This document shows, piece after piece, positions 1-64,000 of a DNA stretch of 64,000 bases; within the stretch, counting starts at the first letter, position 1; the number at the start of each line of letters is the position of its first letter. The stretch is from Thermoleophilaceae bacterium (GTDB lineage Bacteria > Actinomycetota > Thermoleophilia > Solirubrobacterales > Thermoleophilaceae): the NCBI GenBank assembly GCA_030446485.1, contig JAUJNF010000003.1, forward strand, positions 124,001 through 188,000, given 5' to 3'. The position numbers and the translations under genes are program-made. The notes beneath the pieces were generated by a model. The model saw only the letters and a program-made list of their open reading frames with translations. It made no database searches and was not told the origin of the DNA.

Positions 1-1
1 C

Positions 2-661
2 ACGCTCGCCGGAGGGGCGGCCGACGTGCGCATCGTGGGCGAGGTGATCCAGCCGGTCCGTCATTGCCTGATCGCTCGCGCCGGCCTCGGGGTGCACCAG
101 ATCGAGCGTGTGCTCTCTCACCCTCAGGCGCTGGCTCAGTGCGCCACCTTCCTGCGCACCATTCCCGCCGCCGAACCCACCGCGGCCAGCTCGACCGCCG
201 AAGCGGTGCGCACCGTGGCCGAATCGGACGAGCCGTGGGCGGCGGTGGGCGCGCGCCTGGCTGCTGAGCTGTACGGGTGCCACCTGCTCGAGGAGTCGAT
301 AGAGGACCGCCACGACAACCAGACGCGCTTCGTCTGGCTCGCGCGCGGAGAGGTCGAGGGTCGCGCGCCGGCCTCGAAGACGTCGCTCGCGTTCTGGGGA
401 TTCAACGACCAGTCGCCCGGCGCACTCGTGGACGTGCTGCGCGAGATCAGCGACCGCGGCATCAACCTCACGCGGATCGAGTCGCGCCCCCGCCCGGGGC
501 CGCTCGGGCGCTACATCTTCTTCGCGGACCTCGAGGGAGGGGCGGACCGACCCGAGGTCCGGGCGGCGCTCACGGCCCTCGGCGACCGCGTGGAGGCGCT
601 GCGGGTGCTCGGCACCTACCCCCGCGCGGCGGCGGACGCCGGCCGGGGCGGCCCCCCCTGA
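2..661 (+). CDS. pheA: Prephenate dehydratase, C-terminal part (5' end outside window)
   Basis: Prephenate dehydratase converts prephenate to phenylpyruvate in phenylalanine synthesis (cytoplasm). The reading frame is open to the left edge, so the gene is partial; about 70 N-terminal residues of the usual ~280 are probably missing. Visible are the end of the catalytic domain, with the TRF motif (from DNQTRFVWL) that the family uses in catalysis, and a C-terminal ACT domain. The ACT domain carries the IESRPRPGPLGRYIFF signature that binds phenylalanine for feedback inhibition. The GTG at 26 is internal to the domain and is not a credible start. The HNH gene follows 20 bp downstream. Identity is firm; only the N-terminus is unknown. 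Confidence 0.93.
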   Translation, partial: TLAGGAADVRIVGEVIQPVRHCLIARAGLGVHQIERVLSHPQALAQCATFLRTIPAAEPTAASSTAEAVRTVAESDEPWAAVGARLAAELYGCHLLEESIEDRHDNQTRFVWLARGEVEGRAPASKTSLAFWGFNDQSPGALVDVLREISDRGINLTRIESRPRPGPLGRYIFFADLEGGADRPEVRAALTALGDRVEALRVLGTYPRAAADAGRGGPP

Positions 662-681
662 CCGCTAGAATCGACGCCGCG

Positions 682-1284
682 ATGGCGGTCGCTATCCAGG
701 AAGGGGCCGAGCCGGGGGCTGCGGAGCCAGCCCCTGAGAGCGCGCTGCCGGACGCCCGGACCGAGCAGCGCGGAGGCACCAACGGCCGGGTGCTCGTGCT
801 GAACGCCTCGTACGAGCCGATCAACGTCTGCACGGTACGACGGGCCACCGTGCTGCTCCTCAAGCAGCGCGCCGAGCTGGTCGAGCGCTCCGAGTGGAAC
901 CTGCACGCCGAGAACGTGACGCTGCCGCGCCCGGTGGTCATCCGGCTGTCCACCTACGTGCGCATCCCGCGTGACGCCCACAGCCGCAAGATCACCCGCC
1001 GCGCAGTGTTCGCCCGCGACCGCTGGACCTGCCAGTACTGCGGGGTGGAACGGGGCACGCTCACCGTCGACCACGTGATCCCCCGCTCCAAGGGCGGAGG
1101 CTCCTCGTGGGACAACATCGTCGCCTCCTGCGCCCCCTGCAACCGTCGCAAGGGCGACCGTCTCCCGGCGCACGCGGGCATGCATCCGCGTACCAAGCCG
1201 CGCATTCCGAGCTCCACCATCTTCGTCCACGTGGCCACGCCGCGGATCCCCTCGGCCTGGGAGCAGTACCTCACGACCCTCTAG
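682..1284 (+). CDS. HNH endonuclease family protein
   Basis: Small (200 aa) HNH nuclease-like protein of a type widespread in actinobacteria, usually annotated only as HNH endonuclease. After a disordered acidic start (residues 1-33), residues 36-100 form the family's N-terminal region (RVLVLNASYEPINV). The HNH zinc domain follows: CxxC at 117/120, the catalytic DH at 130-131 within VDHVIPRSKGG, Asn145, and a second CxxC at 150/153 followed by Asn154. The ATG at 682 is chosen because it lies just after pheA; longer extensions overlap pheA in another frame. The genuine substrate and role are unknown. It is a stand-alone gene with no neighbouring methyltransferase partner motif, so a restriction role is not implied. 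Confidence 0.85.
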   Translation: MAVAIQEGAEPGAAEPAPESALPDARTEQRGGTNGRVLVLNASYEPINVCTVRRATVLLLKQRAELVERSEWNLHAENVTLPRPVVIRLSTYVRIPRDAHSRKITRRAVFARDRWTCQYCGVERGTLTVDHVIPRSKGGGSSWDNIVASCAPCNRRKGDRLPAHAGMHPRTKPRIPSSTIFVHVATPRIPSAWEQYLTTL

Positions 1285-1414
1285 CGGGCGGTACCGATCA
1301 TCTAGGCTGCGCGGGCACGCTCACGCGCGTGCGTGGGCACGCTGCCAGACGGCCACCGAAGCTCCCCTCGGCTGGCGCGGCGCGCCTCCCCCTTCCCCCA
1401 CCAAGGAGATCCGC

Positions 1415-2200
1415 GTGCCCGAGAGCATGGATTCCCGAACTCGTTCGGGCTTCGACATCACCTTCCCCACTGCGACCCAGTCGGGAGTGGACCAGCACGA
1501 GGAGTTCTGCGAGGTCACGGTCGGAGGGCGAAGGCGCAGGATCCGCTTTCACGACTACGGCGAGATCTACGCGATCCCGGGCCTCTACGAACACCTCTTC
1601 TACGACCGTCTCCAGTGCACCTCGCCCGAGGTGGTGAGCGCGCTGCTCGAGGAGGAGCTCGTGAAGGCCGGAGCGGCGCCGTCGGATCTCACCGTGATCG
1701 ACATCGGTGCGGGCAACGGGATGATGGGAGAGCAGCTCCAGCGGATCGGGGCCTCCGCGCTCGTGGGGGTGGACATCATCGAGGAGGCGGCTGTGGCCGC
1801 CAGGCGCGACCGGCCCGGCGTCTACCGCGAGTACCGCGTGGTGGACCTGACCAAGCTCGAGCCCGATGACCGCACGGCGCTGGCGGCATACGGGTTCAAC
1901 GCGCTCACCACCGTGGCGGCACTCGGCTTCGGTGACATGCCACCGTTGGCGCTGGCCGAGGCGTTCAACATGCTGTCGGTGCCGGGCTGGGTGGCGTTCA
2001 CGATCAAGGACGACTTCCTCCACGATCGCCACAAGACCGGCTTCAGCGCGCTCGTGCGCCAGATGTCCGAGGAGGGGCCGCTCGAGATAGCAGCCACCCG
2101 TCGTTACCGGCACCGTCTGTCGGCCGGCGGCGAGCCGCTCTTCTATCTCGCGGTGGTCGGTCGCAAGCGCTCCGACGTGCCGCTCGACTGGGCGGAGTAG
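1415..2200 (+). CDS. Class I SAM-dependent methyltransferase
   Basis: 261-aa protein with a Rossmann-like methyltransferase core. The glycine-rich SAM-binding motif I is VIDIGAGNGMMG at about residues 94-105, followed by an acidic strand end (VGVDIIEEA). The 90-residue N-terminal part (DQHEEFCEVTVGGRRRRIRFHDYGEIY) is shared by small actinobacterial methyltransferases of unknown substrate. The GTG start at 1415 is supported by an AAGGAGAT ribosome-binding site at 1403-1410. It is transcribed alone, 130 bp after the HNH gene, and is followed by a strong hairpin at 2335-2363. The acceptor molecule cannot be deduced from the sequence. Confidence 0.85.
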   Translation: MPESMDSRTRSGFDITFPTATQSGVDQHEEFCEVTVGGRRRRIRFHDYGEIYAIPGLYEHLFYDRLQCTSPEVVSALLEEELVKAGAAPSDLTVIDIGAGNGMMGEQLQRIGASALVGVDIIEEAAVAARRDRPGVYREYRVVDLTKLEPDDRTALAAYGFNALTTVAALGFGDMPPLALAEAFNMLSVPGWVAFTIKDDFLHDRHKTGFSALVRQMSEEGPLEIAATRRYRHRLSAGGEPLFYLAVVGRKRSDVPLDWAE

Positions 2201-2334
2201 CCAAGCGCGGCGCGCTCAGCCAAAGATGAGCGCCGGTTGCGCGGAGACGACCCCGAAGAGGACCCCCGTCACCGCGCCGGCGACGAGCCGCTTGCGAGAG
2301 CGGGCTCGCCGGTACGAGAACGCCTCCGAAAGCA

Positions 2335-2363
2335 CGAAGGGCGCCCACCAAAGGCGCCCTTCG
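2335..2363. terminator. Perfect 11-bp hairpin, likely terminator
   Basis: Arms CGAAGGGCGCC (2335-2345) and GGCGCCCTTCG (2353-2363) pair perfectly around a 7-nt loop. Read on the minus strand it is followed by TGCTTTC, so it could end a short minus-strand transcript. On the plus strand it lies 134 bp after the methyltransferase stop. There is no long U tract in either direction, which is common for high-GC terminators. Confidence 0.6.
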
Positions 2364-3038
2364 CAACCACGTGTGACTGGACGAGATCGGCGGCGGATCC
2401 TGCGGCGCGAAGCGCCCGGCCGGGGGGACCAACTCCGGCCTCCGTTCGCCGACGGTGCCCTGGCTTGGACTCCGCTCGACGGTCCAGCTCCGACCTAGCG
2501 GCCGGACACCTCCAGGGTCCCGAAATTACTGTGACTCAAGTTAGGACCACCTCCTTTCCCTGGTCTGGACATTGAAGCAGACCAAGCGGACCGGAGCACC
2601 CGGAGCACCCCCCGGACTCCGCGCTACGAGCGGCGAGAGCAGCTGCGAGGGCCGGGACCACGCACGGGTTGGCGCGGGCGGGTCGGGCGTGGGTGGCAGC
2701 CGCCGGCGGAGGCGGGCGGCGGCGGTTCTACCAGCCGCCCGAGGTGGTTTCCTGCGGGGCCGGCGGGCGCGGCGGTGGGAGCGGGCGCTCCTTCTGGAGC
2801 GCGGAAAACGAGTCGGTCATCTGTGGAGATAACGCCCAAACTGCGGGAAAGTTGCTCCGTCATCGAGAAAGTTGCCCTACCAACCACCCTCGGTGGTCTC
2901 CTTCGGGCCGCCCAGGGTGGACGGTGGGAACGGTCGTGGCCTTGCAGCGAGCGTCATGCCGGCTTCTTTCTGATCGGGTCCGTTGCTTCCTGCGTAGGTG
3001 TCCCTTCGGCCGATGCAGCGATTCTCTCAAGTGGCGCC

Positions 3039-3124
3039 GGCCGGAGGTGGCCATCGAGGTGGCCCGCGAAGCCCGGTTGGCCGGAGGTGGCCATCGAGGT
3101 GGCCCGCGAAGCCCGGTTGGCCGG
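3039..3124. repeat. 40-bp tandem repeat, 2.1 copies
   Basis: Two identical 40-bp units (3039-3078 and 3079-3118), beginning GGCCGGAGGTGGCCATCGAG, are followed by the first 6 bp of a third. The repeat lies 39 bp beyond the gyrA stop codon, so it falls in the 3' end of the gyrBA transcript. No function is evident. Confidence 0.85.
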
Positions 3125-3162
3125 CCGCGGCCTGCGCGAACGGGTCCTGGCGCCGCGCGCCG

Positions 3163-5820
3163 CTACTCGTCCGCGGCGGGCTCGCCGGCGTTCGGATCGA
3201 GCGGCGTCTCGATCGCGGGCTCCGCGTCGATGCCGGGCGCCGCGTGGGCGTCGGCGCCGGTGTCCACCTCGTCGGTGAGCTCCGTGTCGGCAGCGCCCAT
3301 GCCCTCGGGCTCGGACCCGGTCTCCTCGCTCTCGATCACCGCGGCGGCTGTTTCCGCTGAGTCCTCCACGACCGGCGCGATGGCGCTCACGCGGTCCTCC
3401 TCCTTGAGGTTCATCACCCGCACGCCCTGCGAGGCGCGGCCGTAGCGCGAGATCCCGCGCACGCTCGTGCGCTGCACCATTCCGGCCTGTGAGATGAACA
3501 CGAGGTCCTCGTGCTCCCGCACGATCAGCGCGCCGGCCACACCGCCCTTTCGCTCGGTCAGCCGGATTGTCTGCACGCCCATGGCGCCGCGTCCCTTCAC
3601 CGGGTACTCGGAGATCGCCGTGCGCTTGCCGTAGCCGTTCTCGGTGACCACGAGGAGGTCGGTGTCGTCGCGGGCGATGTCCATGGCCAGGACGCAGTTG
3701 TCGCCGCGCTTGACGTTCATGCCCTGCACGCCGCTCGTGTCGCGGCCCATCGCCCGCGCCTGGGTCTCGTTGAAGCGCGCGGCCTGGCCCGAGCGCGAGA
3801 CCATGATGATGTCGTCCTCACCGCTCGTTCGCCGCACGGCCACCAGCTCGTCGTCGTCGCGGATGTTGATCGCGATGATGCCGTCGGCCTTGATCGGCGT
3901 GTTGTAGGAGAGGAACTCCGTCTTCTTGATCATGCCCTTGCGCGTCGCGAAGACCAGGTACTTGCCCTCGGTGAAGTCGCGCGTGGAGAGCACGGCCCGC
4001 ACGAACTCGCCCTCGCGCAGCGGGAGGATGTTCACGAGCGCTCGGCCCTTGGCGGTGCGCGAGGCCTCGGGTAGCTCGTAGACCTTCTGGCGGTAGACCT
4101 TGCCGCGGTTGGTGAAGAACAGCAGGTAGTCGTGGGTCGAGCACACGAAGAGGTGCTCGATGTAGTCCTCGTCCTTCATGTCCATGCCCATCACGCCGCG
4201 GCCGCCGCGCTTCTGCTGGCGGTAGGTGGCGAGCGGCAGCGACTTGATGTAGCCCGAGCGCGTGATCGAGATCACCATCTGCTGGTCGGCGATCAGGTCC
4301 TCGACGTCGATGTCGTCCTCGGAGTGGGTGACCTCCGTGCGGCGCTCGTCGCCGTAGCTCTCCTTGATCTCGAGCAGTTCCTCCTTGACGATGCTCCTCA
4401 CCCGCGACTCGTCGCCGAGGATCTCGCGCAGCTCCCGGATGCGCTCAACGAGGTCGGCGTGCTCCTGGCGGATCTTGTCGGCCTCGAGCGCGGTGAGCCG
4501 CTGGAGGCGAAGGTCGAGGATGGCCTGGGCCTGCTCGCGCGAGAGCTCGAAGCGCTGGATCAGGCCCTCGCGGGCGGCGTCAGGATCGGACGACCCGCGG
4601 ATGAGCTCGATCACCGCGTCCAGGTCCTCGAGCGCCACGAGCAGTCCCTCGAGGATGTGCGCGCGGGCCTCGGCGCGGCGCAGCTCGTACTTCGTGCGGC
4701 GCACGACAACGTCGCGCTGGTGCTGCACGTAGTTGTGGATGATCGCCCGGAGGTCGAGGGTGCGCGGCACGCCGTCGACCAGCGCCACCATGTTCACCCC
4801 GAACGTGGTCTGCATCATGGTGTGGCGGTAGAGCTTGTTGAGCGCGACCTTGGGGATCGCGTCGCGCTTGAGCTCGATCACGAGCCGCACGCCCGACTTG
4901 TCGGACTCGTCGCGCAGATCCGAGACCTCGGGCACGCGCTTGTCGTTCACCACCTCGGCGATCTTCTTGATCAGGCCCGAGCCGTCGTTGCGGCCGTCGC
5001 CCTTCGTCACCTGGTAGGGCAGCTCGGTGACGATGATCGCCTCCTTGCCCTGACGCAGGGGCTCGATGTGGGCGCGCGCGCGGACGATCACGCGCCCCCG
5101 GCCCGTCTCGTACGCGTCCTTGATCCCCTGGCGGCCGACGATGATGCCGCCGGTCGGGAAATCCGGCCCCTTGATGTGGCCCATGAGCCCCGCGACGTCG
5201 ATCTCGGGGTCGTCGATGTAGGCGATCACCGCGTCGATGGCCTCGCCCAGGTTGTGGGGCGGGATGTTGGTGGCCATCCCGACCGCGATGCCCGACGACC
5301 CGTTCACCAGCAGGTTGGGGAAGCGCGCCGGCAGGATCAGCGGCTCGAGCCGCGACTCGTCGTAGTTCGGTCCGAAGTCGACCGTGTCGGCGTCGATGTC
5401 GCGCAGGAGCTCCGTGGCTATGCGCGCTAGCCGCGACTCCGTGTAGCGCATGGCCGCCGGCGGGTCGGCGTCGACCGAGCCGAAGTTGCCCTGCCCATCC
5501 ACCAGCGGGTAGCGCTGAGCAAAGTCCTGCGCCAGCCGCACGAGCGTGTCGTAGATCGCCGAGTCGCCGTGCGGGTGGAAGTTGCCCATCACGTCCCCGA
5601 CCACGCGCGCGCATTTGCGGTAGGGGCGGTTGGGCTGCAGCCCCGACTCGTGCATCGCGTACAGCACGCGGCGGTGCACGGGCTTCAGCCCGTCGCGCAC
5701 GTCGGGGAGCGCCCGCCCGACGATCACGCTCATCGCGTAGTCGAGGTACGACGAGCGCATCTCCTCCTCGAGCCCGCGGGGCTCGATGGAGCCGCCCGTC
5801 AACTGATCAAACGCGGCCAC
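3163..5820 (-). CDS. gyrA: DNA gyrase subunit A
   Basis: Catalytic, DNA-cleaving subunit of gyrase (A2B2), which introduces negative supercoils. It is 885 aa, within the family range. The active-site tyrosine is Tyr126 in AMRYTESR. The quinolone-determining region reads [11 protein letters not shown] (Ser87, Asp91), a wild-type configuration. The gyrase-specific GyrA box is present (QKRGGRG, in the sixfold repeat C-terminal domain), which separates it from ParC. The last ~65 residues are a very acidic tail rich in Glu, Asp and Ala, typical of GyrA tails that tune supercoiling. It follows gyrB with a 136-bp gap that is mostly filled by a structured repeat element. The ATG start at 5820 gives the normal N-terminus. 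Confidence 0.98.
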
Positions 5821-5837
5821 TTAGCGTGCCCTCGGCG

Positions 5838-5936
5838 CGGATCCTGCAAAGCGTCGCCACTCGGCGTCCTCGGCTCTCGGCTTGGCCCACCAAGCCTTCG
5901 AGCCTGCGTCCTTGATTGGCTCGCTTTTCGGATCCG
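5838..5936 (-). repeat. Structured intergenic element, copy A (gyrB-gyrA gap)
   Basis: One of four related ~100-nt elements in this window. Read on the minus strand it folds as nested helices. P0 is CGGATCC/GGATCCG, P1 AAAGCG/CGCTTT, P2 GCCAATC/GAGTGGC (one A.G mismatch), P3 GGCTC/GAGCC, and P4 GGCTTGG/CCAAGCC with a TGGG loop. The internal loops GA/GCA, AAGGACGCA/GAGGACGCC and GAA/GA are shared with the other copies. It starts 20 nt after the gyrB stop and ends 17 nt before the gyrA start. Confidence 0.85.
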
Positions 5937-5956
5937 TTCTCGGGCTCATCGCTCGA

Positions 5957-9977
<4,021 letters not shown>

Positions 9978-10028
9978 CGGGCCGCCCTCACGACCGCTGC
10001 CGCCGTGCCGCCGCCACCGGCCGTGCGC

Positions 10029-10577
10029 TCAGCGGAACTCGTAGCCCCTGGCGCTGAACTCCTCGCCCAGCTCCGTCAGCGTGGCGCCGTACTTGTTGCC
10101 CGCCTTCTTGAACATGGAGCCGCCTGAGTCCGCGTCTCCGCCACGGATCGACTCCTCGGTGTCGGTGGCGGCCTGGGCGATCTCGTCGCTCGCGTCGACC
10201 AGCCGCGTGTGCAGGTCGGCCACCTCCTCCGGCGGCGTGAGTGCCCTCAGGTCGTCCGCGACGTCGCTGTAGGTGCCCCGGAGCTCGGCCACGCCGGCGG
10301 CCAGGTCGTCGGCGGTCTTGGCGTCGGTTATCTCGTCGAGCGTGGCGCGGGTCTCCGTGACGGCCACCAGCGCGTCCCGGACGCGGGCCTCGTACTCGTC
10401 CTTGGTGGCGGCGCCGCCGTCCTCGGAGGTGGACGTCGATTCGGTCGCCGTGGTCGTGTCCTCCCCACCCCCTTCCTCTTCCCCGCCGCAGCCGGCGATC
10501 AGGGCGAGCCCGGCCACGAGCAGGAGGAGCACGAACAGCCGGCTCAGCCGGCCCGCTGTGGCCGGCGCCCTAGACAT
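10029..10577 (-). CDS. Predicted lipoprotein inserted between dnaN and recF
   Basis: 182-aa protein with a type II signal peptide: basic n-region, hydrophobic stretch LFVLLLLVAGLALIAG and lipobox LIAGC with the lipidated Cys at 30. It is therefore anchored on the outer face of the membrane. A Glu/Gly/Thr/Ser linker (31-56) is followed by a helical domain of about 120 residues (residues 58-175) with heptad-like spacing and no known catalytic motif. The ATG at 10577 overlaps the dnaN stop (10570) by 8 bp, so it is coupled to dnaN translation. An exported protein within dnaA-dnaN-recF-gyrBA is unusual. I do not recognise a named family. Confidence 0.8.
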   Translation of the reverse strand: MSRAPATAGRLSRLFVLLLLVAGLALIAGCGGEEEGGGEDTTTATESTSTSEDGGAATKDEYEARVRDALVAVTETRATLDEITDAKTADDLAAGVAELRGTYSDVADDLRALTPPEEVADLHTRLVDASDEIAQAATDTEESIRGGDADSGGSMFKKAGNKYGATLTELGEEFSARGYEFR

Positions 10578-11679
10578 TGAGCCGGATCGGCATCACGAGG
10601 TACACGAAGCCCCCGCCGTCGCCGGACTCGATCAGCCCCGGCCGTGTCGGGCTGATCAGCTTGAGCACCAGCTCGTCCGACTCGGCGCTCTCGAGGCCCT
10701 CGCGCAGGAAATCGGGGTTGAAGCCGATCTCGAGCGGCTGGCCGGAGAAGGGCACCGGGAGTGCCTCGCGCGCCTCGCCGATGTCGGGCGTCTGTGCCGA
10801 GATCTCGAGCGCGCCGTCGCTGAACGACATGCGCAGGGGAGCGTTGCGCTGGGCGAGGAGGCTGATGCGCCGCACCACCTCCAGGAGCTCCGAGGCACTC
10901 ACCCGCAGCTCGTGCTCGAACGACTCCGGCAGCAGCTGGCGATAGTTCGGGAATCGACCTTCCACGAGCCGCGAGGACAGCGTCACGTCCCGAAAGCGGA
11001 AGATCACCTGGTTCTGGAGGGCGGCCACCTCGATGTCGTCCTCACCCGTGGTGCCCGCGATGCGGGAGAGCTCCTGAAGGGTTCGGGCCGGAACGTTCGC
11101 CTCCAGCGAGCCGTCGAGCGGCTGCTCCAGCACGGTCTCCTTCACGCTCAGGCGGTAGGAGTCAGTGGCCACCATGCGCAGCTCCTGGCCCTGCGCCGAG
11201 ACCAGCACGCCGGTGAGGTGGGGGCGTGTCTCGTCACGCGATGCCGCCCGGGCCACGCGCGCCACCGTCTCCACGAACGCGGCGGCCGGCAGCCTCACCA
11301 CTGCGGCGTCGCCGGGCTCGGGCAGCTTCGGGAAGTCCTCGGGCGGGAGCGTGCGCAGATGGAAGCGCGCCGGCCCGGACTCCACCTCCACGTCTCCCTC
11401 CGTCGAGCGGTACTCGATCGTGACCTCGTCCCGGGGCAGCGAACGAACCACGTCGAGGAGCAGCCGCCCCGGCAGCACCACCGAGCCCTCGCGCTCGACG
11501 GACACGGGCAGGCCGATGCGGATGCCGAGCTCCATGTCCGTGGCCTGCAGCTCGGCGGTCCCGTCCGCTACGCGGATCATCACCCCCGACAGGGTCTGGA
11601 TGGCGCTGCGGGTGGAGACGCCGCGCACGGCAACGCCGAGATCGGCCAGCAGCTGATCCTTGGGCACCGAGAACTTCAT
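10570..11679 (-). CDS. dnaN: DNA polymerase III subunit beta (sliding clamp)
   Basis: Ring-shaped processivity clamp tethering DNA polymerase III and many repair proteins. It is 369 aa with the three-fold repeated clamp domain. Recognisable segments are MKFSVPKDQLLADLGVAVRGVSTRSAIQ at the start, VLPGRLLLDVVRSLP in domain I, SVKETVL in domain II, and the family C-terminus PTRPGLIESGDGGGFVYLVMPIRL. The ATG at 11679 follows a purine-rich AGGAAAGAAG stretch. It is the second gene after dnaA (121-bp gap), the conserved arrangement near the origin. Confidence 0.98.
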   Translation of the reverse strand: MKFSVPKDQLLADLGVAVRGVSTRSAIQTLSGVMIRVADGTAELQATDMELGIRIGLPVSVEREGSVVLPGRLLLDVVRSLPRDEVTIEYRSTEGDVEVESGPARFHLRTLPPEDFPKLPEPGDAAVVRLPAAAFVETVARVARAASRDETRPHLTGVLVSAQGQELRMVATDSYRLSVKETVLEQPLDGSLEANVPARTLQELSRIAGTTGEDDIEVAALQNQVIFRFRDVTLSSRLVEGRFPNYRQLLPESFEHELRVSASELLEVVRRISLLAQRNAPLRMSFSDGALEISAQTPDIGEAREALPVPFSGQPLEIGFNPDFLREGLESAESDELVLKLISPTRPGLIESGDGGGFVYLVMPIRLNV

Positions 11680-11800
11680 TGATCTTCTTTCCTGAAGGAG
11701 GTAATGGAGGCTGTGGATTGGTGCATGGCTGAGCGCGATGTGGCTCCCGGAGCGAAGCAGCGCCTGTGCACGGCCAGCACGGGAGCTGGTGATTGTCTCA

Positions 11801-13156
11801 TCAAGGGCGGTCGTCCGGGTCGCCGGCTAGCGCGGCGCGCAGCTTCTCGACAGCGGAGCGCACCTCGGTGTCGGTGTCCATGCGCTTCGGTACGCGCCTC
11901 AGAGCATGGAGGACGGTGGAATGGTTGCGGCCGCCGAAGACGGCACCGATGCTCGGCAGGCTCTCGCCGGTGAGCTCGCGAACCAGGTACATCGCTACCT
12001 GGCGGGCCAGGGCTATCCGCGGCCGCCGGTCCTGGGCGAGCAGCGCCGCAGGAGCGACGCCGAAGGCCTCGGCGGTGGCGGCCTGTATCCCGGCCGGCGT
12101 GCACGAGTGGGCGGGGCCCGTGCGCGGGTAGAGCCGGCTCAGCACCTGGCGGGCCAACTCGGGTGTGGCCGGCTCGCCCCTGAGCGAGGCGTAGGCCACG
12201 ACGCGTATGAGCGCCCCCTCGAGCACGCGCACGCTGCCAGGCACGCTGCGGGCGATCTCCATGATGGTGTCGTCGCCCACCTCGTGGACGGAGTCGAGCC
12301 CGCGGCGCTTGCGCAGGATCGCGGCGCGGGCCTCGAGGTCGGGGCGCGTGAGCTCCGCCACCAGGCCGCAGCCGAAGCGTTCCCGCAGGCGGGCCTCGAA
12401 GCGGTCGAGGTCCCCCGGTGGTTGATCGCTCGTGATCACCAGCTGCCGGCCGGACTCGTAGAGCGCGTTGAAGGAGTGGAAGAACTCCTCCTTGGTGCGC
12501 GCCTTGTCGGCGATGAACTGGACGTCGTCGATGAGCAGCACGTCGGGTTCCCGGAACCGGCGCTTGAAGGCCTCGGCGCCGGAGCCGCGCACGGCGGTGA
12601 CGAACTCGTGGGTGAAGGTCTCGATCGTGGCGTAGCGCACGGTCAGGCCCTGCCCATGGAGCCGCACGTAGTTGCCGATGGCCTGCAGGAGGTGGGTCTT
12701 GCCGAGACCGGGAGGTCCGTAGATGAACAGCGGGTTGTAGGCCTGGGCCGGCTGCTCGGCCACGGCGAGGGCGGCGGCGTGGGCGAGCTGGGTGCCGTCG
12801 CTGATCACGAACTGGTCGAAGGTGTACTTGGGGTTCAGCAGGTCGTCGCGGGCCGCGGTTCGCGCTCCGGGCTCCTGCGGGCCGGGCTCCGCGGGCGGGT
12901 TCCAGAGCTCGTCCACAACCTCGATGCTCACTTCTGGGCCCAGCACCCGGCCGGCCGCGGCGGTCAGCTCCGGCAGGTGGCGCTCGGTTACCCACGTGTG
13001 CACGTGTGGTGGCGCCTTCACCACCAGGGCGGTCCCGTGCTGCCCGGCCCAGGCGAGGGGTTCGATCCACATGTGAAAGGTGAAGTCGTCGAACCGCGCT
13101 CTCAGCTCCTCGCGAACAAGTCCCCACGCGCTGTCGTCGGTCCGGCTGTCGGGCAA
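11801..13156 (-). CDS. dnaA: Chromosomal replication initiator protein DnaA
   Basis: AAA+ initiator that binds DnaA boxes and melts oriC. The start is a TTG at 13156, preceded by an AGGGAGG ribosome-binding site 10 nt upstream; this gives 451 aa with a normal N-terminus ([18 protein letters not shown]). The open frame extends further upstream but that sequence is unlike DnaA. Domain I spans about 8-85 and a short linker 86-108. AAA+ domain III has Walker A GPPGLGKT at 147-154 and Walker B LLIDDVQF at 207-214. Domain IV has the DNA-binding signature [11 protein letters not shown] near residue 420. It is divergent from rpmH across 278 bp. Confidence 0.96.
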
Positions 13157-13434
13157 TGCGAAAGTTCCCTCCCTGGGGCGTGCGAATCCGTATTCGGCGG
13201 GGAGGAGCCGGACGAGTGGATCTCGCGGCGTCCTCGGCGGGCGGCAGTGTAGGCCCTTCGCCGACCCCCGAAGAGGCCATCTGCCGGCGTCCGGACCGCG
13301 ACGCCGCAAAACGCGTGAAAAGCCTCGCCGGCCACATCGGCGCGACGCTGTGCACATGCTGTGCACGGGGCGTCCCGGCGGCCCCGGGGCGCCGTGTACC
13401 CTTGCCGTGCGCCGCAGGCGGCGCTCTCTGTGTC
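13157..13434. promoter_or_regulatory. dnaA-rpmH divergent intergenic region; candidate origin/promoter region
   Basis: This 278-bp gap must carry the divergent dnaA and rpmH promoters. It contains two CTGTGCAC motifs, CTGTGCACA (13348-13356) and CTGTGCACG (13359-13367), 11 bp apart and so on the same helical face. The first matches the relaxed DnaA-box pattern TTRTNCACA at 8 of 9 positions. The dnaA-dnaN gap holds a third CTGTGCACG at about 11763. No consensus TTATCCACA and no clear AT-rich unwinding stretch is seen, so assignment as oriC is only suggestive. Confidence 0.4.
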
Positions 13435-13569
13435 ATGAAGCGCACCTACCAGCCCAAGAAGCGCAAGCGCGCCCGCTCCCATGGGTTCCGCGGCCGCATG
13501 CGCACCCGCGCCGGCCGCGCGATGCTCAAGCGCAAGCGCGACAAGGGCCGCAAGCGGCTCACCCCGTAG
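13435..13569 (+). CDS. rpmH: 50S ribosomal protein L34
   Basis: 44-aa, highly basic protein with the unmistakable L34 sequence: start [21 protein letters not shown] and end GRKRLTP. It is a component of the large ribosomal subunit. The ATG at 13435 gives the canonical length. The gene is first in the plus-strand cluster rpmH-rnpA-yidD-yidC-khpB-rsmG and divergent from dnaA, as in most bacteria near the origin. rnpA begins 2 bp after its stop. Confidence 0.99.
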
Positions 13570-13571
13570 CC

Positions 13572-14000
13572 GTGGCCGCGCGAGGCGAGGGGGAGCCCCG
13601 CCGGCGAGGCAGGCGCCGCCGCCTCTCGCGCAGTGCCGAGTTCGACCGCGTGTTCCGCCAGGGCCGCTCGCACGCCAACCGCCACCTGGTGGTGCACGCC
13701 TTCCCGCGCGCCGACGACGGTGAGCCGCCGCGCCTGGGGGTGTCGGTGGGCCGCAAGGTGGGCGGCGCGGTGGAGCGCAACCGCATGAAGCGGCTGCTGC
13801 GCGAGGCGTTCTGGGCCGCGGCCGACGAGCTGCCGGCCGGCTACGACTTCGTGCTGGTCGCACGGGCGGACGCCGCGGAGCTGGCCGAGCAGCGGGGGGA
13901 GGCCGGCATCGAGGAGGCGCTGCGCCAGGTGCTGGCCGACGCGCGGCTGAGCTCCGGGGCCACGGAGTCGGCCGACCCGCCCGAGGCCGGCTCGCGGTGA
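13572..14000 (+). CDS. rnpA: Ribonuclease P protein component
   Basis: Protein subunit of RNase P, which assists the catalytic RNA in removing tRNA 5' leaders. It is 142 aa, from a GTG at 13572. The family start is [16 protein letters not shown], and the RNP signature is the basic helix [26 protein letters not shown] that contacts the RNA. The first ~18 residues are very basic and may be an unneeded extension. The stop overlaps the yidD start by 4 bp. The RNase P RNA gene is not in the window. Confidence 0.94.
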
Positions 14001-14263
14001 GCCTGCTGAGAAGCGCGGCCACGGCGCCGCTGCGCCTGTACCAGCGCCTGATCTCGCCCCTGCTGCCCGCCAGCTGTCGCTACTACCCGAGCTGCTCCGA
14101 GTACGCGGTGCAGGCCGTGGGCGGCTTCGGCATACTGAGGGGCACTGTGCTCGCCGCGTGGCGGCTGCTGCGCTGCAATCCCTGGAGCCACGGGGGAGTC
14201 GATTTCCCCGCCGACCAGCGGCTGTTCCGCGCGCCGCCCTCGACCCCTCACCACCACCCATGA
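13997..14263 (+). CDS. yidD: Membrane protein insertion efficiency factor YidD
   Basis: 88-aa small protein helping YidC/Sec membrane insertion at the cytoplasmic face. It has the family core [24 protein letters not shown] with conserved cysteines, followed by [19 protein letters not shown]. The GTG start at 13997 overlaps the rnpA stop (GTGA), and its TGA overlaps the yidC ATG (ATGA), so the three genes are translationally coupled. The C-terminal few residues (TPHHHP) are variable. Confidence 0.95.
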
Positions 14264-15243
14264 TCGTCATCGCCAACGTCCTCCAGCCGCTCATCGACGT
14301 GGCCGAGGCGATCCTCCGCTTCTACCACGACAACGTCGGGCTGAGCTGGGGCATGTCGATCATCGCGCTCACCTTCACGGTGCGCCTGGCGATCCTGCCG
14401 CTGACCTTCAAGGGCGTGAAGGGGATGCAGGAGCTGCAGCGCCTGCAGCCGGAGATCAAGAAGCTGCAGGAGCGCTACAAGGACGACCGCCAGCGCATGC
14501 AGCAGGAGACCATGAAGTTCTACCAGGAGCACAAGGTCAATCCGCTCAGCTCCTGCATGCCGCTGCTGCTGCAGATCCCCTTCTTCATAGCGCTCTTCTA
14601 CCTGTTGAACGGCGACGCCTTCAAGGCCGACATCCGCGGTGAGGAGACATTCCTCTTCATCACCGACCTCGCCGAGAAGGAGTCGGGCGGGGCGCTGATC
14701 ACGTTGATCGTGCTGTACGTGGTCACCCAGCTCGGCGCCAGCCTCGTTACCGCGATCAGCGCCGACAAGAACCAGCGCTACATCATGCTGGCGCTGCCGT
14801 TCGTGTTCGTGTTCTTCGTGTTCTCGTTCCCGGCCGGGCTGCTCGTGTACTGGATCACCACCAACGTCTGGACGGTGGGGCAGCAGCTCGTGGTGAGGAA
14901 GCTGTACCCGAAGCCGGAGCCGTTGGATCTGGGGGCGATCGCGGGTGGTGGCAAGGGAGGTGGCGGCTCGGGCGGTGGAGGCAGAGGCAAGCCGGATGAG
15001 GACAGGCAGGAGACGCCCGTTCCCAAGCAAGGGATCTTCGCCGCGGCGCGGGCTCTCGCGGAAGGCCGGGCCGCCGGCAACGGCGACGGAGCCACCAAGA
15101 CCACCGCGAAGCCAAGCGCGAAGGGCAACGGCTCGGGTGGAACCGGCGGTTCCGGCAATGGGAGCTCCGGCAACGGCGGGCCGCGCAAGGCTCCGCCGCC
15201 CTCGCCGCGCAAGAAGAAGAAGCGCTCCGGCCGGCGCCGCTGA
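14260..15243 (+). CDS. yidC: Membrane protein insertase YidC/Oxa1
   Basis: Inserts membrane proteins alone or with SecYEG. It is 327 aa and of the short, Gram-positive type without the large periplasmic domain. The conserved fold is visible: [28 protein letters not shown] (TM with the hydrophilic-groove Arg), a cytoplasmic hairpin ([14 protein letters not shown]...), and later TMs ending in [28 protein letters not shown] low-complexity tail follows (residues ~235-327, Gly/Ser/Asn/Lys-rich, ending in [11 protein letters not shown]), likely contacting ribosomes. The ATG at 14260 overlaps the yidD stop. No signal peptide Cys is visible, so it is probably not a lipoprotein. Confidence 0.95.
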
Positions 15244-15261
15244 GCCGCTGAGGGCGCCGCC

Positions 15262-15759
15262 GTGGCCGACGACACCGAGCCGGTGAGCACGCCGGACCAC
15301 CTACCGGAAGCGGCCGCCGACCGAGTACGCGCGGTGGTGATCCGCGTGGTGGCCGAGCTCGACGATCGCGCCTCGGTGGAGGTGACCGAGACCGACGAGG
15401 AGATCCGCTGCGTGATCGAGGGCGAGGATGTCGGCCTGGTGATCGGCAAGCACGGGAGCACGATCGACGCGCTCCAGCACCTGGCGGCGCGCTCGACCTT
15501 CGTGGGCGACCACGAGCGCAAGCGCGTGGTGGTGGACGCCGGCGGCTACCGCGAGAAGCGCGCCCAGGCGCTGCAGCGCGAGGCTGACCGGGCGGTTGAG
15601 GACGCGCTGTCCTTCAAGCGGGCGGTGGAGCTCGAGCCCATGACGGCGCAGGAGCGAAAGGTCGTGCACGACTACCTCAGCGAGCGGGTGGACGTGCAGA
15701 CCCACAGCGAGGGCGACGAGCCGGACCGGCGGCTGGTCGTGACGCCGGTGGGGGCCTGA
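15262..15759 (+). CDS. khpB: KhpB/Jag RNA-binding protein (KH + R3H)
   Basis: 165-aa RNA-binding protein of the Jag/KhpB family, known to work with KhpA in post-transcriptional control of cell division and sporulation genes in Gram-positives. The KH domain carries the GxxG loop as IGKHGSTIDALQHL (62-65). The R3H domain covers about residues 100-160, with HDYLSERVDVQTHSEG. The N-terminal Jag_N domain found in firmicutes is absent, as in other actinobacteria. The GTG start at 15262 lies 18 bp after yidC. rsmG follows in the same frame, 21 bp after the stop. Confidence 0.92.
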   Translation: MADDTEPVSTPDHLPEAAADRVRAVVIRVVAELDDRASVEVTETDEEIRCVIEGEDVGLVIGKHGSTIDALQHLAARSTFVGDHERKRVVVDAGGYREKRAQALQREADRAVEDALSFKRAVELEPMTAQERKVVHDYLSERVDVQTHSEGDEPDRRLVVTPVGA

Positions 15760-15780
15760 GGGGCCGTTTCACGATTTTCA

Positions 15781-16467
15781 ATCGCGGAGCTCGCGGCCCG
15801 CTACGAGCTACCGGAAGGCGCCGCTGACACCATCGACCGCCTGCTCACGGCGCTCGCCGCGGAGCCCGATCCGCCCACCACGGTGCGCCGGCCCGAGCAG
15901 GCGCTGACTGTGCACATCGCGGACAGCCTTGCCGGCCTCGAGGTCACCGAGCTCCGCAGCGCCACGCGCATAGCGGACGTCGGCGCCGGTAGCGGCTTTC
16001 CCGGGCTGGCACTGGCGGTGGCGCTTCCGCGGGCCAGGGTGGATCTGATCGAGTCGACCGCGCGCAAGTGCGCGGTGATCGAGCGCCTGGCCGCGAGCGC
16101 AGGCATCGGAAACGCGCGCGCCGTGCCGGCCCGCGCCGAGGAATGGGCCGTCGCTGATGGTCGAGAGGCCTACCAGGCGGCCACCGTGCGAGCGGTCGCG
16201 GCCCTGCCGGTGCTGGCCGAGTACGCGGCCCCGCTTCTGGCCGAGGGCGGAGTGCTCGTGGCCTGGAAGGGCGCCCGCGATGAGGCCGAGGAATGCAGCG
16301 GCGACGCCGCCGCCCGGATCCTCGGCTTGGGCCCGGGGCGAGTCAAGAGAGTCACGCCGTTCGAGGGCGCCCACAGCCGGCATCTGCACGTCTTCACGAA
16401 GATCGCTCGGACGCCCGACCGCTTTCCTCGGCGACCCGGAGTGGCCGCCAAGCGCCCTCTGGCCTGA
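15781..16467 (+). CDS. rsmG: 16S rRNA (guanine527-N7)-methyltransferase RsmG; start codon unclear
   Basis: RsmG methylates G527 of 16S rRNA (numbering of E. coli). The SAM-binding motif is RIADVGAGSGFPGLALAVALP, followed by LIESTARKCAVIERLA. Conserved downstream blocks are ATVRAVAALPVLAEYAAPLL and GGVLVAWKG. The first ATG/GTG/TTG is the GTG at 15883, but the upstream codons encode residues typical of the family N-terminus (IAELAARYELPEG...TTVRRPEQALTVHIADSL). The gene therefore most likely begins near 15781, where only a non-canonical codon (ATC) is available. The frame is open back to the khpB stop at 15757. The alternative start at 15883 would give 194 aa and lose an N-terminal helix. Confidence 0.85.
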   Translation: MAELAARYELPEGAADTIDRLLTALAAEPDPPTTVRRPEQALTVHIADSLAGLEVTELRSATRIADVGAGSGFPGLALAVALPRARVDLIESTARKCAVIERLAASAGIGNARAVPARAEEWAVADGREAYQAATVRAVAALPVLAEYAAPLLAEGGVLVAWKGARDEAEECSGDAAARILGLGPGRVKRVTPFEGAHSRHLHVFTKIARTPDRFPRRPGVAAKRPLA

Positions 16468-16554
16468 CCGCGCCCGAAGCAGGGGGCGAAGGTTCGGGGC
16501 CGAACCCTTACTGGCAAGCCGCTTCCGACCGACCCCAACCCTACTTTCGAGCGA

Positions 16555-17313
16555 GTGTCCACCATCTACGCCATCGCGAACCACAAGGGCGGCGTCGGCA
16601 AGACGACCACCGCGGTGAACATGGCCGCCTGCGTGGCCGACGCCGGGCACCGGACCCTGCTCGTGGATCTCGACCCGCAGTGCAACGCCACGGTCGCCCT
16701 CGGTGTGTCGAAGCACACGCGGCCGACCGTCTACAGCTGCCTCTCCGGCGAGCTCACGCTCGACGCCGCCGCCGTGCCCACGGCGATCGACGGCCTGGCG
16801 ATCGTCCCCTCGACGCCCGACCTGGCCGGCGCCAACGTCGAGCTGCCGCGCCTGCCCGGCTCCGAGACGCGTCTGCGGGACGCGCTCGGCGCCGTGGCCG
16901 AGCAGTATGACTACACCTTCCTCGACTGCCCGCCGTCGCTCGGCCCGCTGACCGTCAACGCGCTGGTGGCCGCCGACCGCGTCATGGTGCCGGTGCAGAC
17001 CGAGTACTTCGCGCTCGAGGGCCTCGCCGGCCTGCTCGACACCCTCGGGCTGATCCAGCGGGAGCTGAACCCGCGCCTCGTGGTCGGGGGCATGATCCTG
17101 ACCATGCACGACGGCCGCACGCGCCTCGCCCAGGACGTCGAGCGCGAGGTGCGGGAGCACTTCCCGGACCTGGTCTTCGACACCGTTATACCGCGCAACG
17201 TGCGCATCGGCGAGGCGCCGAGCTTCGGCCTGCCGGTCACCCGGCACGACCCGGTGTGCGCGGGGGCGATCGCCTACACCGCGCTGGCGAAGGAGGTGGC
17301 CGCCCGTGGCTGA
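16555..17313 (+). CDS. parA: Chromosome partitioning ATPase ParA (Soj)
   Basis: Walker-type ATPase that moves ParB-parS complexes over the nucleoid to segregate replicated origins. It is 252 aa. The deviant Walker A motif with signature lysine is KGGVGKTT (residues 11-18), A' is LLVDLDPQCNAT, and Walker B is YTFLDCPPSLGPL. No N-terminal DNA-binding extension, so it is the chromosomal Soj type. The GTG start at 16555 gives MSTIYAIANHKGG. parB starts inside its last codons. The position just after rsmG is the standard chromosomal location. Confidence 0.96.
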   Translation: MSTIYAIANHKGGVGKTTTAVNMAACVADAGHRTLLVDLDPQCNATVALGVSKHTRPTVYSCLSGELTLDAAAVPTAIDGLAIVPSTPDLAGANVELPRLPGSETRLRDALGAVAEQYDYTFLDCPPSLGPLTVNALVAADRVMVPVQTEYFALEGLAGLLDTLGLIQRELNPRLVVGGMILTMHDGRTRLAQDVEREVREHFPDLVFDTVIPRNVRIGEAPSFGLPVTRHDPVCAGAIAYTALAKEVAARG

Positions 17314-18208
17314 CCGCTTCACGCCGAGCGGGCGCACGGAGGGTGCGGGTGGCCGCGGAATGGGCCGCGGCCTGGCCGCCATCCTCGCACCGACCGAGCC
17401 GGGCGCCGACGCCTTCCGCGAGCTCGCGCTCGAGCTGATCCGGCCCAACCCGCTGCAGCCGCGACGCACGTTCGACCCCGAGGCGCTGCTGGCGCTGTCG
17501 GAGTCGATCAGGGCGCGCGGCGTGCTGCAGCCGATCGTCGTGCGCCCGCTCGCCGGCGGGCGGTTCGAGCTGGTGGCGGGCGAGCGCCGGCTCCGGGCGG
17601 CCGAGCTGGCCGGGCTAGAGCGCATTCCGGCCGTGGTGCGCGACACCGAGGACGGCGAGCGCCTGGAGCTCGCTTTGATGGAGAACGTCGCGCGCGAGGA
17701 TCTGAACCCGGTGGAGGAGGCGCGTGCGTGCGCGACCCTCGTCGACGACCTCGGAATAACGAAGGAGGAGCTCGGTCGCCGCATCGGCAAGAGCCGCGTG
17801 GCGGTGTCGAACCTGATCCGCCTGCTGGGGCTGCCGGACGAGGCGCTCGAGCTGATAGCGGGCGGCGAGCTCACGGAGGGCCACGGCCGGGCGCTGCTGG
17901 TGAGCAAGGACCAGTCGACGCGGCGCGCTCTGGCGGCCCGCGCCGCGGGCGAGGGCTGGTCGGTCCGGGAGACCGAGCGGGAGGCGCGCCGCGCCGACGA
18001 GGGGGCGGCGACGCGAGGAGGATCGATCTCGATCCACCCCGACCTCGCCGACGCGATGGGCGTCGCCGAGGACGCCCTGACCACGGCGCTCGGCCGCGAC
18101 GTACGGATGCGCCCGACGCGCTCCGGCGTACGCGTGGAGATGGAGTTCGAGACGCCGAAGGAGGCCTTCGACCTCGCGGAGCGGCTGCTGCGCCGTCGGG
18201 CGGCGTGA
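17306..18208 (+). CDS. parB: Chromosome partitioning protein ParB (Spo0J)
   Basis: CTP-dependent DNA clamp that loads at parS and partners ParA. It is 300 aa. The N-terminal segment RGMGRGLAAILAPT is the usual ParA-contacting peptide. The CTPase/ParB-N domain has LIRPNPLQPRRTF and the GERR motif at 92-95 (AGERRLRAAELAG), then LALMENVAREDLNPVEEA. The helix-turn-helix follows (TKEELGRRIGKSRVAVSNLIRLLGLP), and a C-terminal dimerisation helix ends at LLRRRAA. The GTG start overlaps the parA stop by 8 bp. No intact parS was found in the window by eye. Confidence 0.96.
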   Translation: MADRFTPSGRTEGAGGRGMGRGLAAILAPTEPGADAFRELALELIRPNPLQPRRTFDPEALLALSESIRARGVLQPIVVRPLAGGRFELVAGERRLRAAELAGLERIPAVVRDTEDGERLELALMENVAREDLNPVEEARACATLVDDLGITKEELGRRIGKSRVAVSNLIRLLGLPDEALELIAGGELTEGHGRALLVSKDQSTRRALAARAAGEGWSVRETEREARRADEGAATRGGSISIHPDLADAMGVAEDALTTALGRDVRMRPTRSGVRVEMEFETPKEAFDLAERLLRRRAA

Positions 18209-18255
18209 CGCGCCGCCGAGGGCTCGCTACGAGGGGCTAGAATCGCCGGCCCCAA

Positions 18256-18329
<74 letters not shown>

Positions 18330-18498
18330 CTGCGTCCGGCGCGCTCGGTTCTAAGAGAGGTCGCCCTTGAGTGCTTCCGTGGCCATGGCGGCGGCCTGTG
18401 CACTGGCCCGAGCGAGCGTGCTACTTCGGCGCGGTTCCGAACCGCCGCTGTTCGCGCTGCCCGGCGCACCACAAGGCACCACTAACCTCGGTGGACTC

Positions 18499-18739
18499 AT
18501 GGCGGCGCGCAAGGTGCAGATCGAACTCGACCCGGAACTAGTTCGTCGCGCTCGCGAGCGTGTCATCGGCGGAGTTCGCAGTGACAGCGACGTCATCGCC
18601 GACGCGGTTTCCGCTTTCCTCGGATCCGTTGCTCTCGAGGAGGCGCACGCCCAGGGCCCCTTGGGCCGAGGCGGAAGCCAATCGCCTCGCGACTGACGAG
18701 GTGCGCGCTATCCGCACTTCTCGTGGTCGCTTGGCCTGA
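18499..18739 (+). pseudogene. RHH-type antitoxin, frameshifted
   Basis: The frame from the ATG at 18499 encodes a ribbon-helix-helix-like protein, MAARKVQIELDPELVRRARE then RSDSDVIADAVSAFLGSVALEEAHAQ. After about 18650 this frame gives PLGRGGSQSPRD and stops at 18696. The next frame gives a better continuation (APWAEAEANRLATDEVRAIR then TSRGRLA) ending at TGA 18737-18739. That is exactly where the adjacent PIN fragment begins. I infer a one-base shift in the run GGGCCCCTTGGG (about 18654-18665). Function would have been to neutralise the neighbouring toxin. Confidence 0.55.
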
Positions 18740-18850
18740 TCCGCGCGGTCGTCGATACAAGCGTTCTCGTCTCGGCTTTCATCGGCGATCCGGAAGGCGC
18801 CCCGGCGCGCCTCGTTCGCGCGGCGTTCGACTCGACCGAAAGGTCCGGCT
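18736..18850 (+). pseudogene. PIN-domain toxin remnant
   Basis: Codons from 18742 read RAVVDTSVLVSAFIGDPEGA followed by PARLVRAAFD, the start of a PIN-family ribonuclease toxin (the catalytic Asp is in VVDTSVL). The expected start codon is CTG at 18736 in place of ATG, overlapping the antitoxin stop as an ATGA-type junction would. After about 30 residues the similarity ends; the other PIN acidic residues and the C-terminal half are missing. The toxin is therefore truncated and certainly inactive. Confidence 0.6.
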
Positions 18851-18995
18851 GCGCGATGGGCGCGCGACGGCGGTCTTCCGGCTGCCTCGGCACCTGGGCC
18901 GGACCACGCGCGGCGCCGTCACGATCCGCTACCCCGGTGACGAGTATCTGGGACCGGACCGCGCCCGTCGTCGCGTCCGAGCATGGAGGGGATGA
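18822..18995 (+). pseudogene. Fragment resembling a bacterial Ig-like repeat tail
   Basis: One frame here reads VRLRDGRATAVFRLPRHLGR then GAVTIRYPGDEYLGPDRARR, ending at a stop at 18993-18995. The pattern (variable strand, DGRATA, LP, G, VTIRYPGDE) resembles the C-terminal strand pair of bacterial Ig-like domains from cell-surface proteins. No start or rest of such a gene is present; it abuts the truncated PIN toxin. It may be recombination debris. The assignment is tentative. Confidence 0.3.
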
Positions 18996-19054
18996 CGCCC
19001 CTGGACGAATGATGGATACCACCACCCCCGTCACCTGACGATAAGCCGTAGAAC

Positions 19055-20766
19055 ATGGCCCTGCCTCAGGGGAGGGGCGGGTCCCGCATCGACGACCCGG
19101 CCCTCTCAGAAAAAGCTCCCGAAGACCGGGCCATCATGGCCCGCTCGCTCGGCTACCTGTTCGCCGCCGGCGGCGCGCTCGCGTTCGTCGCGCTCGCTCT
19201 GCCCTCGGCCAATGACGTCGAGCAGTTCGGGCACATCGGGCCGCTCGAGTGGGCGTCGGTGGCTGCGGCCACGCTGCTCACCGTCTTTCTCTTCAAGGCG
19301 CCCGAGCGCATGGGTCTGTGGGCCTACCAACTCATCCTCGCCTCAGGCACGGCACTCATCAGCGCGGCCATCTACTTCTCGGGCGAGACCGCCAGCGCCT
19401 ACGTCGCCCTGTACGTGCTGGCTGCCCTTTACGCCTCCTACTTCTTCTCGCGCCTGGTCGCCGCGGGCCAGATCGCCTTCATCGGCCTGAGCTACGCCGT
19501 CGTGCTCGCCGTGCAGGACGCCCTCGGCAGCCCGCTCGCCCGCTGGCTCACCATCATCGGCACGCTGATGGCCGCCGGGGCCATGGTTCGCGCGCTGCGC
19601 GAGCGCGTCGAGCGCCTGATCGTGGCCCTGCGCGACGCGGCGCGCACCGACGTGCTCACCGGCCTCTACAACCGGCGCGGCTTCGAGGAGCTCTTCGAGG
19701 CCGAGCTCGAGCGCTCGCAGCGCAACAAGGGGCGGATGAGCCTGCTCGTGGGCGATCTCGACCGCTTCAAGTCCCTGAACGACCGCTTCGGCCACAAGGA
19801 GGGGGACCTCGCCCTCCAGGTGGTGAGCAAGGTGCTGCGCACCCACAAGCGCAAGATCGACACCGCCGCGCGCATCGGCGGCGAGGAGTTCGCGGTGATC
19901 GTGCCGGAGGCCGGTGAGCACGACGCCTACATCCTCGCCGAGCGGCTCCGCCACGAGGTGCGTCGGGCCTTCGCCGACCACGAGGCGGGCATCACGATCA
20001 GCATCGGAGTGGCCACCTATCCGAAGCACGGAGCCAACGCGGACGCGCTGCTGATCTCCGGGGACCAGGCCCTGTACGCCGCCAAGGAGCTCGGCCGCGA
20101 CCGCTCGGTGATCCACAACCCGGAGATCGCGTCCGCCCTGGCGGGCGCCGCCAGCCGGCGCATGGCCCAGCGGGAGGCCTACCTGGCCACGGTGCTGGCC
20201 CTGGCCGAGGCGCTCGACGTGCGCGGCCCGGGCAACTCCGAGCACTCGCAGCGCGTCGGGCGCTACGCGGAGATGACCGCGCGCGAGCTCGGGCTGCCGG
20301 AGGAGGCCATCGACCGCGTCCGGATCGGCGGCGTGCTCCACGACATCGGCACGATCGGCCTCCCGGACTCCGTGCTGGGGCAGCCGGGGCCGCTCGATGG
20401 CGAGGACTGGGCGGAGGTGAAGAAGCACCCCGAGGTGGGCGCCCGGATGCTCGAGAGCTCCACCGTCGAGGACATCAGCTCGTGGATCCGCACCCATCAC
20501 GAGCGGCCCGACGGCACCGGCTACCCGGAGGCCTCAGCGGCGAGGACATCCCCCTCGAGGCGCGCATCCTCGCGGTGGCCGACGCCTACGAGGCCATGAC
20601 CAGCGACCGGCCCTATCGCTCCGAGCTCACGCCCGCCGCCGCCCGTGAACAGCTGCTGGCCGGCGCGGGAACGCAGTTCGACAGTGGCGTGGTGGAGGCG
20701 CTCCTGCGCGCGCTCGACCGGCAGGAGCAGGTTGCGGGCCACTCGCTCAAGGCACCCGCAACGTAG
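19055..20766 (+). pseudogene. Diguanylate cyclase/HD-GYP phosphodiesterase, single frameshift near 20530
   Basis: Encodes a c-di-GMP signalling protein in two frames. Residues 30-180 hold about five hydrophobic segments (membrane anchor). GGDEF domain: TDVLTGLYNRRGF, GDLDRFKSLNDRFGH, an I-site-like RKID at 266-269 and active-site GGEEF at 275-279. The HD-GYP domain has HDIGTIGLPD at 429-438 and HHERPDGTGYP ending at residue 491. The frame then shifts: the proper continuation GGLSGEDIPLEARILAVADA then YEAMTSDRPY is in another frame and ends at 20764-20766. One base appears to be missing in CCCGGAGGCC (about 20526-20535). Both synthesis and hydrolysis motifs are otherwise intact, so a sequencing error is as likely as a real mutation. 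Confidence 0.8.
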
Positions 20767-20795
20767 ATCGGGGCGCCCGGCTGGACGCCCCGATC
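20766..20795. terminator. Perfect 10-bp terminator hairpin
   Basis: GATCGGGGCG (20766-20775) pairs with CGCCCCGATC (20786-20795) around a 10-nt loop, beginning on the last base of the GGDEF/HD-GYP stop codon. There is no U tract. It separates that gene from the downstream kinase. Confidence 0.7.
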
Positions 20796-20909
20796 ATGAC
20801 CCAAGGACACTGCTGTCGGATGTAGGGCGCTGGCTCAGGGCGCCGCTGCTGTCTCTCGATTATCGGGCAGGGCGGGAGCTGCCGATATGGGGTGTGGACC
20901 CCATTTCCC

Positions 20910-21879
20910 ATGAAGCGGCGCAACTCCCTCATCGCACAGATCCTGGGCGTCAACGTCCTGCTGGTGACCGCGACGCTGTTCGCGGCGAGCGTGGCCGCGG
21001 GCCTCGACCTGAACGTCCAGAGCCAGCGCTGGCAGTTCCTGGTGCTGGCCATGGCCATCATGCTCACGCTGCTCGTGAACATGGCGATGCTGCAGCGCCG
21101 CTTCTCACCGCTCGAGCGGCTGATCGAGCGGGTGGAGGCCATCGACCCGGCACAGCCCGCGTCGTTCGAGGCGCCGGAGCACAACCGCGTCGAGGAGATC
21201 GACCGCCTGGTGGACTCGTTCCAGCGGCTGCTCGCGCGGATCGACGGCGAGCAGCGGCGCAGCGGGCGGCTCGTGCTGCGCGCGCAGGAGGAGGAGCGCA
21301 AGCGGGTTGCGCGCGACCTGCACGACGAGGTGAACCAGGCGCTCACCGCCATCCTCCTGCGCCTCGAGGCCCTGAGCCAGGACTCGCCGCCGGAGCTCGC
21401 CGCCGAGCTCAAGGGGCTCAAGGGGCTCGTGAACCAGGCGATGGAGGAGCTGCTCTCGCTGGCCCGCCAGCTGCGGCCCTCGGCCCTCGATGACCACGGC
21501 CTCCTCCTGCCCTCGACGGGCAGGTGCGCCGCTTCGGGACCCAGACCGGCATCGAGACGGTCCTCCATACCAACGGCGGGCCCTCGACGCTCACCGACGA
21601 CCAGGAGATCGTCCTCTACCGGGTCGTGCAGGAGGCCCTGTCGAACGCCGCCCAGCACTCGGGGGCCCGGCACGTGGCCGTGAACCTCGGCGCGCCCGAC
21701 GGCACGGTGACGCTGAGGGTGGAGGACGACGGCCGCGGGTTCGACTCCGGCGCCGAGCGCAGCCGGCTCGGCCTGGACGGGATGGCGGAGCGCGCCAAGC
21801 TCGTGGGCGGGGGCTGCGCATCGACTCCAAGCCGGGAGACGGCACCTCCATCACCCTGGAGATCCCTCCCAAGCCATGA
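20910..21879 (+). pseudogene. NarL-type sensor histidine kinase, two frameshifts
   Basis: Sensor kinase paired with the response regulator that follows. From the ATG at 20910: two TM segments (about 9-31 and 42-61), a HAMP-like stretch, then the HisKA_3 dimerisation helix with phospho-acceptor His138 in RKRVARDLHDEVNQ. The frame breaks at about 21505-21512 (CTCCTCCTGCCC). The next frame encodes VRRFGTQTGIETVLHTNGGP, EALSNAAQHSGA and the G1 box DDGRGFDSG of the HATPase. It breaks again at the G run near 21807-21815. A third frame gives LRIDSKPGDGTSITLEIPPKP and ends at 21879, overlapping the regulator ATG. All conserved boxes survive, which favours base-calling errors over decay. A GTG at 20892 is an alternative start. 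Confidence 0.78.
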
Positions 21880-22511
21880 TGCGCATCCTCGTGGCCGACG
21901 ATCACGGCATCGTGCGGTCGGGCATCCGCATGCTCATCGACCGCCAGGACGGTATGCGCGTGGTGGCCGAGGCCGAGGACGGGGTGGCGGCCGTGGAGAT
22001 GACGCTGTCCGAGCGCCCGGACGTGGCCGTGCTCGACGTGTCGATGCCGCGGATGACGGGACTGCAGGCGGCGCGCGAGATCAAGGCCCAGTCCCCACGG
22101 ACCGTGGTGCTCCTGCTCTCCATGCACGACGACGAGCGCTACTCCTTCGAGGCGCTCAAGGCGGGCGCCGCGGGCTTCGTGCTCAAGCGCGCCGCCGACA
22201 CGGACCTCATCGACGCGATCCGCGCGGCCATGCGCGGCGAGGCCTTCGTCTCTCCCGCCAACCAGTCCGAGGTGCTCCGCGAGTGGGCCGCGGGCGGCCT
22301 CGACCAGCCCCACGAGGAGCTCACGCCACGCGAGCTGGAGGTGGTGAAGCTGATCGCCGAGGCCCACACCAACCGCCAGATCGCCGACGTGCTCCACGTG
22401 TCCGAGAAGACGGTGGAGTCGCATCGCGCGAACCTCCTGCAGAAGCTGGGAATGCGCGATCGGGTGGAGCTCGTGCGCTACGCGATCAGGCGCGGCCTGG
22501 TCGAGGCTTAG
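21876..22511 (+). CDS. LuxR/NarL-family response regulator
   Basis: 211-aa two-component regulator. The receiver domain (residues 3-118) has the acidic pocket ADDH and phospho-acceptor Asp54 in VAVLDVSMPRM, a Thr/Ser switch region (LLLSMHDD) and Lys in FVLKRAA. The LuxR-type helix-turn-helix (about 146-205) carries LTPRELEVVKLIAEAHTNRQ and VSEKTVESHRANLLQKL. The ATG at 21876 overlaps the kinase TGA, so the two are one translationally coupled unit. Targets are unknown. Confidence 0.95.
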   Translation: MMRILVADDHGIVRSGIRMLIDRQDGMRVVAEAEDGVAAVEMTLSERPDVAVLDVSMPRMTGLQAAREIKAQSPRTVVLLLSMHDDERYSFEALKAGAAGFVLKRAADTDLIDAIRAAMRGEAFVSPANQSEVLREWAAGGLDQPHEELTPRELEVVKLIAEAHTNRQIADVLHVSEKTVESHRANLLQKLGMRDRVELVRYAIRRGLVEA

Positions 22512-22589
22512 GGCCAGGGGCAGCGGACCGGACCACCGTCGGCATTAGACTGCGGTTCCGGCGTCCGACCCCATGGAGAGCCTCGGTCC

Positions 22590-23081
22590 ATGCAGGAGAT
22601 GGTGATCTACGGCGTGAGCTTCGACATGGTCGGCAAGCAGCCGATCGTGCTTCTGAAGACGCGCGACGGCAACAAGTTCCTCCCGATCTGGATCGGCCAT
22701 CCGGAGGCCGCGGCCATCCTCATGAAGCTGCAGGGCGCCAACACGCCGCGCCCGATGACCCACGACCTGATCAACGAGATGCTCACCGAGCTCGAGGTGG
22801 CGTGTACGCGCGTGTCGGTTACCGAGCTGCGCGAGAACACCTTCTACGCCTCGATCACCCTGCGCCTCGGCGGCAAGGACGTGGAGATCGACTCCCGCCC
22901 CTCCGACGCCCTGGCCCTGGCGGTGCGCACGAGCGCGCCGATCTTTGCCGCCGAGGACGTGATCGCCGAGTCGGCCATCGAGTTCGAGCACGAGGTGGAG
23001 GACCAGGAGGAGGTCGTGGACAAGTTCAAGGCCTTCCTCGACGAGGTCTCGCCGGAGGACTTCGCGGGCGGGAACAGCTAG
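22590..23081 (+). CDS. Bifunctional nuclease family protein (DUF151)
   Basis: 163-aa protein of the DUF151/BFN family. The family name comes from a reported dual DNase/RNase activity in plants; the bacterial role is poorly defined. The DUF151 core covers residues 1-130 (VIYGVSFDMVGKQPIVLLKT, FLPIWIGHPEAAAI, ...DSRPSDALALAVRTSAPIF). It ends with an acidic helix (about 135-158). The ATG at 22590 gives the standard start. It is transcribed 78 bp after the response regulator and may be independent. Confidence 0.88.
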   Translation: MQEMVIYGVSFDMVGKQPIVLLKTRDGNKFLPIWIGHPEAAAILMKLQGANTPRPMTHDLINEMLTELEVACTRVSVTELRENTFYASITLRLGGKDVEIDSRPSDALALAVRTSAPIFAAEDVIAESAIEFEHEVEDQEEVVDKFKAFLDEVSPEDFAGGNS

Positions 23082-23216
23082 GCCGGGGCGGCGCCGCGCC
23101 ACCTCCGTCCCCCGGGACGCCGCCTTCATCGGATGGCGATCGAGCACCCCGCCGCTTTTCACAGCCGCTCGGACTGATCCGCCAGGCCCCGTCCGGCTGG
23201 TACCGTCGCGCTCGCC

Positions 23217-24455
23217 ATGCGGGCCGTGCGAAAGGCGCTCATTCTCTGTTCGCTGATCCTCACCGCCACGGCCGGTGCGGCCGACGCTCGCGAGCTCGTG
23301 GTGGTGCAGGCCAACGTCGGGAACGTGAACCTGAACTGCAACGACCAGGTGTTCAAGCTGTGCCTGCGGCCGGTGGAGCGGCGGGCGGCCACCGCGTTGC
23401 GGGAGCTGTCACCCGATCTCGTCGCCTTCCAGGAGATCCTGCCCGTGGATCCCTTCGATCTCTGCGCCGAGGCGCCCTCGCGCAACCCGGCCAACCTGTG
23501 TTCGGCGCCCCGCGCCACCGGGCTGCAGGCCACGCGCCTGCTCGGCCCCGGCTACCGGGTGGCCTGTGACACGCGCTTCGGCTGGGAGTGCCTGGCGGTG
23601 AAGGACGGCGTCCTCGAGCTGGCGGGAGGCCTCGCGACGCGCCCCGTGCTCCCCGCCTGCGAAGACCGCGGCTTCACCCTCAACTCGGCGGTCGTCCGGT
23701 TGGCGGGCTGGCCGGTGACGGTCACGAACGGCCATCCCGACTCACGCGACGCCGAGTGCCGGCGCGACCAGGTCCGCGATCTCTTCGAGATGAGCGTGCC
23801 GGAGGGCGTGCCCACGCTGGTGATGGGCGACTGGAACCTAGACCCCTTTCGCGAGAACGACGTGAGCGTCGAGTACTGGAACGCCAACGTGGCGCGGCGC
23901 TACGCGTACGCGTCAACGCCGGAGCTGACCTTCTTTCCGCTCGCCCCCAGTCAGCTCGACCCGACCGGGGAGGTGCGCGATCCCGAGCCGCCCAACCCGG
24001 CGGGCGCGCGCACGATCGACCTGGTGCTGGCCGCCGGAGGAGTCGCCGGCACGTGTCAGGTTCAGCGCATCGACGGCGGGGGCGGCATGGACCACCGCGC
24101 CCAGGTGTGCCGCATCGGCACCGACGCCAGCGTCACGCCGGCCCTGCGGATCGCGCGCCGTGGCTGCGCGGTGACCGCCAGCTTCACCCCTTCGCCCCCG
24201 CACCTGCGCGGGGTGCGTTTCCAGACGGGCGGGCGTACGGTCGTCGACCGGCGCGCCCCGTTCCGCCTGCGGCTCGCGGGCGCCGAGCGCACGCAGCGCT
24301 TCAACCTCACCACCACCGCGCTGCTCGTGAACGGTGAGGGGCCGGCGCTCGCTCGACAGCTACCGGCGTGCGCGGCTCAGTCGCCGGCGCGGACCCGGGG
24401 CGACGACGGTCCGGATCGCAAGCCTCCACGGCGCCGGCCTTCCTTCACCGGCTGA
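23217..24455 (+). CDS. Secreted endonuclease/exonuclease/phosphatase-fold protein
   Basis: 412-aa exported enzyme of the EEP (DNase I-like) superfamily. A signal peptide (residues 1-25, cleavage near ADARE) precedes EEP landmarks: VVVQANVGNVN, the metal-binding Glu in DLVAFQEIL, GHPDS, the catalytic GDWNLDPF near 207, TIDLVLAAG and the terminal MDHRAQV. The Asp, Asn and His needed for phosphodiester hydrolysis are all present. Six or more cysteines suggest disulfides, in keeping with secretion. A ~100-residue C-terminal extension is beta-rich, ending in a basic tail. The substrate (nucleic acid, lipid head group or inositol phosphate) cannot be told. Confidence 0.82.
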   Translation: MRAVRKALILCSLILTATAGAADARELVVVQANVGNVNLNCNDQVFKLCLRPVERRAATALRELSPDLVAFQEILPVDPFDLCAEAPSRNPANLCSAPRATGLQATRLLGPGYRVACDTRFGWECLAVKDGVLELAGGLATRPVLPACEDRGFTLNSAVVRLAGWPVTVTNGHPDSRDAECRRDQVRDLFEMSVPEGVPTLVMGDWNLDPFRENDVSVEYWNANVARRYAYASTPELTFFPLAPSQLDPTGEVRDPEPPNPAGARTIDLVLAAGGVAGTCQVQRIDGGGGMDHRAQVCRIGTDASVTPALRIARRGCAVTASFTPSPPHLRGVRFQTGGRTVVDRRAPFRLRLAGAERTQRFNLTTTALLVNGEGPALARQLPACAAQSPARTRGDDGPDRKPPRRRPSFTG

Positions 24456-24490
24456 GGTCGACACTACGGGGCTGGCACGTGTCAGGTTCC

Positions 24491-24970
24491 TTATCTGAGC
24501 CTCGGCGTACCACCGACCGCCGCCTGAGACCTGTCCCGGCGTAGCGCCCACAGGGCGAAGGCGAGCACGGCGATGCCGCAAGCGATATCGACGACCACGT
24601 GTAGCTGTCGCCACCACGGCATGCCGGTGGCACCGGGAACCGTGTAATGGCCCAGGCCGACGAGGCCGCTCATCGCGTAGACCGTCAGGCAGGTGGCGGC
24701 CAGCGCAATGCGGCGCCCGGCGAAGAAGAACAGCCCGGCAGCGCCGAAGGCCGTGAAGACGAACCACGAGACGCCGATGACCGTGCGCGATGGTGCGGGC
24801 CCCGAGCTCGGTTCGGGGTAGTCGGCGTAGTTCGCGAAGTTGTCGACGTAGTGAACGATGGATACGGCCACGGCGACGGCCAGCAGCCCCTCGAGCAGCC
24901 GGAGTCCCGGGGCGGATTCGCGGAAGTCGGTGGTCGGCAGTGGATCGCTCCCCTCAAGCGAGCGGCTCAT
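24491..24970 (-). CDS. Small integral membrane protein of unknown function
   Basis: About 159 aa (from the ATG at 24970; an upstream start at 24988 adds 6 residues). Four hydrophobic segments are visible: LLEGLLAVAVAVSIVHYV, VIGVSWFVFTAFGAAGLFFF, IALAATCLTVYAMSGLVGLG and LHVVVDIACGIAVLAFALWA. Charged residues sit at the ends, so it is a four-helix membrane protein. No family is recognised and no catalytic motif is seen. It is convergent with the EEP gene and separated from ddl upstream by 153 bp. Confidence 0.7.
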   Translation of the reverse strand: MSRSLEGSDPLPTTDFRESAPGLRLLEGLLAVAVAVSIVHYVDNFANYADYPEPSSGPAPSRTVIGVSWFVFTAFGAAGLFFFAGRRIALAATCLTVYAMSGLVGLGHYTVPGATGMPWWRQLHVVVDIACGIAVLAFALWALRRDRSQAAVGGTPRLR

Positions 24971-25123
24971 CGGCTGAGAAGGTCTCACGAGCTTCCCGAG
25001 TGCGCCAGTCTCCTGCGCTGGTTAGCACGGCCTCGCCTCAGCCCGCAAGCTCACGCTCTCTGGGCGAATTCGGGAGCAGCTCTCGAGTCGAGACGCGTTC
25101 CTGCGCTGAGCGCGAGAGGCCAC

Positions 25124-26086
25124 TCAGGCCGGCGCCCGAGCGCTGCGCGCAAACGCCAGTTCCACGATCCGCCCCGTCAGCTCGTCGAATCCGATCCCCG
25201 CGGCGTCGGCGGCCTGGGGCAGCAGGCTCGTCTCGGTGAGCCCGGGGATCGCGTTGGCCTCCAGCACGAACAGCTCGCCGGTCGCGTCGTCCAGCATCAG
25301 GTCCACGCGCGCGAAGCCGGAGCAGCCGAGCAGCGCGTAGACGCCGATAGCGAGGGCCTGTGCCCGCGCCGTCACCTCCTCGGGCAGATCGGCCGGTGCC
25401 ACGAAGTCGGTGCGACCGATCTCGTATCGCGCCTCGAAGTCGTAGAAGTCCTCCTCGCGCGGAACGGCCTCGACCACCGGCAGGGCCAGCGGCCCGTCCG
25501 GCCCGTCGAGCACCGACACCGCCAGGTCGCGTCCCTTCACGTAGCGCTCGAGCATCACCTTGCTGTCGTAGGAGAACGCGGCAATCAACGCCGCCGGCAC
25601 GTCGGCCGCCGCGCCCGCGAACTTGATGCCGAGCGCCGAGCCCTGCCCCGCGGGCTTGACCACCACCGGCCAGCTCAATCGCTCCTCGATCGCCGGCAGC
25701 GCCTGGGCGGCGCCCAGCTCGCGGAACGCCGTCTCGTTGAAGGCGTAGAAGTCGGGCGTCGGAATCCCGGCGTCGAGCAGCAGGTGCTTGGTGAGCACCT
25801 TGTCCATGCAGCGGATGCAGGCCAGAACGCCCGAGCCGGTGTGGGGCACGCCGAGTATCGCGAGCAGCTCCTGCACCGTGCCGTCCTCCCCGTCGCGCCC
25901 GTGCAGGGCAACGAAGGCCACGTCCGGAGCGGTGTTCTCGAGCCGGGCGATCAGGTCGGCGCCCACGTCGATCGGCACCACCTCGTGGCCGAGCCGCTCG
26001 AGGGCGTCCTCCACGCGCGCGCCCGAGCGCAGGGACACCTGCCGCTCGAGCGACGAGCCGCCCTTGAGGACGGCCACCCGGCTCAC
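25124..26086 (-). CDS. ddl: D-alanine--D-alanine ligase
   Basis: ATP-grasp enzyme joining two D-Ala for peptidoglycan precursors. It is 320 aa, normal length. N-terminal domain: VAVLKGGSSLERQVSLRSG (family usually GGxSxEhxVSL) and FVALHGRDGEDGTVQELL. ATP-grasp: GIPTPDF, WPVVVKPAGQGSALGI, and the Mg-binding end of the active site VLEANAIPGLTE. The GTG start at 26086 overlaps the aminotransferase stop (GTGA), so the two genes form a coupled operon. Substrate preference (Ala, Ser or Lac) cannot be read with confidence, but the protein looks like the housekeeping type. Confidence 0.93.
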   Translation of the reverse strand: MSRVAVLKGGSSLERQVSLRSGARVEDALERLGHEVVPIDVGADLIARLENTAPDVAFVALHGRDGEDGTVQELLAILGVPHTGSGVLACIRCMDKVLTKHLLLDAGIPTPDFYAFNETAFRELGAAQALPAIEERLSWPVVVKPAGQGSALGIKFAGAAADVPAALIAAFSYDSKVMLERYVKGRDLAVSVLDGPDGPLALPVVEAVPREEDFYDFEARYEIGRTDFVAPADLPEEVTARAQALAIGVYALLGCSGFARVDLMLDDATGELFVLEANAIPGLTETSLLPQAADAAGIGFDELTGRIVELAFARSARAPA

Positions 26087-27525
26087 GAGCGGTGGGCGCG
26101 GCCCCCGCGGGCCGAGCGCTGCGGCATCGGCACCACCTGTGCGCCGGGGCCCTCGGGCTGCTCCGAGGCGGCTGCCTGCGACGCGCGGGCCACCGCCGGG
26201 GACCGCCCGCCGGTGAGCGTGCCGTAGAGAGCCACCTGCTCCTCCACCACCTTGCCGATGCGCCGGATTCCCTCGCGGATGGCGTCCTCGTCCGAGCCCG
26301 AGAAGTTCAGGCGCATGGAGCTGTGCCCGCGCCCATCGAGGTAGGCGGCCGAGCCCGGCACGAAGGCCACGTTCTCGCGGAGCGCGCGCGCGAGGAGGTC
26401 GGTGGTGTCGATGAAGTCGGGCAGCGTGACCCAGATAAACAGGCCGCCGGCCGGCCGCGTCCACTCGGCCTCGCGTGGGAACCACTCGGCCAGCGCGTCG
26501 AGCATCGTGTCGCGCCGGGTCCGGTAGATCTCGGTGAGGGAGTCGACGTAGTCGCGCCAGTCGGCTTGCTCGAAGTAGGAGTGCACGAGCAGCTGGGACA
26601 TCGTCGAGGTGCATAGGTCGGCCGCCTGCTTGCCGAGGTTGATCTTGTCGAGCACGGGCGGTGGCGCCACCACCCAGCCCAGGCGCAGACCAGGCGAGAG
26701 GATCTTCGAGAACGTGCCGAGGTACATCACGAACACGCCGCCGTCGAGCGCGCGCAGCGTGGCGTCGGGCGTGCCCTCGTAGCGCAACAGGCCGTACGGA
26801 TTGTCCTCCAGCACGAGCAGCTCGCGCTCGTGCGCCAGCTCCACGAGCCGCCGGCGCCGCGGCGGCGACATCGTCACGCCGGCCGGGTTCTGGAACGTGG
26901 GCACGGTGTAGATGAACTTGGGCGTGCGCCCGTCGCGGGCGAGGCGATCGAGCGTCTCCTCGAGCAGGTCGACGCGCATGCCGTCGGCGTCCATCTCGAT
27001 CTGCACCACGTCGGCCTGGTAGGAGGAGAAGACGGGCACGGCGCCGGGGTACGTGGGCGCCTCGGCGATCACCACGTCGCCGGGGTCGATCAGCGTCTTG
27101 GTCACGAGGTCGATCACCTGCTGGCCGCCCGCCGTGACGATGACGTCCTCCGGATCGGCGCGCATGCCCTCGGCGGCCATCACCTCAGCGATGCAGCGCT
27201 TGGTCTCCGGAAGCCCCTCGGTGGGCCCGTATTGAAGGGCGCGCGCGGAATCCTCGGCGGCCATGCGGCTCGTGACCGCGGCGAGCGTCTCGGGCGGGAA
27301 GCTCGACGTGTCGGGCAGGCCGCCGGCCAGCGAGATCACCTCCGGCCGCCCGATCACCGCCATCAGGTCGCGCATTGCGGAGGAGCGCATGGTGCGCGTT
27401 CGCGAGGCGAACAGGCCGGCGTAGCGCTCGAGGTCCCTCGAGGTGGAGCGCTGCTCCCTCCTGCGACCGGTCGGACTTTCCGATCCCCCAGCCGCGTTCG
27501 GCGCGTGGTGGTCGTCTATCGTCAT
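26083..27525 (-). CDS. PLP-dependent class I/II aminotransferase (LysN/MocR-domain type)
   Basis: 480-aa fold-type I aminotransferase. The PLP-binding lysine is Lys274 in GTFSKILSPGLRLGW; other landmarks are ISLAGGLPDTSSFPPE, LQYGPTEGLPE, VTAGGQQVIDLV, PTFQNPAGVTMS and DNPYGLLRY. This pattern fits the 2-aminoadipate/aromatic aminotransferase group related to MocR C-terminal domains, but no N-terminal DNA-binding domain is present. The first 40 residues and the last 40 are disordered. It is coupled to ddl, which hints at a role in amino-acid supply for the cell wall (inference). Its start codon overlaps the divergent DUF4126 region. Confidence 0.88.
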   Translation of the reverse strand: MTIDDHHAPNAAGGSESPTGRRREQRSTSRDLERYAGLFASRTRTMRSSAMRDLMAVIGRPEVISLAGGLPDTSSFPPETLAAVTSRMAAEDSARALQYGPTEGLPETKRCIAEVMAAEGMRADPEDVIVTAGGQQVIDLVTKTLIDPGDVVIAEAPTYPGAVPVFSSYQADVVQIEMDADGMRVDLLEETLDRLARDGRTPKFIYTVPTFQNPAGVTMSPPRRRRLVELAHERELLVLEDNPYGLLRYEGTPDATLRALDGGVFVMYLGTFSKILSPGLRLGWVVAPPPVLDKINLGKQAADLCTSTMSQLLVHSYFEQADWRDYVDSLTEIYRTRRDTMLDALAEWFPREAEWTRPAGGLFIWVTLPDFIDTTDLLARALRENVAFVPGSAAYLDGRGHSSMRLNFSGSDEDAIREGIRRIGKVVEEQVALYGTLTGGRSPAVARASQAAASEQPEGPGAQVVPMPQRSARGGRAHRS

Positions 27526-27563
27526 GGCGCTGTCCGCGGAGCCTAGCGACCGCCTCCTCTTCC

Positions 27564-28166
27564 ATCAGCCTCGTACTCGACATCGGCCAGGGCGCCGGCC
27601 TGGCCGGCGCGAGCGGCGTCCGCCCGTTCCTGCCGCCGCTGGTGGCCGGTGCCCTCGCGCGCGCGGACACCGGCGTGGACTTCGAGGGCACGTCGTACTC
27701 CTTCCTCGAGTCGCCGGCCTTCCTAGCGCTCGTGCTGGCTCTGGCCGTGGGCGCCTACGCGCTCGAGCGCCGGCGCGGCGCCCCGGCCGCCGGGTCGTCG
27801 CAGCGGCGGGACCCGGTGGAGATCGCGCTCGCGGTCATCGCCGTTGCGCTCGGCGCGCTGCTCTTCGCGGGCTCGCTCGAGGACGGCGGCCGCGAGGGCG
27901 TGGTGGGCCTGCTGGCCGGCGCCGCCTGCGCCGCGCTGGGCTTCATGGCGGCGGCCGCCTTCCTGGGTCGCGCGCGCCGCCGGGTCGAGGCCTCGGCCGC
28001 GGCCTTCCTGGCCGTGTACGCCGACCTGGCCGCGCTGGTGGTGGCCGGCCTGTCGATCCTGTTTCCGCCGCTCGGCTTCGTCGCCCTCGTATTCCTCGGC
28101 CTGCTGGTGATCCGAGGCCGCCGCGAGGGGGAGCGCAAGTTCGAGGGGCTGCGCATCCTGCGGTGA
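27564..28166 (+). CDS. DUF4126-like membrane protein; start codon unclear
   Basis: About 200-aa membrane protein with the DUF4126 N-terminal signature GAGLAGASGVRPFLPPLVAG then ...GVDFEGTSYSFLESPAFLAL. Four or five hydrophobic helices follow. No ATG, GTG or TTG lies in frame near the expected beginning; only non-canonical codons (ATC 27564, CTC 27570) are available. The ATG at 27524 is in a different frame and would need a one-base shift. The function of the family is unknown. The next gene starts 8 bp after its stop, so it leads the operon with phosphodiesterase, GtrA and glycosyltransferase. Confidence 0.72.
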   Translation: MSLVLDIGQGAGLAGASGVRPFLPPLVAGALARADTGVDFEGTSYSFLESPAFLALVLALAVGAYALERRRGAPAAGSSQRRDPVEIALAVIAVALGALLFAGSLEDGGREGVVGLLAGAACAALGFMAAAAFLGRARRRVEASAAAFLAVYADLAALVVAGLSILFPPLGFVALVFLGLLVIRGRREGERKFEGLRILR

Positions 28167-28173
28167 CGCCCGG

Positions 28174-29637
28174 GTGAGCAAGCCGCGGAAGCTCGTTCTC
28201 GCCGTGATCGACTCCCTCAAGCCGGACATGCTCGATCGCGCGGTGGCCGACGGCCGCGCGCCGGCGCTGAAGGCGCTGATCGAGCGCGGCACCTACGTCA
28301 GGGACTGCGTGTCGACCTACCCCTCGGTCACGCCGGTGGCGTCCGCCAGCATCGCCACCGGACTCGGGCCGGACGAGCACCACATACCGTCGATGAACTG
28401 GTACCACCGCGGCGAGGGCCGCTACGTGGAGTACGGCTCGTCGTTTCCCGCCACGCGGGCCTTCGGCGTGGTGAAGTCGCTCTTCGACACGGTCTACAAC
28501 ATGAACCTCGCGCACCTGAGCCGCGATCGCCGGACGGTGTACGAGCACCTCGAGGACGCCGGCCTGCGCACCGCGTGCACCACCTACCTGATCTACCGGG
28601 GGCGCACGCGCCACCGCCCCGACGAGGAGGGCATGTACGCGCGCGTGGCCCAGGCCGCCCAGTTCCGCCACGCGGTCTACGGACCCACGGAGCTCTTCTA
28701 CGCCGACCTGTTCGCCTCCCGCCGCACGAGCTGCCGCTCGCTGCTCGGGATGCCCGGCCAGCGCGACCAGCACACTGGATGCGTGGGGGCGCACTTGGTG
28801 GAGAACGACCTGTTCGACTTCCTGCTCTTCTCCCTGCCCGACAACGACACGTACTCGCATAAGCGCGGGCCCTACGCGCAGGTGACGTCGATTGCCGGCG
28901 CAGACCGAGCGCTCGAGCGGATCTTCCACGTGGCCGGCGGGGTGGACGCCTTCCTGGAGGACCACGCCGTGATCGTCACGAGCGACCATTCCCAGACGTC
29001 CGTGGAGGAGAGCATCCGCCTGGCCGACGTGCTCGACGGCTACGCGGTGCTGCGCCCGTCGGACTCGCGGCCGGAGCAGTCCGACGTGGCGGTGTGCCCG
29101 GCGGCCCGCAGCGCCATGGTCTACGTGCTCGACCCCACGGACCGCGCCGAGATGGTGGCCGAGCTGGTCGGCGATCTCCTGAGGGTCGAGTCACTCGACG
29201 TGATCGCTCACCTGGACGGCGGTGAGGCGGTTGTGTCCACCGCTCGCGGTGAGCTGCGCTTCGCACCCGACGGCGAGCTCAGCGATCTGCGCGGGCGCCG
29301 CTGGAGCGTGGCCGGCGAGCACGCCGCGCTGGCGCTGCGCGTGGAGGACGGCCGCGTGTCGAGCGAGACCTATCCCGACGCGCTCGCGCGGCTGTGGTCG
29401 GCGCTCGCTTGCCCGGGCGCGGGCGAAGTGCTCATCTCCGCAGCGCCCGGCTGCGAGTTCGTCGACTGGGGCGGGGCCGCACACGTCGGGGGCGGGAGCC
29501 ACGGGTCCCTGCACCGAGGCGATTCGCTGGGCGCGCTCATCCTCTGCGGCGTCGACGCGCCCTCCGAGCCGCCCGCGCAGTGGACGTTGCGCGACGTTAC
29601 ACCGGTTGTGCTCGAGCACTTCGGGGTAGCCTCGTGA
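28174..29637 (+). CDS. Type I phosphodiesterase/nucleotide pyrophosphatase-like protein
   Basis: 487-aa member of the alkaline phosphatase superfamily (phosphodiesterase/nucleotide pyrophosphatase or phosphoglycerol-transferase-like). The N-terminal metal site is LVLAVIDSLKPDML with the nucleophile region STYPSVTPVASASIATG (Thr in SVTP). Later metal ligands are in SLPDNDTYSHKRGP and VIVTSDHSQT, plus GSHGSLHRGD near the end. There is no signal peptide or membrane anchor, so it acts in the cytoplasm or is exported otherwise. The GTG start at 28174 follows DUF4126 closely, and its TGA overlaps the gtrA start. The substrate is unknown; envelope-polymer metabolism is suggested only by the neighbours. 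Confidence 0.82.
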   Translation: MSKPRKLVLAVIDSLKPDMLDRAVADGRAPALKALIERGTYVRDCVSTYPSVTPVASASIATGLGPDEHHIPSMNWYHRGEGRYVEYGSSFPATRAFGVVKSLFDTVYNMNLAHLSRDRRTVYEHLEDAGLRTACTTYLIYRGRTRHRPDEEGMYARVAQAAQFRHAVYGPTELFYADLFASRRTSCRSLLGMPGQRDQHTGCVGAHLVENDLFDFLLFSLPDNDTYSHKRGPYAQVTSIAGADRALERIFHVAGGVDAFLEDHAVIVTSDHSQTSVEESIRLADVLDGYAVLRPSDSRPEQSDVAVCPAARSAMVYVLDPTDRAEMVAELVGDLLRVESLDVIAHLDGGEAVVSTARGELRFAPDGELSDLRGRRWSVAGEHAALALRVEDGRVSSETYPDALARLWSALACPGAGEVLISAAPGCEFVDWGGAAHVGGGSHGSLHRGDSLGALILCGVDAPSEPPAQWTLRDVTPVVLEHFGVAS

Positions 29638-30110
29638 GCTTGCCCGAGGAGACGCTCACCCTTCCCGAGCCGACGCCCGTGCGTGTTCACGCGCGCGTGC
29701 GGCACGGCATGCGGCACCGCCGCAACTGGCTCCAGCTCGTGAAGTTCTGCGCGGTGGGAGCCTCGGGCTACGTGGTGAACCTCGTGGTATTCAGCGTGGC
29801 CACGGTCGCGTTTGACCTGCACCACCTGGTGGCCGCCACCGCGGCCTTCCTGGTGGCCGTGACCAACAACTTCTGGTGGAACCGCCACTGGACCTTCGGT
29901 GCCTCGGGCGGCTCGCGGCGCTTCCAGGCCTCGCGCTTCTTCGCGGTGAGCGTGCTCGCCTTCCTGGTGGCGGCGACGCTGCTCGAGCTGGCGGTCGGAA
30001 CGGGCATGCCCGAGGTGGCTGCGCAGGCGGCCTCGATCGTGGCCGCCACGCCGCTCAACTTCATCGGGAACAAGATGTGGAGCTTCGGGCGAGGCGCCTC
30101 GCGCGCCTGA
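29634..30110 (+). CDS. gtrA: GtrA-family membrane protein
   Basis: 158-aa GtrA-like protein, a four-helix membrane protein thought to flip or position polyprenyl-linked sugars. After a cytoplasmic N-terminus (1-35), the conserved start LVKFCAVGASGYVVNLVVFS, the motif NNFWWNRHWTFGA and the terminal FIGNKMWSFGR identify the family. The GTG start overlaps the phosphodiesterase stop (GTGA). Its last 34 bp overlap the downstream glycosyltransferase. The context points to transfer of sugars from polyprenyl carriers at the outer face. Confidence 0.9.
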   Translation: MSLPEETLTLPEPTPVRVHARVRHGMRHRRNWLQLVKFCAVGASGYVVNLVVFSVATVAFDLHHLVAATAAFLVAVTNNFWWNRHWTFGASGGSRRFQASRFFAVSVLAFLVAATLLELAVGTGMPEVAAQAASIVAATPLNFIGNKMWSFGRGASRA

Positions 30111-31738
30111 TCGGCCTGGCCGGCGCGCTGGCGGTGGCCGCGCTCGGGGCCGTGCCGGCGGAGGCCGCGGAGCTGACCCGCCCGGTCGTGAAGAACCAGG
30201 CGCCGGCGGGCTACCTGTTGACGCCGGAGCGGGCGATCGAGCTGGCCGACCGGAGCGCGGAGGTGCGCGCGGAGCGCCGCGCACGGCCGTCGCTTGCCCC
30301 CACGGCCTACACCGCCGAGCCCGGGCGGTGGCAGGTGAGCTACTTCGAGGGTCGACGCGAGCGCGTCCAGGTGATTCTGGACGACCGCCTCGGGGCCGTG
30401 ACCGAGGCCTGGACCGGCGCGCAGGTGTCGTGGCGCATGGCGCGCGGGTACGAGGGCGCGTTCGGCCGCACCCTGAACGCGCCGTGGGTGTGGCTGCCGC
30501 TGTGCGTCGTGTTCCTGCTGCCCTTCGTCGATCCGCGGCGGCCGTTCCGGCTTCTGCACCTGGACATGCTCGTGCTGCTGGCCTTCGGGGTCTCCCACGT
30601 GTTCTTCAACCAGGGTGAGATCGGTGCCTCGGTGCCGCTCGTCTACCCCGTGTTGCTGTACCTGCTCGGCCGCATGCTGTGGGCGGGCTTCCGGCCCCGG
30701 GAGCGCCCGGAGCCGCTCGTACCGTTCGCCGGCGCGCGCCTGCTGATGGTGGCCCTGGTCCTCCTGGTGGTCTTCCGCGTGGGCCTGAACGTGATGGACT
30801 CGAACGTGATCGACGTGGGCTACGCCGGCGTGATCGGGGCCGACCGCGTTGCCGACGGCGAGCCGCTCTACGACGGCCGCTTCCCCGAGAGCAACGATCG
30901 CGGCGACACCTACGGCCCCGTCAACTACCTGGCCTACCTCCCGTTCGAGCAGGCGCTCCCATGGGGCGGCTCCTGGGACTCGCTGCCCGCAGCCCACGCG
31001 GCCGCCGTCGCGTTCGACCTGCTCACGCTCGCCGGCCTGTTGCTCCTCGGCCGCCGGCTGCGTCCCGGCCGTGACGGGCGGGTGCTGGGACTTGCCCTCG
31101 GCTTCGCCTGGACCGCCTACCCGTACTCGCTGTTCGCGCTGGCGTCCAACGCCAACGACTCGCTGGTGGCGATGCTTGTGGTGTTCGCGCTGCTTGCCCT
31201 GTCGTCGGCCCCGGCGCGTGGCGCGCTGGCGGCCCTCGCCGGAGCGGCCAAGCTCGCGCCATTCGCCCTGGCGCCGCTGCTCATCGCCGGCGAGCGGCGC
31301 CTTGGTGGGCGCGGCTTCGCGCTGGCCGGTGCGGCGTTCGCCGCGGTGGTGGCGGTGAGCTTCCTGCCGTTCGTGCCCGACGGCGGCCTGCGACAGGTGT
31401 ACGACCGCACGCTGGGCTTCCAGGTGGGCCGGGAGTCGCCGTTCAGCATCTGGGGCCAGCAGCCGGGGCTGGAGTGGCTGCACACGGTGGTGAAGGCGGG
31501 CGCGGTGGGCCTGGCGCTGCTGGTGGCGGTGGTGCCGCGCCGACGCTCGACCGCTCAGGTGGCGGCGCTGGGGGCGGCGGTGCTGATCGCCCTGCAGCTC
31601 GCGGCCACGCACTGGTTCTACCTCTACATCGCGTGGTTCGCGCCGCTGGTGCTCGTGGCGCTGTTCGCGGCCCACCGGGCGCCCAGTCGGGCAGACATGC
31701 CGACCCCTGAGCACTTAGCCGCCCCAGCGGCCCGATAA
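30077..31738 (+). CDS. Polytopic membrane glycosyltransferase (GT-C, GT87/DUF2029-like)
   Basis: About 553 aa starting at a GTG (30077) inside gtrA. A signal-like segment (LIGLAGALAVAALGAVPAEA) is followed by an ~100-residue extracellular domain (AELTRPVVKNQAP...). Then come ten or so hydrophobic helices. The loop after the second or third TM has the acidic GT-C type patch (NVMDSNVIDVGYAGVIGADR, LYDGRFPESNDRGDTYGPVN), which would be catalytic in polyprenyl-phosphate-sugar-using transferases. Its stop codon lies in the terminator stem at 31704-31749. The acceptor is unknown. Confidence 0.8.
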   Translation: MELRARRLARLIGLAGALAVAALGAVPAEAAELTRPVVKNQAPAGYLLTPERAIELADRSAEVRAERRARPSLAPTAYTAEPGRWQVSYFEGRRERVQVILDDRLGAVTEAWTGAQVSWRMARGYEGAFGRTLNAPWVWLPLCVVFLLPFVDPRRPFRLLHLDMLVLLAFGVSHVFFNQGEIGASVPLVYPVLLYLLGRMLWAGFRPRERPEPLVPFAGARLLMVALVLLVVFRVGLNVMDSNVIDVGYAGVIGADRVADGEPLYDGRFPESNDRGDTYGPVNYLAYLPFEQALPWGGSWDSLPAAHAAAVAFDLLTLAGLLLLGRRLRPGRDGRVLGLALGFAWTAYPYSLFALASNANDSLVAMLVVFALLALSSAPARGALAALAGAAKLAPFALAPLLIAGERRLGGRGFALAGAAFAAVVAVSFLPFVPDGGLRQVYDRTLGFQVGRESPFSIWGQQPGLEWLHTVVKAGAVGLALLVAVVPRRRSTAQVAALGAAVLIALQLAATHWFYLYIAWFAPLVLVALFAAHRAPSRADMPTPEHLAAPAAR

Positions 31739-31749
31739 GTGTTCAGGGG
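31704..31749. terminator. Bidirectional terminator containing a stop codon
   Basis: CCCCTGAGCACTTA (31704-31717) pairs over 14 positions (one G.U) with TAAGTGTTCAGGGG (31736-31749). The 18-nt apical part has its own small hairpin, GCCGC/GCGGC. The TAA stop of the glycosyltransferase (31736-31738) is inside the right arm. The convergent ymdB gene stops 20 bp further on, so the hairpin can serve both. Confidence 0.8.
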
Positions 31750-31768
31750 CCTTTGCTCGAGCGCCTGA

Positions 31769-32542
31769 TCACACCGGCATCAGCACCGGCTCTATCGACG
31801 TCGCGCGCCCGTCCTCCCCGGCCTCGACCAGCACCGCGTTCAGCCACACGTTCTCGTCCGAGGTCTCGAACTTCACAGGCATGTGGGTCATGAAGCGCTG
31901 CAGGGCCTGCTCGCGCTTCACGCCGATCACGCCGTCGCGCGCGCCGGTCATGCCCACGTCGGTGATGTAGGCCGTCCCGCCCGGTAGGACGCGCGCATCG
32001 GCGGTGGGGATGTGCGTGTGGGTGCCGAGGCACGCGGTCACGCGCCCGTCCACGTGCCAGCCCATCGCCACCTTCTCGCTGGTGGCCTCGGCGTGGAAGT
32101 CGACGAGCACCCAGTCGGCCTGGCCCCGCAGTTCGGCGAGGATCGCGTCGGCCTCGGGGAAGGGCGAGCGCGCCGCCTCGAGGAAGATCGTGCCCGAGAG
32201 GTTCACCACGGCCAGCCGGCCGGAGTCGCCCTCCACCACCGTGTGCCCCCGACCCGGATTCCCCTTCGGGTAGTTGCCGGGCCGCACGATGCGCCGGTCC
32301 TCGTCGAGGAAGGCGTAGAGGTCGTGGTGCTTCCAGACGTGGTTGCCGAGCGTGATGGCGTCGATACCGTCCGCGAGCCACGAGCTCGCGATCTTCTTCG
32401 TGAGACCGAGGCCGCCGGCGGCGTTCTCGCCGTTCACCACCACGAAGTCGGGCGCGTGCTGCTCGCGGAGGTCGGGGAGGAGGGTGCGCAGCGCCGTGCG
32501 ACCGGGGCTGCCCACCACGTCTCCCACGAAGAGCAGCCGCAT
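31769..32542 (-). CDS. ymdB: YmdB-family metallophosphoesterase
   Basis: 257-aa cytoplasmic metallophosphoesterase of the TIGR00282/YmdB family. In Bacillus subtilis YmdB is a 2',3'-cyclic-nucleotide phosphodiesterase influencing biofilm and motility decisions. The binuclear metal motifs are all visible: LFVGDVVGSPGR, VVNGENAAGG, DAITLGNHVWKH, LVDFHAEATSEK, GTHTHIPTADARVLPGG and DVGMTGARDGVIG. The ATG at 32542 gives the canonical N-terminus MRLLFVGDVVG. It is divergent from the ABC transporter across only 38 bp and convergent with the glycosyltransferase. Confidence 0.95.
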   Translation of the reverse strand: MRLLFVGDVVGSPGRTALRTLLPDLREQHAPDFVVVNGENAAGGLGLTKKIASSWLADGIDAITLGNHVWKHHDLYAFLDEDRRIVRPGNYPKGNPGRGHTVVEGDSGRLAVVNLSGTIFLEAARSPFPEADAILAELRGQADWVLVDFHAEATSEKVAMGWHVDGRVTACLGTHTHIPTADARVLPGGTAYITDVGMTGARDGVIGVKREQALQRFMTHMPVKFETSDENVWLNAVLVEAGEDGRATSIEPVLMPV

Positions 32543-32580
32543 CGACGCCCCATTGTCACAGGCTCTCTACCGTTGAGCCC

Positions 32581-33324
32581 GTGTCGCGCCCGCTCACCGC
32601 GTCCGAGCCGCTCGTCGCCGCACGGGCGGAGCCGGTGCTCGAGGTGGTCGACGTGGTCAAGCGCTACGGGCGCCGCGAGGCGCTCCGCGGCGTTTCGCTA
32701 ACCGCCTCGCGCGGCGAGCGGGTGGCCGTCATCGGGCCGAACGGCGCCGGCAAGACCACCCTGCTCTCGATTCTCGCCGGCGATCAGAAGCCGGACGAAG
32801 GGCGAATCAGCCGCTCGCCCAGCGAGATCGGCTGGGTGCCACAGCAGTCGGCGCTGTACGGGAAGCTCACGGTGGCGGAGAACCTGCGCCTCTTCGCGCG
32901 GCTCGAGCGGCGCCCCGACGTGCAGGCCACCGTCGAGCGGATGCTCGACCAGACCGACCTCCGTGACCGCGCCGGCGACCAGGTCGGTCAGCTCTCCGGA
33001 GGCAACCGCCAGCGCGTGAACATCGCCATCGGGCTGCTGTCCGCCCCCGCCGTCCTGCTCCTGGACGAGCCGAGCGCCGCCCTCGACCCGCGCCAGCGCC
33101 AGCGGCTGTGGGAGTTCATCGCCGGGCTGGCCGACGAGGGCACCACCGTGATCTTCTCGACCCACAACGTGCAGGAGGCCGAGCGCCATGCTCACCAACT
33201 CGTGGTGCTGGCCGACGGCGAGCGGCTGTTCGGCGGGTCGCCCGCGGAGCTCGAGGCCGCGGTGGGCGCGAGCGGGGACTTCGAGGCGGCGTTCGTCTCC
33301 TTCCTGCACGACCGCGGGCACTGA
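32581..33324 (+). CDS. ABC transporter ATP-binding protein
   Basis: 247-aa ATPase of a drug/heme-exporter-like ABC-2 system. Walker A is IGPNGAGKTTLL (52-60), the signature LSGGNRQRVNIAIGLL, Walker B LLLDEPSAALDPRQRQRLWEF and the switch His in STHNVQEAERHA. A short N-terminal extension precedes the domain. The GTG at 32581 is taken as start. The permease gene begins on the last base of its stop codon, so both are made together. The exported substrate is unknown. Confidence 0.92.
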   Translation: MSRPLTASEPLVAARAEPVLEVVDVVKRYGRREALRGVSLTASRGERVAVIGPNGAGKTTLLSILAGDQKPDEGRISRSPSEIGWVPQQSALYGKLTVAENLRLFARLERRPDVQATVERMLDQTDLRDRAGDQVGQLSGGNRQRVNIAIGLLSAPAVLLLDEPSAALDPRQRQRLWEFIAGLADEGTTVIFSTHNVQEAERHAHQLVVLADGERLFGGSPAELEAAVGASGDFEAAFVSFLHDRGH

Positions 33325-34661
33325 TGCGCTGGCTCCTAGTCAAGGACCTGCAGATCCTCCGGCGCTCGCCGCTCCTGGTGGCGCTGCTCGTCCTCTATCC
33401 CATCGTGCTCGCCGTGCTGATCGGCTTCGCGCTTTCGCGCGGTCCCGACAAGCCCCGGGTGGCGGTGCTGAACCAGGTGCCGGAGTCCGGCAACGTGATC
33501 TCGCTCGGCGGGGAGGAGATCGACGCCTCGAAGTACTCGAAGCAGCTCTTCGAGGCGGTCGACCCGGTGCGGGTGTCCAGCCGCCAGGAGGCGTTGGAGA
33601 AGGTGCGTGACGGCGAGGTGCTGGCGGCGCTGATCGTCCCCTCCGACCTGACGGCCAAGCTGCAGTCGGCCGTGGAGCCGGGCACGGTGGAGGTGTTCTA
33701 CAACGCCGAGGACCCGGTCAAGCGCCAGTACGTGGAGAACACGATCGAGGCCCAGGTACGCGACGCCAACGTCGCGCTCAGCCGCAAGTTCACCGAGGTG
33801 GCGGTGAGCTACATCGACCTGATCGTGAGCGGTGGTGACTTCTCGTTCCTCGGCCGGGAGCTGGACATCCTCGGGCTGATCAAGTCGGAGGCGCTGCTGC
33901 GGCTGGCGCAGGAGAACCTGCCTCAGACATCCGTTGCGCGGGCCCAGGTGGAGGAGGTGATCCGCTTCGCGCGCCTGGCCCGTGAGAACCTCGACCTCTC
34001 AGACGACGTGCTCGGCTCGGTGGGCGAGCCCATCCGCGTGAAGGCCACGGTGATCGAGGGCGGCTCGACGCCGCTCAGCTCGTTCGCCGCGGCGGTGGCG
34101 GTGACCGTGACGCTGATGTTCGTCACGCTGCTGCTGGCCTCCGGCATGCTCGCGCTCGAGCGCGAGGAGAATGCCTTCCGGCGGCTGGTGCGCGGCCTGG
34201 TGAGCCGCACTGCCCTGCTCGGGGAGAAGGTGGGGCTCGCGGCGGCGTGCTCGGCCGTGCTGGCGCTCGTGATGCTGATCGGCCTGGCCCTGTTCATCGA
34301 GCTCGAGTGGAGCCGGCTGCCGCTGTGGGTGGCCGGCATCGTGGCCGGCGCGCTCGCGTTCGGGGCCATGGGCGTGGCCATCGGGGCGGTCACGCGCGAG
34401 GTGCGGGCGGCGTCACTGCTCGCGTTCATGGTCTCGCTGCCGATCGCCTTCCTGGCACTGGTGCCCTCGGGCTCGGTCTCGGAGGGGCTCTACGACGTCA
34501 CGCGCGCGCTGTCGGCGCTGTTTCCCTTCCGGCCGACCCTCGACGCCATGGACGCGGCGCTGAACGACAGCGGGTCGATGTTGGGCCCGCTGCTCCACCT
34601 GCTGGCGCTCACGCTCGGGTTCGGCCTGATCGGACGGCTCGCGATCCGCCGGCTTGGGTGA
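33324..34661 (+). CDS. ABC-2 type transporter permease
   Basis: 445-aa permease. TM1 lies at residues 17-39 (SPLLVALLVLYPIVLAVLIG), followed by a large extracytoplasmic domain of ~220 residues with helical stretches (ESGNVISL...VEEVIRFARLARENL). Five more TM helices lie in the C-terminal half (VAVTVTLMFVTLLLASGML, AACSAVLALVMLIGLALFI, VAGIVAGALAFGAMGVAIGA, LAFMVSLPIAFLALVPSG, LLHLLALTLGFGLIGRLAI). This is the standard ABC-2 exporter topology. The ATG at 33324 shares a base with the upstream TGA, and its own TGA overlaps the next GTG start. Confidence 0.9.
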   Translation: MRWLLVKDLQILRRSPLLVALLVLYPIVLAVLIGFALSRGPDKPRVAVLNQVPESGNVISLGGEEIDASKYSKQLFEAVDPVRVSSRQEALEKVRDGEVLAALIVPSDLTAKLQSAVEPGTVEVFYNAEDPVKRQYVENTIEAQVRDANVALSRKFTEVAVSYIDLIVSGGDFSFLGRELDILGLIKSEALLRLAQENLPQTSVARAQVEEVIRFARLARENLDLSDDVLGSVGEPIRVKATVIEGGSTPLSSFAAAVAVTVTLMFVTLLLASGMLALEREENAFRRLVRGLVSRTALLGEKVGLAAACSAVLALVMLIGLALFIELEWSRLPLWVAGIVAGALAFGAMGVAIGAVTREVRAASLLAFMVSLPIAFLALVPSGSVSEGLYDVTRALSALFPFRPTLDAMDAALNDSGSMLGPLLHLLALTLGFGLIGRLAIRRLG

Positions 34662-35071
34662 CGAAGCGCTTCGCCACCTACGGGCTCCTCGGCTGGTGCG
34701 CCGAGGTGGCGTTCACCGCGGTCGGCGAGTACGCGAAGACCCGCGACGCGCGCTTGACGGGGCACACCAGCCTGTGGATGTTCCCGATCTACGGCCTGAT
34801 GGCCCCGCTCTACGAGCCGCTGCACGACGTGCTGCGCGACCGCGCCCCGGCGACCGCGCGGGCCGCGGCGTACGCGGTCGGCTTCCTGGCGATCGAGTAC
34901 GCGAGCGGCCGCGTGCTGCGCGAGCTCGCGGGCGACGCGCCGTGGGACTACTCGCACGCGCCCGTGAATCTCCACGGCCTGATCCGCGCCGACTACGCGC
35001 CCGTGTGGGCGGCCGCCGGCCTGGCGATGGAGCACGTGCACGACCGGCTGGACGCGGCGGAGGCAACGTAG
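34658..35071 (+). CDS. CmpB-like (PF06541-type) membrane protein
   Basis: 137-aa membrane protein resembling the family named putative ABC-transporter type IV/CmpB. Recognisable pieces are GLLGWCAEVAFTAVGE, the MFPIYGLMAPLYEPLHDVLR segment, AIEYASGRVLRELAGDAPWDYS and NLHGLIRADYAPVWAAAGL. The WDYS motif is typical. About three hydrophobic helices. The GTG start overlaps the permease stop, making it the third gene of the transporter operon. Whether it is part of the transporter or an accessory is unknown. Confidence 0.8.
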   Translation: MTKRFATYGLLGWCAEVAFTAVGEYAKTRDARLTGHTSLWMFPIYGLMAPLYEPLHDVLRDRAPATARAAAYAVGFLAIEYASGRVLRELAGDAPWDYSHAPVNLHGLIRADYAPVWAAAGLAMEHVHDRLDAAEAT

Positions 35072-35174
35072 GCGTGGACAAGCTAGGCGAGGTCGAGGAT
35101 CTCCGGACCTCTGCGAGGTGGGCACTCGACCAGGCCGGCGGAGTCTGAGCCCCTGCTCGAGGGGGGGGGGAGGG

Positions 35175-35194
35175 ATATACCCGATACGGTATAT
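35175..35194. promoter_or_regulatory. Palindromic operator/promoter before XRE gene
   Basis: ATATACC (35175-35181) and GGTATAT (35188-35194) form a perfect 7-bp inverted repeat with a 6-bp spacer, ending 9 bp before the XRE start codon. The patch is AT-rich against a GC-rich background and contains TATA-like -10 sequences. It is most simply an autoregulatory operator for the XRE protein. A G10 run lies just upstream (35161-35170). Confidence 0.65.
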
Positions 35195-35203
35195 AGTAGC
35201 CCA

Positions 35204-35533
35204 ATGGCCGACGCCGGGACGCTGATCCGTTCGCGCCGGCGGGCCCACCGGCTCACACAGGCGCAGCTAGCGCGCCGCGCGGGAACCACACAGGCGGCGC
35301 TCAGCCGTCTCGAGCGCGGCGAGCTGTCACCCACGCTTGCCACGCTGGGGCGCCTGCTCGGTGCGCTCGGCGAAGAACTTGAGATCTCGACCCGGCGTCC
35401 CGAGCTGGACGTCGATCTTGCGCATCTTCGAGACCTGCGTAGGCGCACGCCCGCCGAGCGACTCGAACTCGCGATCGGGTGGAACCGTCTTGCCGGTGAG
35501 CTCACGAAAGCCGGCCGGGAGGCGCGCGAGTGA
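35204..35533 (+). CDS. XRE-family transcriptional regulator (probable antitoxin)
   Basis: 109-aa protein with a Cro/C1-type helix-turn-helix at residues 5-60 (LIRSRRRAHRLTQAQLARRA, TTQAALSRLERGELSPTLATL). A helical C-terminal part follows (TPAERLELAIGWNRLAGEL), a pattern common in XRE antitoxins that act with nucleotidyltransferases. The ATG at 35204 lies 9 bp downstream of a palindromic operator and lacks an obvious ribosome-binding site, so the transcript may be leaderless. Its TGA overlaps the GTG of the nucleotidyltransferase gene. The antitoxin role is inferred from this arrangement. Confidence 0.85.
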   Translation: MADAGTLIRSRRRAHRLTQAQLARRAGTTQAALSRLERGELSPTLATLGRLLGALGEELEISTRRPELDVDLAHLRDLRRRTPAERLELAIGWNRLAGELTKAGREARE

Positions 35534-36018
35534 CCCGGAGGGAGATCCCGCTCGACGCAGCCGAGATCCTCGTCGTGCTCGATCGCCACGAGGTCGACTA
35601 CGTGCTGATCGGTGGGATGGCCGTCCAGGCCCACGGCCACGTCCGGACGACGCAGGATGCGGATCTGCTGCCCGGCCCCGAGCCCGCCAACCTCGTGCGG
35701 CTCGCCGCCGCGCTGAACGAGCTGGGCGCTCGACCAGCCGGCGTGAGTGAGCCGCCGGCCGGATGGGTGCTGGAGCCGAACTCCTTCACGGCTGGCGTCG
35801 TAGCGCTCGATACTCATGCCGGCGGCGTCGACGTTCACCCCCAGCCGGCGGGAAGTGATCGCTATGAGGACGTGCGTGCCCGAGCGCTCGTGCTGAACGT
35901 GGCGGGTGCCCGCGTACCCGTCGCCGGCCTCGACGACCTCATCGCCATGAAGCGTGCTGCCGGCCGCCCCATCGATCGCGGTGACGTCCTCGCGCTGACC
36001 CAGCCGCCCGACGGCTAG
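35530..36018 (+). CDS. Nucleotidyltransferase-fold protein (probable toxin)
   Basis: 162-aa protein with a minimal nucleotidyltransferase fold. The start YVLIGGMAVQAHGHVRTTQDADLL contains the GG motif at 28-29 and the catalytic DxD as Asp43/Asp45. Such proteins paired with XRE regulators resemble AbiEii/MenT-type toxins, some of which modify tRNA 3' ends; that activity is not shown here. The C-terminal helix LDDLIAMKRAAGRPIDRGDV is typical of the family. The GTG start is coupled to the XRE gene. The gene ends convergently with vapC. Confidence 0.8.
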   Translation: MTRREIPLDAAEILVVLDRHEVDYVLIGGMAVQAHGHVRTTQDADLLPGPEPANLVRLAAALNELGARPAGVSEPPAGWVLEPNSFTAGVVALDTHAGGVDVHPQPAGSDRYEDVRARALVLNVAGARVPVAGLDDLIAMKRAAGRPIDRGDVLALTQPPDG

Positions 36019-36025
36019 AGCGAAG

Positions 36026-36093
36026 GGGTGGACCCAACAACGCGCTGGCGAGCAGCCGCTGCGAAACGGCTCAGCCCCGCAGCGGATCCACCC
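36026..36093. terminator. Nested inverted repeats between convergent TA genes
   Basis: Outer arms GGGTGGA (36026-36032) and TCCACCC (36087-36093), and inner arms CCGCTGCG (36056-36063) and CGCAGCGG (36078-36085), pair perfectly. The right arms lie within the last codons of vapC. It may terminate the nucleotidyltransferase transcript and partly the vapC one. Confidence 0.45.
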
Positions 36094-36502
36094 AACGCAG
36101 GCCGGGGAAGCGCGAGTAGTCGGCGTCGCTCGAGCACAGCTCGCCACCGTGCTCGATCGCGAGCGCGGCGAGGTGCGCGTCGGTCACGAGATTGCCGGCG
36201 GTGCCGAGCGGCCCCAGCAGCTCACGGAGCACGGCGGTGTGGCGCGCGGTGGGATGAACCACCGTCACGTTGGGCCGGGCGAGCCAGCCGTCGACGAGGT
36301 CCAGCGCCTCGTCACTCGGAAGCGGCCGTTCGAAGATGACCGACCGCGTGGAGAGCCGGACCACCGCCAGCAGGACCGTCCATGAGAAGGCCACGGTTTC
36401 GCTGCCCGAGAGCACCTCTTCCAGCCAATCCCGGGCACCGGAGTGCCGAGGCGAGCCCTCGTCGATCGCGTAGAGGAGGACGTTCGCGTCCGGCAGCTTC
36501 AC
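36071..36502 (-). CDS. vapC: VapC-family PIN ribonuclease toxin
   Basis: 143-aa PIN-domain toxin of the type common in mycobacteria (TIGR00028-like). Motifs: Asp5 in KLPDANVLLYAID, the mid-region SWTVLLAVVRLSTR (this subgroup lacks an acidic residue here), Asp108 in GNLVTDAHLAALA and the Asp126/Asp128 region CSSDADYSRFPGLRWV. These are the metal-binding residues for RNA cleavage, often of tRNA. The GTG start at 36502 overlaps the vapB stop (GTGA). The gene is complete and no frameshift is seen, so the module is probably active. Confidence 0.9.
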   Translation of the reverse strand: MKLPDANVLLYAIDEGSPRHSGARDWLEEVLSGSETVAFSWTVLLAVVRLSTRSVIFERPLPSDEALDLVDGWLARPNVTVVHPTARHTAVLRELLGPLGTAGNLVTDAHLAALAIEHGGELCSSDADYSRFPGLRWVDPLRG

Positions 36503-36768
36503 TTGCGCAGCTCGAGCTTGCGCACAATCTCCGCATCCTCGAGCTCGCCGGCGAGCCGGAGCGCCTTGTCGAGGTTCGCTCCGTCCCGTAGGCCGAGCGG
36601 GCGGGTCGGCACTCGGTAGGGCTCGACACCCGCGCTCCCGCGGCTGAGGCCCAACCGGACGCTCGCGTTGAGGGCGTCCTTGAAGGAGGTGCCGCGTTCG
36701 CGGGCGAGGGCCTTGAGCGCGGCCGCCACGTCGGGATCGAGCGTCACGGTGGTGCGCACGCCGCGCAT
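36499..36768 (-). CDS. vapB: VapB-type ribbon-helix-helix antitoxin
   Basis: 89-aa antitoxin. The N-terminal RHH motif MRGVRTTVTLDPDVAAALKA then LARERGTSFKDALNASVRLG binds the promoter. The C-terminal part (VPTRPLGLRDGANLDKALRL) wraps the toxin. The ATG at 36768 is preferred over the longer open frame because the RHH strand begins there. A palindrome ATCATGAT (36790-36797) lies upstream between vapB and the divergent hemB and is a candidate autoregulatory site. Confidence 0.87.
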   Translation of the reverse strand: MRGVRTTVTLDPDVAAALKALARERGTSFKDALNASVRLGLSRGSAGVEPYRVPTRPLGLRDGANLDKALRLAGELEDAEIVRKLELRK

Positions 36769-36847
36769 CTTAACAGCAACTCGAATGCTATCATGATGCT
36801 CAAGCCTCGTCGGGCGAACTTGCGCGCCGGGCGTATCCTCGGATTCC

Positions 36848-37822
36848 ATGCCCTTCCCCGCCACCCGCATGCGCCGCCTGCGCAACACCGGCGTACTGCG
36901 GGACATGGTGCGCGAGACCGAGCTGGCGGCCGCGCACCTCGTCTACCCGCTGTTCATCGAGCTCGGCACCGACTCGCGCACGCCGATCGAGGCGATGCCG
37001 GGCATCGACCGGCTCTCGATCGACCACGCGGTCGAGGAGGCGGGAAGTGCCCACGCGCTGGGCATCCCGGCCGTCCTTCTCTTCGGCATCGTGTCCGACA
37101 AGGACCTCCAGGGCTCGGGCGCCTACGACGACGAGGGCGTGGTGCAGCTGGCCACGCGCGCCATCAAGGACGCCCACCCGGACCTCGTGGTGATGACCGA
37201 CGTCTGCCTCTGCGGGTACACCTCGCACGGGCACTGCGGCGTCGTTCGTCCCGACGGCAGCGTCGACAACGACGTGACGCTCGAGCTCCTCGCCAAGACC
37301 GCCATATCGCACGCGCGCGCGGGAGCCGACGCCGTGGCGCCGAGCGACATGATGGACGGGCGCGTGGCCGCCCTGCGCTCGCAGCTCGACGCGGAGGGGC
37401 ACGCGGGCACGCCGATCGTCGCCTACTCGGCCAAGTTCGCATCCGCCTTCTACGGCCCCTTCCGCGAGGCCGCCGACTCGGCGCCCGCGTTCGGCGACCG
37501 GCGGACCTACCAGATGGATCCCGCCAACTCCGACGAGGCGGTGCGCGAGGCCCTGCTCGACATGGAGGAGGGCGCCGACGTGGTGATGGTGAAGCCCGCG
37601 CTTCCCTACCTCGACGTGGTCCAGCGCGTGAAGGAGAGAACCGGCCTGCCGGTTGCCGCGTATAACGTGAGCGGCGAGTACTCGATGATCAAGGCCGCCG
37701 CGGCCGCCGGCTACCTCGACGAGCGGGCGGCCGTGCTGGAGACCCTCACCGGCATCCGCCGGGCCGGGGCCGACATCGTGATCACCTACCACGCCAAGGA
37801 CGCCGCCGGATGGCTTCAGTAG
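36848..37822 (+). CDS. hemB: Porphobilinogen synthase (delta-aminolevulinate dehydratase)
   Basis: Condenses two 5-aminolevulinate molecules to porphobilinogen in tetrapyrrole synthesis. It is 324 aa, normal length. The Zn-binding cluster is complete (Cys120, Cys122 and Cys130 in DVCLCGYTSHGHCG), so this is the zinc-dependent form. The Schiff-base lysines are Lys196 (AYSAKFASAFYGPFR) and Lys249 (VVMVKPALPYLD). The ATG at 36848 gives MPFPATRMRRLRN, the family start. The next gene overlaps it by 13 bp; together with hemL this is a haem-synthesis operon. Confidence 0.97.
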   Translation: MPFPATRMRRLRNTGVLRDMVRETELAAAHLVYPLFIELGTDSRTPIEAMPGIDRLSIDHAVEEAGSAHALGIPAVLLFGIVSDKDLQGSGAYDDEGVVQLATRAIKDAHPDLVVMTDVCLCGYTSHGHCGVVRPDGSVDNDVTLELLAKTAISHARAGADAVAPSDMMDGRVAALRSQLDAEGHAGTPIVAYSAKFASAFYGPFREAADSAPAFGDRRTYQMDPANSDEAVREALLDMEEGADVVMVKPALPYLDVVQRVKERTGLPVAAYNVSGEYSMIKAAAAAGYLDERAAVLETLTGIRRAGADIVITYHAKDAAGWLQ

Positions 37823-38883
37823 CGCAACCGAAGATTCGCAGCCGCGCCGGTGGCGCCGCCGTGCCGCTCGACGAGCTCGACAAGCGGCTGCTCAACCTGC
37901 TGCAGGGGAGCTTTCCGCTCGAGCCGCGCCCCTACGCGCGGGTGGCCGAGCTCGCCGAGGTGTCGGAGGACGAGGTGCTGCGCCGCACCCAGCGCCTGCT
38001 CGACGAGCGCATCATCCGCCAGATAACGCCGATCTTCGACACCCGCGTTCTCGGCTACAGCTCGATGCTCGTGGCCGCCAAGGTCGACGCCGAGCACCCA
38101 CACCGCGCCGCTCAGGTGATCAACGCCCACCCGGGCGTCTCCCACAACTACCTGCGCAACCACGAGTTCAACCTGTGGTTCACGATCGCCACCGAACCCG
38201 ATTCCAAACTCGGTTTGGAGGGCACGCTCGACGTGCTGGCCGAGGAGGCCGGGGCCGAGTCGGTGCGGATGTTGCCCACGCTGCGGCTGTTCAAGATCCG
38301 CATGGACCTGGAGATGGAGGGCGGCACCGAGAACCTGTCCGCCGCGGGCGTGGCGGAGGAGCCGAAGGACCCGACCCCGATCGAGCTCTCGGAGCTGGAC
38401 ATGGGGGTCATCCGCGAGCTCCAGGGCGACATGCCGGTGGTGCCCGAGCCGTACGCGCCGGCCGCAGAGCGCATCGGCATCGGCACCGACACGCTGCTCG
38501 AGCACCTGGAGTCGATGCGCGAGCGGCGCGCGCTGCGGCGCGTGGCCGCCATTCTCTTCCACCGCCGCGCGGGGTTCAGCGCCAACGGGATGGGCGTATG
38601 GAAGGTGCCCGACGAGCAGATCATGGAGATCGGCCCGCGCATGGCGGCCTTCCGCGGCGTGTCGCACTGCTACCAGCGTCCGACCTACGAGGACTGGCCG
38701 TACTCCGTGTTCACGATGGCCCACGGGCGCTCCAAGGAGGAGTGCGACTCGGTGCTCGACGCGATCGCGGAGGGCACCGGCATCCACCAACGCTCGACGC
38801 TCTACTCCTCCACCGAGTTCAAGAAGATCCGCCTTCTCTACTTCACCGAGGACTTCAAGCGGTGGGAGGCCGAGCGCATCTGA
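37810..38883 (+). CDS. Fused AhbA-AhbB-like siroheme decarboxylase (AsnC/Lrp-fold repeat)
   Basis: 357-aa protein with two tandem Lrp/AsnC-like modules. Each has a winged-helix start (LDKRLLNLLQGSFPLEPRPY at 23-42; MGVIRELQGDMPVVPEPYAP at about 198-217) and a beta domain. The motifs SHNYLRNHEFNLWFT (111-125) and SHCYQRPTYEDWPYSVFTM (285-303) match AhbA/AhbB (NirD/L/G/H) siroheme decarboxylases, with likely functional His112 and His286. Those enzymes decarboxylate siroheme to didecarboxysiroheme in the alternative haem or haem d1 route. Its place between hemB and hemL supports a tetrapyrrole role over transcriptional regulation. The start at 37810 overlaps hemB. Confidence 0.8.
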   Translation: MASVAQPKIRSRAGGAAVPLDELDKRLLNLLQGSFPLEPRPYARVAELAEVSEDEVLRRTQRLLDERIIRQITPIFDTRVLGYSSMLVAAKVDAEHPHRAAQVINAHPGVSHNYLRNHEFNLWFTIATEPDSKLGLEGTLDVLAEEAGAESVRMLPTLRLFKIRMDLEMEGGTENLSAAGVAEEPKDPTPIELSELDMGVIRELQGDMPVVPEPYAPAAERIGIGTDTLLEHLESMRERRALRRVAAILFHRRAGFSANGMGVWKVPDEQIMEIGPRMAAFRGVSHCYQRPTYEDWPYSVFTMAHGRSKEECDSVLDAIAEGTGIHQRSTLYSSTEFKKIRLLYFTEDFKRWEAERI

Positions 38884-38944
38884 GGCCGGTGGCCCGGGGA
38901 AGCGCTGCGCCCTGTTGGCGGCGGCGGGACAGCGAGGGCACCAG

Positions 38945-40227
<1,283 letters not shown>

Positions 40228-40231
<4 letters not shown>

Positions 40232-40659
40232 CCGCCCTCTCCGAGGTGGTCGCCGCCTGCGACCCGTCCGTGGCCGCCCACGCGGCGCCCGACCCGGGCG
40301 CAGGACGCTTCGACCCGGGCGAGCACGGCGAGGTTAGGGCCTTTGTGCTCGAGGCCGTGTACGAGGGATACCTCCTGCATTACGAAACGCCACGGGCCTT
40401 CGGGGGCTTGGACGACGACCTGCGGCTGCTGGCCGGCGATGCCCTCTACGCCCTCGGGCTGGCGCGGCTGGCCGAGGACGGCGATCTGGAGGCGGTGACC
40501 GAGCTGTCGGACCTGATCTCGCTCTGCGCATGGGCCCACGCCGAGGGGCACCCGGAGCGCGCCGAGGATCTGTGGGCGGCCAGCGCCCGGGCCCTCAGCC
40601 CGGCCGGCGGCCCGGGGGCGGCGGAGTCGGTGGCCGGCGATTTGGCGCCCCAGCGCTGA
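40228..40659 (+). CDS. Conserved hypothetical protein
   Basis: 143-aa acidic, largely helical protein. The most conserved-looking core is VRAFVLEAVYEGYLLHYETP, LRLLAGDALYALGLARLAE and LSDLISLCAWAHAEG. No signal peptide or membrane segment is seen and no named family is recognised. The GTG start at 40228 is coupled to the hemL stop. It precedes the qcrA gene by 77 bp, so a role tied to haem supply or the bc complex is possible but unsupported. Length and codon use match the neighbours. Confidence 0.75.
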
Positions 40660-40736
40660 CCATCGCAGGGTGACTGGGCCGTACACTTAGCGGGTAGCTG
40701 CCGGCTCACGGGCGGCGCGTCCCCGATCCACCGAAC

Positions 40737-41402
40737 ATGGCAAGCACAAGCAGACCAGGCAAGGGGAAGAAGTCCCCGTACACCAAGGACCGCGGCATGC
40801 CGGCGGCCTTCGAGGGCGAGACGGTGACCCGCCGGCGCCTGTTCACCGGCGGTGCGATGGCCGCGGGCGGGGTGGCCTCGGCGGCCTTTGGCCTGCCCGC
40901 GCTGGGCTTCGCCGTCGGGCCGATGTTCGAGGACGAGACGCCGGACCGCTTCCAGGACGTGGGCCCGGAGGCGGACTTCAACCCGCAGACCTACGTGTCG
41001 AAGGTGATAACGCTGGTGGCCCAGGACGTGGGGGAGGCCGGCAAGACCACGATCTACGTCCGCCGCTCGGACCCGGAGCGTGACCGCGACAAGCTCAAGC
41101 AGCCCTACGTGGCCATATCCACCCGCTGTGCCCACCTGGGCTGCCCGGTGCGCTACGTGCAGGCCTCGGAGCGCTTCATCTGCCCCTGTCACGGCGGGGT
41201 CTACGGGTTCGACGGGAAGGTCGAGGGCGGGCCGCCGGTGCGTCCCCTCGATCGCTTCGAGACCCGGGTTGAGAACGGTCGCGTGCTGGTCGGTGAGCGA
41301 TTCTCGGTGAACTCGAAGCTCGACCGCCACGCCGTCCGTGACCCGTCCAACCACCTCGACGGAATTTGGCAGTATCTCTACCCGCCGAGGCCCACGACTT
41401 GA
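40737..41402 (+). CDS. qcrA: Rieske iron-sulfur subunit of menaquinol-cytochrome c reductase
   Basis: 221-aa Rieske protein that transfers electrons from menaquinol to cytochrome c in the bc complex. A twin-arginine-like start (VTRRRLFTGGAMAAGGVASA) and one TM anchor (about 37-63) place the cluster outside. The 2Fe-2S ligands are Cys131/His133 (CAHLGCPV) and Cys149 plus Cys151-His152 (CPCHGGVYGFDG), with the two disulfide cysteines at 136 and 151 region. Residues 117-131 fit the family. The ATG at 40737 is used. qcrB starts inside its stop codon (TTGA). Confidence 0.95.
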   Translation: MASTSRPGKGKKSPYTKDRGMPAAFEGETVTRRRLFTGGAMAAGGVASAAFGLPALGFAVGPMFEDETPDRFQDVGPEADFNPQTYVSKVITLVAQDVGEAGKTTIYVRRSDPERDRDKLKQPYVAISTRCAHLGCPVRYVQASERFICPCHGGVYGFDGKVEGGPPVRPLDRFETRVENGRVLVGERFSVNSKLDRHAVRDPSNHLDGIWQYLYPPRPTT

Positions 41403-42331
41403 ACTTCCTCCCCCGCACCCTTCAGCGCCGCTCAGGCAACGGTCAGGCCGCCGACGGCGAGGTGGAGACCGGCGGCAACGGCCAGGTCGAGATCCCCGGC
41501 GCGCTGCGGCGCGGCCCGGGGCGCACGGGCAATGGCAACGGCAACGGCAACGGCCATTCACCTGGGGACGGCGACGGGAACGGCAAGCCCGGCACCGGGC
41601 TCATCGACAAGAAGGCGCTCGTGGAGGGCGCCACCGAGGTGCCGATCTCGGTGGCGGGCTGGCTCGACGAGCGCACCGGCGGCTCGTCGGTGGCCCGCGC
41701 GGTGCTGTACCGCAAGGTGCCGAAGCACGACTGGAGCTACACGCTGGGCTCGGCGGCCCTGTTCGCCTTCGTGGCGCAGGCGGTCACCGGCGTGTTCCTC
41801 GCCATGTACTACGACCCGTCGGCCAACCGCGCCTACGAGTCCGTGCAGCACCTCACCAACGACGTCTTCCTCGGCGAGCTCGTGCGCGGGATGCACCGTT
41901 GGGGCGCCACCGTGATGATCGTCCTGATCTTCCTGCACATGGGCCAGACGTTCTTCTACGGCGCCTACAAGTACCCGCGCGAGCTGAACTGGGTGATCGG
42001 CGTGGTGCTGCTCGTGCTCACGCTGGCCATGGGCTTCACGGGCTACCTGCTCCCGTTCGACCAGCGCTCCTTCTGGGCCACGATCGTCGGCGTGAACATC
42101 AACGCCTCGGGCCCGATCGTGGGTCCGTACCTAGCCGACTTCCTGCGCGGGGGCGCCGAGTTCGGCTCGGCCACGCTCAGCCGCTTCTACGCGATCCACA
42201 TGCTGCTCATCCCCGGCCTGCTCGCGGCCCTGATCGGCGCACACCTGTACCTCGTGATCCGCCTCGGAACCTCCTCGCCGCCGTGGACCCGCGCGGTAAA
42301 GAAGCGCTCCTACGCCCACGAGGAAATATGA
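41399..42331 (+). CDS. qcrB: Cytochrome b, N-terminal (b6-like) subunit
   Basis: 310-aa haem-binding part of cytochrome b in the bc complex. An N-terminal ~75-residue extension is low complexity and includes a GNGNGNGNG run. The b6-like core has four TM helices. The haem ligands are in RGMHRWGATVMIVLIFLHMG and later in FYAIHMLLIPGLLAALIGAH then LYLVIRLG, giving the His pairs in helices II and IV. The TTG start at 41399 overlaps the qcrA stop. The second half of cytochrome b is on the next gene, as in Bacillus QcrB/QcrC. Confidence 0.92.
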   Translation: MNFLPRTLQRRSGNGQAADGEVETGGNGQVEIPGALRRGPGRTGNGNGNGNGHSPGDGDGNGKPGTGLIDKKALVEGATEVPISVAGWLDERTGGSSVARAVLYRKVPKHDWSYTLGSAALFAFVAQAVTGVFLAMYYDPSANRAYESVQHLTNDVFLGELVRGMHRWGATVMIVLIFLHMGQTFFYGAYKYPRELNWVIGVVLLVLTLAMGFTGYLLPFDQRSFWATIVGVNINASGPIVGPYLADFLRGGAEFGSATLSRFYAIHMLLIPGLLAALIGAHLYLVIRLGTSSPPWTRAVKKRSYAHEEI

Positions 42332-42350
42332 GCGGAATTTGGAGCGACGC

Positions 42351-42463
42351 TGGCCTTCGAAAAGCGAGCGAATCAAGGAAGCAGGGTCGAAGCTTTGGTG
42401 GGGGCATGGCCTGGGAACGGCGAGACCCGATGACGCCGAGTCGCGAAGCTTTGCAGGAGACCC
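42351..42463 (+). repeat. Structured intergenic element, copy B (qcrB-qcrC gap)
   Basis: Same element as copies A, C and D, here with the most diverged apical arm. Helices: P1 AAAGC/GCTTT, P2 GCGAATC/GAGTCGC (one A.G), P3 GGGTC/GACCC, with conserved loops AAGGAAGCA/GATGACGCC and GAA/GA. The outer P0 is weak (CCTTC against GGAGA with mismatches). It starts 19 nt after the qcrB stop and ends 4 nt before the qcrC ATG, so it must overlap the ribosome-binding region of qcrC. Confidence 0.8.
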
Positions 42464-42467
42464 ACGG

Positions 42468-43175
42468 ATGAACAACAGAGAGAAGGAGCAGTACCTGAGG
42501 GAGTACTCGCTCCTGAAGAACAAGGGCGAGCCGTTCTTCCCCTACACCGTCTACAAGGACGGCATCATGGCCATCGTCACGCTGGCCGTGATCATCCTGA
42601 TGGCCGTCGTGCTGGGCGCCGAGCTCGGCCCCAAGGCGGATCCCACCACCACGACGTACGTGCCGCGCCCCGAGTGGTACTTCTTCTTCCTCTTTGAGCT
42701 GCTGCGGGTGGTCGAGCCGCCGTCGCTGGTGTTCCTTGCCACCATCGGCATACCGACCATCTGCATGGTTCTGCTGATCCTTCTGCCGTTCGTGGACCGC
42801 AATCCGGAGCGCGATCCGCGCCGGCGGCCGATCGCCATGCTCGCGGGGGCCACGACCATCGCCGCCATGCTCTACCTGACGGTGCTCGGCGCGACGGCGG
42901 GGGCTCCGACCGAGATCGAGCTCGCGACCTCGCCTCAGCACGAGCAGGGACGCAGCGTGACCGCGGCGTCGGGGTGCCTGGGCTGCCACAAGTTCGGCGA
43001 GAGCGGCGGACAGCTCGGACCGGCTCTGACCAAGGTCGGGGCGCGGCTGCCCCGGCAGGCCATCGCGCGAACCTTGATCAACCCGACGGCGCCGATGCCC
43101 TCGTACCAGAAGCTCCGCGAGGACGACCCGGAGAAGTTCGACAGGCTCGTCAACTACCTGGCCTCGCTCAAGTAG
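42468..43175 (+). CDS. qcrC: Cytochrome b C-terminal domain fused to cytochrome c (QcrC-like)
   Basis: 235-aa subunit combining a subunit IV-like part and a cytochrome c. The PEWYFFFLFELLR motif (68-80, the PEWY quinol-site signature) and about three TM helices come first. A C-terminal c-type haem domain has CLGCH at 170-174 (covalent haem) and a likely Met ligand in APMPSYQKLR. This architecture equals Bacillus QcrC rather than the usual actinobacterial di-haem QcrC. The ATG at 42468 is chosen; the open frame upstream (from 42339) is only the translated repeat element. Confidence 0.92.
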   Translation: MNNREKEQYLREYSLLKNKGEPFFPYTVYKDGIMAIVTLAVIILMAVVLGAELGPKADPTTTTYVPRPEWYFFFLFELLRVVEPPSLVFLATIGIPTICMVLLILLPFVDRNPERDPRRRPIAMLAGATTIAAMLYLTVLGATAGAPTEIELATSPQHEQGRSVTAASGCLGCHKFGESGGQLGPALTKVGARLPRQAIARTLINPTAPMPSYQKLREDDPEKFDRLVNYLASLK

Positions 43176-43282
43176 CCGGCGGCGACCACCTAGCCGCGGC
43201 CACGCGACCCGTCGCCGCCCAGACTGACCCCGCCGGACCGCCGCCCTCGCCAGACGCGCCCGGCACCCTGCCCGAGCAGCAG

Positions 43283-43966
43283 GTGCGGGCGATGTTCGAC
43301 CGCATCGCGCGGGTCTATGACCTGATGAACTCGGTCATGACGGCGGGGATGCACCACCGCTGGCGCGAGCGCGCCGCGGATCTCTCCCGGATCGCCGCGG
43401 GAGGCCGAGCGCTCGACGTGGCCACCGGCACGGGCGACCTGGCGCTGGCCCTGGCGCGCCGGGCCGGTCGAGAAGGAGAGGTGGTGGCCTGCGACTTCGC
43501 CGAGGCGATGCTCGAGCTCGCCCGTCGCAAGCCGCTCCCGGCCGGTGCGGCGCCCGTCCGCTTCGAGTGGGCCAACGCCCTGGAGCTGCCGTACGACGAC
43601 GGAGCGTTCGACGCGGTCACCGTCGGGTTCGGCGCCCGCAACTTCGCGGACCTCCCCGGTGGGCTCGGCGAGATGGCGCGGGTGGTGCGCCCGGGTGGCC
43701 GCGTCGTGATCCTCGAGATCACCACCCCGCAGCGGCCGCCGCTGAGCGCGTTCTTCCGCCTCTGGTTCGATCGCCTGGTGCCGGCGCTCGGTCGCCTCGC
43801 CGGCGACTCGGACGCCTACTCCTACCTGCCGAGCTCGGTTCGCCGCTTCCCGGCGCCGCGGGAGCTGGCCGCCACGATGGCGGACGTGGGCCTCTCCGAC
43901 ATCGGGTACCTGCTCACCGCGGGAGGGATCATCGCCATCCATCACGGCACGGTTCCTGCACGATGA
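43283..43966 (+). CDS. menG: Demethylmenaquinone methyltransferase
   Basis: SAM-dependent C-methyltransferase making menaquinone, the electron carrier used by the neighbouring bc complex. UbiE/MenG signatures: VRAMFDRIARVYDLMNSVMT, ALDVATGTGDLALALA (motif I), DAVTVGFGARNFAD and VVILEITTPQRPP. The GTG at 43283 (227 aa) is the first canonical start, but family members usually have a few more residues; a CTG at 43268 would supply them. The frame is open back towards qcrC. Its TGA overlaps the polyprenyl synthase ATG. Confidence 0.92.
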   Translation: MRAMFDRIARVYDLMNSVMTAGMHHRWRERAADLSRIAAGGRALDVATGTGDLALALARRAGREGEVVACDFAEAMLELARRKPLPAGAAPVRFEWANALELPYDDGAFDAVTVGFGARNFADLPGGLGEMARVVRPGGRVVILEITTPQRPPLSAFFRLWFDRLVPALGRLAGDSDAYSYLPSSVRRFPAPRELAATMADVGLSDIGYLLTAGGIIAIHHGTVPAR

Positions 43967-44979
43967 GCAGTGCGGCGGCGGGCGCGAAGGACGCGGCGCC
44001 GGCGGAGCTGCAGGGCATCCGGGCCGCGGGCGGCAGGGAGCTCACGGCACTGCTCGACCGCGCCGACCGGCGGCTGGCGCAGATCGCCGAAGGACATGGC
44101 CGCGCCCTCGGCCGGCACGCCACCCAGACCCTGAGCGCCGGCGGCAAGCGCCTACGGCCGACGCTCGTGTTCCTGTGTGGAGGCGCGGCCGCCGGAGAGG
44201 GGGACGGCCTCCTGCGGGCCGGAGTGGCCGTCGAGCTCGTGCACACCGCCACGCTCGTGCACGACGACGTGCTCGACCGGGCGGCGCTGCGCCGCGGCCA
44301 CCCGACCGTCTACAGCACCGGTGGCCGCGAGGCCGCCACGGCCACCGGCGACCTGCTGTTCTCGCGCGCCTTCGCGGAGCTTGCGGCGACCGGCGCGGCG
44401 GAGTCCGTGACGGCGCTGTCGTCGGCCTCGTCGGCCCTTGCCCACGGGGAGCTCATGCAACGGGCGGACGCGTGGTCGGGCTCGGTGACGATCGACCGCT
44501 ACCTGGAGCGCTGCCGGCTGAAGACCGCGCGGCTGTTCGAGGCCGCCTGTCGCCTGGGAGCGCTGCTGGGCGCCCCCGGGGCCGCGGCCGCGGAGCGGCT
44601 CGGCTCGTACGGCGACCGCATCGGCCTGGCCTTCCAGATCTTCGACGACGTGCTGGACGTGTCGGGACCGACGGAGCGCACCGGCAAGGCCCGCGGCACC
44701 GACCTGCTCGACGGCACCGTGACCCTGCCGCTCATCGTCGCGCGCGAGCGGGACCCGGCATTGCGTTCGCTCGACCTGCGCTCGGCGGTAACCGAGCCGG
44801 CCGCGGCCGAGGCGGTGTGCGACCGGATCGCGGCCACCGGCGCCCTGGACGCGGCGCGCAAACGGGCGCTCGCGTTCGTGGCCGAGGCCAAGCGCGAGCT
44901 GGACGGGATCGCGCTAGACCACCGCTCGCGCCACGCGCTCGACCTCGTGGCCGACGGGGTGGTGGAGCGCTATTCGTAG
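43963..44979 (+). CDS. Polyprenyl diphosphate synthase (trans type)
   Basis: 338-aa isoprenyl diphosphate synthase building the side chain of menaquinone. First aspartate-rich motif: LVHDDVLDRAALRRGHPTVY; second: FQIFDDVLDVSG. Also the early GGKRLRPTLVFLCGG with the Arg/Lys that bind the diphosphate. Five residues upstream of the first DDxxD are TATLVH, without bulky aromatics, consistent with a medium- to long-chain product (inference). The ATG overlaps the menG stop, linking head-group and tail synthesis. Its TAG stop is part of the terminator stem that follows. Confidence 0.93.
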   Translation: MSSAAAGAKDAAPAELQGIRAAGGRELTALLDRADRRLAQIAEGHGRALGRHATQTLSAGGKRLRPTLVFLCGGAAAGEGDGLLRAGVAVELVHTATLVHDDVLDRAALRRGHPTVYSTGGREAATATGDLLFSRAFAELAATGAAESVTALSSASSALAHGELMQRADAWSGSVTIDRYLERCRLKTARLFEAACRLGALLGAPGAAAAERLGSYGDRIGLAFQIFDDVLDVSGPTERTGKARGTDLLDGTVTLPLIVARERDPALRSLDLRSAVTEPAAAEAVCDRIAATGALDAARKRALAFVAEAKRELDGIALDHRSRHALDLVADGVVERYS

Positions 44980-45035
44980 TGACCTGAGTGCAGCCCCTCG
45001 CGAAGCTGTAGCCGGACTTCCGACTCAGGTCGCTA
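44977..45035. terminator. Shared convergent terminator with both stop codons in its stem
   Basis: TAGTGACCTGAGT (44977-44989) pairs over 13 positions (one G.T) with ACTCAGGTCGCTA (45023-45035). The left arm starts with the TAG stop of the polyprenyl synthase. The right arm ends with the complement of the TAG stop of the opposite zinc-ribbon gene. The 33-nt loop can form a small inner CAGC/GCTG hairpin. Confidence 0.8.
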
Positions 45036-45371
45036 AAAGTCTTCGGGCAGCAGCGCGTCGGCTTCGAGCGCGGCCGAGAAGCGGTCGACCTCCTCGGCCA
45101 TGTTGGCTCGCACGAGCTCCTTCAGATCACGCACGAGAGCGTGCGTTCCGCGATCGAGCTCCTCGTCGAACATGTCCACCAGATCCTGGTGGAAGACATC
45201 CATCTCGAGCCACTCACAGGCGGGGCAGCGAAGGGTCACGGTCCAGTGCTCGGGACCGGCCTCGTCCCACCGCACCGGGTAGACGAGCTCTGACGCACAG
45301 TCGGGACACACGTGTAGCGCTCGCCTCGTTGGTGATGTGGTGCTGCGGTTCTGGTGTCTGGGTACGCCCAT
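45033..45371 (-). CDS. Small zinc-ribbon protein
   Basis: 112-aa protein with a four-cysteine zinc ribbon: CPDC at 22-25 and CPAC at 49-52. It is followed by an acidic, amphipathic helical part (FHQDLVDMFDEELDRGTHAL and onwards). No catalytic motif is seen. It might be an RNA- or protein-binding factor. The ATG at 45371 is the only good start; the first 17 residues are basic. It is convergent with the polyprenyl synthase and divergent from tatA. Confidence 0.78.
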   Translation of the reverse strand: MGVPRHQNRSTTSPTRRALHVCPDCASELVYPVRWDEAGPEHWTVTLRCPACEWLEMDVFHQDLVDMFDEELDRGTHALVRDLKELVRANMAEEVDRFSAALEADALLPEDF

Positions 45372-45675
45372 GGTCTCTGTTCCTCAAGCCCGGATATCGA
45401 CTTACAACGCACCAAACTTGAGAGAGTTGGACACTCGCCCCCCCGAATGGGGTTATGTGCCTCTGTTGCTCGGCGATCGTTCCATCGGTCAGGCGCTGAA
45501 ACACGGACGAAACGTGATCGATCCGCTCGAGCTCGCGCTCGTGCCACCCGCCGGGGGGCGGGGTTGGCGGGGACCGCTCGCTTTCGGGTCTCTCGCTCAG
45601 CGCTGACCCCGGGCGACCGGTCGGCGGCGCGGACCCCGCCGCTACCATGGCTGGACCAGAACTGGAGGTAGCGTC
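45372..45675. other. Divergent intergenic region between zinc-ribbon gene and tatA
   Basis: 304 bp without a credible gene; plus-strand frames here are shadows. It must carry divergent promoters. A relatively AT-rich patch at about 45400-45460 (ACAACGCACCAAACTTGAGA then GAGTTGG) is the likeliest promoter zone, but no hexamers can be assigned with confidence. A GGAGGT ribosome-binding site for tatA is at 45664-45669. Confidence 0.5.
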
Positions 45676-45975
45676 ATGCCCGGCGTCGGGCCCCTCGAAA
45701 TAGCGATCGTCCTCATCATCGTGCTGATCATCTTCGGTCCGAAGCGCCTGCCCGGCCTCGGGAAATCCCTCGGCACCGGGATGCGCGAGTTCAAGGACTC
45801 CATCACCGGCGACAGCAAGCACGACGACGATGACGAGCAGCCACGCCGGCTGAGCGACGCCCCCGCGCCGCGCGAGGCCTCCACAGCGCAAGACGCCGAC
45901 CAGTCCGTCGCAGCCGACGAAGACGGGCGCGCGCCGGCCTCGTCCGGGTCGACCCGCACCGACGACCCCTCCTAG
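45676..45975 (+). CDS. tatA: Sec-independent protein translocase subunit TatA/B
   Basis: 99-aa TatA-family protein. One TM helix (PLEIAIVLIIVLIIFGPKRL) is followed by the FGPKRLPGLG hinge and an amphipathic helix (KSLGTGMREFKDSITGD), then an acidic disordered tail. It forms the pore part of the twin-arginine pathway for folded proteins, for example the Rieske protein encoded 5 kb upstream. The ATG at 45676 has a GGAGGT site 6 nt before it. tatC follows after 33 bp. No separate tatB is in the window. Confidence 0.95.
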   Translation: MPGVGPLEIAIVLIIVLIIFGPKRLPGLGKSLGTGMREFKDSITGDSKHDDDDEQPRRLSDAPAPREASTAQDADQSVAADEDGRAPASSGSTRTDDPS

Positions 45976-46008
45976 TCGCCGGCTCGGCCGGCCTCCTCGC
46001 AGCCAGCA

Positions 46009-46770
46009 GTGCCCCCCAAGCTCCGGCCGATCGCCCACGACGAGGAGATCTCCCTCGTCGACCACCTCGACGAGATCCGCGCGCGGCTCGTCATCGGTGC
46101 AATCGTGGTGGGGGTGGCCGGAGCGCTTTGCTACTGGCAGAACCACCTGATCTTCGAAATCCTCGACAAGCCGCTCGACGGCCGCGAGCTGCTCACGCTC
46201 AGCCCCACCGAGCCGTTCATCACCACGCTCACGCTGAGCTTCTACGCGTCGCTGCTGCTCTCGCTGCCGGTCCTGCTCTACCAGCTGTACGCATTCATCC
46301 TCCCGGCCTTCAGCCCCACCGAACGTAAGGTGGCGCTGCCGCTGCTGCTGATGGTGCCCGTGCTGTTCATCGCCGGGGTGGCGTTCTGCTACTTCATCGT
46401 GCTCTCGCCGGCCATCGACTTCCTGCTGTCGTTCAACGCGGACGAGTTCAACACCCAGCTGCGGGCGAGGGACTACTACAGCTTCGCGGCGCTCACGATG
46501 CTCGCCCTTGGGCTGCTCTTCCAGGTGCCGATCGGGATACTCGCGGTCACCCGGCTGGGGCTCACGACGCCCGAGAAGCTGCGCCAGCATCGCCGCTACG
46601 CATATCTGGGCATAGCCGTCCTGGCGGCGATGCTCCCCACCATCGACCCCGTGACGCTCGTGCTGGAGATCATCCCGATCATCCTGCTCTACGAGGGCGG
46701 CATCGTGCTGGCCGCGGCGTTCGGCCGCCCGCCGCCCGAGATCGCCGAACCGCTCGCCGAGGCGAAGTAG
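46009..46770 (+). CDS. tatC: Sec-independent protein translocase subunit TatC
   Basis: 253-aa six-TM receptor of the Tat pathway that binds the twin-arginine signal. The N-terminal recognition site is EEISLVDHLDEIRARLVIGA (family usually HLxELRxR). Also typical are SPTEPFITTLTLSFYASLLLS, the YQLYAFILPAF segment with conserved Phe/Pro, and LSPAIDFLLSF. The GTG start at 46009 is used. The Arg-rich turn is APAFSPTERKVALPLLL. It forms an operon with tatA and the TPR-like gene 3 bp downstream. Confidence 0.95.
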   Translation: MPPKLRPIAHDEEISLVDHLDEIRARLVIGAIVVGVAGALCYWQNHLIFEILDKPLDGRELLTLSPTEPFITTLTLSFYASLLLSLPVLLYQLYAFILPAFSPTERKVALPLLLMVPVLFIAGVAFCYFIVLSPAIDFLLSFNADEFNTQLRARDYYSFAALTMLALGLLFQVPIGILAVTRLGLTTPEKLRQHRRYAYLGIAVLAAMLPTIDPVTLVLEIIPIILLYEGGIVLAAAFGRPPPEIAEPLAEAK

Positions 46771-46773
46771 CGG

Positions 46774-47586
46774 ATGCTCTTCGACATCGGCGGCAGGCGT
46801 AGGCGGGTGGTCCAGGTCGTGTACGCGACCCTCGCCCTGCTGCTGGGCGGAAGCCTCGTGCTGCTCGGCGTGGGAAGCGACGCCCCCGGCGGGCTGCTCG
46901 ACGCGCTCGGGGTGCGCGACTCGAGCGACCCGGGCAACAGCAACGTCGGCGACCGGCTGAAGAGCGCCGAGGAGCGGCTGGCCGCCAACCCGCGTGACGA
47001 GAACGCGCTGAAGGAGGTGGCGCGGCTGAGCTACCAGGCCGCCAACGAGGACGCCGACCCCAACACCGGTGCCTACGGCCCTGAGGCGAAGGCGAACCTC
47101 GCGAAGGCCGATCGTGCGTGGCAACGCTATCTCGACCTCCAGCCAAGGACCCTTGACGACTCCCTGGCCCGGCTGATGATCCAGGCCTACAGCCCCGGCG
47201 CCCTCAACAAGCCGCCGGAGGCGGCCCGCGCGGCAGAGCTCGTGGCCCAGGTCGAGCAGGACCCGGCGTCGTACGCCCAGCTGACCCTCTACGCATCGCT
47301 CGCCAACCAGACGCGCAAGGCCGACCTGGCGGGGCGGCGGGCGATCGAGCTGGCGCCGCCCGGCGAACGCAAGGCCGTGAGGATGCAGATAGAGCAGGCC
47401 AAGGCCGCGGCCCTCCAGGCGCAGTTCCAGCAGCAACAGGCGGCCATGGGGGCGGCACCCGGAGGGGCCGCCCCGCCGGGTGGGGGCGCCGCGCCCGGTG
47501 GCGCCCCACCGCCCGGCGGAGCCGCGCCGCCCGGGGGAGCGCCCGCGCCCGGCGGCAGATCGTCGCCCCCGTCCGGCCAGCCCTAG
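46774..47586 (+). CDS. Membrane-anchored TPR-like protein with Pro/Gly-rich tail
   Basis: 270 aa. One TM near the start (VVYATLALLLGGSLVLLGVG, residues 15-34) is followed by a helical repeat region (about 60-215). There, segments such as SAEERLAANPRDENALKEVA and KADLAGRRAIELAPPGERKA resemble tetratricopeptide repeats. The last ~50 residues are a low-complexity AAPGGAAPPGG-type tail. Topology suggests an extracytoplasmic scaffold. It starts 4 bp after tatC, so it is probably co-expressed with the Tat machinery; a link to Tat function is only by position. Confidence 0.78.
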   Translation: MLFDIGGRRRRVVQVVYATLALLLGGSLVLLGVGSDAPGGLLDALGVRDSSDPGNSNVGDRLKSAEERLAANPRDENALKEVARLSYQAANEDADPNTGAYGPEAKANLAKADRAWQRYLDLQPRTLDDSLARLMIQAYSPGALNKPPEAARAAELVAQVEQDPASYAQLTLYASLANQTRKADLAGRRAIELAPPGERKAVRMQIEQAKAAALQAQFQQQQAAMGAAPGGAAPPGGGAAPGGAPPPGGAAPPGGAPAPGGRSSPPSGQP

Positions 47587-47658
47587 CCCGTCCTTCCACC
47601 AGCCGGGCACCTAAGATGAAGTGCGCCCCGCAGAGCCCTCCCATAGCCAGGAGCCCCC

Positions 47659-48018
47659 TTGAACTTCCAGATCAGCGATGAATCCATAGACGCCGAGACG
47701 CACCTGATCGAGCTCGGGGGTGAGGTTGACCTCTACACCGCCCCGGAGTTCAAGGAGCGTCTCGTGCAGGTGATCGAGGACGGGAAGACGCGGGTGGTGG
47801 TGGACCTGTCGAACGCCACGTTCATCGACTCCACCACGCTGGGCGTGCTGGTGGGCGGGGTGAAGCGTCTGCGCCCGAGCGGCGGTTCGCTAGCGCTCGT
47901 GTGCAGCGACCAGAACATCCAGAAGATCTTCGAGATCACCGGCCTCGACCGCGTCTTCCCGATCCACGAGTCGCGCGAAGGGGCGCTGTCGGCCGTAGCC
48001 ACCGACGGGGCTGCCTAG
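47659..48018 (+). CDS. STAS-domain anti-sigma factor antagonist
   Basis: 119-aa SpoIIAA/RsbV-like protein. STAS domain landmarks are IELGGEVDLYTAPEFKERLV, the phosphorylatable Ser58 in VVVDLSNATFIDSTTLGVLV and SLALVCSDQNIQKIFEITGL. Such proteins, when dephosphorylated, bind an RsbW-type kinase and free a sigma factor; an RsbW-like protein is encoded 12.5 kb away (60484-60873). The TTG start at 47659 has an AGGAG site at 47649-47653. It is a stand-alone gene preceding tRNA-Lys. Confidence 0.93.
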   Translation: MNFQISDESIDAETHLIELGGEVDLYTAPEFKERLVQVIEDGKTRVVVDLSNATFIDSTTLGVLVGGVKRLRPSGGSLALVCSDQNIQKIFEITGLDRVFPIHESREGALSAVATDGAA

Positions 48019-48076
48019 GCTCCGGGGCTAGAATCGCGTGAGCTCTGCGCCTCAGCGGGCAGAAAGCTCTCTCCCC

Positions 48077-48149
<73 letters not shown>

Positions 48150-48205
48150 TTCGCTGACATGCCGTGTCCTCGACACGCCCGCCTCGAAGCGGGCCGCCGC
48201 CACCC

Positions 48206-49057
48206 ATGAAGGCCGACGCGGTCTCGACCGCCCCGGCGGCCGACGGTGCGCCGGCCGCGGCCGAGCTGTGTTCGGTCGACGGCGTGATCGGTCCCGCAGC
48301 CGAGGCGACCATCTCCGCCACCGACGAGGGCTTTCTGCGCGGCGATGGCGTGTTCGAGGTCATACGCGTCTACGGCGGCACGGGCTTCGCTCTGGGCGAC
48401 CATCTCGATCGCATGGAGCGCTCGGCCGCGAACCTGCTGCTCGAGTGGCCGGCTCCGCGCGGCCGGATCGAGGCGGAGATCGGAAGCCTGCTGGAGGCCC
48501 GTGGCGGCGGAGCGTTCGACGGGTGCCTGCGCCTCGTGTTCACCCGCGGCGGCCGGCGGCTGATGTTCACCGAGCCGCTGCCGCCGCACGCCGACCGGGT
48601 GCGTCTCGGCTTCGTCACCTTCGCGCCGACCCGGGTGCTCGACGGCGTCAAGTCCCTGTCGTACGCCGCCAACATGCTGAGCAGCCGCCTGGCTCGCGAG
48701 CGGGGCTTCGACGAGGCGCTGCTCGTGACACCGCACGGGCGGGTGCTGGAGGCACCCACCTCGTCGCTGTTCTGGGCCGACGCCGGCGGGCGCCTCTTCA
48801 CCCCTCCGCTCGAGGATCACATCCTCGCCTCGATAACGCGCGAGCGGCTGCTGCGGCTGGTGGACGTCGAGGAGCGGGCGACCACCACGGATGACCTGCT
48901 TGCGGCAAGCGAGGCGTTCATCGCGTCGACCACCCGCGAGGTGCACCCGGCCGCGGCCATCGAAGAACACGAGCTCTCGGGAGTCGGGCCGCGCACCCGC
49001 GAGGCGGCCCAGGCGTTCCAGGCGCACATCCTGGAGTCGCTGAGAGCTACGTCCTAG
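48206..49057 (+). CDS. Class IV aminotransferase / aminodeoxychorismate lyase-like
   Basis: 283-aa PLP fold-type IV enzyme (branched-chain aminotransferase, PabC or D-amino acid transaminase family). Landmarks: ISATDEGFLRGDGVFEVIRV, LGDHLDRMERSA, the PLP lysine in VLDGVKSLSYAANMLSSRLA, DEALLVTPHGRVLEAPTSSL and TTREVHPAAAI. The last pattern (EAPTSS/N, one-letter FW) fits the aminodeoxychorismate lyase side, but specificity cannot be settled. The ATG at 48206 is taken; the upstream extension includes the tRNA trailer. It is transcribed alone. Confidence 0.85.
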   Translation: MKADAVSTAPAADGAPAAAELCSVDGVIGPAAEATISATDEGFLRGDGVFEVIRVYGGTGFALGDHLDRMERSAANLLLEWPAPRGRIEAEIGSLLEARGGGAFDGCLRLVFTRGGRRLMFTEPLPPHADRVRLGFVTFAPTRVLDGVKSLSYAANMLSSRLARERGFDEALLVTPHGRVLEAPTSSLFWADAGGRLFTPPLEDHILASITRERLLRLVDVEERATTTDDLLAASEAFIASTTREVHPAAAIEEHELSGVGPRTREAAQAFQAHILESLRATS

Positions 49058-49093
49058 CCCCGCGCTTGGGGCAGCGCTCCGAGGGTCGCGCGG

Positions 49094-49246
49094 CTAGCGC
49101 CGAGAGCGCCCGCCGACGCGACGGGAGAAGTCGTCATCACGCGCCTCTCCACCGGCCCGGTAGCTCACGTACCACGCCACGTGACGGGCCGCTCCGGCCG
49201 CCACGGTGATCACGGACAGGGCACCGCCCAGCAGCTTGCGAGCCAT
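49094..49246 (-). CDS. Possible small membrane protein
   Basis: A 50-aa frame from the ATG at 49246: MARKLLGGALSVITVAAGAA then RHVAWYVSYRAGGEARDDDF, ending in a basic tail. One short hydrophobic segment (residues 5-27) is followed by charged residues. It is the only plausible coding stretch in the 311-bp gap between the aminotransferase and the nucleotide-sugar dehydrogenase. No family is recognised; it may be spurious. Confidence 0.35.
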   Translation of the reverse strand: MARKLLGGALSVITVAAGAARHVAWYVSYRAGGEARDDDFSRRVGGRSRR

Positions 49247-49368
49247 CGGCTGCTCGATCCTACCCGTCCGTCCGGTGTCCCTCGGGCCGTTCGCGCCCAT
49301 GGCCACCTATCGACACCAGGACGCACAGGGCTGAGCACCCGGCCGGCCGGCGCCTAGACTGCCGCTGA

Positions 49369-50616
49369 ATGAAGGTTGGGATCGTCGGGCTCGGCTACGT
49401 CGGCCTCCCGCTAGCCGTCGCGTTCTGCGAGGAGGGCCACGAGGTGGTCGGGGTCGACTCCGACGCGCGCCGGGTGGCCGCCATCGGTCACGGCCACAGC
49501 CACGTAGAGGACGTGGCTTCGGAGCGCCTGGCGGCGGTGGGCCACGCCCTCGAGGCCACCACTCGATACGCGGACCTCGCGCGGGTCGAGGCGGTGATCG
49601 TGGCCGTGCCCACCCCGCTCACCCGCAACCGAGAGCCGGACCTCGGTCCGTTGGTGTCCGCCGGCACCGCACTCGCCCGGGTGCTGCAGCCGCGGCAGCT
49701 CGTGGTGCTCGAGTCCACGACATATCCGGGCACCACGCGCGAACGCCTGGTGCCGCTGCTCGAGGAGTCCGGATTGGCGGCGGGGCGCGACTTCGCGGTG
49801 GCCTACTCGCCCGAGCGAATCGATCCCGGGCGCACCGATCACGACCTGCGCACGACCCCGAAGGTGGTGGGGGGCCTGACGCCCGCGTGCCTCGAGCGAG
49901 CGATCGCCTTCTACGGGCAGGTGTGCGAGGACCTGGTGCCGGTCTCGACGCTCGAGGCCGCCGAGCTGTCGAAGCTCCTGGAGAACGTGTTCCGCTCGGT
50001 GAACATCGCCCTCGTGAACGAGCTGGCCATCCTGTGTGACCGCATGAGCATCGACGTGTGGGAGGTGGTCGAGGCCGCCGCGACCAAGCCCTACGGCTTC
50101 ATGCGCTTCAATCCGGGCCCGGGCATGGGTGGCCATTGCCTGCCGGTCGACCCCTTCTACCTCGCCTGGAAGGCCCGCGAGTTCGATGTTCCCACCGAGT
50201 TCGTCGAGCTTGCCGGCGAGGTGAACCAGCGCATGCCGTACTTCTGCGTCGAGCGCGTCACACGCGCGCTGAACGACCACTCGAAGCCGGTTCGCGGCTC
50301 GCGCGTCGTGATCCTCGGCGTGTCGTACAAGGCTGGGGTCGGGGACCTGCGCGAATCGCCGGCGCTGAAGATCATGCGGCTGCTCGCGAACCAGGGCGCG
50401 CAGCTGGCCTACCACGACGACCATGTGGCGGAGCTGCCGGAGCTCGGGCTGAGCGGCGAGCCGCTCGACGTCGCTCTGGACGGGAGCGACGTGGCGGTGA
50501 TCGTGACCGCCCACCCCGGACTCGACGTGCAGGCCGTCCTCGACGGGGCCCCGCTCGTGGTGGACTTTCGCGGCGTGACCCGCGGCCTCGAGGCCGAGAA
50601 CCTCGTGCGGCTCTGA
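49369..50616 (+). CDS. Nucleotide sugar dehydrogenase (UDP-glucose/UDP-GlcNAc type)
   Basis: 415-aa NAD-dependent dehydrogenase oxidising a UDP-sugar at C6 to the uronic acid for exopolysaccharide or cell-wall glycans. NAD site: VGIVGLGYVGLPLAVAFCEE. Also VIVAVPTPLTRNREPDL, LESTTYPGTTRE, ELSKLLENVFRSVNIALVNE and the catalytic cysteine in PGPGMGGHCLPVDPFYLAWK. The PTPL and YSPERIDPG patterns fit the WbpA/UDP-GlcNAc dehydrogenase subgroup, but this is not decisive. The ATG at 49369 gives the standard start. It stands alone. Confidence 0.93.
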   Translation: MKVGIVGLGYVGLPLAVAFCEEGHEVVGVDSDARRVAAIGHGHSHVEDVASERLAAVGHALEATTRYADLARVEAVIVAVPTPLTRNREPDLGPLVSAGTALARVLQPRQLVVLESTTYPGTTRERLVPLLEESGLAAGRDFAVAYSPERIDPGRTDHDLRTTPKVVGGLTPACLERAIAFYGQVCEDLVPVSTLEAAELSKLLENVFRSVNIALVNELAILCDRMSIDVWEVVEAAATKPYGFMRFNPGPGMGGHCLPVDPFYLAWKAREFDVPTEFVELAGEVNQRMPYFCVERVTRALNDHSKPVRGSRVVILGVSYKAGVGDLRESPALKIMRLLANQGAQLAYHDDHVAELPELGLSGEPLDVALDGSDVAVIVTAHPGLDVQAVLDGAPLVVDFRGVTRGLEAENLVRL

Positions 50617-50705
50617 CTTCCCGCCCCGGGTCGCAGGCGAGGGCCGCGGTGGTCGCGACGCCGCTCGGCTTGCCAGTCGACGTCCGCTGTTGTTAGGTTC
50701 CGCCA

Positions 50706-51638
50706 ATGGACAACGGACCTCAGTCGCCGCGGAGCCCGGAACCGGACGGCCCACAGTCGCCGTCGGGACCGCCCGAGCCCGCGCCGCCGACCGGCCCGCA
50801 GAGCCCCGGCCCGCAGAGCCCGCCGCCCAGTCCGGGACCGCAGAGCCCCGGCGGGGCGTTTGGCCCACCGCCACCGGGCTTGGGTAGCCCGTTCCCACCT
50901 CCCGCTCCGCCCGGGGGCCCTCCCGCACCGCCGCCCGCCGGCATGCCGCCCGCCCCGCCCCCGGCGGAAGCGCCGGCGCCACCACCGCCCGACGCGCCGG
51001 CGTCTCAGTCACCGGGCTTTGCACCGCCCCCGGCCCAGTCCGGCCTTCCGGCTCCCACGGGGATGCCGCCCGCGCCCCCGCCCGCCCCGCCTGCCTACGG
51101 AGGCCCGGTGCCACCCGGCGGCTGGCAGCAGCCCCTGACCTCCCCGGGAGCGGTCACCAGCGCTCCGCTGGCGAGCTGGGGAGCGCGGCTCGGCGCCTAC
51201 CTGATCGACGGGCTGGTGCTCCTGGTGCCGGGGACGATCCTCTTCGTCGCCCTGGTAGCGGGTGCCGTGGGATTGACGGGCGACGACGAGGACGTCGCCG
51301 CGGGTGCCGCGCTCGGCGCGATCTTCCTGTGGTTCCTGCTGATGGCGGTCGTATACATGCTCTACGCGCCGTTGCTGATGGCGCGTCAGGGTCCCAAGAA
51401 CGGGCAGACGTGGGGCAAGCAACTCTTGAACGTCCGGGTCGTCAGGACCAACGGCGAGCGCGTGACCTTCGGGGCGGCCGCCGTGCGCGAGGTGTTACTC
51501 AAGTTCCTGGCAGTGGGCATCGCGTCCTCGATCATCCCTCTCATTCCGATCATCCTCAACTTCTTCTGGCCGCTGTGGGACGACGAGAACCGCGCCCTGC
51601 ACGACATGGCGGCCTCCACGCGGGTGGTGAAGGAGTAG
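50706..51638 (+). CDS. RDD-family membrane protein with proline-rich N-terminus
   Basis: 310 aa. Residues 1-145 are a low-complexity Pro/Gly/Ala/Ser region with repeated GPQSP units (for example PTGPQSPGPQSP), probably cytoplasmic and disordered. The RDD domain (about 155-310) has LASWGARLGAYLIDGLVLLV (Arg-Asp in TM1), GQTWGKQLLNVRVV and the final DDENRALHDMAASTRVVKE. Three or four TM helices. The function of RDD proteins is mostly unknown (transport has been suggested for some). The ATG at 50706 is used. Confidence 0.85.
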   Translation: MDNGPQSPRSPEPDGPQSPSGPPEPAPPTGPQSPGPQSPPPSPGPQSPGGAFGPPPPGLGSPFPPPAPPGGPPAPPPAGMPPAPPPAEAPAPPPPDAPASQSPGFAPPPAQSGLPAPTGMPPAPPPAPPAYGGPVPPGGWQQPLTSPGAVTSAPLASWGARLGAYLIDGLVLLVPGTILFVALVAGAVGLTGDDEDVAAGAALGAIFLWFLLMAVVYMLYAPLLMARQGPKNGQTWGKQLLNVRVVRTNGERVTFGAAAVREVLLKFLAVGIASSIIPLIPIILNFFWPLWDDENRALHDMAASTRVVKE

Positions 51639-51665
51639 GTACCCGGGCGACTCGCGCGGGTCGGC

Positions 51666-52979
<1,314 letters not shown>

Positions 52980-52989
52980 CTAGGGCCCA

Positions 52990-53685
52990 CTAGGGCGGGG
53001 ACGCCGAGGTCGTGCGGAGATCGCGGCCCATGATCGGCATGGGCGGCCCGCCGCAGATCTCGGTGAGGCGGGACACGGTGCGGGGCCCGACCTGCTCGCG
53101 CAGCTCCTCCAGCGACAGGTTGGTCGTGCCGACGATCGAGCGCTCGTTCTGCCAGCGCTCGTTCACGATCGAGTAGAGCTGCTCGAGCACCCACTCGGTG
53201 CGCTTCTCGGCGCCTAGATCGTCGAGGTGCAGGAGGTCGACCTCGCAGAGCCGCCGGAAGAGCGCCGCGTACGAGTGCCCCGAGCCGTCGTCGTAGGTCT
53301 CCTTTATGTCGGAGAGCAGGCGCGGGACCGAGTAGATGGCCACCGAGTGACCCCTCTCGATCGCCGCCTTGGAGATCAGCATGGCGAGCGAGGTCTTGCC
53401 GGTGCCGACGTCCCCGGTGAACCACCATCCGCGCCCGGCCTCAAGGTTCTCGTCGATCCGGCGGGTGAAGCGGCGCACGCGGTCGAGCACCAGCGGATCG
53501 AGGTCGCGCACGGGATTGCGGTCGAAGGACACTCCGCGGAACCGCTTGGGGATCCCGGTGCCCATGCGCCGGCTGGTGGTGCGGTTGATGCGCTGGCGGC
53601 GGCAGCCGCAGGGCCGGGCGTCACCGGCCTCGTCGAGTACCCAGCCACTCCCCTCGCACACACCCTCGGGGCAGAAGTCGCTCAC
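52990..53685 (-). CDS. DnaC/DnaI-like ATPase (probable helicase loader)
   Basis: 231-aa AAA+ ATPase of the DnaC/DnaI/IstB group. An N-terminal cysteine cluster (Cys5, Cys10, Cys26, Cys28) resembles the zinc-binding domain of DnaI loaders. ATPase motifs: Walker A in WWFTGDVGTGKTSLAMLI, Walker B in DLLHLDDLGAEKRTEWV and sensor I in SIVGTTNLSLEEL. The terminal SRLTEICGGPPMPIMGRDLR is family-like. The GTG start overlaps the dnaB stop (GTGA). Co-translation with the helicase strongly suggests it loads DnaB, as in Bacillus; no transposase is nearby, so IstB is unlikely. Confidence 0.85.
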   Translation of the reverse strand: MSDFCPEGVCEGSGWVLDEAGDARPCGCRRQRINRTTSRRMGTGIPKRFRGVSFDRNPVRDLDPLVLDRVRRFTRRIDENLEAGRGWWFTGDVGTGKTSLAMLISKAAIERGHSVAIYSVPRLLSDIKETYDDGSGHSYAALFRRLCEVDLLHLDDLGAEKRTEWVLEQLYSIVNERWQNERSIVGTTNLSLEELREQVGPRTVSRLTEICGGPPMPIMGRDLRTTSASPP

Positions 53686-55118
53686 GGTCCCTCGCCGCCG
53701 CCCGGGATCACCTGCAGGCCGCCGCTCGAGGACCCGCCTCCGCCTGCCGGAGACCCGGAGTCGGGCGTGTGGTTGGCGAACTTGGGATACCGGGTCAGGA
53801 AGGTGAGCACCACGTCGCCCACCGGGCCGTTGCGGTGCTTGGCGACGATCAGGTCCGCCTCTCCGGGGCGTTCGGTCTCCTCGCGGTTGTAGTACTCGTC
53901 GCGGTAGACGAAGATCACGACGTCGGCGTCCTGCTCGATCTGCCCGCTCTCACGCAGGTCGGAGAGGAGCGGGCGCTTGTCCGGGCGCGACTCCACCGCG
54001 CGCGACAGCTGCGAGACCGCGATCACCGGGATGCTGAGCTCGCGGGCGAGGATCTTCAGCCCGCGGCTGATCTGCCCGATCTGCTCGACGCGGTTGATCC
54101 GCGAGTCCTCGGCGCGCATGAGCTGCAGGTAGTCGACGATCACCATGCCGAGTGGCTGCCGCGAGTGCAGCCGGCGGGCCTTCGCGCGCAGCTCGAGGAT
54201 GCCGATGTCGCTCGATTCGTCCACGTAGATCGGCGCGCGTGAGAGCTTCTCGGTGGCGGCCACGATCTTCGGCCAGCGGTCGGCGCGGATGCGGCCCTTG
54301 CGCAGCTGATCTCCGCTCTCTCGCGCCCGCGACGCGATGAAGCGCTGCGCGAGCTCGGTCTCCGACATCTCCAGGGAGAAGAGCGCCACCGGCCGACCGT
54401 GGTCGACTGCGGCGTTCTCGGCGATGTTGGTCACCAGTGCGGACTTGCCCATGCTGGGCCGCGCGGCCACGACGATGAGGTTTCCAGGCTGGAAGCCGCC
54501 GGTGAGCTCGTCGAGCTCGCGGAAGCCGGACGGCGTGCCGGTGAGGGCGACTCCGTCGCGGGAGAGCGTCTCGAGCTTGTCCAGCTCCTCGTGGAGGATG
54601 TCCTCGATCGAGCGCAGCTCGCCCGAGCGGTCCTCGTGGGAGACCTGGAAGAGCGCGGCCTCGGCCTGCTCTACGAGCTCGCGGGCCTCGCCTGTGAACG
54701 CCAGCGCGCTGTCCTGGATCTCCTGGGTGGTGCCGAGCAGGCGACGCACGATTGCGTGGTCCTTGACGATCCGCGCGTAGTGCGGCGCGTTGGCGGCCGC
54801 GGGCACGAGGCTCGGTAGCGAGTGAACGTAGGACGCCCCGCCCGCGGCCTCCAGCTCCCCGGCGCGGTCGAGCTCCTCGGACACCGTGAGCACGTCGACG
54901 GGCTCGGGCTCCGCCTTCTCCTTGAGGCGCAGCATCGCCCGGTAGATCAGCCGATGGCGATCCCGGTAGAAGTCGTCGGCCCGCAGCCGCACGTCGAGCA
55001 GCACGTGGTCGAGCGCCTTTTCCACGATCAGCACCGCCCCCAGCACCGAGGTCTCGGCCTCCAGGTTCTGCGGAGGCAGGTTGCCAGCCGAGGGATCGGG
55101 CGGCGCGTAGGCGGCCAC
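53682..55118 (-). CDS. dnaB: Replicative DNA helicase DnaB
   Basis: 478-aa hexameric helicase. The N-terminal domain has PPQNLEAETSVLGAVLIVEK. The RecA-like domain has Walker A in LIVVAARPSMGKSALVTNIA, LFSLEMSETELAQRFIAS, Walker B in PLGMVIVDYLQLMRAE and the arginine-finger region QIEQDADVVIFVYRDEYYNR. No intein is present. The C-terminal 30 residues are a Gly/Ser-rich tail. The ATG at 55118 is used. It lies between rplI and the loader gene in the rpsF-ssb-rpsR-rplI-dnaB cluster. Confidence 0.97.
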   Translation of the reverse strand: MAAYAPPDPSAGNLPPQNLEAETSVLGAVLIVEKALDHVLLDVRLRADDFYRDRHRLIYRAMLRLKEKAEPEPVDVLTVSEELDRAGELEAAGGASYVHSLPSLVPAAANAPHYARIVKDHAIVRRLLGTTQEIQDSALAFTGEARELVEQAEAALFQVSHEDRSGELRSIEDILHEELDKLETLSRDGVALTGTPSGFRELDELTGGFQPGNLIVVAARPSMGKSALVTNIAENAAVDHGRPVALFSLEMSETELAQRFIASRARESGDQLRKGRIRADRWPKIVAATEKLSRAPIYVDESSDIGILELRAKARRLHSRQPLGMVIVDYLQLMRAEDSRINRVEQIGQISRGLKILARELSIPVIAVSQLSRAVESRPDKRPLLSDLRESGQIEQDADVVIFVYRDEYYNREETERPGEADLIVAKHRNGPVGDVVLTFLTRYPKFANHTPDSGSPAGGGGSSSGGLQVIPGGGEGP

Positions 55119-55160
55119 GACTAGAGACGCCCCACTAGGTACTCGGCGAGCCGGCGGCGA

Positions 55161-55610
55161 TCACTGCGCGGTGACGATGGTCTTGACGGTGGCGGTCACG
55201 CCGTCGTGGACCTCCACCGTGACCATGTGCGTGCCCGTCATGCGGATGGGCTGCTCGAGATCGACCCGCCGGCGGTCGAGCCTCAGGCCGCGCGCCTGCT
55301 TGATGGCGTCCACGATGTCCTGAGCGGTGACCGAGCCGAACAGCCGGCCGTCGTCCCCGGCGGCCTGCCTGATGGTGAGCACCGTCTTCGTGAGCAGCGC
55401 CGCGTTCTCGTGCGCACGCTCGGCCTGCTCGCGCACCGCACGCTCAGCCGCCTCCATCCTTCGCCTCGCCTCGGCGATCGAGCCGGGCGTGGCCACCTGG
55501 GCCAGCTTGCGCGGCGTCAAATAGTTCCGCAGGTACCCCGGCGAGACATCCACCACGTCACCCCGGTCACCGAGCTTCTCGACGGCCTGAAGCAAAATCG
55601 CCTGAGCCAC
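55161..55610 (-). CDS. rplI: 50S ribosomal protein L9
   Basis: 149-aa ribosomal protein with the N-terminal domain AILLQAVEKLGDRGDVVDVS (the conserved GxxGdvv) and PGYLRNYLTPRKLAQVATPG. The long connecting helix and the C-terminal domain follow (DGRLFGSVTAQDIVDAI). The GTG start at 55610 is preceded by a GGAGGG site. It is downstream of rpsR, with copy C of the structured element filling the gap. Confidence 0.97.
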   Translation of the reverse strand: MAQAILLQAVEKLGDRGDVVDVSPGYLRNYLTPRKLAQVATPGSIAEARRRMEAAERAVREQAERAHENAALLTKTVLTIRQAAGDDGRLFGSVTAQDIVDAIKQARGLRLDRRRVDLEQPIRMTGTHMVTVEVHDGVTATVKTIVTAQ

Positions 55611-55645
55611 GACTAGCCCTCCGCGCGAAAGCCGAGGGCGCCACC

Positions 55646-55750
55646 CCGATGATCCGAAAAGCGAGTATGCCTAGGAAGCAGGGGTGAAGCCTTGGTGGGC
55701 CAAGGCGAACCCCGATGACGCAGGCAGACGACGCTTTGCAGGATCATCGG
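55646..55750 (+). repeat. Structured intergenic element, copy C (rpsR-rplI gap)
   Basis: 105 nt. Helices: P0 CCGATGATCC/GGATCATCGG (10 bp, perfect), P1 AAAGCG/CGCTTT, P2 GTATGCC/GGCAGAC (one mismatch), P3 GGGGT/ACCCC, P4 GCCTTGG/CCAAGGC with a TGGG loop. Conserved loops GA/GCA, TAGGAAGCA/GATGACGCA and GAA/GA. It lies on the strand opposite to the genes, and its P0 right arm includes the rpsR stop codon (55744-55746). Confidence 0.87.
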
Positions 55751-56022
55751 TCGGAGACGTAGGGGAGAAGGGCGATCTCCCGCGCCCGCTTCACAGCCCG
55801 CGCAAGCTGCCGCTGGTGTCGCCGGCAGGCGCCGGTCAGCCGACCGGACCGAATCTTTCCCTTCTCGCTGAGGGCCCGGCGCAGCATGCCCAGGTCCTTG
55901 TAATCGACGACGTCGACCTTGTCCCGGCAGAACTGACACGACTTGCGCCGCCCCGCGCCCGGCCGATCTCTCTTGGTGTCCCGCCGGCGCGTGGTGGGCT
56001 GCCGGCCCCTCGACTTAGCCAC
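55744..56022 (-). CDS. rpsR: 30S ribosomal protein S18
   Basis: 92-aa S18 with a long basic N-terminus and the conserved core DYKDLGMLRRALSEKGKIRS and RLTGACRRHQRQLARAVKRA. It keeps a zinc-type cysteine set (CQFC and the Cys before RRHQ), so it is the C+ form, implying need for zinc and no zinc-independent paralogue seen here. The GTG start at 56022 has a TAGGAG site upstream. It sits between ssb and rplI with structured elements on both sides. Confidence 0.96.
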   Translation of the reverse strand: MAKSRGRQPTTRRRDTKRDRPGAGRRKSCQFCRDKVDVVDYKDLGMLRRALSEKGKIRSGRLTGACRRHQRQLARAVKRAREIALLPYVSDR

Positions 56023-56142
56023 TACAGACTCCTAACTCGTTTCCATGAGGAAAGCACACGCCCCCGGTGCGACGGCCGCTCCGGGCAACACCCGATCTGA
56101 CACCGTGCTGACCGCGGGTCTGGCCCCCGGAATCGGCGCGGC

Positions 56143-56251
56143 GATCTGGCCCCGAAAAGCGAGTATGCCAAGGAAGAGGGGGTGAAGCCTTGGTTCACCA
56201 AGGCGAACCCCTGATGACGCAGGCATACGACGCTTTGCAGGATGCCAGATC
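56143..56251 (+). repeat. Structured intergenic element, copy D (ssb-rpsR gap)
   Basis: 109 nt. Helices: P0 GATCTGGC/GCCAGATC (8 bp) plus CC/GG, P1 AAAGCG/CGCTTT, P2 GTATGCC/GGCATAC (perfect), P3 GGGGT/ACCCC, P4 GCCTTGG/CCAAGGC with a TTCA loop. It differs from copy C in the P0 arm, the P4 loop and scattered loop bases, so the two are not a recent duplication. The right end overlaps the ssb stop codon (56250-56252). Confidence 0.88.
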
Positions 56252-56732
56252 AGAAGGGGATGTCGTCGTCGGACGCCCCCGCCCCCGCCGCTCCACCGCC
56301 CCCTGCCGCGCCCGCTCCCGCCGGCGCGAAGTCCGAAGTGTCCGCCGGGACGTCGCTCTGAGGCGTGAAGCGCCCGCCGTTCTCGCCGCCGCCCTCGCGC
56401 GAGCCGAGGAACTGGATGGTGTCGGCGATGATGTCGATCGACTGCCGCTTGTTGCCGCTGTTGTCGTCCCACTCGCGCCACTCGAGCCGCCCGTCCACCG
56501 CGATGGGCCGCCCCTTCTGCAGGTAGTTCGCGCAGTTCTCGCCCTGGGCGCCCCATACGGTGACGTCGAAGAAGTTGGGCTTGTCCACCCACTGGCCGGC
56601 GGAGTCCTTGCGACGCGTGTTGCAGGCCACACGGAGGCTGCACACCGACGTGCCGCTCGGCGTGGAGCGCAGCTCGGGGTCACGCGTGAGGTTGCCGGTG
56701 AGGGTGACTCGGTTGATGTTGACTGATGCCAT
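56250..56732 (-). CDS. ssb: Single-stranded DNA-binding protein
   Basis: 160-aa SSB. The OB fold (residues 1-110) begins ASVNINRVTLTGNLTRDPEL and has the typical SVCSLRVACNTRRKD, NFFDVTVWGAQGENCANYL and GRLEWREWDDNSGNKRQS. A Gly/Ala-rich linker leads to the acidic tip DDDIPF, which recruits partner proteins. The ATG at 56732 matches the conserved start; the upstream part of the frame is not conserved. It belongs to the rpsF-ssb-rpsR-rplI cluster. Confidence 0.97.
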   Translation of the reverse strand: MASVNINRVTLTGNLTRDPELRSTPSGTSVCSLRVACNTRRKDSAGQWVDKPNFFDVTVWGAQGENCANYLQKGRPIAVDGRLEWREWDDNSGNKRQSIDIIADTIQFLGSREGGGENGGRFTPQSDVPADTSDFAPAGAGAAGGGGAAGAGASDDDIPF

Positions 56733-56879
56733 TCGGTAGCTCCTTCGGCTTTGCGGGCGGTGCCTTGGCTCGGTCGATCGAGAGTACATAGGGGGTCGCC
56801 CGGAAACGAGGTGCTGCGGCCGGTTGTTGCTGGAAAGTCGGCGGCTTTCAACGCAACGGCGACAGTTGTGGCCGGCCCG

Positions 56880-57206
56880 TCACGCACGGCGGGCGGCCCG
56901 GGCGCAGTCAATGCACACCGAGCTCTCTGGAGCGGCCCGCAGCCGCGCCTGAGGAATCGGACCGGCGCACGCGTCGCAGGTGCCGTAGGTCCCCTGTTCG
57001 AGCTTGTCGAGCGCCCGCTCGATTCGCTCCATGGACACCTGGAGGCGGTCGGCCACGCCGACGTCGGTCAGCCGGCTCACCGCCTCGGCCGTCCCGTCGC
57101 CGACGCGCTTCCCGAAGCCTAAGCCCGATCCCCGCTCCGGAGGCTCGGTCAGCACGCCGAGCTTCTGCTGGAGCTCGGCCAGGTGACGCCGGAGCGCCCG
57201 CTCCAC
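56880..57206 (-). CDS. TraR/DksA-family zinc-finger protein
   Basis: 108-aa protein with a C4 zinc finger of the DksA/TraR type: Cys77 and Cys80 (GTCDACAGPIPQARL), Cys98 and Cys101 (SSVCIDC). An N-terminal helical pair (MERALRRHLAELQQKL, MERIERALDKLEQGTYG) would form the coiled coil. DksA proteins enter the RNA polymerase secondary channel and, with ppGpp, adjust rRNA and r-protein transcription. Its unusual position between rpsF and ssb is consistent with such a role. It is shorter than proteobacterial DksA. Confidence 0.85.
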   Translation of the reverse strand: MERALRRHLAELQQKLGVLTEPPERGSGLGFGKRVGDGTAEAVSRLTDVGVADRLQVSMERIERALDKLEQGTYGTCDACAGPIPQARLRAAPESSVCIDCARAARRA

Positions 57207-57262
57207 CTCACGCGTATCGACGGTAGAGGCGGAGTGTCGCCCTGCGGCTTCTTCCGGCGGCT

Positions 57263-57673
57263 TCAGTCGTCGCCGCCGGAGGACGCCGGAGCGTCCGCCG
57301 CGGCACGGGCGGCCACCGGCGAGCCGACACCTTCTTCGCGCCCGCGCGGGACCTCGGCGCGCGGCCGCGCGGGAGGCGGCGGCGAGCCGGGCTTGAGGCG
57401 AATGGTGCGGAACCGGACCACGCCGTCGCTGATCCTCAGCGTCCGGTTGAGCCGTTCGAGCAGGGCCGGGGGGCCCTCGAACTGGAACAGGTGATAGGCC
57501 GCCTCACCCTTGTGATCGATCTCGTACGCCATCTCGCGACTGCCCCAGTCGTGGGTGCCGACCAGCGTGCCCTCGCTCTCGATCGCCGCCTGGACGCCGG
57601 CGAGGATCTCCCCACGGCGCTCGTCCTCGGCCTGGGGATCGAGCATGAGCATGAGGTCGTAGAGGCGGGACAC
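57263..57673 (-). CDS. rpsF: 30S ribosomal protein S6
   Basis: 136-aa S6, starting from the GTG at 57673. Core: RLYDLMLMLDPQAEDERRGE, EGTLVGTHDWGSREMAYEID then HKGEAAYHLFQFEGPP, and LNRTLRISDGVVRFRTIRL. The C-terminal ~40 residues (PGSPPPPARPRAEVPRGREE and on) are an Ala/Pro-rich extension. An alternative TTG start at 57691 adds six residues. The gene opens the S6-SSB-S18-L9 cluster; only 62 bp separate it from the upstream otsA-like gene, so transcription may read through from there. Confidence 0.94.
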   Translation of the reverse strand: MSRLYDLMLMLDPQAEDERRGEILAGVQAAIESEGTLVGTHDWGSREMAYEIDHKGEAAYHLFQFEGPPALLERLNRTLRISDGVVRFRTIRLKPGSPPPPARPRAEVPRGREEGVGSPVAARAAADAPASSGGDD

Positions 57674-57735
57674 GGGCGCCGACTCTAGCAACGAGGCCCC
57701 CTTCCTCCGACGCGCGCGCCGGGAGGATCCGCCCG

Positions 57736-59211
57736 CTACCGGGACGGAACGAGCCCCCCGCGCTTGGCCTCGATGTCGCGCAGCTGGTCGTCCACCCAGT
57801 CCCCCGGGTCCCGGGCCATCACGATCTTCTTCAGCCCCTCGGCCCGCCAGGAGCGCTCCTCCGCGGACATGGTCAGAGCCCGGTGGATCGCGTCGGCCTG
57901 ATCCTGCACGTCGAACGGGTTCACCGACAGGGCGAACTCGCCGAGCTCCTCGTGGGCACCGGTGTTCTCGGACAGCAGCGACACGCCGTGACGCTCATTC
58001 ACGAGCGGTCCCTCCTTGGCCACGAGGTTCATACCGTCGAACATGGCGTTCACCACGAGCAGGTCGTAGTGCTTGTAACAGGCGATCGCCTCCTCGAGGT
58101 TCTCGCGCAGCTTCAGGTCGATCGGCATCCAGTCGGTGGTGCCGTGGCGATGGTTGACCACCGCCACCAGCGCCTCGATCCGCTCGAGGTACTCCGCGTA
58201 CTCGGGCACGTCCTGGCGCGAGGGGACCATGTGGGCGATGAACGTGACCTGCTCCCGGAACTCCGGGTGCTGCTCGAGGAACAGGTCGAAGGCCGTGAAC
58301 CCGCGCAGGACGTTCTTCGACAGGTCGGCGCGGTCCACGCGCAGGATGAGGTGCTCGCGCCGCCGGCGCAGGATCTCACGCTCGTACTCGTGCACGGCCG
58401 GGCGCTGGGCGGTGCGGGTGAAGCTCTCCGCTGAGATCGGCAGGGGGTAGGCGCGTACCCACACCTCCCGCCCGTCGAAGTGCACGATGCCCGCCTCGTA
58501 GTCGACTCTCAGGTCGAGCAGGTCCCGGCAGCAGAGCAAAAAGTTGTGCTGGTAGGCCCGCGTGTGGAAGGCGACTATGTCGTTCGAGAGGATCCCTTCG
58601 AAGAGGTCCTCGCGGATGTCGCGCGGCAGCACGCGCCAGGAGTCGGGCTGGGTCCACGGGATGTGCACGAAGTGGTGCAGGAAGGCGTCGGGGCGGTCCT
58701 TCCTGATCGCTCGCGGCGCCGTGTACAGGTGGTAGTCGTGGAGCATCACCACGGGGTTCGCATCGCCCGCGATCTCCTCGAGCACCGCAGCCGCGAGATC
58801 CTGGTTGACCACGCGGTAGCCGTTCTCGTAGGCGTTCACCTCGTCGCGGCGGATGTCCGGCGCGTTCGAGAGGTCCCAGAGGTAATGCTGGATGAACCAC
58901 AGCAGCGGGTTGGCCACCACGTTGTAGAAGAGCTCGTAGGCGTCGGGATCGCTGGCCACCAGCCGAATGCGGTACTCGGTTCCGTCGACGGTGACCGGAA
59001 AGCTCCGGCCACCGTGCCGGTCGGTGGCCTCGACGTCCTCGGGCGTCATGGCCGAGGCCACCCACAGGGCGTCGCGATGGTTGACGAGGCCGGTGAGCGC
59101 CGTGACGAGTCCACCCCCGCCCCGGGTGGCGGCGAGCTCGCCCCCATCGTTGCGTGCGAACGTGGCCGGCCCGCGGTTGGACACGAGCACCAGCGGCGTC
59201 TCGGACGTCAG
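57736..59211 (-). CDS. otsA: Trehalose-6-phosphate synthase-like glycosyltransferase (GT20)
   Basis: About 491-aa GT20 enzyme (UDP/ADP-glucose + glucose-6-phosphate giving trehalose-6-phosphate, if canonical). Motifs: LVLVSNRGPATFARNDG, GGGGLVTAL, HDYHLYT, HHFVHIPWTQPDSWRVLPRD, DIVAFHTRAYQHNFL, the basic LILRVDRADLSKNVLRGFTA and the donor-binding DGMNLVAKEGPLVNER and LSENTGAHEELG. The start is either CTG at 59211, overlapping the treT stop (CTGA), or GTG at 59190; the longer form keeps the first strand intact. No phosphatase (OtsB) gene is adjacent. It is coupled to the treT-like gene. Confidence 0.85.
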   Translation of the reverse strand: MTSETPLVLVSNRGPATFARNDGGELAATRGGGGLVTALTGLVNHRDALWVASAMTPEDVEATDRHGGRSFPVTVDGTEYRIRLVASDPDAYELFYNVVANPLLWFIQHYLWDLSNAPDIRRDEVNAYENGYRVVNQDLAAAVLEEIAGDANPVVMLHDYHLYTAPRAIRKDRPDAFLHHFVHIPWTQPDSWRVLPRDIREDLFEGILSNDIVAFHTRAYQHNFLLCCRDLLDLRVDYEAGIVHFDGREVWVRAYPLPISAESFTRTAQRPAVHEYEREILRRRREHLILRVDRADLSKNVLRGFTAFDLFLEQHPEFREQVTFIAHMVPSRQDVPEYAEYLERIEALVAVVNHRHGTTDWMPIDLKLRENLEEAIACYKHYDLLVVNAMFDGMNLVAKEGPLVNERHGVSLLSENTGAHEELGEFALSVNPFDVQDQADAIHRALTMSAEERSWRAEGLKKIVMARDPGDWVDDQLRDIEAKRGGLVPSR

Positions 59212-60440
59212 GCGAGCCCCCCGAAGATGCGCAGCCAGTCGCGCAAGAGCCGCGGCGTGAGGAAGTGCTCGCGCACATGCTCCTTGCCGGCCCGGCCCAG
59301 CCGCTTGCCGAGCGCCGGCTCGCCCAGGATCTCGATCGTGCGCTCGGCGCACTCGGCGGGGGAAGAGACGAGGTACCCCGTCCGGCCGTCCTCGACCTGC
59401 AGCGGTATCCCGCCGACGTCGCCGCCGATGAACGGCCGGGCCTTCCACAGGGCCTCGGACACCGTCAGGCCGAAGCCCTCGCGGGTGGACTTCTGCACCA
59501 GCACGTCCGCCTGCGACTGGAAGGCGTTCACCTCGATCGCGCCCACGTTGTTCAGGTTGTTCAGGATCTTGATGTCCTCGTCCCCGCGCGCGTGCTCGAG
59601 CGTCGAGTTGAAGAACGTCCAGCCCTCGGGATCGTCGGTGGCCATCGAGCCCACGAGAGCGAGCTGGACGTTGGGGATCTCCGCGGTGACCGAGCGGTAG
59701 GCGTCGATCACCCCGATCGGGTCCTTCCAGGGATCGAACCGGGATACCTGGCACATCAGCGGCCGGTCGACGTCGATGCCGAACTGGTCGCACACGAAGG
59801 CGGCGTCCTCGGGCGACAGGGCCATGTTCTTCGGTGACAGGGGGTCGATCGCCGGGGGGCAGATGTGCACGGTGTCGCCGCCCAGGCCGTCGGGCACGTA
59901 CTGCCGCAGGTGGAACACGGAGCCGTCGTACTCGCGCAGGAACGGCACGAGGTGGTCGAGGGTGGGCGGGTGCGGGGTCGAGAGGTCGATGTGACAGCGC
60001 CAGATCCAGTTGCGCGCCTTGTCTGCCACGTGCTGGCGCACGAGGGCCGGCTGCGGATCGTGCACGATGATCACGTCCCACCCGCTCTCGAGCTCCCGGG
60101 CGTTCATCTCGTTGTAGTCCTCGTAGATGCGCCACTCGCTCGGGGAGAGGTCGAGGGGATGGCCCTGCAGCGCGTTGTGCATGAGCTTGGTGGCGTTGTA
60201 GAACTCCTCGCGGCCGATCATCACGTGCCAGTGGGCGTCGAGGCCCACGTCGCGCATCAGCGGCAGCAGCGTGTAGAGGATCTCCGACACGCCGCCGCCG
60301 AACGCGGTGGCCGACAGGTGCAGGACCTTCAGGCCCTCGAGCTCGGAGGCCAGCTCACGGACCTCGGCGGTGAGGTCGCGGCCCACCAGGTGCGTGTAAT
60401 CGGCGAGGGACTTGTGGCCCACCGCTACGGGTTGCAGCAC
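59208..60440 (-). CDS. treT: Trehalose synthase TreT-like glycosyltransferase (GT4)
   Basis: 410-aa GT4-type (GT-B fold) enzyme resembling TreT, which makes trehalose from NDP-glucose and glucose in one step. Recognisable pieces: LKVLHLSATAFGGGVSEILY, HWHVMIGREEFYNATKLMHN, VIIVHDPQPAL, IWRCHIDLSTP, CQVSRFDPWKDPIGVIDAYR, VLVQKSTREGFGLTVSEALW and GGDVGGIPLQVEDGRTGYLV. The last two form the GT4 donor site (EGFGLTVSEALW). The ATG at 60440 is used. Together with the GT20 gene it gives two trehalose-related enzymes in one operon. Confidence 0.88.
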   Translation of the reverse strand: MLQPVAVGHKSLADYTHLVGRDLTAEVRELASELEGLKVLHLSATAFGGGVSEILYTLLPLMRDVGLDAHWHVMIGREEFYNATKLMHNALQGHPLDLSPSEWRIYEDYNEMNARELESGWDVIIVHDPQPALVRQHVADKARNWIWRCHIDLSTPHPPTLDHLVPFLREYDGSVFHLRQYVPDGLGGDTVHICPPAIDPLSPKNMALSPEDAAFVCDQFGIDVDRPLMCQVSRFDPWKDPIGVIDAYRSVTAEIPNVQLALVGSMATDDPEGWTFFNSTLEHARGDEDIKILNNLNNVGAIEVNAFQSQADVLVQKSTREGFGLTVSEALWKARPFIGGDVGGIPLQVEDGRTGYLVSSPAECAERTIEILGEPALGKRLGRAGKEHVREHFLTPRLLRDWLRIFGGLA

Positions 60441-60483
60441 GGAATCTCCTCGGGCAGTGGGACGCTCGACAGTAGCGCAGGGA

Positions 60484-60873
60484 TCAGAGGTACTTCACGA
60501 GGCGGGTCGCGCTTGCCTCATAGTCCCACTCGTCCACGGTTGCCTCGACGATCGCGCGGCTCAGCTCGCGCTCGTGGACGATCTCGGGCCGGGGTCGGTC
60601 GGCCTCCACCCGGACGAGGAGGTGCCCGGCCCGGAGCTCGATCTCCAGCCGCAGCCGCCGCGGCGGGCCGTTCCCGTCGAGGTCGGCGGCCGCCGGATCC
60701 ATCAGGTCGTTGGCCGCCTCGCTGATCGCCAACTTGAGGTCGGCGACGTCGGCGGGCCCGAGCGGCGTGAGCCGGCAGACTCCCGCCAGGGCGAGCCGGG
60801 CGAGCCCGACGAACTCCGGCCGGGCAGGCACCACGAGCCGGACCGTCTGGCCCTCGTTCGTCGGTGGCTCCAT
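60484..60873 (-). CDS. RsbW-like anti-sigma factor/serine kinase
   Basis: 129-aa HATPase-c protein of the RsbW/SpoIIAB type. The helix and N-box region are VADLKLAISEAANDLMDPAA (AISEAANDL in place of a standard ExxxNA). The strands LRLEIELRAGHLLVRVEADR follow, but the G1 box (DxGxG) is degenerate: ADRPRP. ATP binding may be lost, so it may act only as a binding partner. Regulatory logic would couple it to a STAS antagonist such as the one at 47659-48018. The ATG at 60873 is used. Confidence 0.75.
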   Translation of the reverse strand: MEPPTNEGQTVRLVVPARPEFVGLARLALAGVCRLTPLGPADVADLKLAISEAANDLMDPAAADLDGNGPPRRLRLEIELRAGHLLVRVEADRPRPEIVHERELSRAIVEATVDEWDYEASATRLVKYL

Positions 60874-60924
60874 CCGTCCGACGTTCCGCGGCCTCGGATC
60901 CGTTAAACCGCCTTGGCCGTTTCC

Positions 60925-62169
60925 TCAGGGCTCGGGGGAGGCCTCGGGAGCGCGATCCGGGCGCTCGCCGAGGGTCACGGTCACGGTTCGGCGCTCCCCG
61001 TCGCGGAACACCTCGAGCCGCACCCTGTCGCCCGGCATCTTGAGGCTGATGAGGTCGCCGAGGTTGTTGGCGTTGTCCAGCGGGTCGCCGTCGACCGAGA
61101 CGATCACGTCGCCGTTCTCCGGGATCTCGCGCTGGCCCTGGAAGTCGATCTTGTCGTCACCGGTCTCGAGGCCCGCTTCGTCGGCCGGGCTGCCGGACTC
61201 GACGCCGGCCACCAGGGCCCCGGTGTCGGCGTCCACGTCGAGGCGCTCCGCGAGCTGCGGATATAGCTGCTGGGACGTGACCCCCAGGTAGCCGTAGTCC
61301 ACCTCGCCCTTCGCCCGGAGCTGGTCGAGCGAGCGCCTCACGGTGTTCACGGGCACGGCGAACCCCACGCCCTCCCCGCCTCCGCTGGTGGACTTGATCT
61401 GCGAGTTGATGCCGATGACGCGACCCCTGGCGTCGAGCAATGGACCGCCGGAGTTGCCGCGGTTGATCGCGGCGTCGGTCTGGATCGCGTTGCCGATCGC
61501 GAAGGCGGTCAGCGACTCGATGTCGCGGTCGATCGCCGATATCACCCCGATCGAGAGCGACTGCCGCTCGCCGAACGGGCTGCCGATGGCCGCCACCGGC
61601 GCGCCCACCTGCAAGGCGCTCGAGCTACCGAGGCGAATCGGCGTGAGCGGCAGTCCGCCCGGATCGAGCTTGAGCAGCGCGACGTCGGAGTTCGGGTCCT
61701 CGCCGACGATCTCGGAGGCCACGCGGTTGCCGTCGGCGAACTCCACGTAGACCTCGTCGGCGCGCTTCAGGTCCGAGCCCTCGCCGGTGGTCACGACGTG
61801 TGCGTTGGTGGCCACGAAGCCCTGGTCGTCGAGCACGAAGCCCGATCCGAGGCCTCCCTCGCCCCCGCCGGGCTCGGGCGGCGAGCCCTCCTCGTCGAAG
61901 ATCGAGATCACGGTGACGACTCCGGGCGCCAGGCGCTTGTACAGGAGGGCCGGGTTGAGCCCATTGCCCTTGCCGTCCACGTCCTCGACCACCTCTACGC
62001 GCGTGCGCTCGATCGTGCGCGTGGGAGCCGGCTCGGCGGCGGGCGCCTCCCCGGCGGGCTCGGACGGCTCCTCGTCGGCGGAGATGCCGCAGCCGGCGGT
62101 GGCCAGGGCGAGGAGCCAGGCGATCAGCGCCCCGGCACCGGGGCGGAGCCAGCGACCCGACGCCTTCAA
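60925..62169 (-). CDS. htrA: HtrA/DegP-family serine protease with PDZ domain
   Basis: 414-aa envelope protease. A lipobox (ATAGC, Cys27) after a hydrophobic stretch suggests a lipoprotein anchor. The catalytic triad is complete: His124 (TNAHVV), Asp162 (NSDVALLKL) and Ser240 (INRGNSGGPLLD). A C-terminal PDZ domain (about 310-400) has YGYLGVTSQQLYPQLAERL and IVSVDGDPLDNANNLGDLI. The TTG start at 62169 overlaps the histidine kinase TGA (TTGA). Its coupling to a two-component system resembles mycobacterial MprAB-PepD, an envelope stress circuit. Confidence 0.94.
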   Translation of the reverse strand: MKASGRWLRPGAGALIAWLLALATAGCGISADEEPSEPAGEAPAAEPAPTRTIERTRVEVVEDVDGKGNGLNPALLYKRLAPGVVTVISIFDEEGSPPEPGGGEGGLGSGFVLDDQGFVATNAHVVTTGEGSDLKRADEVYVEFADGNRVASEIVGEDPNSDVALLKLDPGGLPLTPIRLGSSSALQVGAPVAAIGSPFGERQSLSIGVISAIDRDIESLTAFAIGNAIQTDAAINRGNSGGPLLDARGRVIGINSQIKSTSGGGEGVGFAVPVNTVRRSLDQLRAKGEVDYGYLGVTSQQLYPQLAERLDVDADTGALVAGVESGSPADEAGLETGDDKIDFQGQREIPENGDVIVSVDGDPLDNANNLGDLISLKMPGDRVRLEVFRDGERRTVTVTLGERPDRAPEASPEP

Positions 62170-63611
62170 GGAGCCGTTCCGTCGTTGCTCGGATCCGCTG
62201 AGGGGAGGGCCAGCGTGAACACCGTGCTCCCCGGCCGCGAGACCAGCCGGATCTCGCCCTCCATGCGCTCGGCCAGCTCCCGGGCGATGGCGAGCCCGAG
62301 GCCGGAGCCGCGCGCCGCGTCGGCCGTGTAGAAGCGCTCGAAGAGCTGGTCGGCCGACGCTCCGTCCACCCCGTGGCCCGCATCCGCCACCGCGAACTCC
62401 GCATGTCCGTTGTCTCGGTTGGCTATCACGGTGACGGGGGTGCCCTCCGGCGTGTGCCGCAGTGCGTTGTCCACGAGGATACGCATGATCTGCGTCACCC
62501 TCTGTGGGTCGCACCAGGCCTCGACGCGTCCCGTCGGAAGGCGCACGTCGAGCCCGCCGCCGTGCCGCGCCGCGGCCGGCGTGAACTCCTGCGCCACGTC
62601 GCGCGCGAGCTCGCTGAGGTCCGTCTCCTCCGGGTTGATCTCGATCGAGCCGGCATCGAGCTTCGAGAGGTCCAGCAGGTCCACCGCCAGCTTCTGGAGG
62701 CGCTCGATCTGCTCCCGCATGGCCCGCACGAACTGGCGCCGGGTGTCGTCGTCGAGCTCCTCGTCCTCGAGCAGCTCGAGGAAGCCGCCCAGCGAGAAGA
62801 TCGGCGTGCGCAGCTCGTGGGACGCGTTGGCGATGAACTCCCTTCTCACGCGGTCGACCCGCGCGAGCTGCTCCTGCATCTCGTTGAACGTGCGGGTCAG
62901 CTCGCCGAGCTCGTCGCTCGAATCGATCGGAAGGGGATCGATGAAGTTGCCTGCCGCGACCTCGCCGGCCGCCTTCTCTATCCGGTTCACGCGGCGGGCG
63001 AGCGAGTGGGCGAGCAGGTAGCCGCCGAGGAGAGCGACGATGAGCGCCACGACCCCGGCGCCCAGCACCTCGGCCCGCACGAGCGCCACCGAGTCGCTCG
63101 TGTCCTCGAGACTGCGGGTGTACAGGACGACCCACTCGATGCGTCCCCGCACGACGATCGGCCGGGCCACCTGAGCGACGCGACCGTCCCGCTCGCCGCT
63201 GGCCCCCCTGGCCACTCGGCCGCTGGCCGCCGCTCGCGCCGCCACCGTGTAGTCCTCGTCGGCCGGAGTCGTCTCCAGCGAGTCCGCGACCCGGTTGAGC
63301 ACCGGCCGCCCGTCGCTCGAGTAGGTGCTGAGCACGGTCACCTGGGCGTCGGCGTTGTCCCCCACGGTGCGTACCAGGGCCTCGAGCGCATCGAGCTCGA
63401 TGTTCTGGTCCACGACGTTCTCGAGCGGGCCCGAGGACGCCTCCGCGGCGCGGCTCAGGTCGCCGAGGCGCTGCGACTCCAGGTTCGACTGGAGCTGCGG
63501 AACCACGTAAAAGAAGATCACCGCGAACGCGAGCGCGGTGATGCCGCCGAAGGTCAGCGTCAGCTTGTTCTTCAGGGAGCGGGCTCGCGCGGGCAGCCGT
63601 GGGGGCATCAT
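62166..63611 (-). CDS. Sensor histidine kinase (MprB-like)
   Basis: 481-aa membrane kinase. TM1 at about 22-42 and TM2 at about 180-203 enclose a ~135-residue extracytoplasmic sensor. HAMP covers 205-255. HisKA has the phospho-acceptor His265 in ANASHELRTPIFSL. The catalytic domain has the N-box IMRILVDNALRHTPEG, the G1 box VADAGHGVD, and GSGLGLAIARELAERMEGEI (G2). The ATG at 63611 overlaps the response-regulator stop. It probably senses envelope stress and controls the htrA gene that follows (inference from position). Confidence 0.95.
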   Translation of the reverse strand: MMPPRLPARARSLKNKLTLTFGGITALAFAVIFFYVVPQLQSNLESQRLGDLSRAAEASSGPLENVVDQNIELDALEALVRTVGDNADAQVTVLSTYSSDGRPVLNRVADSLETTPADEDYTVAARAAASGRVARGASGERDGRVAQVARPIVVRGRIEWVVLYTRSLEDTSDSVALVRAEVLGAGVVALIVALLGGYLLAHSLARRVNRIEKAAGEVAAGNFIDPLPIDSSDELGELTRTFNEMQEQLARVDRVRREFIANASHELRTPIFSLGGFLELLEDEELDDDTRRQFVRAMREQIERLQKLAVDLLDLSKLDAGSIEINPEETDLSELARDVAQEFTPAAARHGGGLDVRLPTGRVEAWCDPQRVTQIMRILVDNALRHTPEGTPVTVIANRDNGHAEFAVADAGHGVDGASADQLFERFYTADAARGSGLGLAIARELAERMEGEIRLVSRPGSTVFTLALPSADPSNDGTAP

Positions 63612-64000
63612 CGGTCCACGAAGAAGTAGCCGGCGCCGCGCATCGTCCGCAGGTAGAAGGGCTCCGTGGGATCGGGCTCGAGCTTCTCCCGCAGGTGCCG
63701 GATGTGGACGTCGATCGTCCGCGGGTCGCGGTACGCCGAGTCGCCCCAGATGCGCTCGAGGAGCTGCGTCCGGCTGAAGACCCGACCGGGGCTGCGCGCG
63801 AGCGCCGCCAGGATCTCGAACTCGACGTGGGTCAGCCGGACGGGCGCGTCGCGCATCTGCACCACCCGCTTCGAGTAGTCGATGCGCAGGCCCTCGTGCT
63901 CGAAGGGCTCCTCCTCGATCGTCTCCGTGCGGGAGTGCTCGGCGCGCCTCAGCACGGCCTTGACACGGCTGCGGAACTCGCGCATCGAGAACGGCTTGGT
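63608..64000 (-). CDS. OmpR-family response regulator, C-terminal part (5' end outside window)
   Basis: The frame is open to the right edge; the visible 130 residues begin TKPFSMREFRSRVKAVLRRA (end of the receiver domain, with the conserved K-P-F). The winged-helix DNA-binding domain follows: LRIDYSKRVVQMRDAPVRLT, FEILAALARSPGRVFSRTQL, RTIDVHIRHLREKLEP and the final RTMRGAGYFFVDR. The phospho-acceptor Asp is outside the window. It is coupled to the histidine kinase and htrA. The ATG at 63985 is internal to the receiver domain and not the start. Confidence 0.93.
   Translation of the reverse strand, partial: TKPFSMREFRSRVKAVLRRAEHSRTETIEEEPFEHEGLRIDYSKRVVQMRDAPVRLTHVEFEILAALARSPGRVFSRTQLLERIWGDSAYRDPRTIDVHIRHLREKLEPDPTEPFYLRTMRGAGYFFVDR

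What the first reader, a model, noticed from the sequence alone, without database searches (positions are those of the whole stretch)
5838..5936. Copy A lies in the gyrB-gyrA gap, in sense orientation
Almost the whole 136-bp space between gyrB and gyrA is this hairpin, read in the same direction as the operon. It could uncouple GyrA from GyrB expression by stalling RNase, ribosomes or polymerase. Copies A and B are sense to their operons while C and D are antisense, which argues against a simple cis-acting leader and for a symmetric hairpin role or insertion in either orientation.
Basis: partly seen in the sequence, partly recalled or inferred. Interest (0 to 1): 0.55.

Follow-up and report, generated by a model that had tools for sequence, protein, structure and literature searches.

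The report
Mobile hairpin lodged between gyrB and gyrA
The hairpin between the two gyrase genes is not a gyrase switch but one copy of a small non-coding mobile element, scattered through genomes of one class of bacteria, that has landed repeatedly and in either direction in the gaps between paired-subunit genes.

Summary
In detail: window 5838-5936 is a 99-nt hairpin (-53.7 kcal/mol, z -5.9) filling most of the 136-nt gyrB-gyrA spacer, read with the operon. Copies B, C and D are real and oriented as stated. Copy A is an insertion of a dispersed, non-coding, MITE-like element: 24 copies in this genome, the core motif in 128 of 399 genomes of its class (Thermoleophilia by record titles). Of 24 relatives with a readable gyrB-gyrA spacer, 20 lack it (spacer -1 to 75 nt) and 4 carry it (127-136 nt), two sense and two antisense. 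Filled and empty sites were found for nine further insertions. The stem is maintained by heavy compensatory change, while purine-rich internal loops stay fixed. ilvB-ilvN and purS-purQ are other recurrent landing sites. In the window's family most copies lie antisense, close to a stop codon, with an outer stem that differs from copy to copy. Young ~160-nt copies in other genera are flanked by TA on both sides (8 of 12), which points to a DDE transposase acting in trans. None was identified: Y1, RT and IS630-type genes do not track the element. Any effect on GyrA expression is untested.

The parts
5838..5936 (-). Copy A: whole hairpin in the gyrB-gyrA spacer, sense to the operon
   Evidence: fold, z -5.9; spacer comparison
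5844..5930 (-). Copy A: conserved 87-nt core (CGAAAAGCGAG...CGACGCTTTGCAG)
   Evidence: matches in relatives repeatedly start and stop at query 7-93
5930..5936 (-). Copy A: 5' arm of the variable outer stem (CGGATCC)
   Evidence: pairs with 5838-5844; a different sequence in other copies
5838..5844 (-). Copy A: 3' arm of the variable outer stem (GGATCCG)
5905..5913 (-). Copy A: 5' side of the conserved purine-rich internal loop (AAGGACGCA)
   Evidence: most of these columns at least 90% conserved across 40 copies
5863..5871 (-). Copy A: 3' side of the conserved purine-rich internal loop (GAGGACGCC)
42358..42456 (+). Copy B, with a 12-nt insertion, sense, between two genes of a split cytochrome b-type complex (names by eye)
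55655..55741 (+). Copy C, antisense, between rpsR and rplI (names read by eye from translations)
56153..56240 (+). Copy D, antisense, between ssb and rpsR (names by eye); ssb stop codon 9 nt away
5957..8389 (-). gyrB (host gene upstream of copy A)
3163..5820 (-). gyrA (host gene downstream of copy A)

Best explanation
Copy A is a short-form insertion of a Thermoleophilia-wide family of non-coding, hairpin-shaped mobile elements (MITE-like). The full-length unit is about 158-175 nt: a central ~65-87-nt core with fixed purine-rich internal loops, flanked by arms that extend the hairpin. A transposase supplied in trans, not identified, recognises the ends or the folded DNA and inserts the unit beside stop and start codons of neighbouring genes; young copies sit between two TA dinucleotides, mostly in CTAG/CTAA/TTAG, which in these G+C-rich genomes often means a TAG or TAA stop codon. 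The gyrB-gyrA spacer is one of several recurrent landing sites. The element was not made for gyrase; once transcribed it adds a strong hairpin to the gyrBA mRNA, which may change processing or coupling as a side effect. Shown: dispersal, insertion (empty sites), recurrent landing in both orientations, structure under constraint, TA flanks in young copies. Inferred: a DDE transposase in trans, selfish maintenance, and any effect on gyrA.
For: 24 copies in the 2.6-Mb genome and 45 in the complete relative G027; 18 of 31 family genomes positive by plain DNA search; core pattern in 128 of 399 class genomes with no reversed-pattern control match in any row. Two copies (L001, L002) are 99% identical over the core in unrelated places. 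gyrB-gyrA spacer: 4 of 24 filled, 20 empty, both orientations; G009, same genus as G012, is empty. Filled/empty pairs at 9 of 12 loci tried: L103, L028, L032, L037, L045, L110, L030, L047, L104; in L030 the insert lies cleanly between GGGCTGAGCG and ATGGGTGA. Compensation: 92.4% of cells paired against 70.5% shuffled, 214 double-change cells against 75.8 +/- 6.1, slid controls at most 43.4% paired. Young near-identical copies: unit 158-164 nt, TA on both sides in 8 of 12 with both ends visible. Same junction hit in several genera, in both orientations: ilvB-ilvN 5 genomes, purS-purQ 4. Whole ~160-172-nt hairpins appear as one insert at L103 and L047.
Against: No mobilising enzyme found: Y1_Tnp 0 of 31; RVT_1 in 4 of 31, absent from high-copy G000, G015, G026, G027; DDE_3 in 14 of 45 but absent from high-copy G260, G164 and G003 and present in genomes without the core pattern, G034, G039, G084, G108; no DDE_3 gene looked at has matching ends and no larger element with these ends was recognised in 1.84 Mb of fetched DNA, where the pairs of ends found look like neighbouring copies of the element. 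In the window's family the ends are not constant and TA/TA flanks are few (7 of 67 against 2.1 by re-pairing); copy A itself has no TA at its ends. About two thirds of the stop codons next to family copies are TGA (count by eye), which a TA target does not explain.
Confidence: 0.75

Rival explanations
1. A cis-regulatory or mRNA-processing hairpin kept by selection in particular operons (gyrBA, ilvBN, purSQ, leuCD) to set the ratio of two subunits, whatever its origin.
For: The same few subunit-pair junctions are hit repeatedly: ilvB-ilvN 5 genomes, purS-purQ 4, gyrB-gyrA 4. Coincident cross-genome pairs (about 27, counted by eye) exceed 1.5-4.7 expected for 2500-800 assumed junctions (junction numbers are my assumption). 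Structure is strongly maintained.
Against: Most relatives lack it at gyrB-gyrA, and both orientations occur at the same junction. The two strands fold almost equally well but expose different loops, so a sequence-specific mRNA role should fix orientation.
Confidence: 0.2
2. A hairpin that moves as single-stranded DNA or RNA, in which the purine-loop strand is the active molecule and the outer stem is made at insertion by fold-back copying of the host flank, including its stop codon.
For: Outer stems differ between copies with 99% identical cores. The distal arm matches the host arm through the stop codon and one base beyond. In L028 and L110 the distal arm mirrors host coding bases that are present in the empty site; in G027 gyrB 12 coding bases are mirrored. 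Wobble pairs favour the purine-loop strand: 28 G-T against 5 A-C in outer stems, p 7e-5.
Against: Mirroring beyond that point is absent on average and only 8 of 87 copies exceed the 99th percentile of re-paired flanks. L103 and L047 brought both arms with them. The core wobble test is not significant (29:18, p 0.14). No RT or Y1 enzyme tracks the element. No strand or replichore preference in the complete genome G031 (51:53 for the left end; replichores by eye).
Confidence: 0.2
3. A family of bidirectional transcription terminators that forms and spreads by recombination, without transposition.
For: Most family copies lie just downstream of a stop codon: right end -8 to 11 nt from one in 52 of the 65 intergenic copies whose right neighbour ends there.
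Against: Copies sit inside co-directional gene pairs that are essential or biosynthetic (gyrB-gyrA, ilvB-ilvN, leuC-leuD, purS-purQ), where strong termination should be harmful; no U-tract seen by eye; empty sites lack a comparable hairpin.
Confidence: 0.07

Closest known systems
RUP of Streptococcus pneumoniae
   Same: ~107-bp non-coding repeat in intergenic spacers, inserted at TA-containing targets, proposed to be moved in trans (PMC2229807, passages read)
   Different: RUP ends match IS630-Spn1; no matching IS found here. Here the stems are rewritten by compensation while internal loops stay fixed, and a roughly 160-nt longer form exists.
ERIC/RU-1 and Correia/NEMIS elements
   Same: Long hairpins in spacers; ERIC at gene 3' ends and Correia elements alter mRNA stability or RNase processing (PMC10969869 and PMC2229807, passages read)
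   Different: Sequences not compared here; hosts of another phylum (recalled); the outer stem here varies copy by copy.
Rickettsia palindromic elements (RPE)
   Same: 105-146-bp hairpin mobile elements with long stem-loops
   Different: RPEs insert inside coding sequences in frame (recalled); these lie at stop/start junctions.
REP/RAYT systems
   Same: Dispersed extragenic palindromes near gene ends
   Different: REPs are 20-40 bp (abstract of PMC3733652 as listed); their Y1 transposase family is absent from all 31 family genomes searched.
Integron attC sites (recalled)
   Same: Imperfect hairpin right after a stop codon with fixed unpaired bases
   Different: No cassette arrays seen, no constant outer boxes; copies scattered singly.

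Membership tests
MITE (miniature inverted-repeat transposable element) | short, non-coding, high copy, dispersed | tested here: met
   24 and 45 copies in G000 and G027, at least 71 in G031; core lengths vary by 1-2 nt so no conserved frame
MITE (miniature inverted-repeat transposable element) | presence/absence at orthologous sites | tested here: met
   9 of 12 loci with an empty counterpart; gyrB-gyrA 20 empty of 24
MITE (miniature inverted-repeat transposable element) | constant terminal inverted repeats | tested here: inconclusive
   Constant ends in young families of G260, G136 and G031; variable outer stems in the window's family
MITE (miniature inverted-repeat transposable element) | target-site duplication | tested here: inconclusive
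   TA on both sides in 8 of 12 young copies; 7 of 67 in the window's family against 2.1 expected; none at copy A
MITE (miniature inverted-repeat transposable element) | autonomous partner with the same ends | tested here: not met
   None recognised next to ten DDE_3 loci or in 1.84 Mb of fetched DNA
REP element of a RAYT system | RAYT (Y1_Tnp) gene in the genome | tested here: not met
   0 of 31 family genomes; control genomes ring in 5 of 14
IS630-type MITE | IS630 (DDE_3) transposase tracking the element | tested here: not met
   14 of 45 rows, no association with copy number by eye
IS5/IS427-type MITE | IS427-type transposase with matching ends | not tested
   Likeness of the ends recalled only; no search left
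Known structured RNA family | match to an Rfam 15 model | tested here: not met
   Window at gathering scores: only two tRNAs; five element loci at E up to 1: one chance-level match outside the element
gyrB-gyrA cis-regulatory leader | conserved presence and orientation at gyrB-gyrA | tested here: not met

The most novel reading that the evidence does not exclude
A mobile nucleic-acid hairpin of a new type: the purine-loop strand is the active form, it inserts at the stop/start junctions of operons, and it builds its own outer stem by fold-back copying of the host gene's last bases and stop codon, so that each copy carries a mirror of its landing site while the core stays constant.
Probability: 0.15. 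Interest if true: 0.8.

Novelty: new variant of a known kind. Interest (0 to 1): 0.5.

Why it matters
It turns a puzzling gyrase spacer into a trace of a mobile element that occurs across a poorly cultivated class, keeps landing between subunit genes of core complexes, and leaves a strong hairpin in their messages. Natural presence/absence pairs at gyrB-gyrA, ilvB-ilvN and purS-purQ offer a ready-made test of what an intercistronic hairpin does to subunit balance. The copy-specific outer stem is an open mechanistic question.

Tried and rejected
Conserved gyrase regulator: rejected by spacer comparison. Insertion into the loop of pre-existing terminator hairpins, to explain unique outer stems: rejected because the empty sites show no such hairpin to the eye. 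REP/RAYT: rejected, no Y1_Tnp. Reverse-transcriptase mobility: no link. IS630 mobility: suggested by TA flanks, but no gene association and no matching ends. Replication-strand targeting: left-end copies in G031 split 51:53 and the listed hits show no replichore preference by eye. Orientation bias (53 antisense against 10 sense between co-directional genes, p 3e-8) holds in the window's family but not in G031 (13 against 12), so it is not general. Flank mirroring: the strict test shows excess only to the stop codon and one base more, so fold-back copying is kept only as a rival. Known RNA family: none. Literature: no paper found that joins Thermoleophilia, Solirubrobacterales, Gaiellales or Solirubrobacter with such repeats (open-licence PMC papers only). 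Searches were seen as listings; papers opened: passages of PMC10969869 and PMC2229807.

Rows dropped: L017 and L021 as duplicates; copies closer than 60 nt to a locus end and repeats with identical core plus flank were dropped before the 87-copy set; three copies with long insertions (L009, L014, L031) were left out of alignment A1; copies more than 35 nt longer than the rest or above E 1e-3 were left out of the core wobble count (84 of 87 kept); G031 hits with another hit within 260 nt were left out of the orientation count. G111 is the same genome as G031 (same coordinates); both were searched, so one genome stands twice among its 45. Gene calls in the scripts come from a small codon-usage score of my own, not a standard caller.

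Full report
WHAT IS THERE. The window holds gyrB (ends 5957) and gyrA (starts 5820) on the minus strand, 136 nt apart. Bases 5838-5936 form one hairpin with -53.7 kcal/mol on the operon strand (shuffles -33.2 +/- 3.5, none of 200 as good) and -50.0 on the other. Three more copies lie in the window: B 42358-42456 (sense, with a 12-nt insertion, poor fold), C 55655-55741 and D 56153-56240 (antisense, strong folds). C and D lie on either side of a gene I read as rpsR, between rplI and ssb; B lies between two genes that I read as parts of a cytochrome b-type complex (names by eye).

A DISPERSED FAMILY. A DNA search of the window's own genome (2.6 Mb in 27 contigs, 76% complete) gave 16 matches at E <= 1e-3, two of them 99% identical over the core in unrelated places. 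A covariance model built from 40 copies raised this to 24, with 45 in G027 (100% complete) and at least 71 in G031, where only 150 candidates were scored. In the family, 18 of 31 genomes are positive by DNA search. The exact core pattern AAGGACGCAGGN{24,36}CCGAGGACGC occurs in 128 of 399 genomes of the class and 55 of 128 genera, with no match of the reversed control in any listed row. The scan of IMG/VR found one contig.

ANATOMY. Forty aligned copies share an 87-nt core. Stems change by compensation: 22 of 26 pairs show a change on both sides, 92.4% of cells are paired against 70.5% when 3' letters are shuffled, and slid structures reach at most 43.4%. Internal loops stay fixed, above all AAGGACGCA facing GAGGACGC. 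Preserved mismatches beside compensated stems argue against simple palindrome correction and for a constraint on the folded form (inference). The outer stem differs from copy to copy even where cores are nearly identical. In four copies (L038, L047, L103, L118) it runs 30-40 bp. In G031 and in the young families of G260 and G136 the long form is common: units of 158-164 nt in G260 and G136, with constant ends.

IT INSERTS. gyrA was found in 28 of 31 family genomes and the gyrB-gyrA spacer could be read in 24. Four carry the element (spacers 127-136 nt): G000 and G012 sense, G003 and G027 antisense. Twenty do not (-1 to 75 nt, median 9), among them G009, G010 and G011 of the genus of G012 and G002 of the genus of G003. 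For 12 other insertions I looked for the same place in relatives: 9 gave a clear empty site (L103; L028, L032, L037, L045, L110; L030, L047, L104), one (L112) is shared with a second genus, and two (L044, L105) were uninformative because only one flank matched. In L030 the host reads GGGCTGAGCG^ATGGGTGA and the insert is 102 nt. In L103 (leuC-leuD) and L047 the whole ~160-172-nt hairpin, both arms included, is the insert.

WHERE IT INSERTS. Of 87 distinct family copies, 53 are antisense to both neighbours in a run of co-directional genes, 10 sense, 12 convergent and 2 divergent; the other 10 overlap a gene call or lack a neighbour on one side (53 against 10, p 3e-8). Where the right-hand neighbour ends towards the element (65 copies), its stop codon lies -8 to 11 nt from the core in 52. 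In G031 there is no such bias (13 antisense, 12 sense, 9 divergent, 6 convergent). The same junctions recur: ilvB-ilvN in 5 genomes (3 sense, 2 antisense), purS-purQ in 4 (2 and 2) plus one purC-purS, gyrB-gyrA in 4 (Pfam names, leuC/leuD there only as aconitase-family domains). About 27 coincident cross-genome pairs (my count) compare with 1.5 to 4.7 if 87 insertions fell on 2500 to 800 shared junctions; these junction numbers are assumed, and some coincidences may be inherited.

HOW IT MOVES. Twelve young copies in G260 and G136 show both ends: TA on both sides in 8, on one side in 3, on neither in 1 (classed by eye). The setting is mostly CTAG, CTAA or TTAG, and several left flanks read like the stop codon of the preceding gene. 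In G031 4 of 10 listed copies (two of the ten are repeat records of the same sites) have a 4-bp direct repeat of this type. TA targets are reported for RUP, thought to be moved by IS630-Spn1 (PMC2229807, passages). A DDE transposase in trans is therefore my best guess. Against it: no Y1_Tnp (0 of 31), RVT_1 in 4 of 31 and not in the high-copy genomes G000, G015, G026 and G027, DDE_3 in 14 of 45 without association, and no matching ends. In the window's family TA/TA occurs in 7 of 67 copies with a readable outer stem against 2.1 expected, and a TGA/TCA pair in 5 against 1.05, so that family follows another rule or has older, reworked ends.

THE ODD PART. The outer stem in the window's family mirrors the host side up to the stop codon: matches of 64, 63 and 44% at its three bases against 49, 56 and 33% for re-paired flanks (59 copies), and 56 against 37% one base further; beyond that there is no excess on average. 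In L028 and L110 mirrored bases lie in the host gene and exist in the empty site; in G027 12 bases of gyrB coding sequence are mirrored downstream. Outer-stem wobbles lean to the purine-loop strand (28 G-T against 5 A-C, p 7e-5; 24 against 2 in the best-scoring stems), while the core does not clearly show this (29 against 18, p 0.14). This would fit an active single-strand form and fold-back copying, but L103 and L047 brought their arms with them, so I keep it as a rival.

VERDICT. Copy A is a real and strong hairpin, and an insertion of a mobile, MITE-like element that is not specific to gyrase. Its effect on gyrA is open. I found no description of the family (a library of open-licence papers only).

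Noticed in passing
L311:15618-16017 and L245:1065-1277: Head-to-tail tandem arrays of the full-length element with a period of 163 nt, in two different organisms.
   Followed up: partly
L322:12631, L326:5632, L322:6186, L318:3792, L318:7014: In G031 copies are nested inside other copies, at about the same point of the host copy's conserved core (GCGAGGC / GGACGCAGG).
   Followed up: partly
L030, L006, L079, L025, L046 (ilvB-ilvN); L028, L041, L097, L036 (purS-purQ): The same subunit-pair junctions are hit in different genera and in both orientations.
   Followed up: partly
L294 (IMGVR_UViG_3300026300_000009): One IMG/VR contig carries a long-form copy whose ends resemble those of L103 (AGTGGCCCCGTCCG).
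   Followed up: no
window 3039-3118: Exact 40-nt tandem duplication just beyond the 3' end of gyrA.
   Followed up: no
L014/L017 (G000:C27:227926-228052): A copy with about 22 extra bases that replace part of the middle stem.
   Followed up: no
L340 (G260:C311): A young copy with CA/TG in place of TA/TA flanks, just before an ATG that reads like pheT (by eye); an exception to the TA rule.
   Followed up: no
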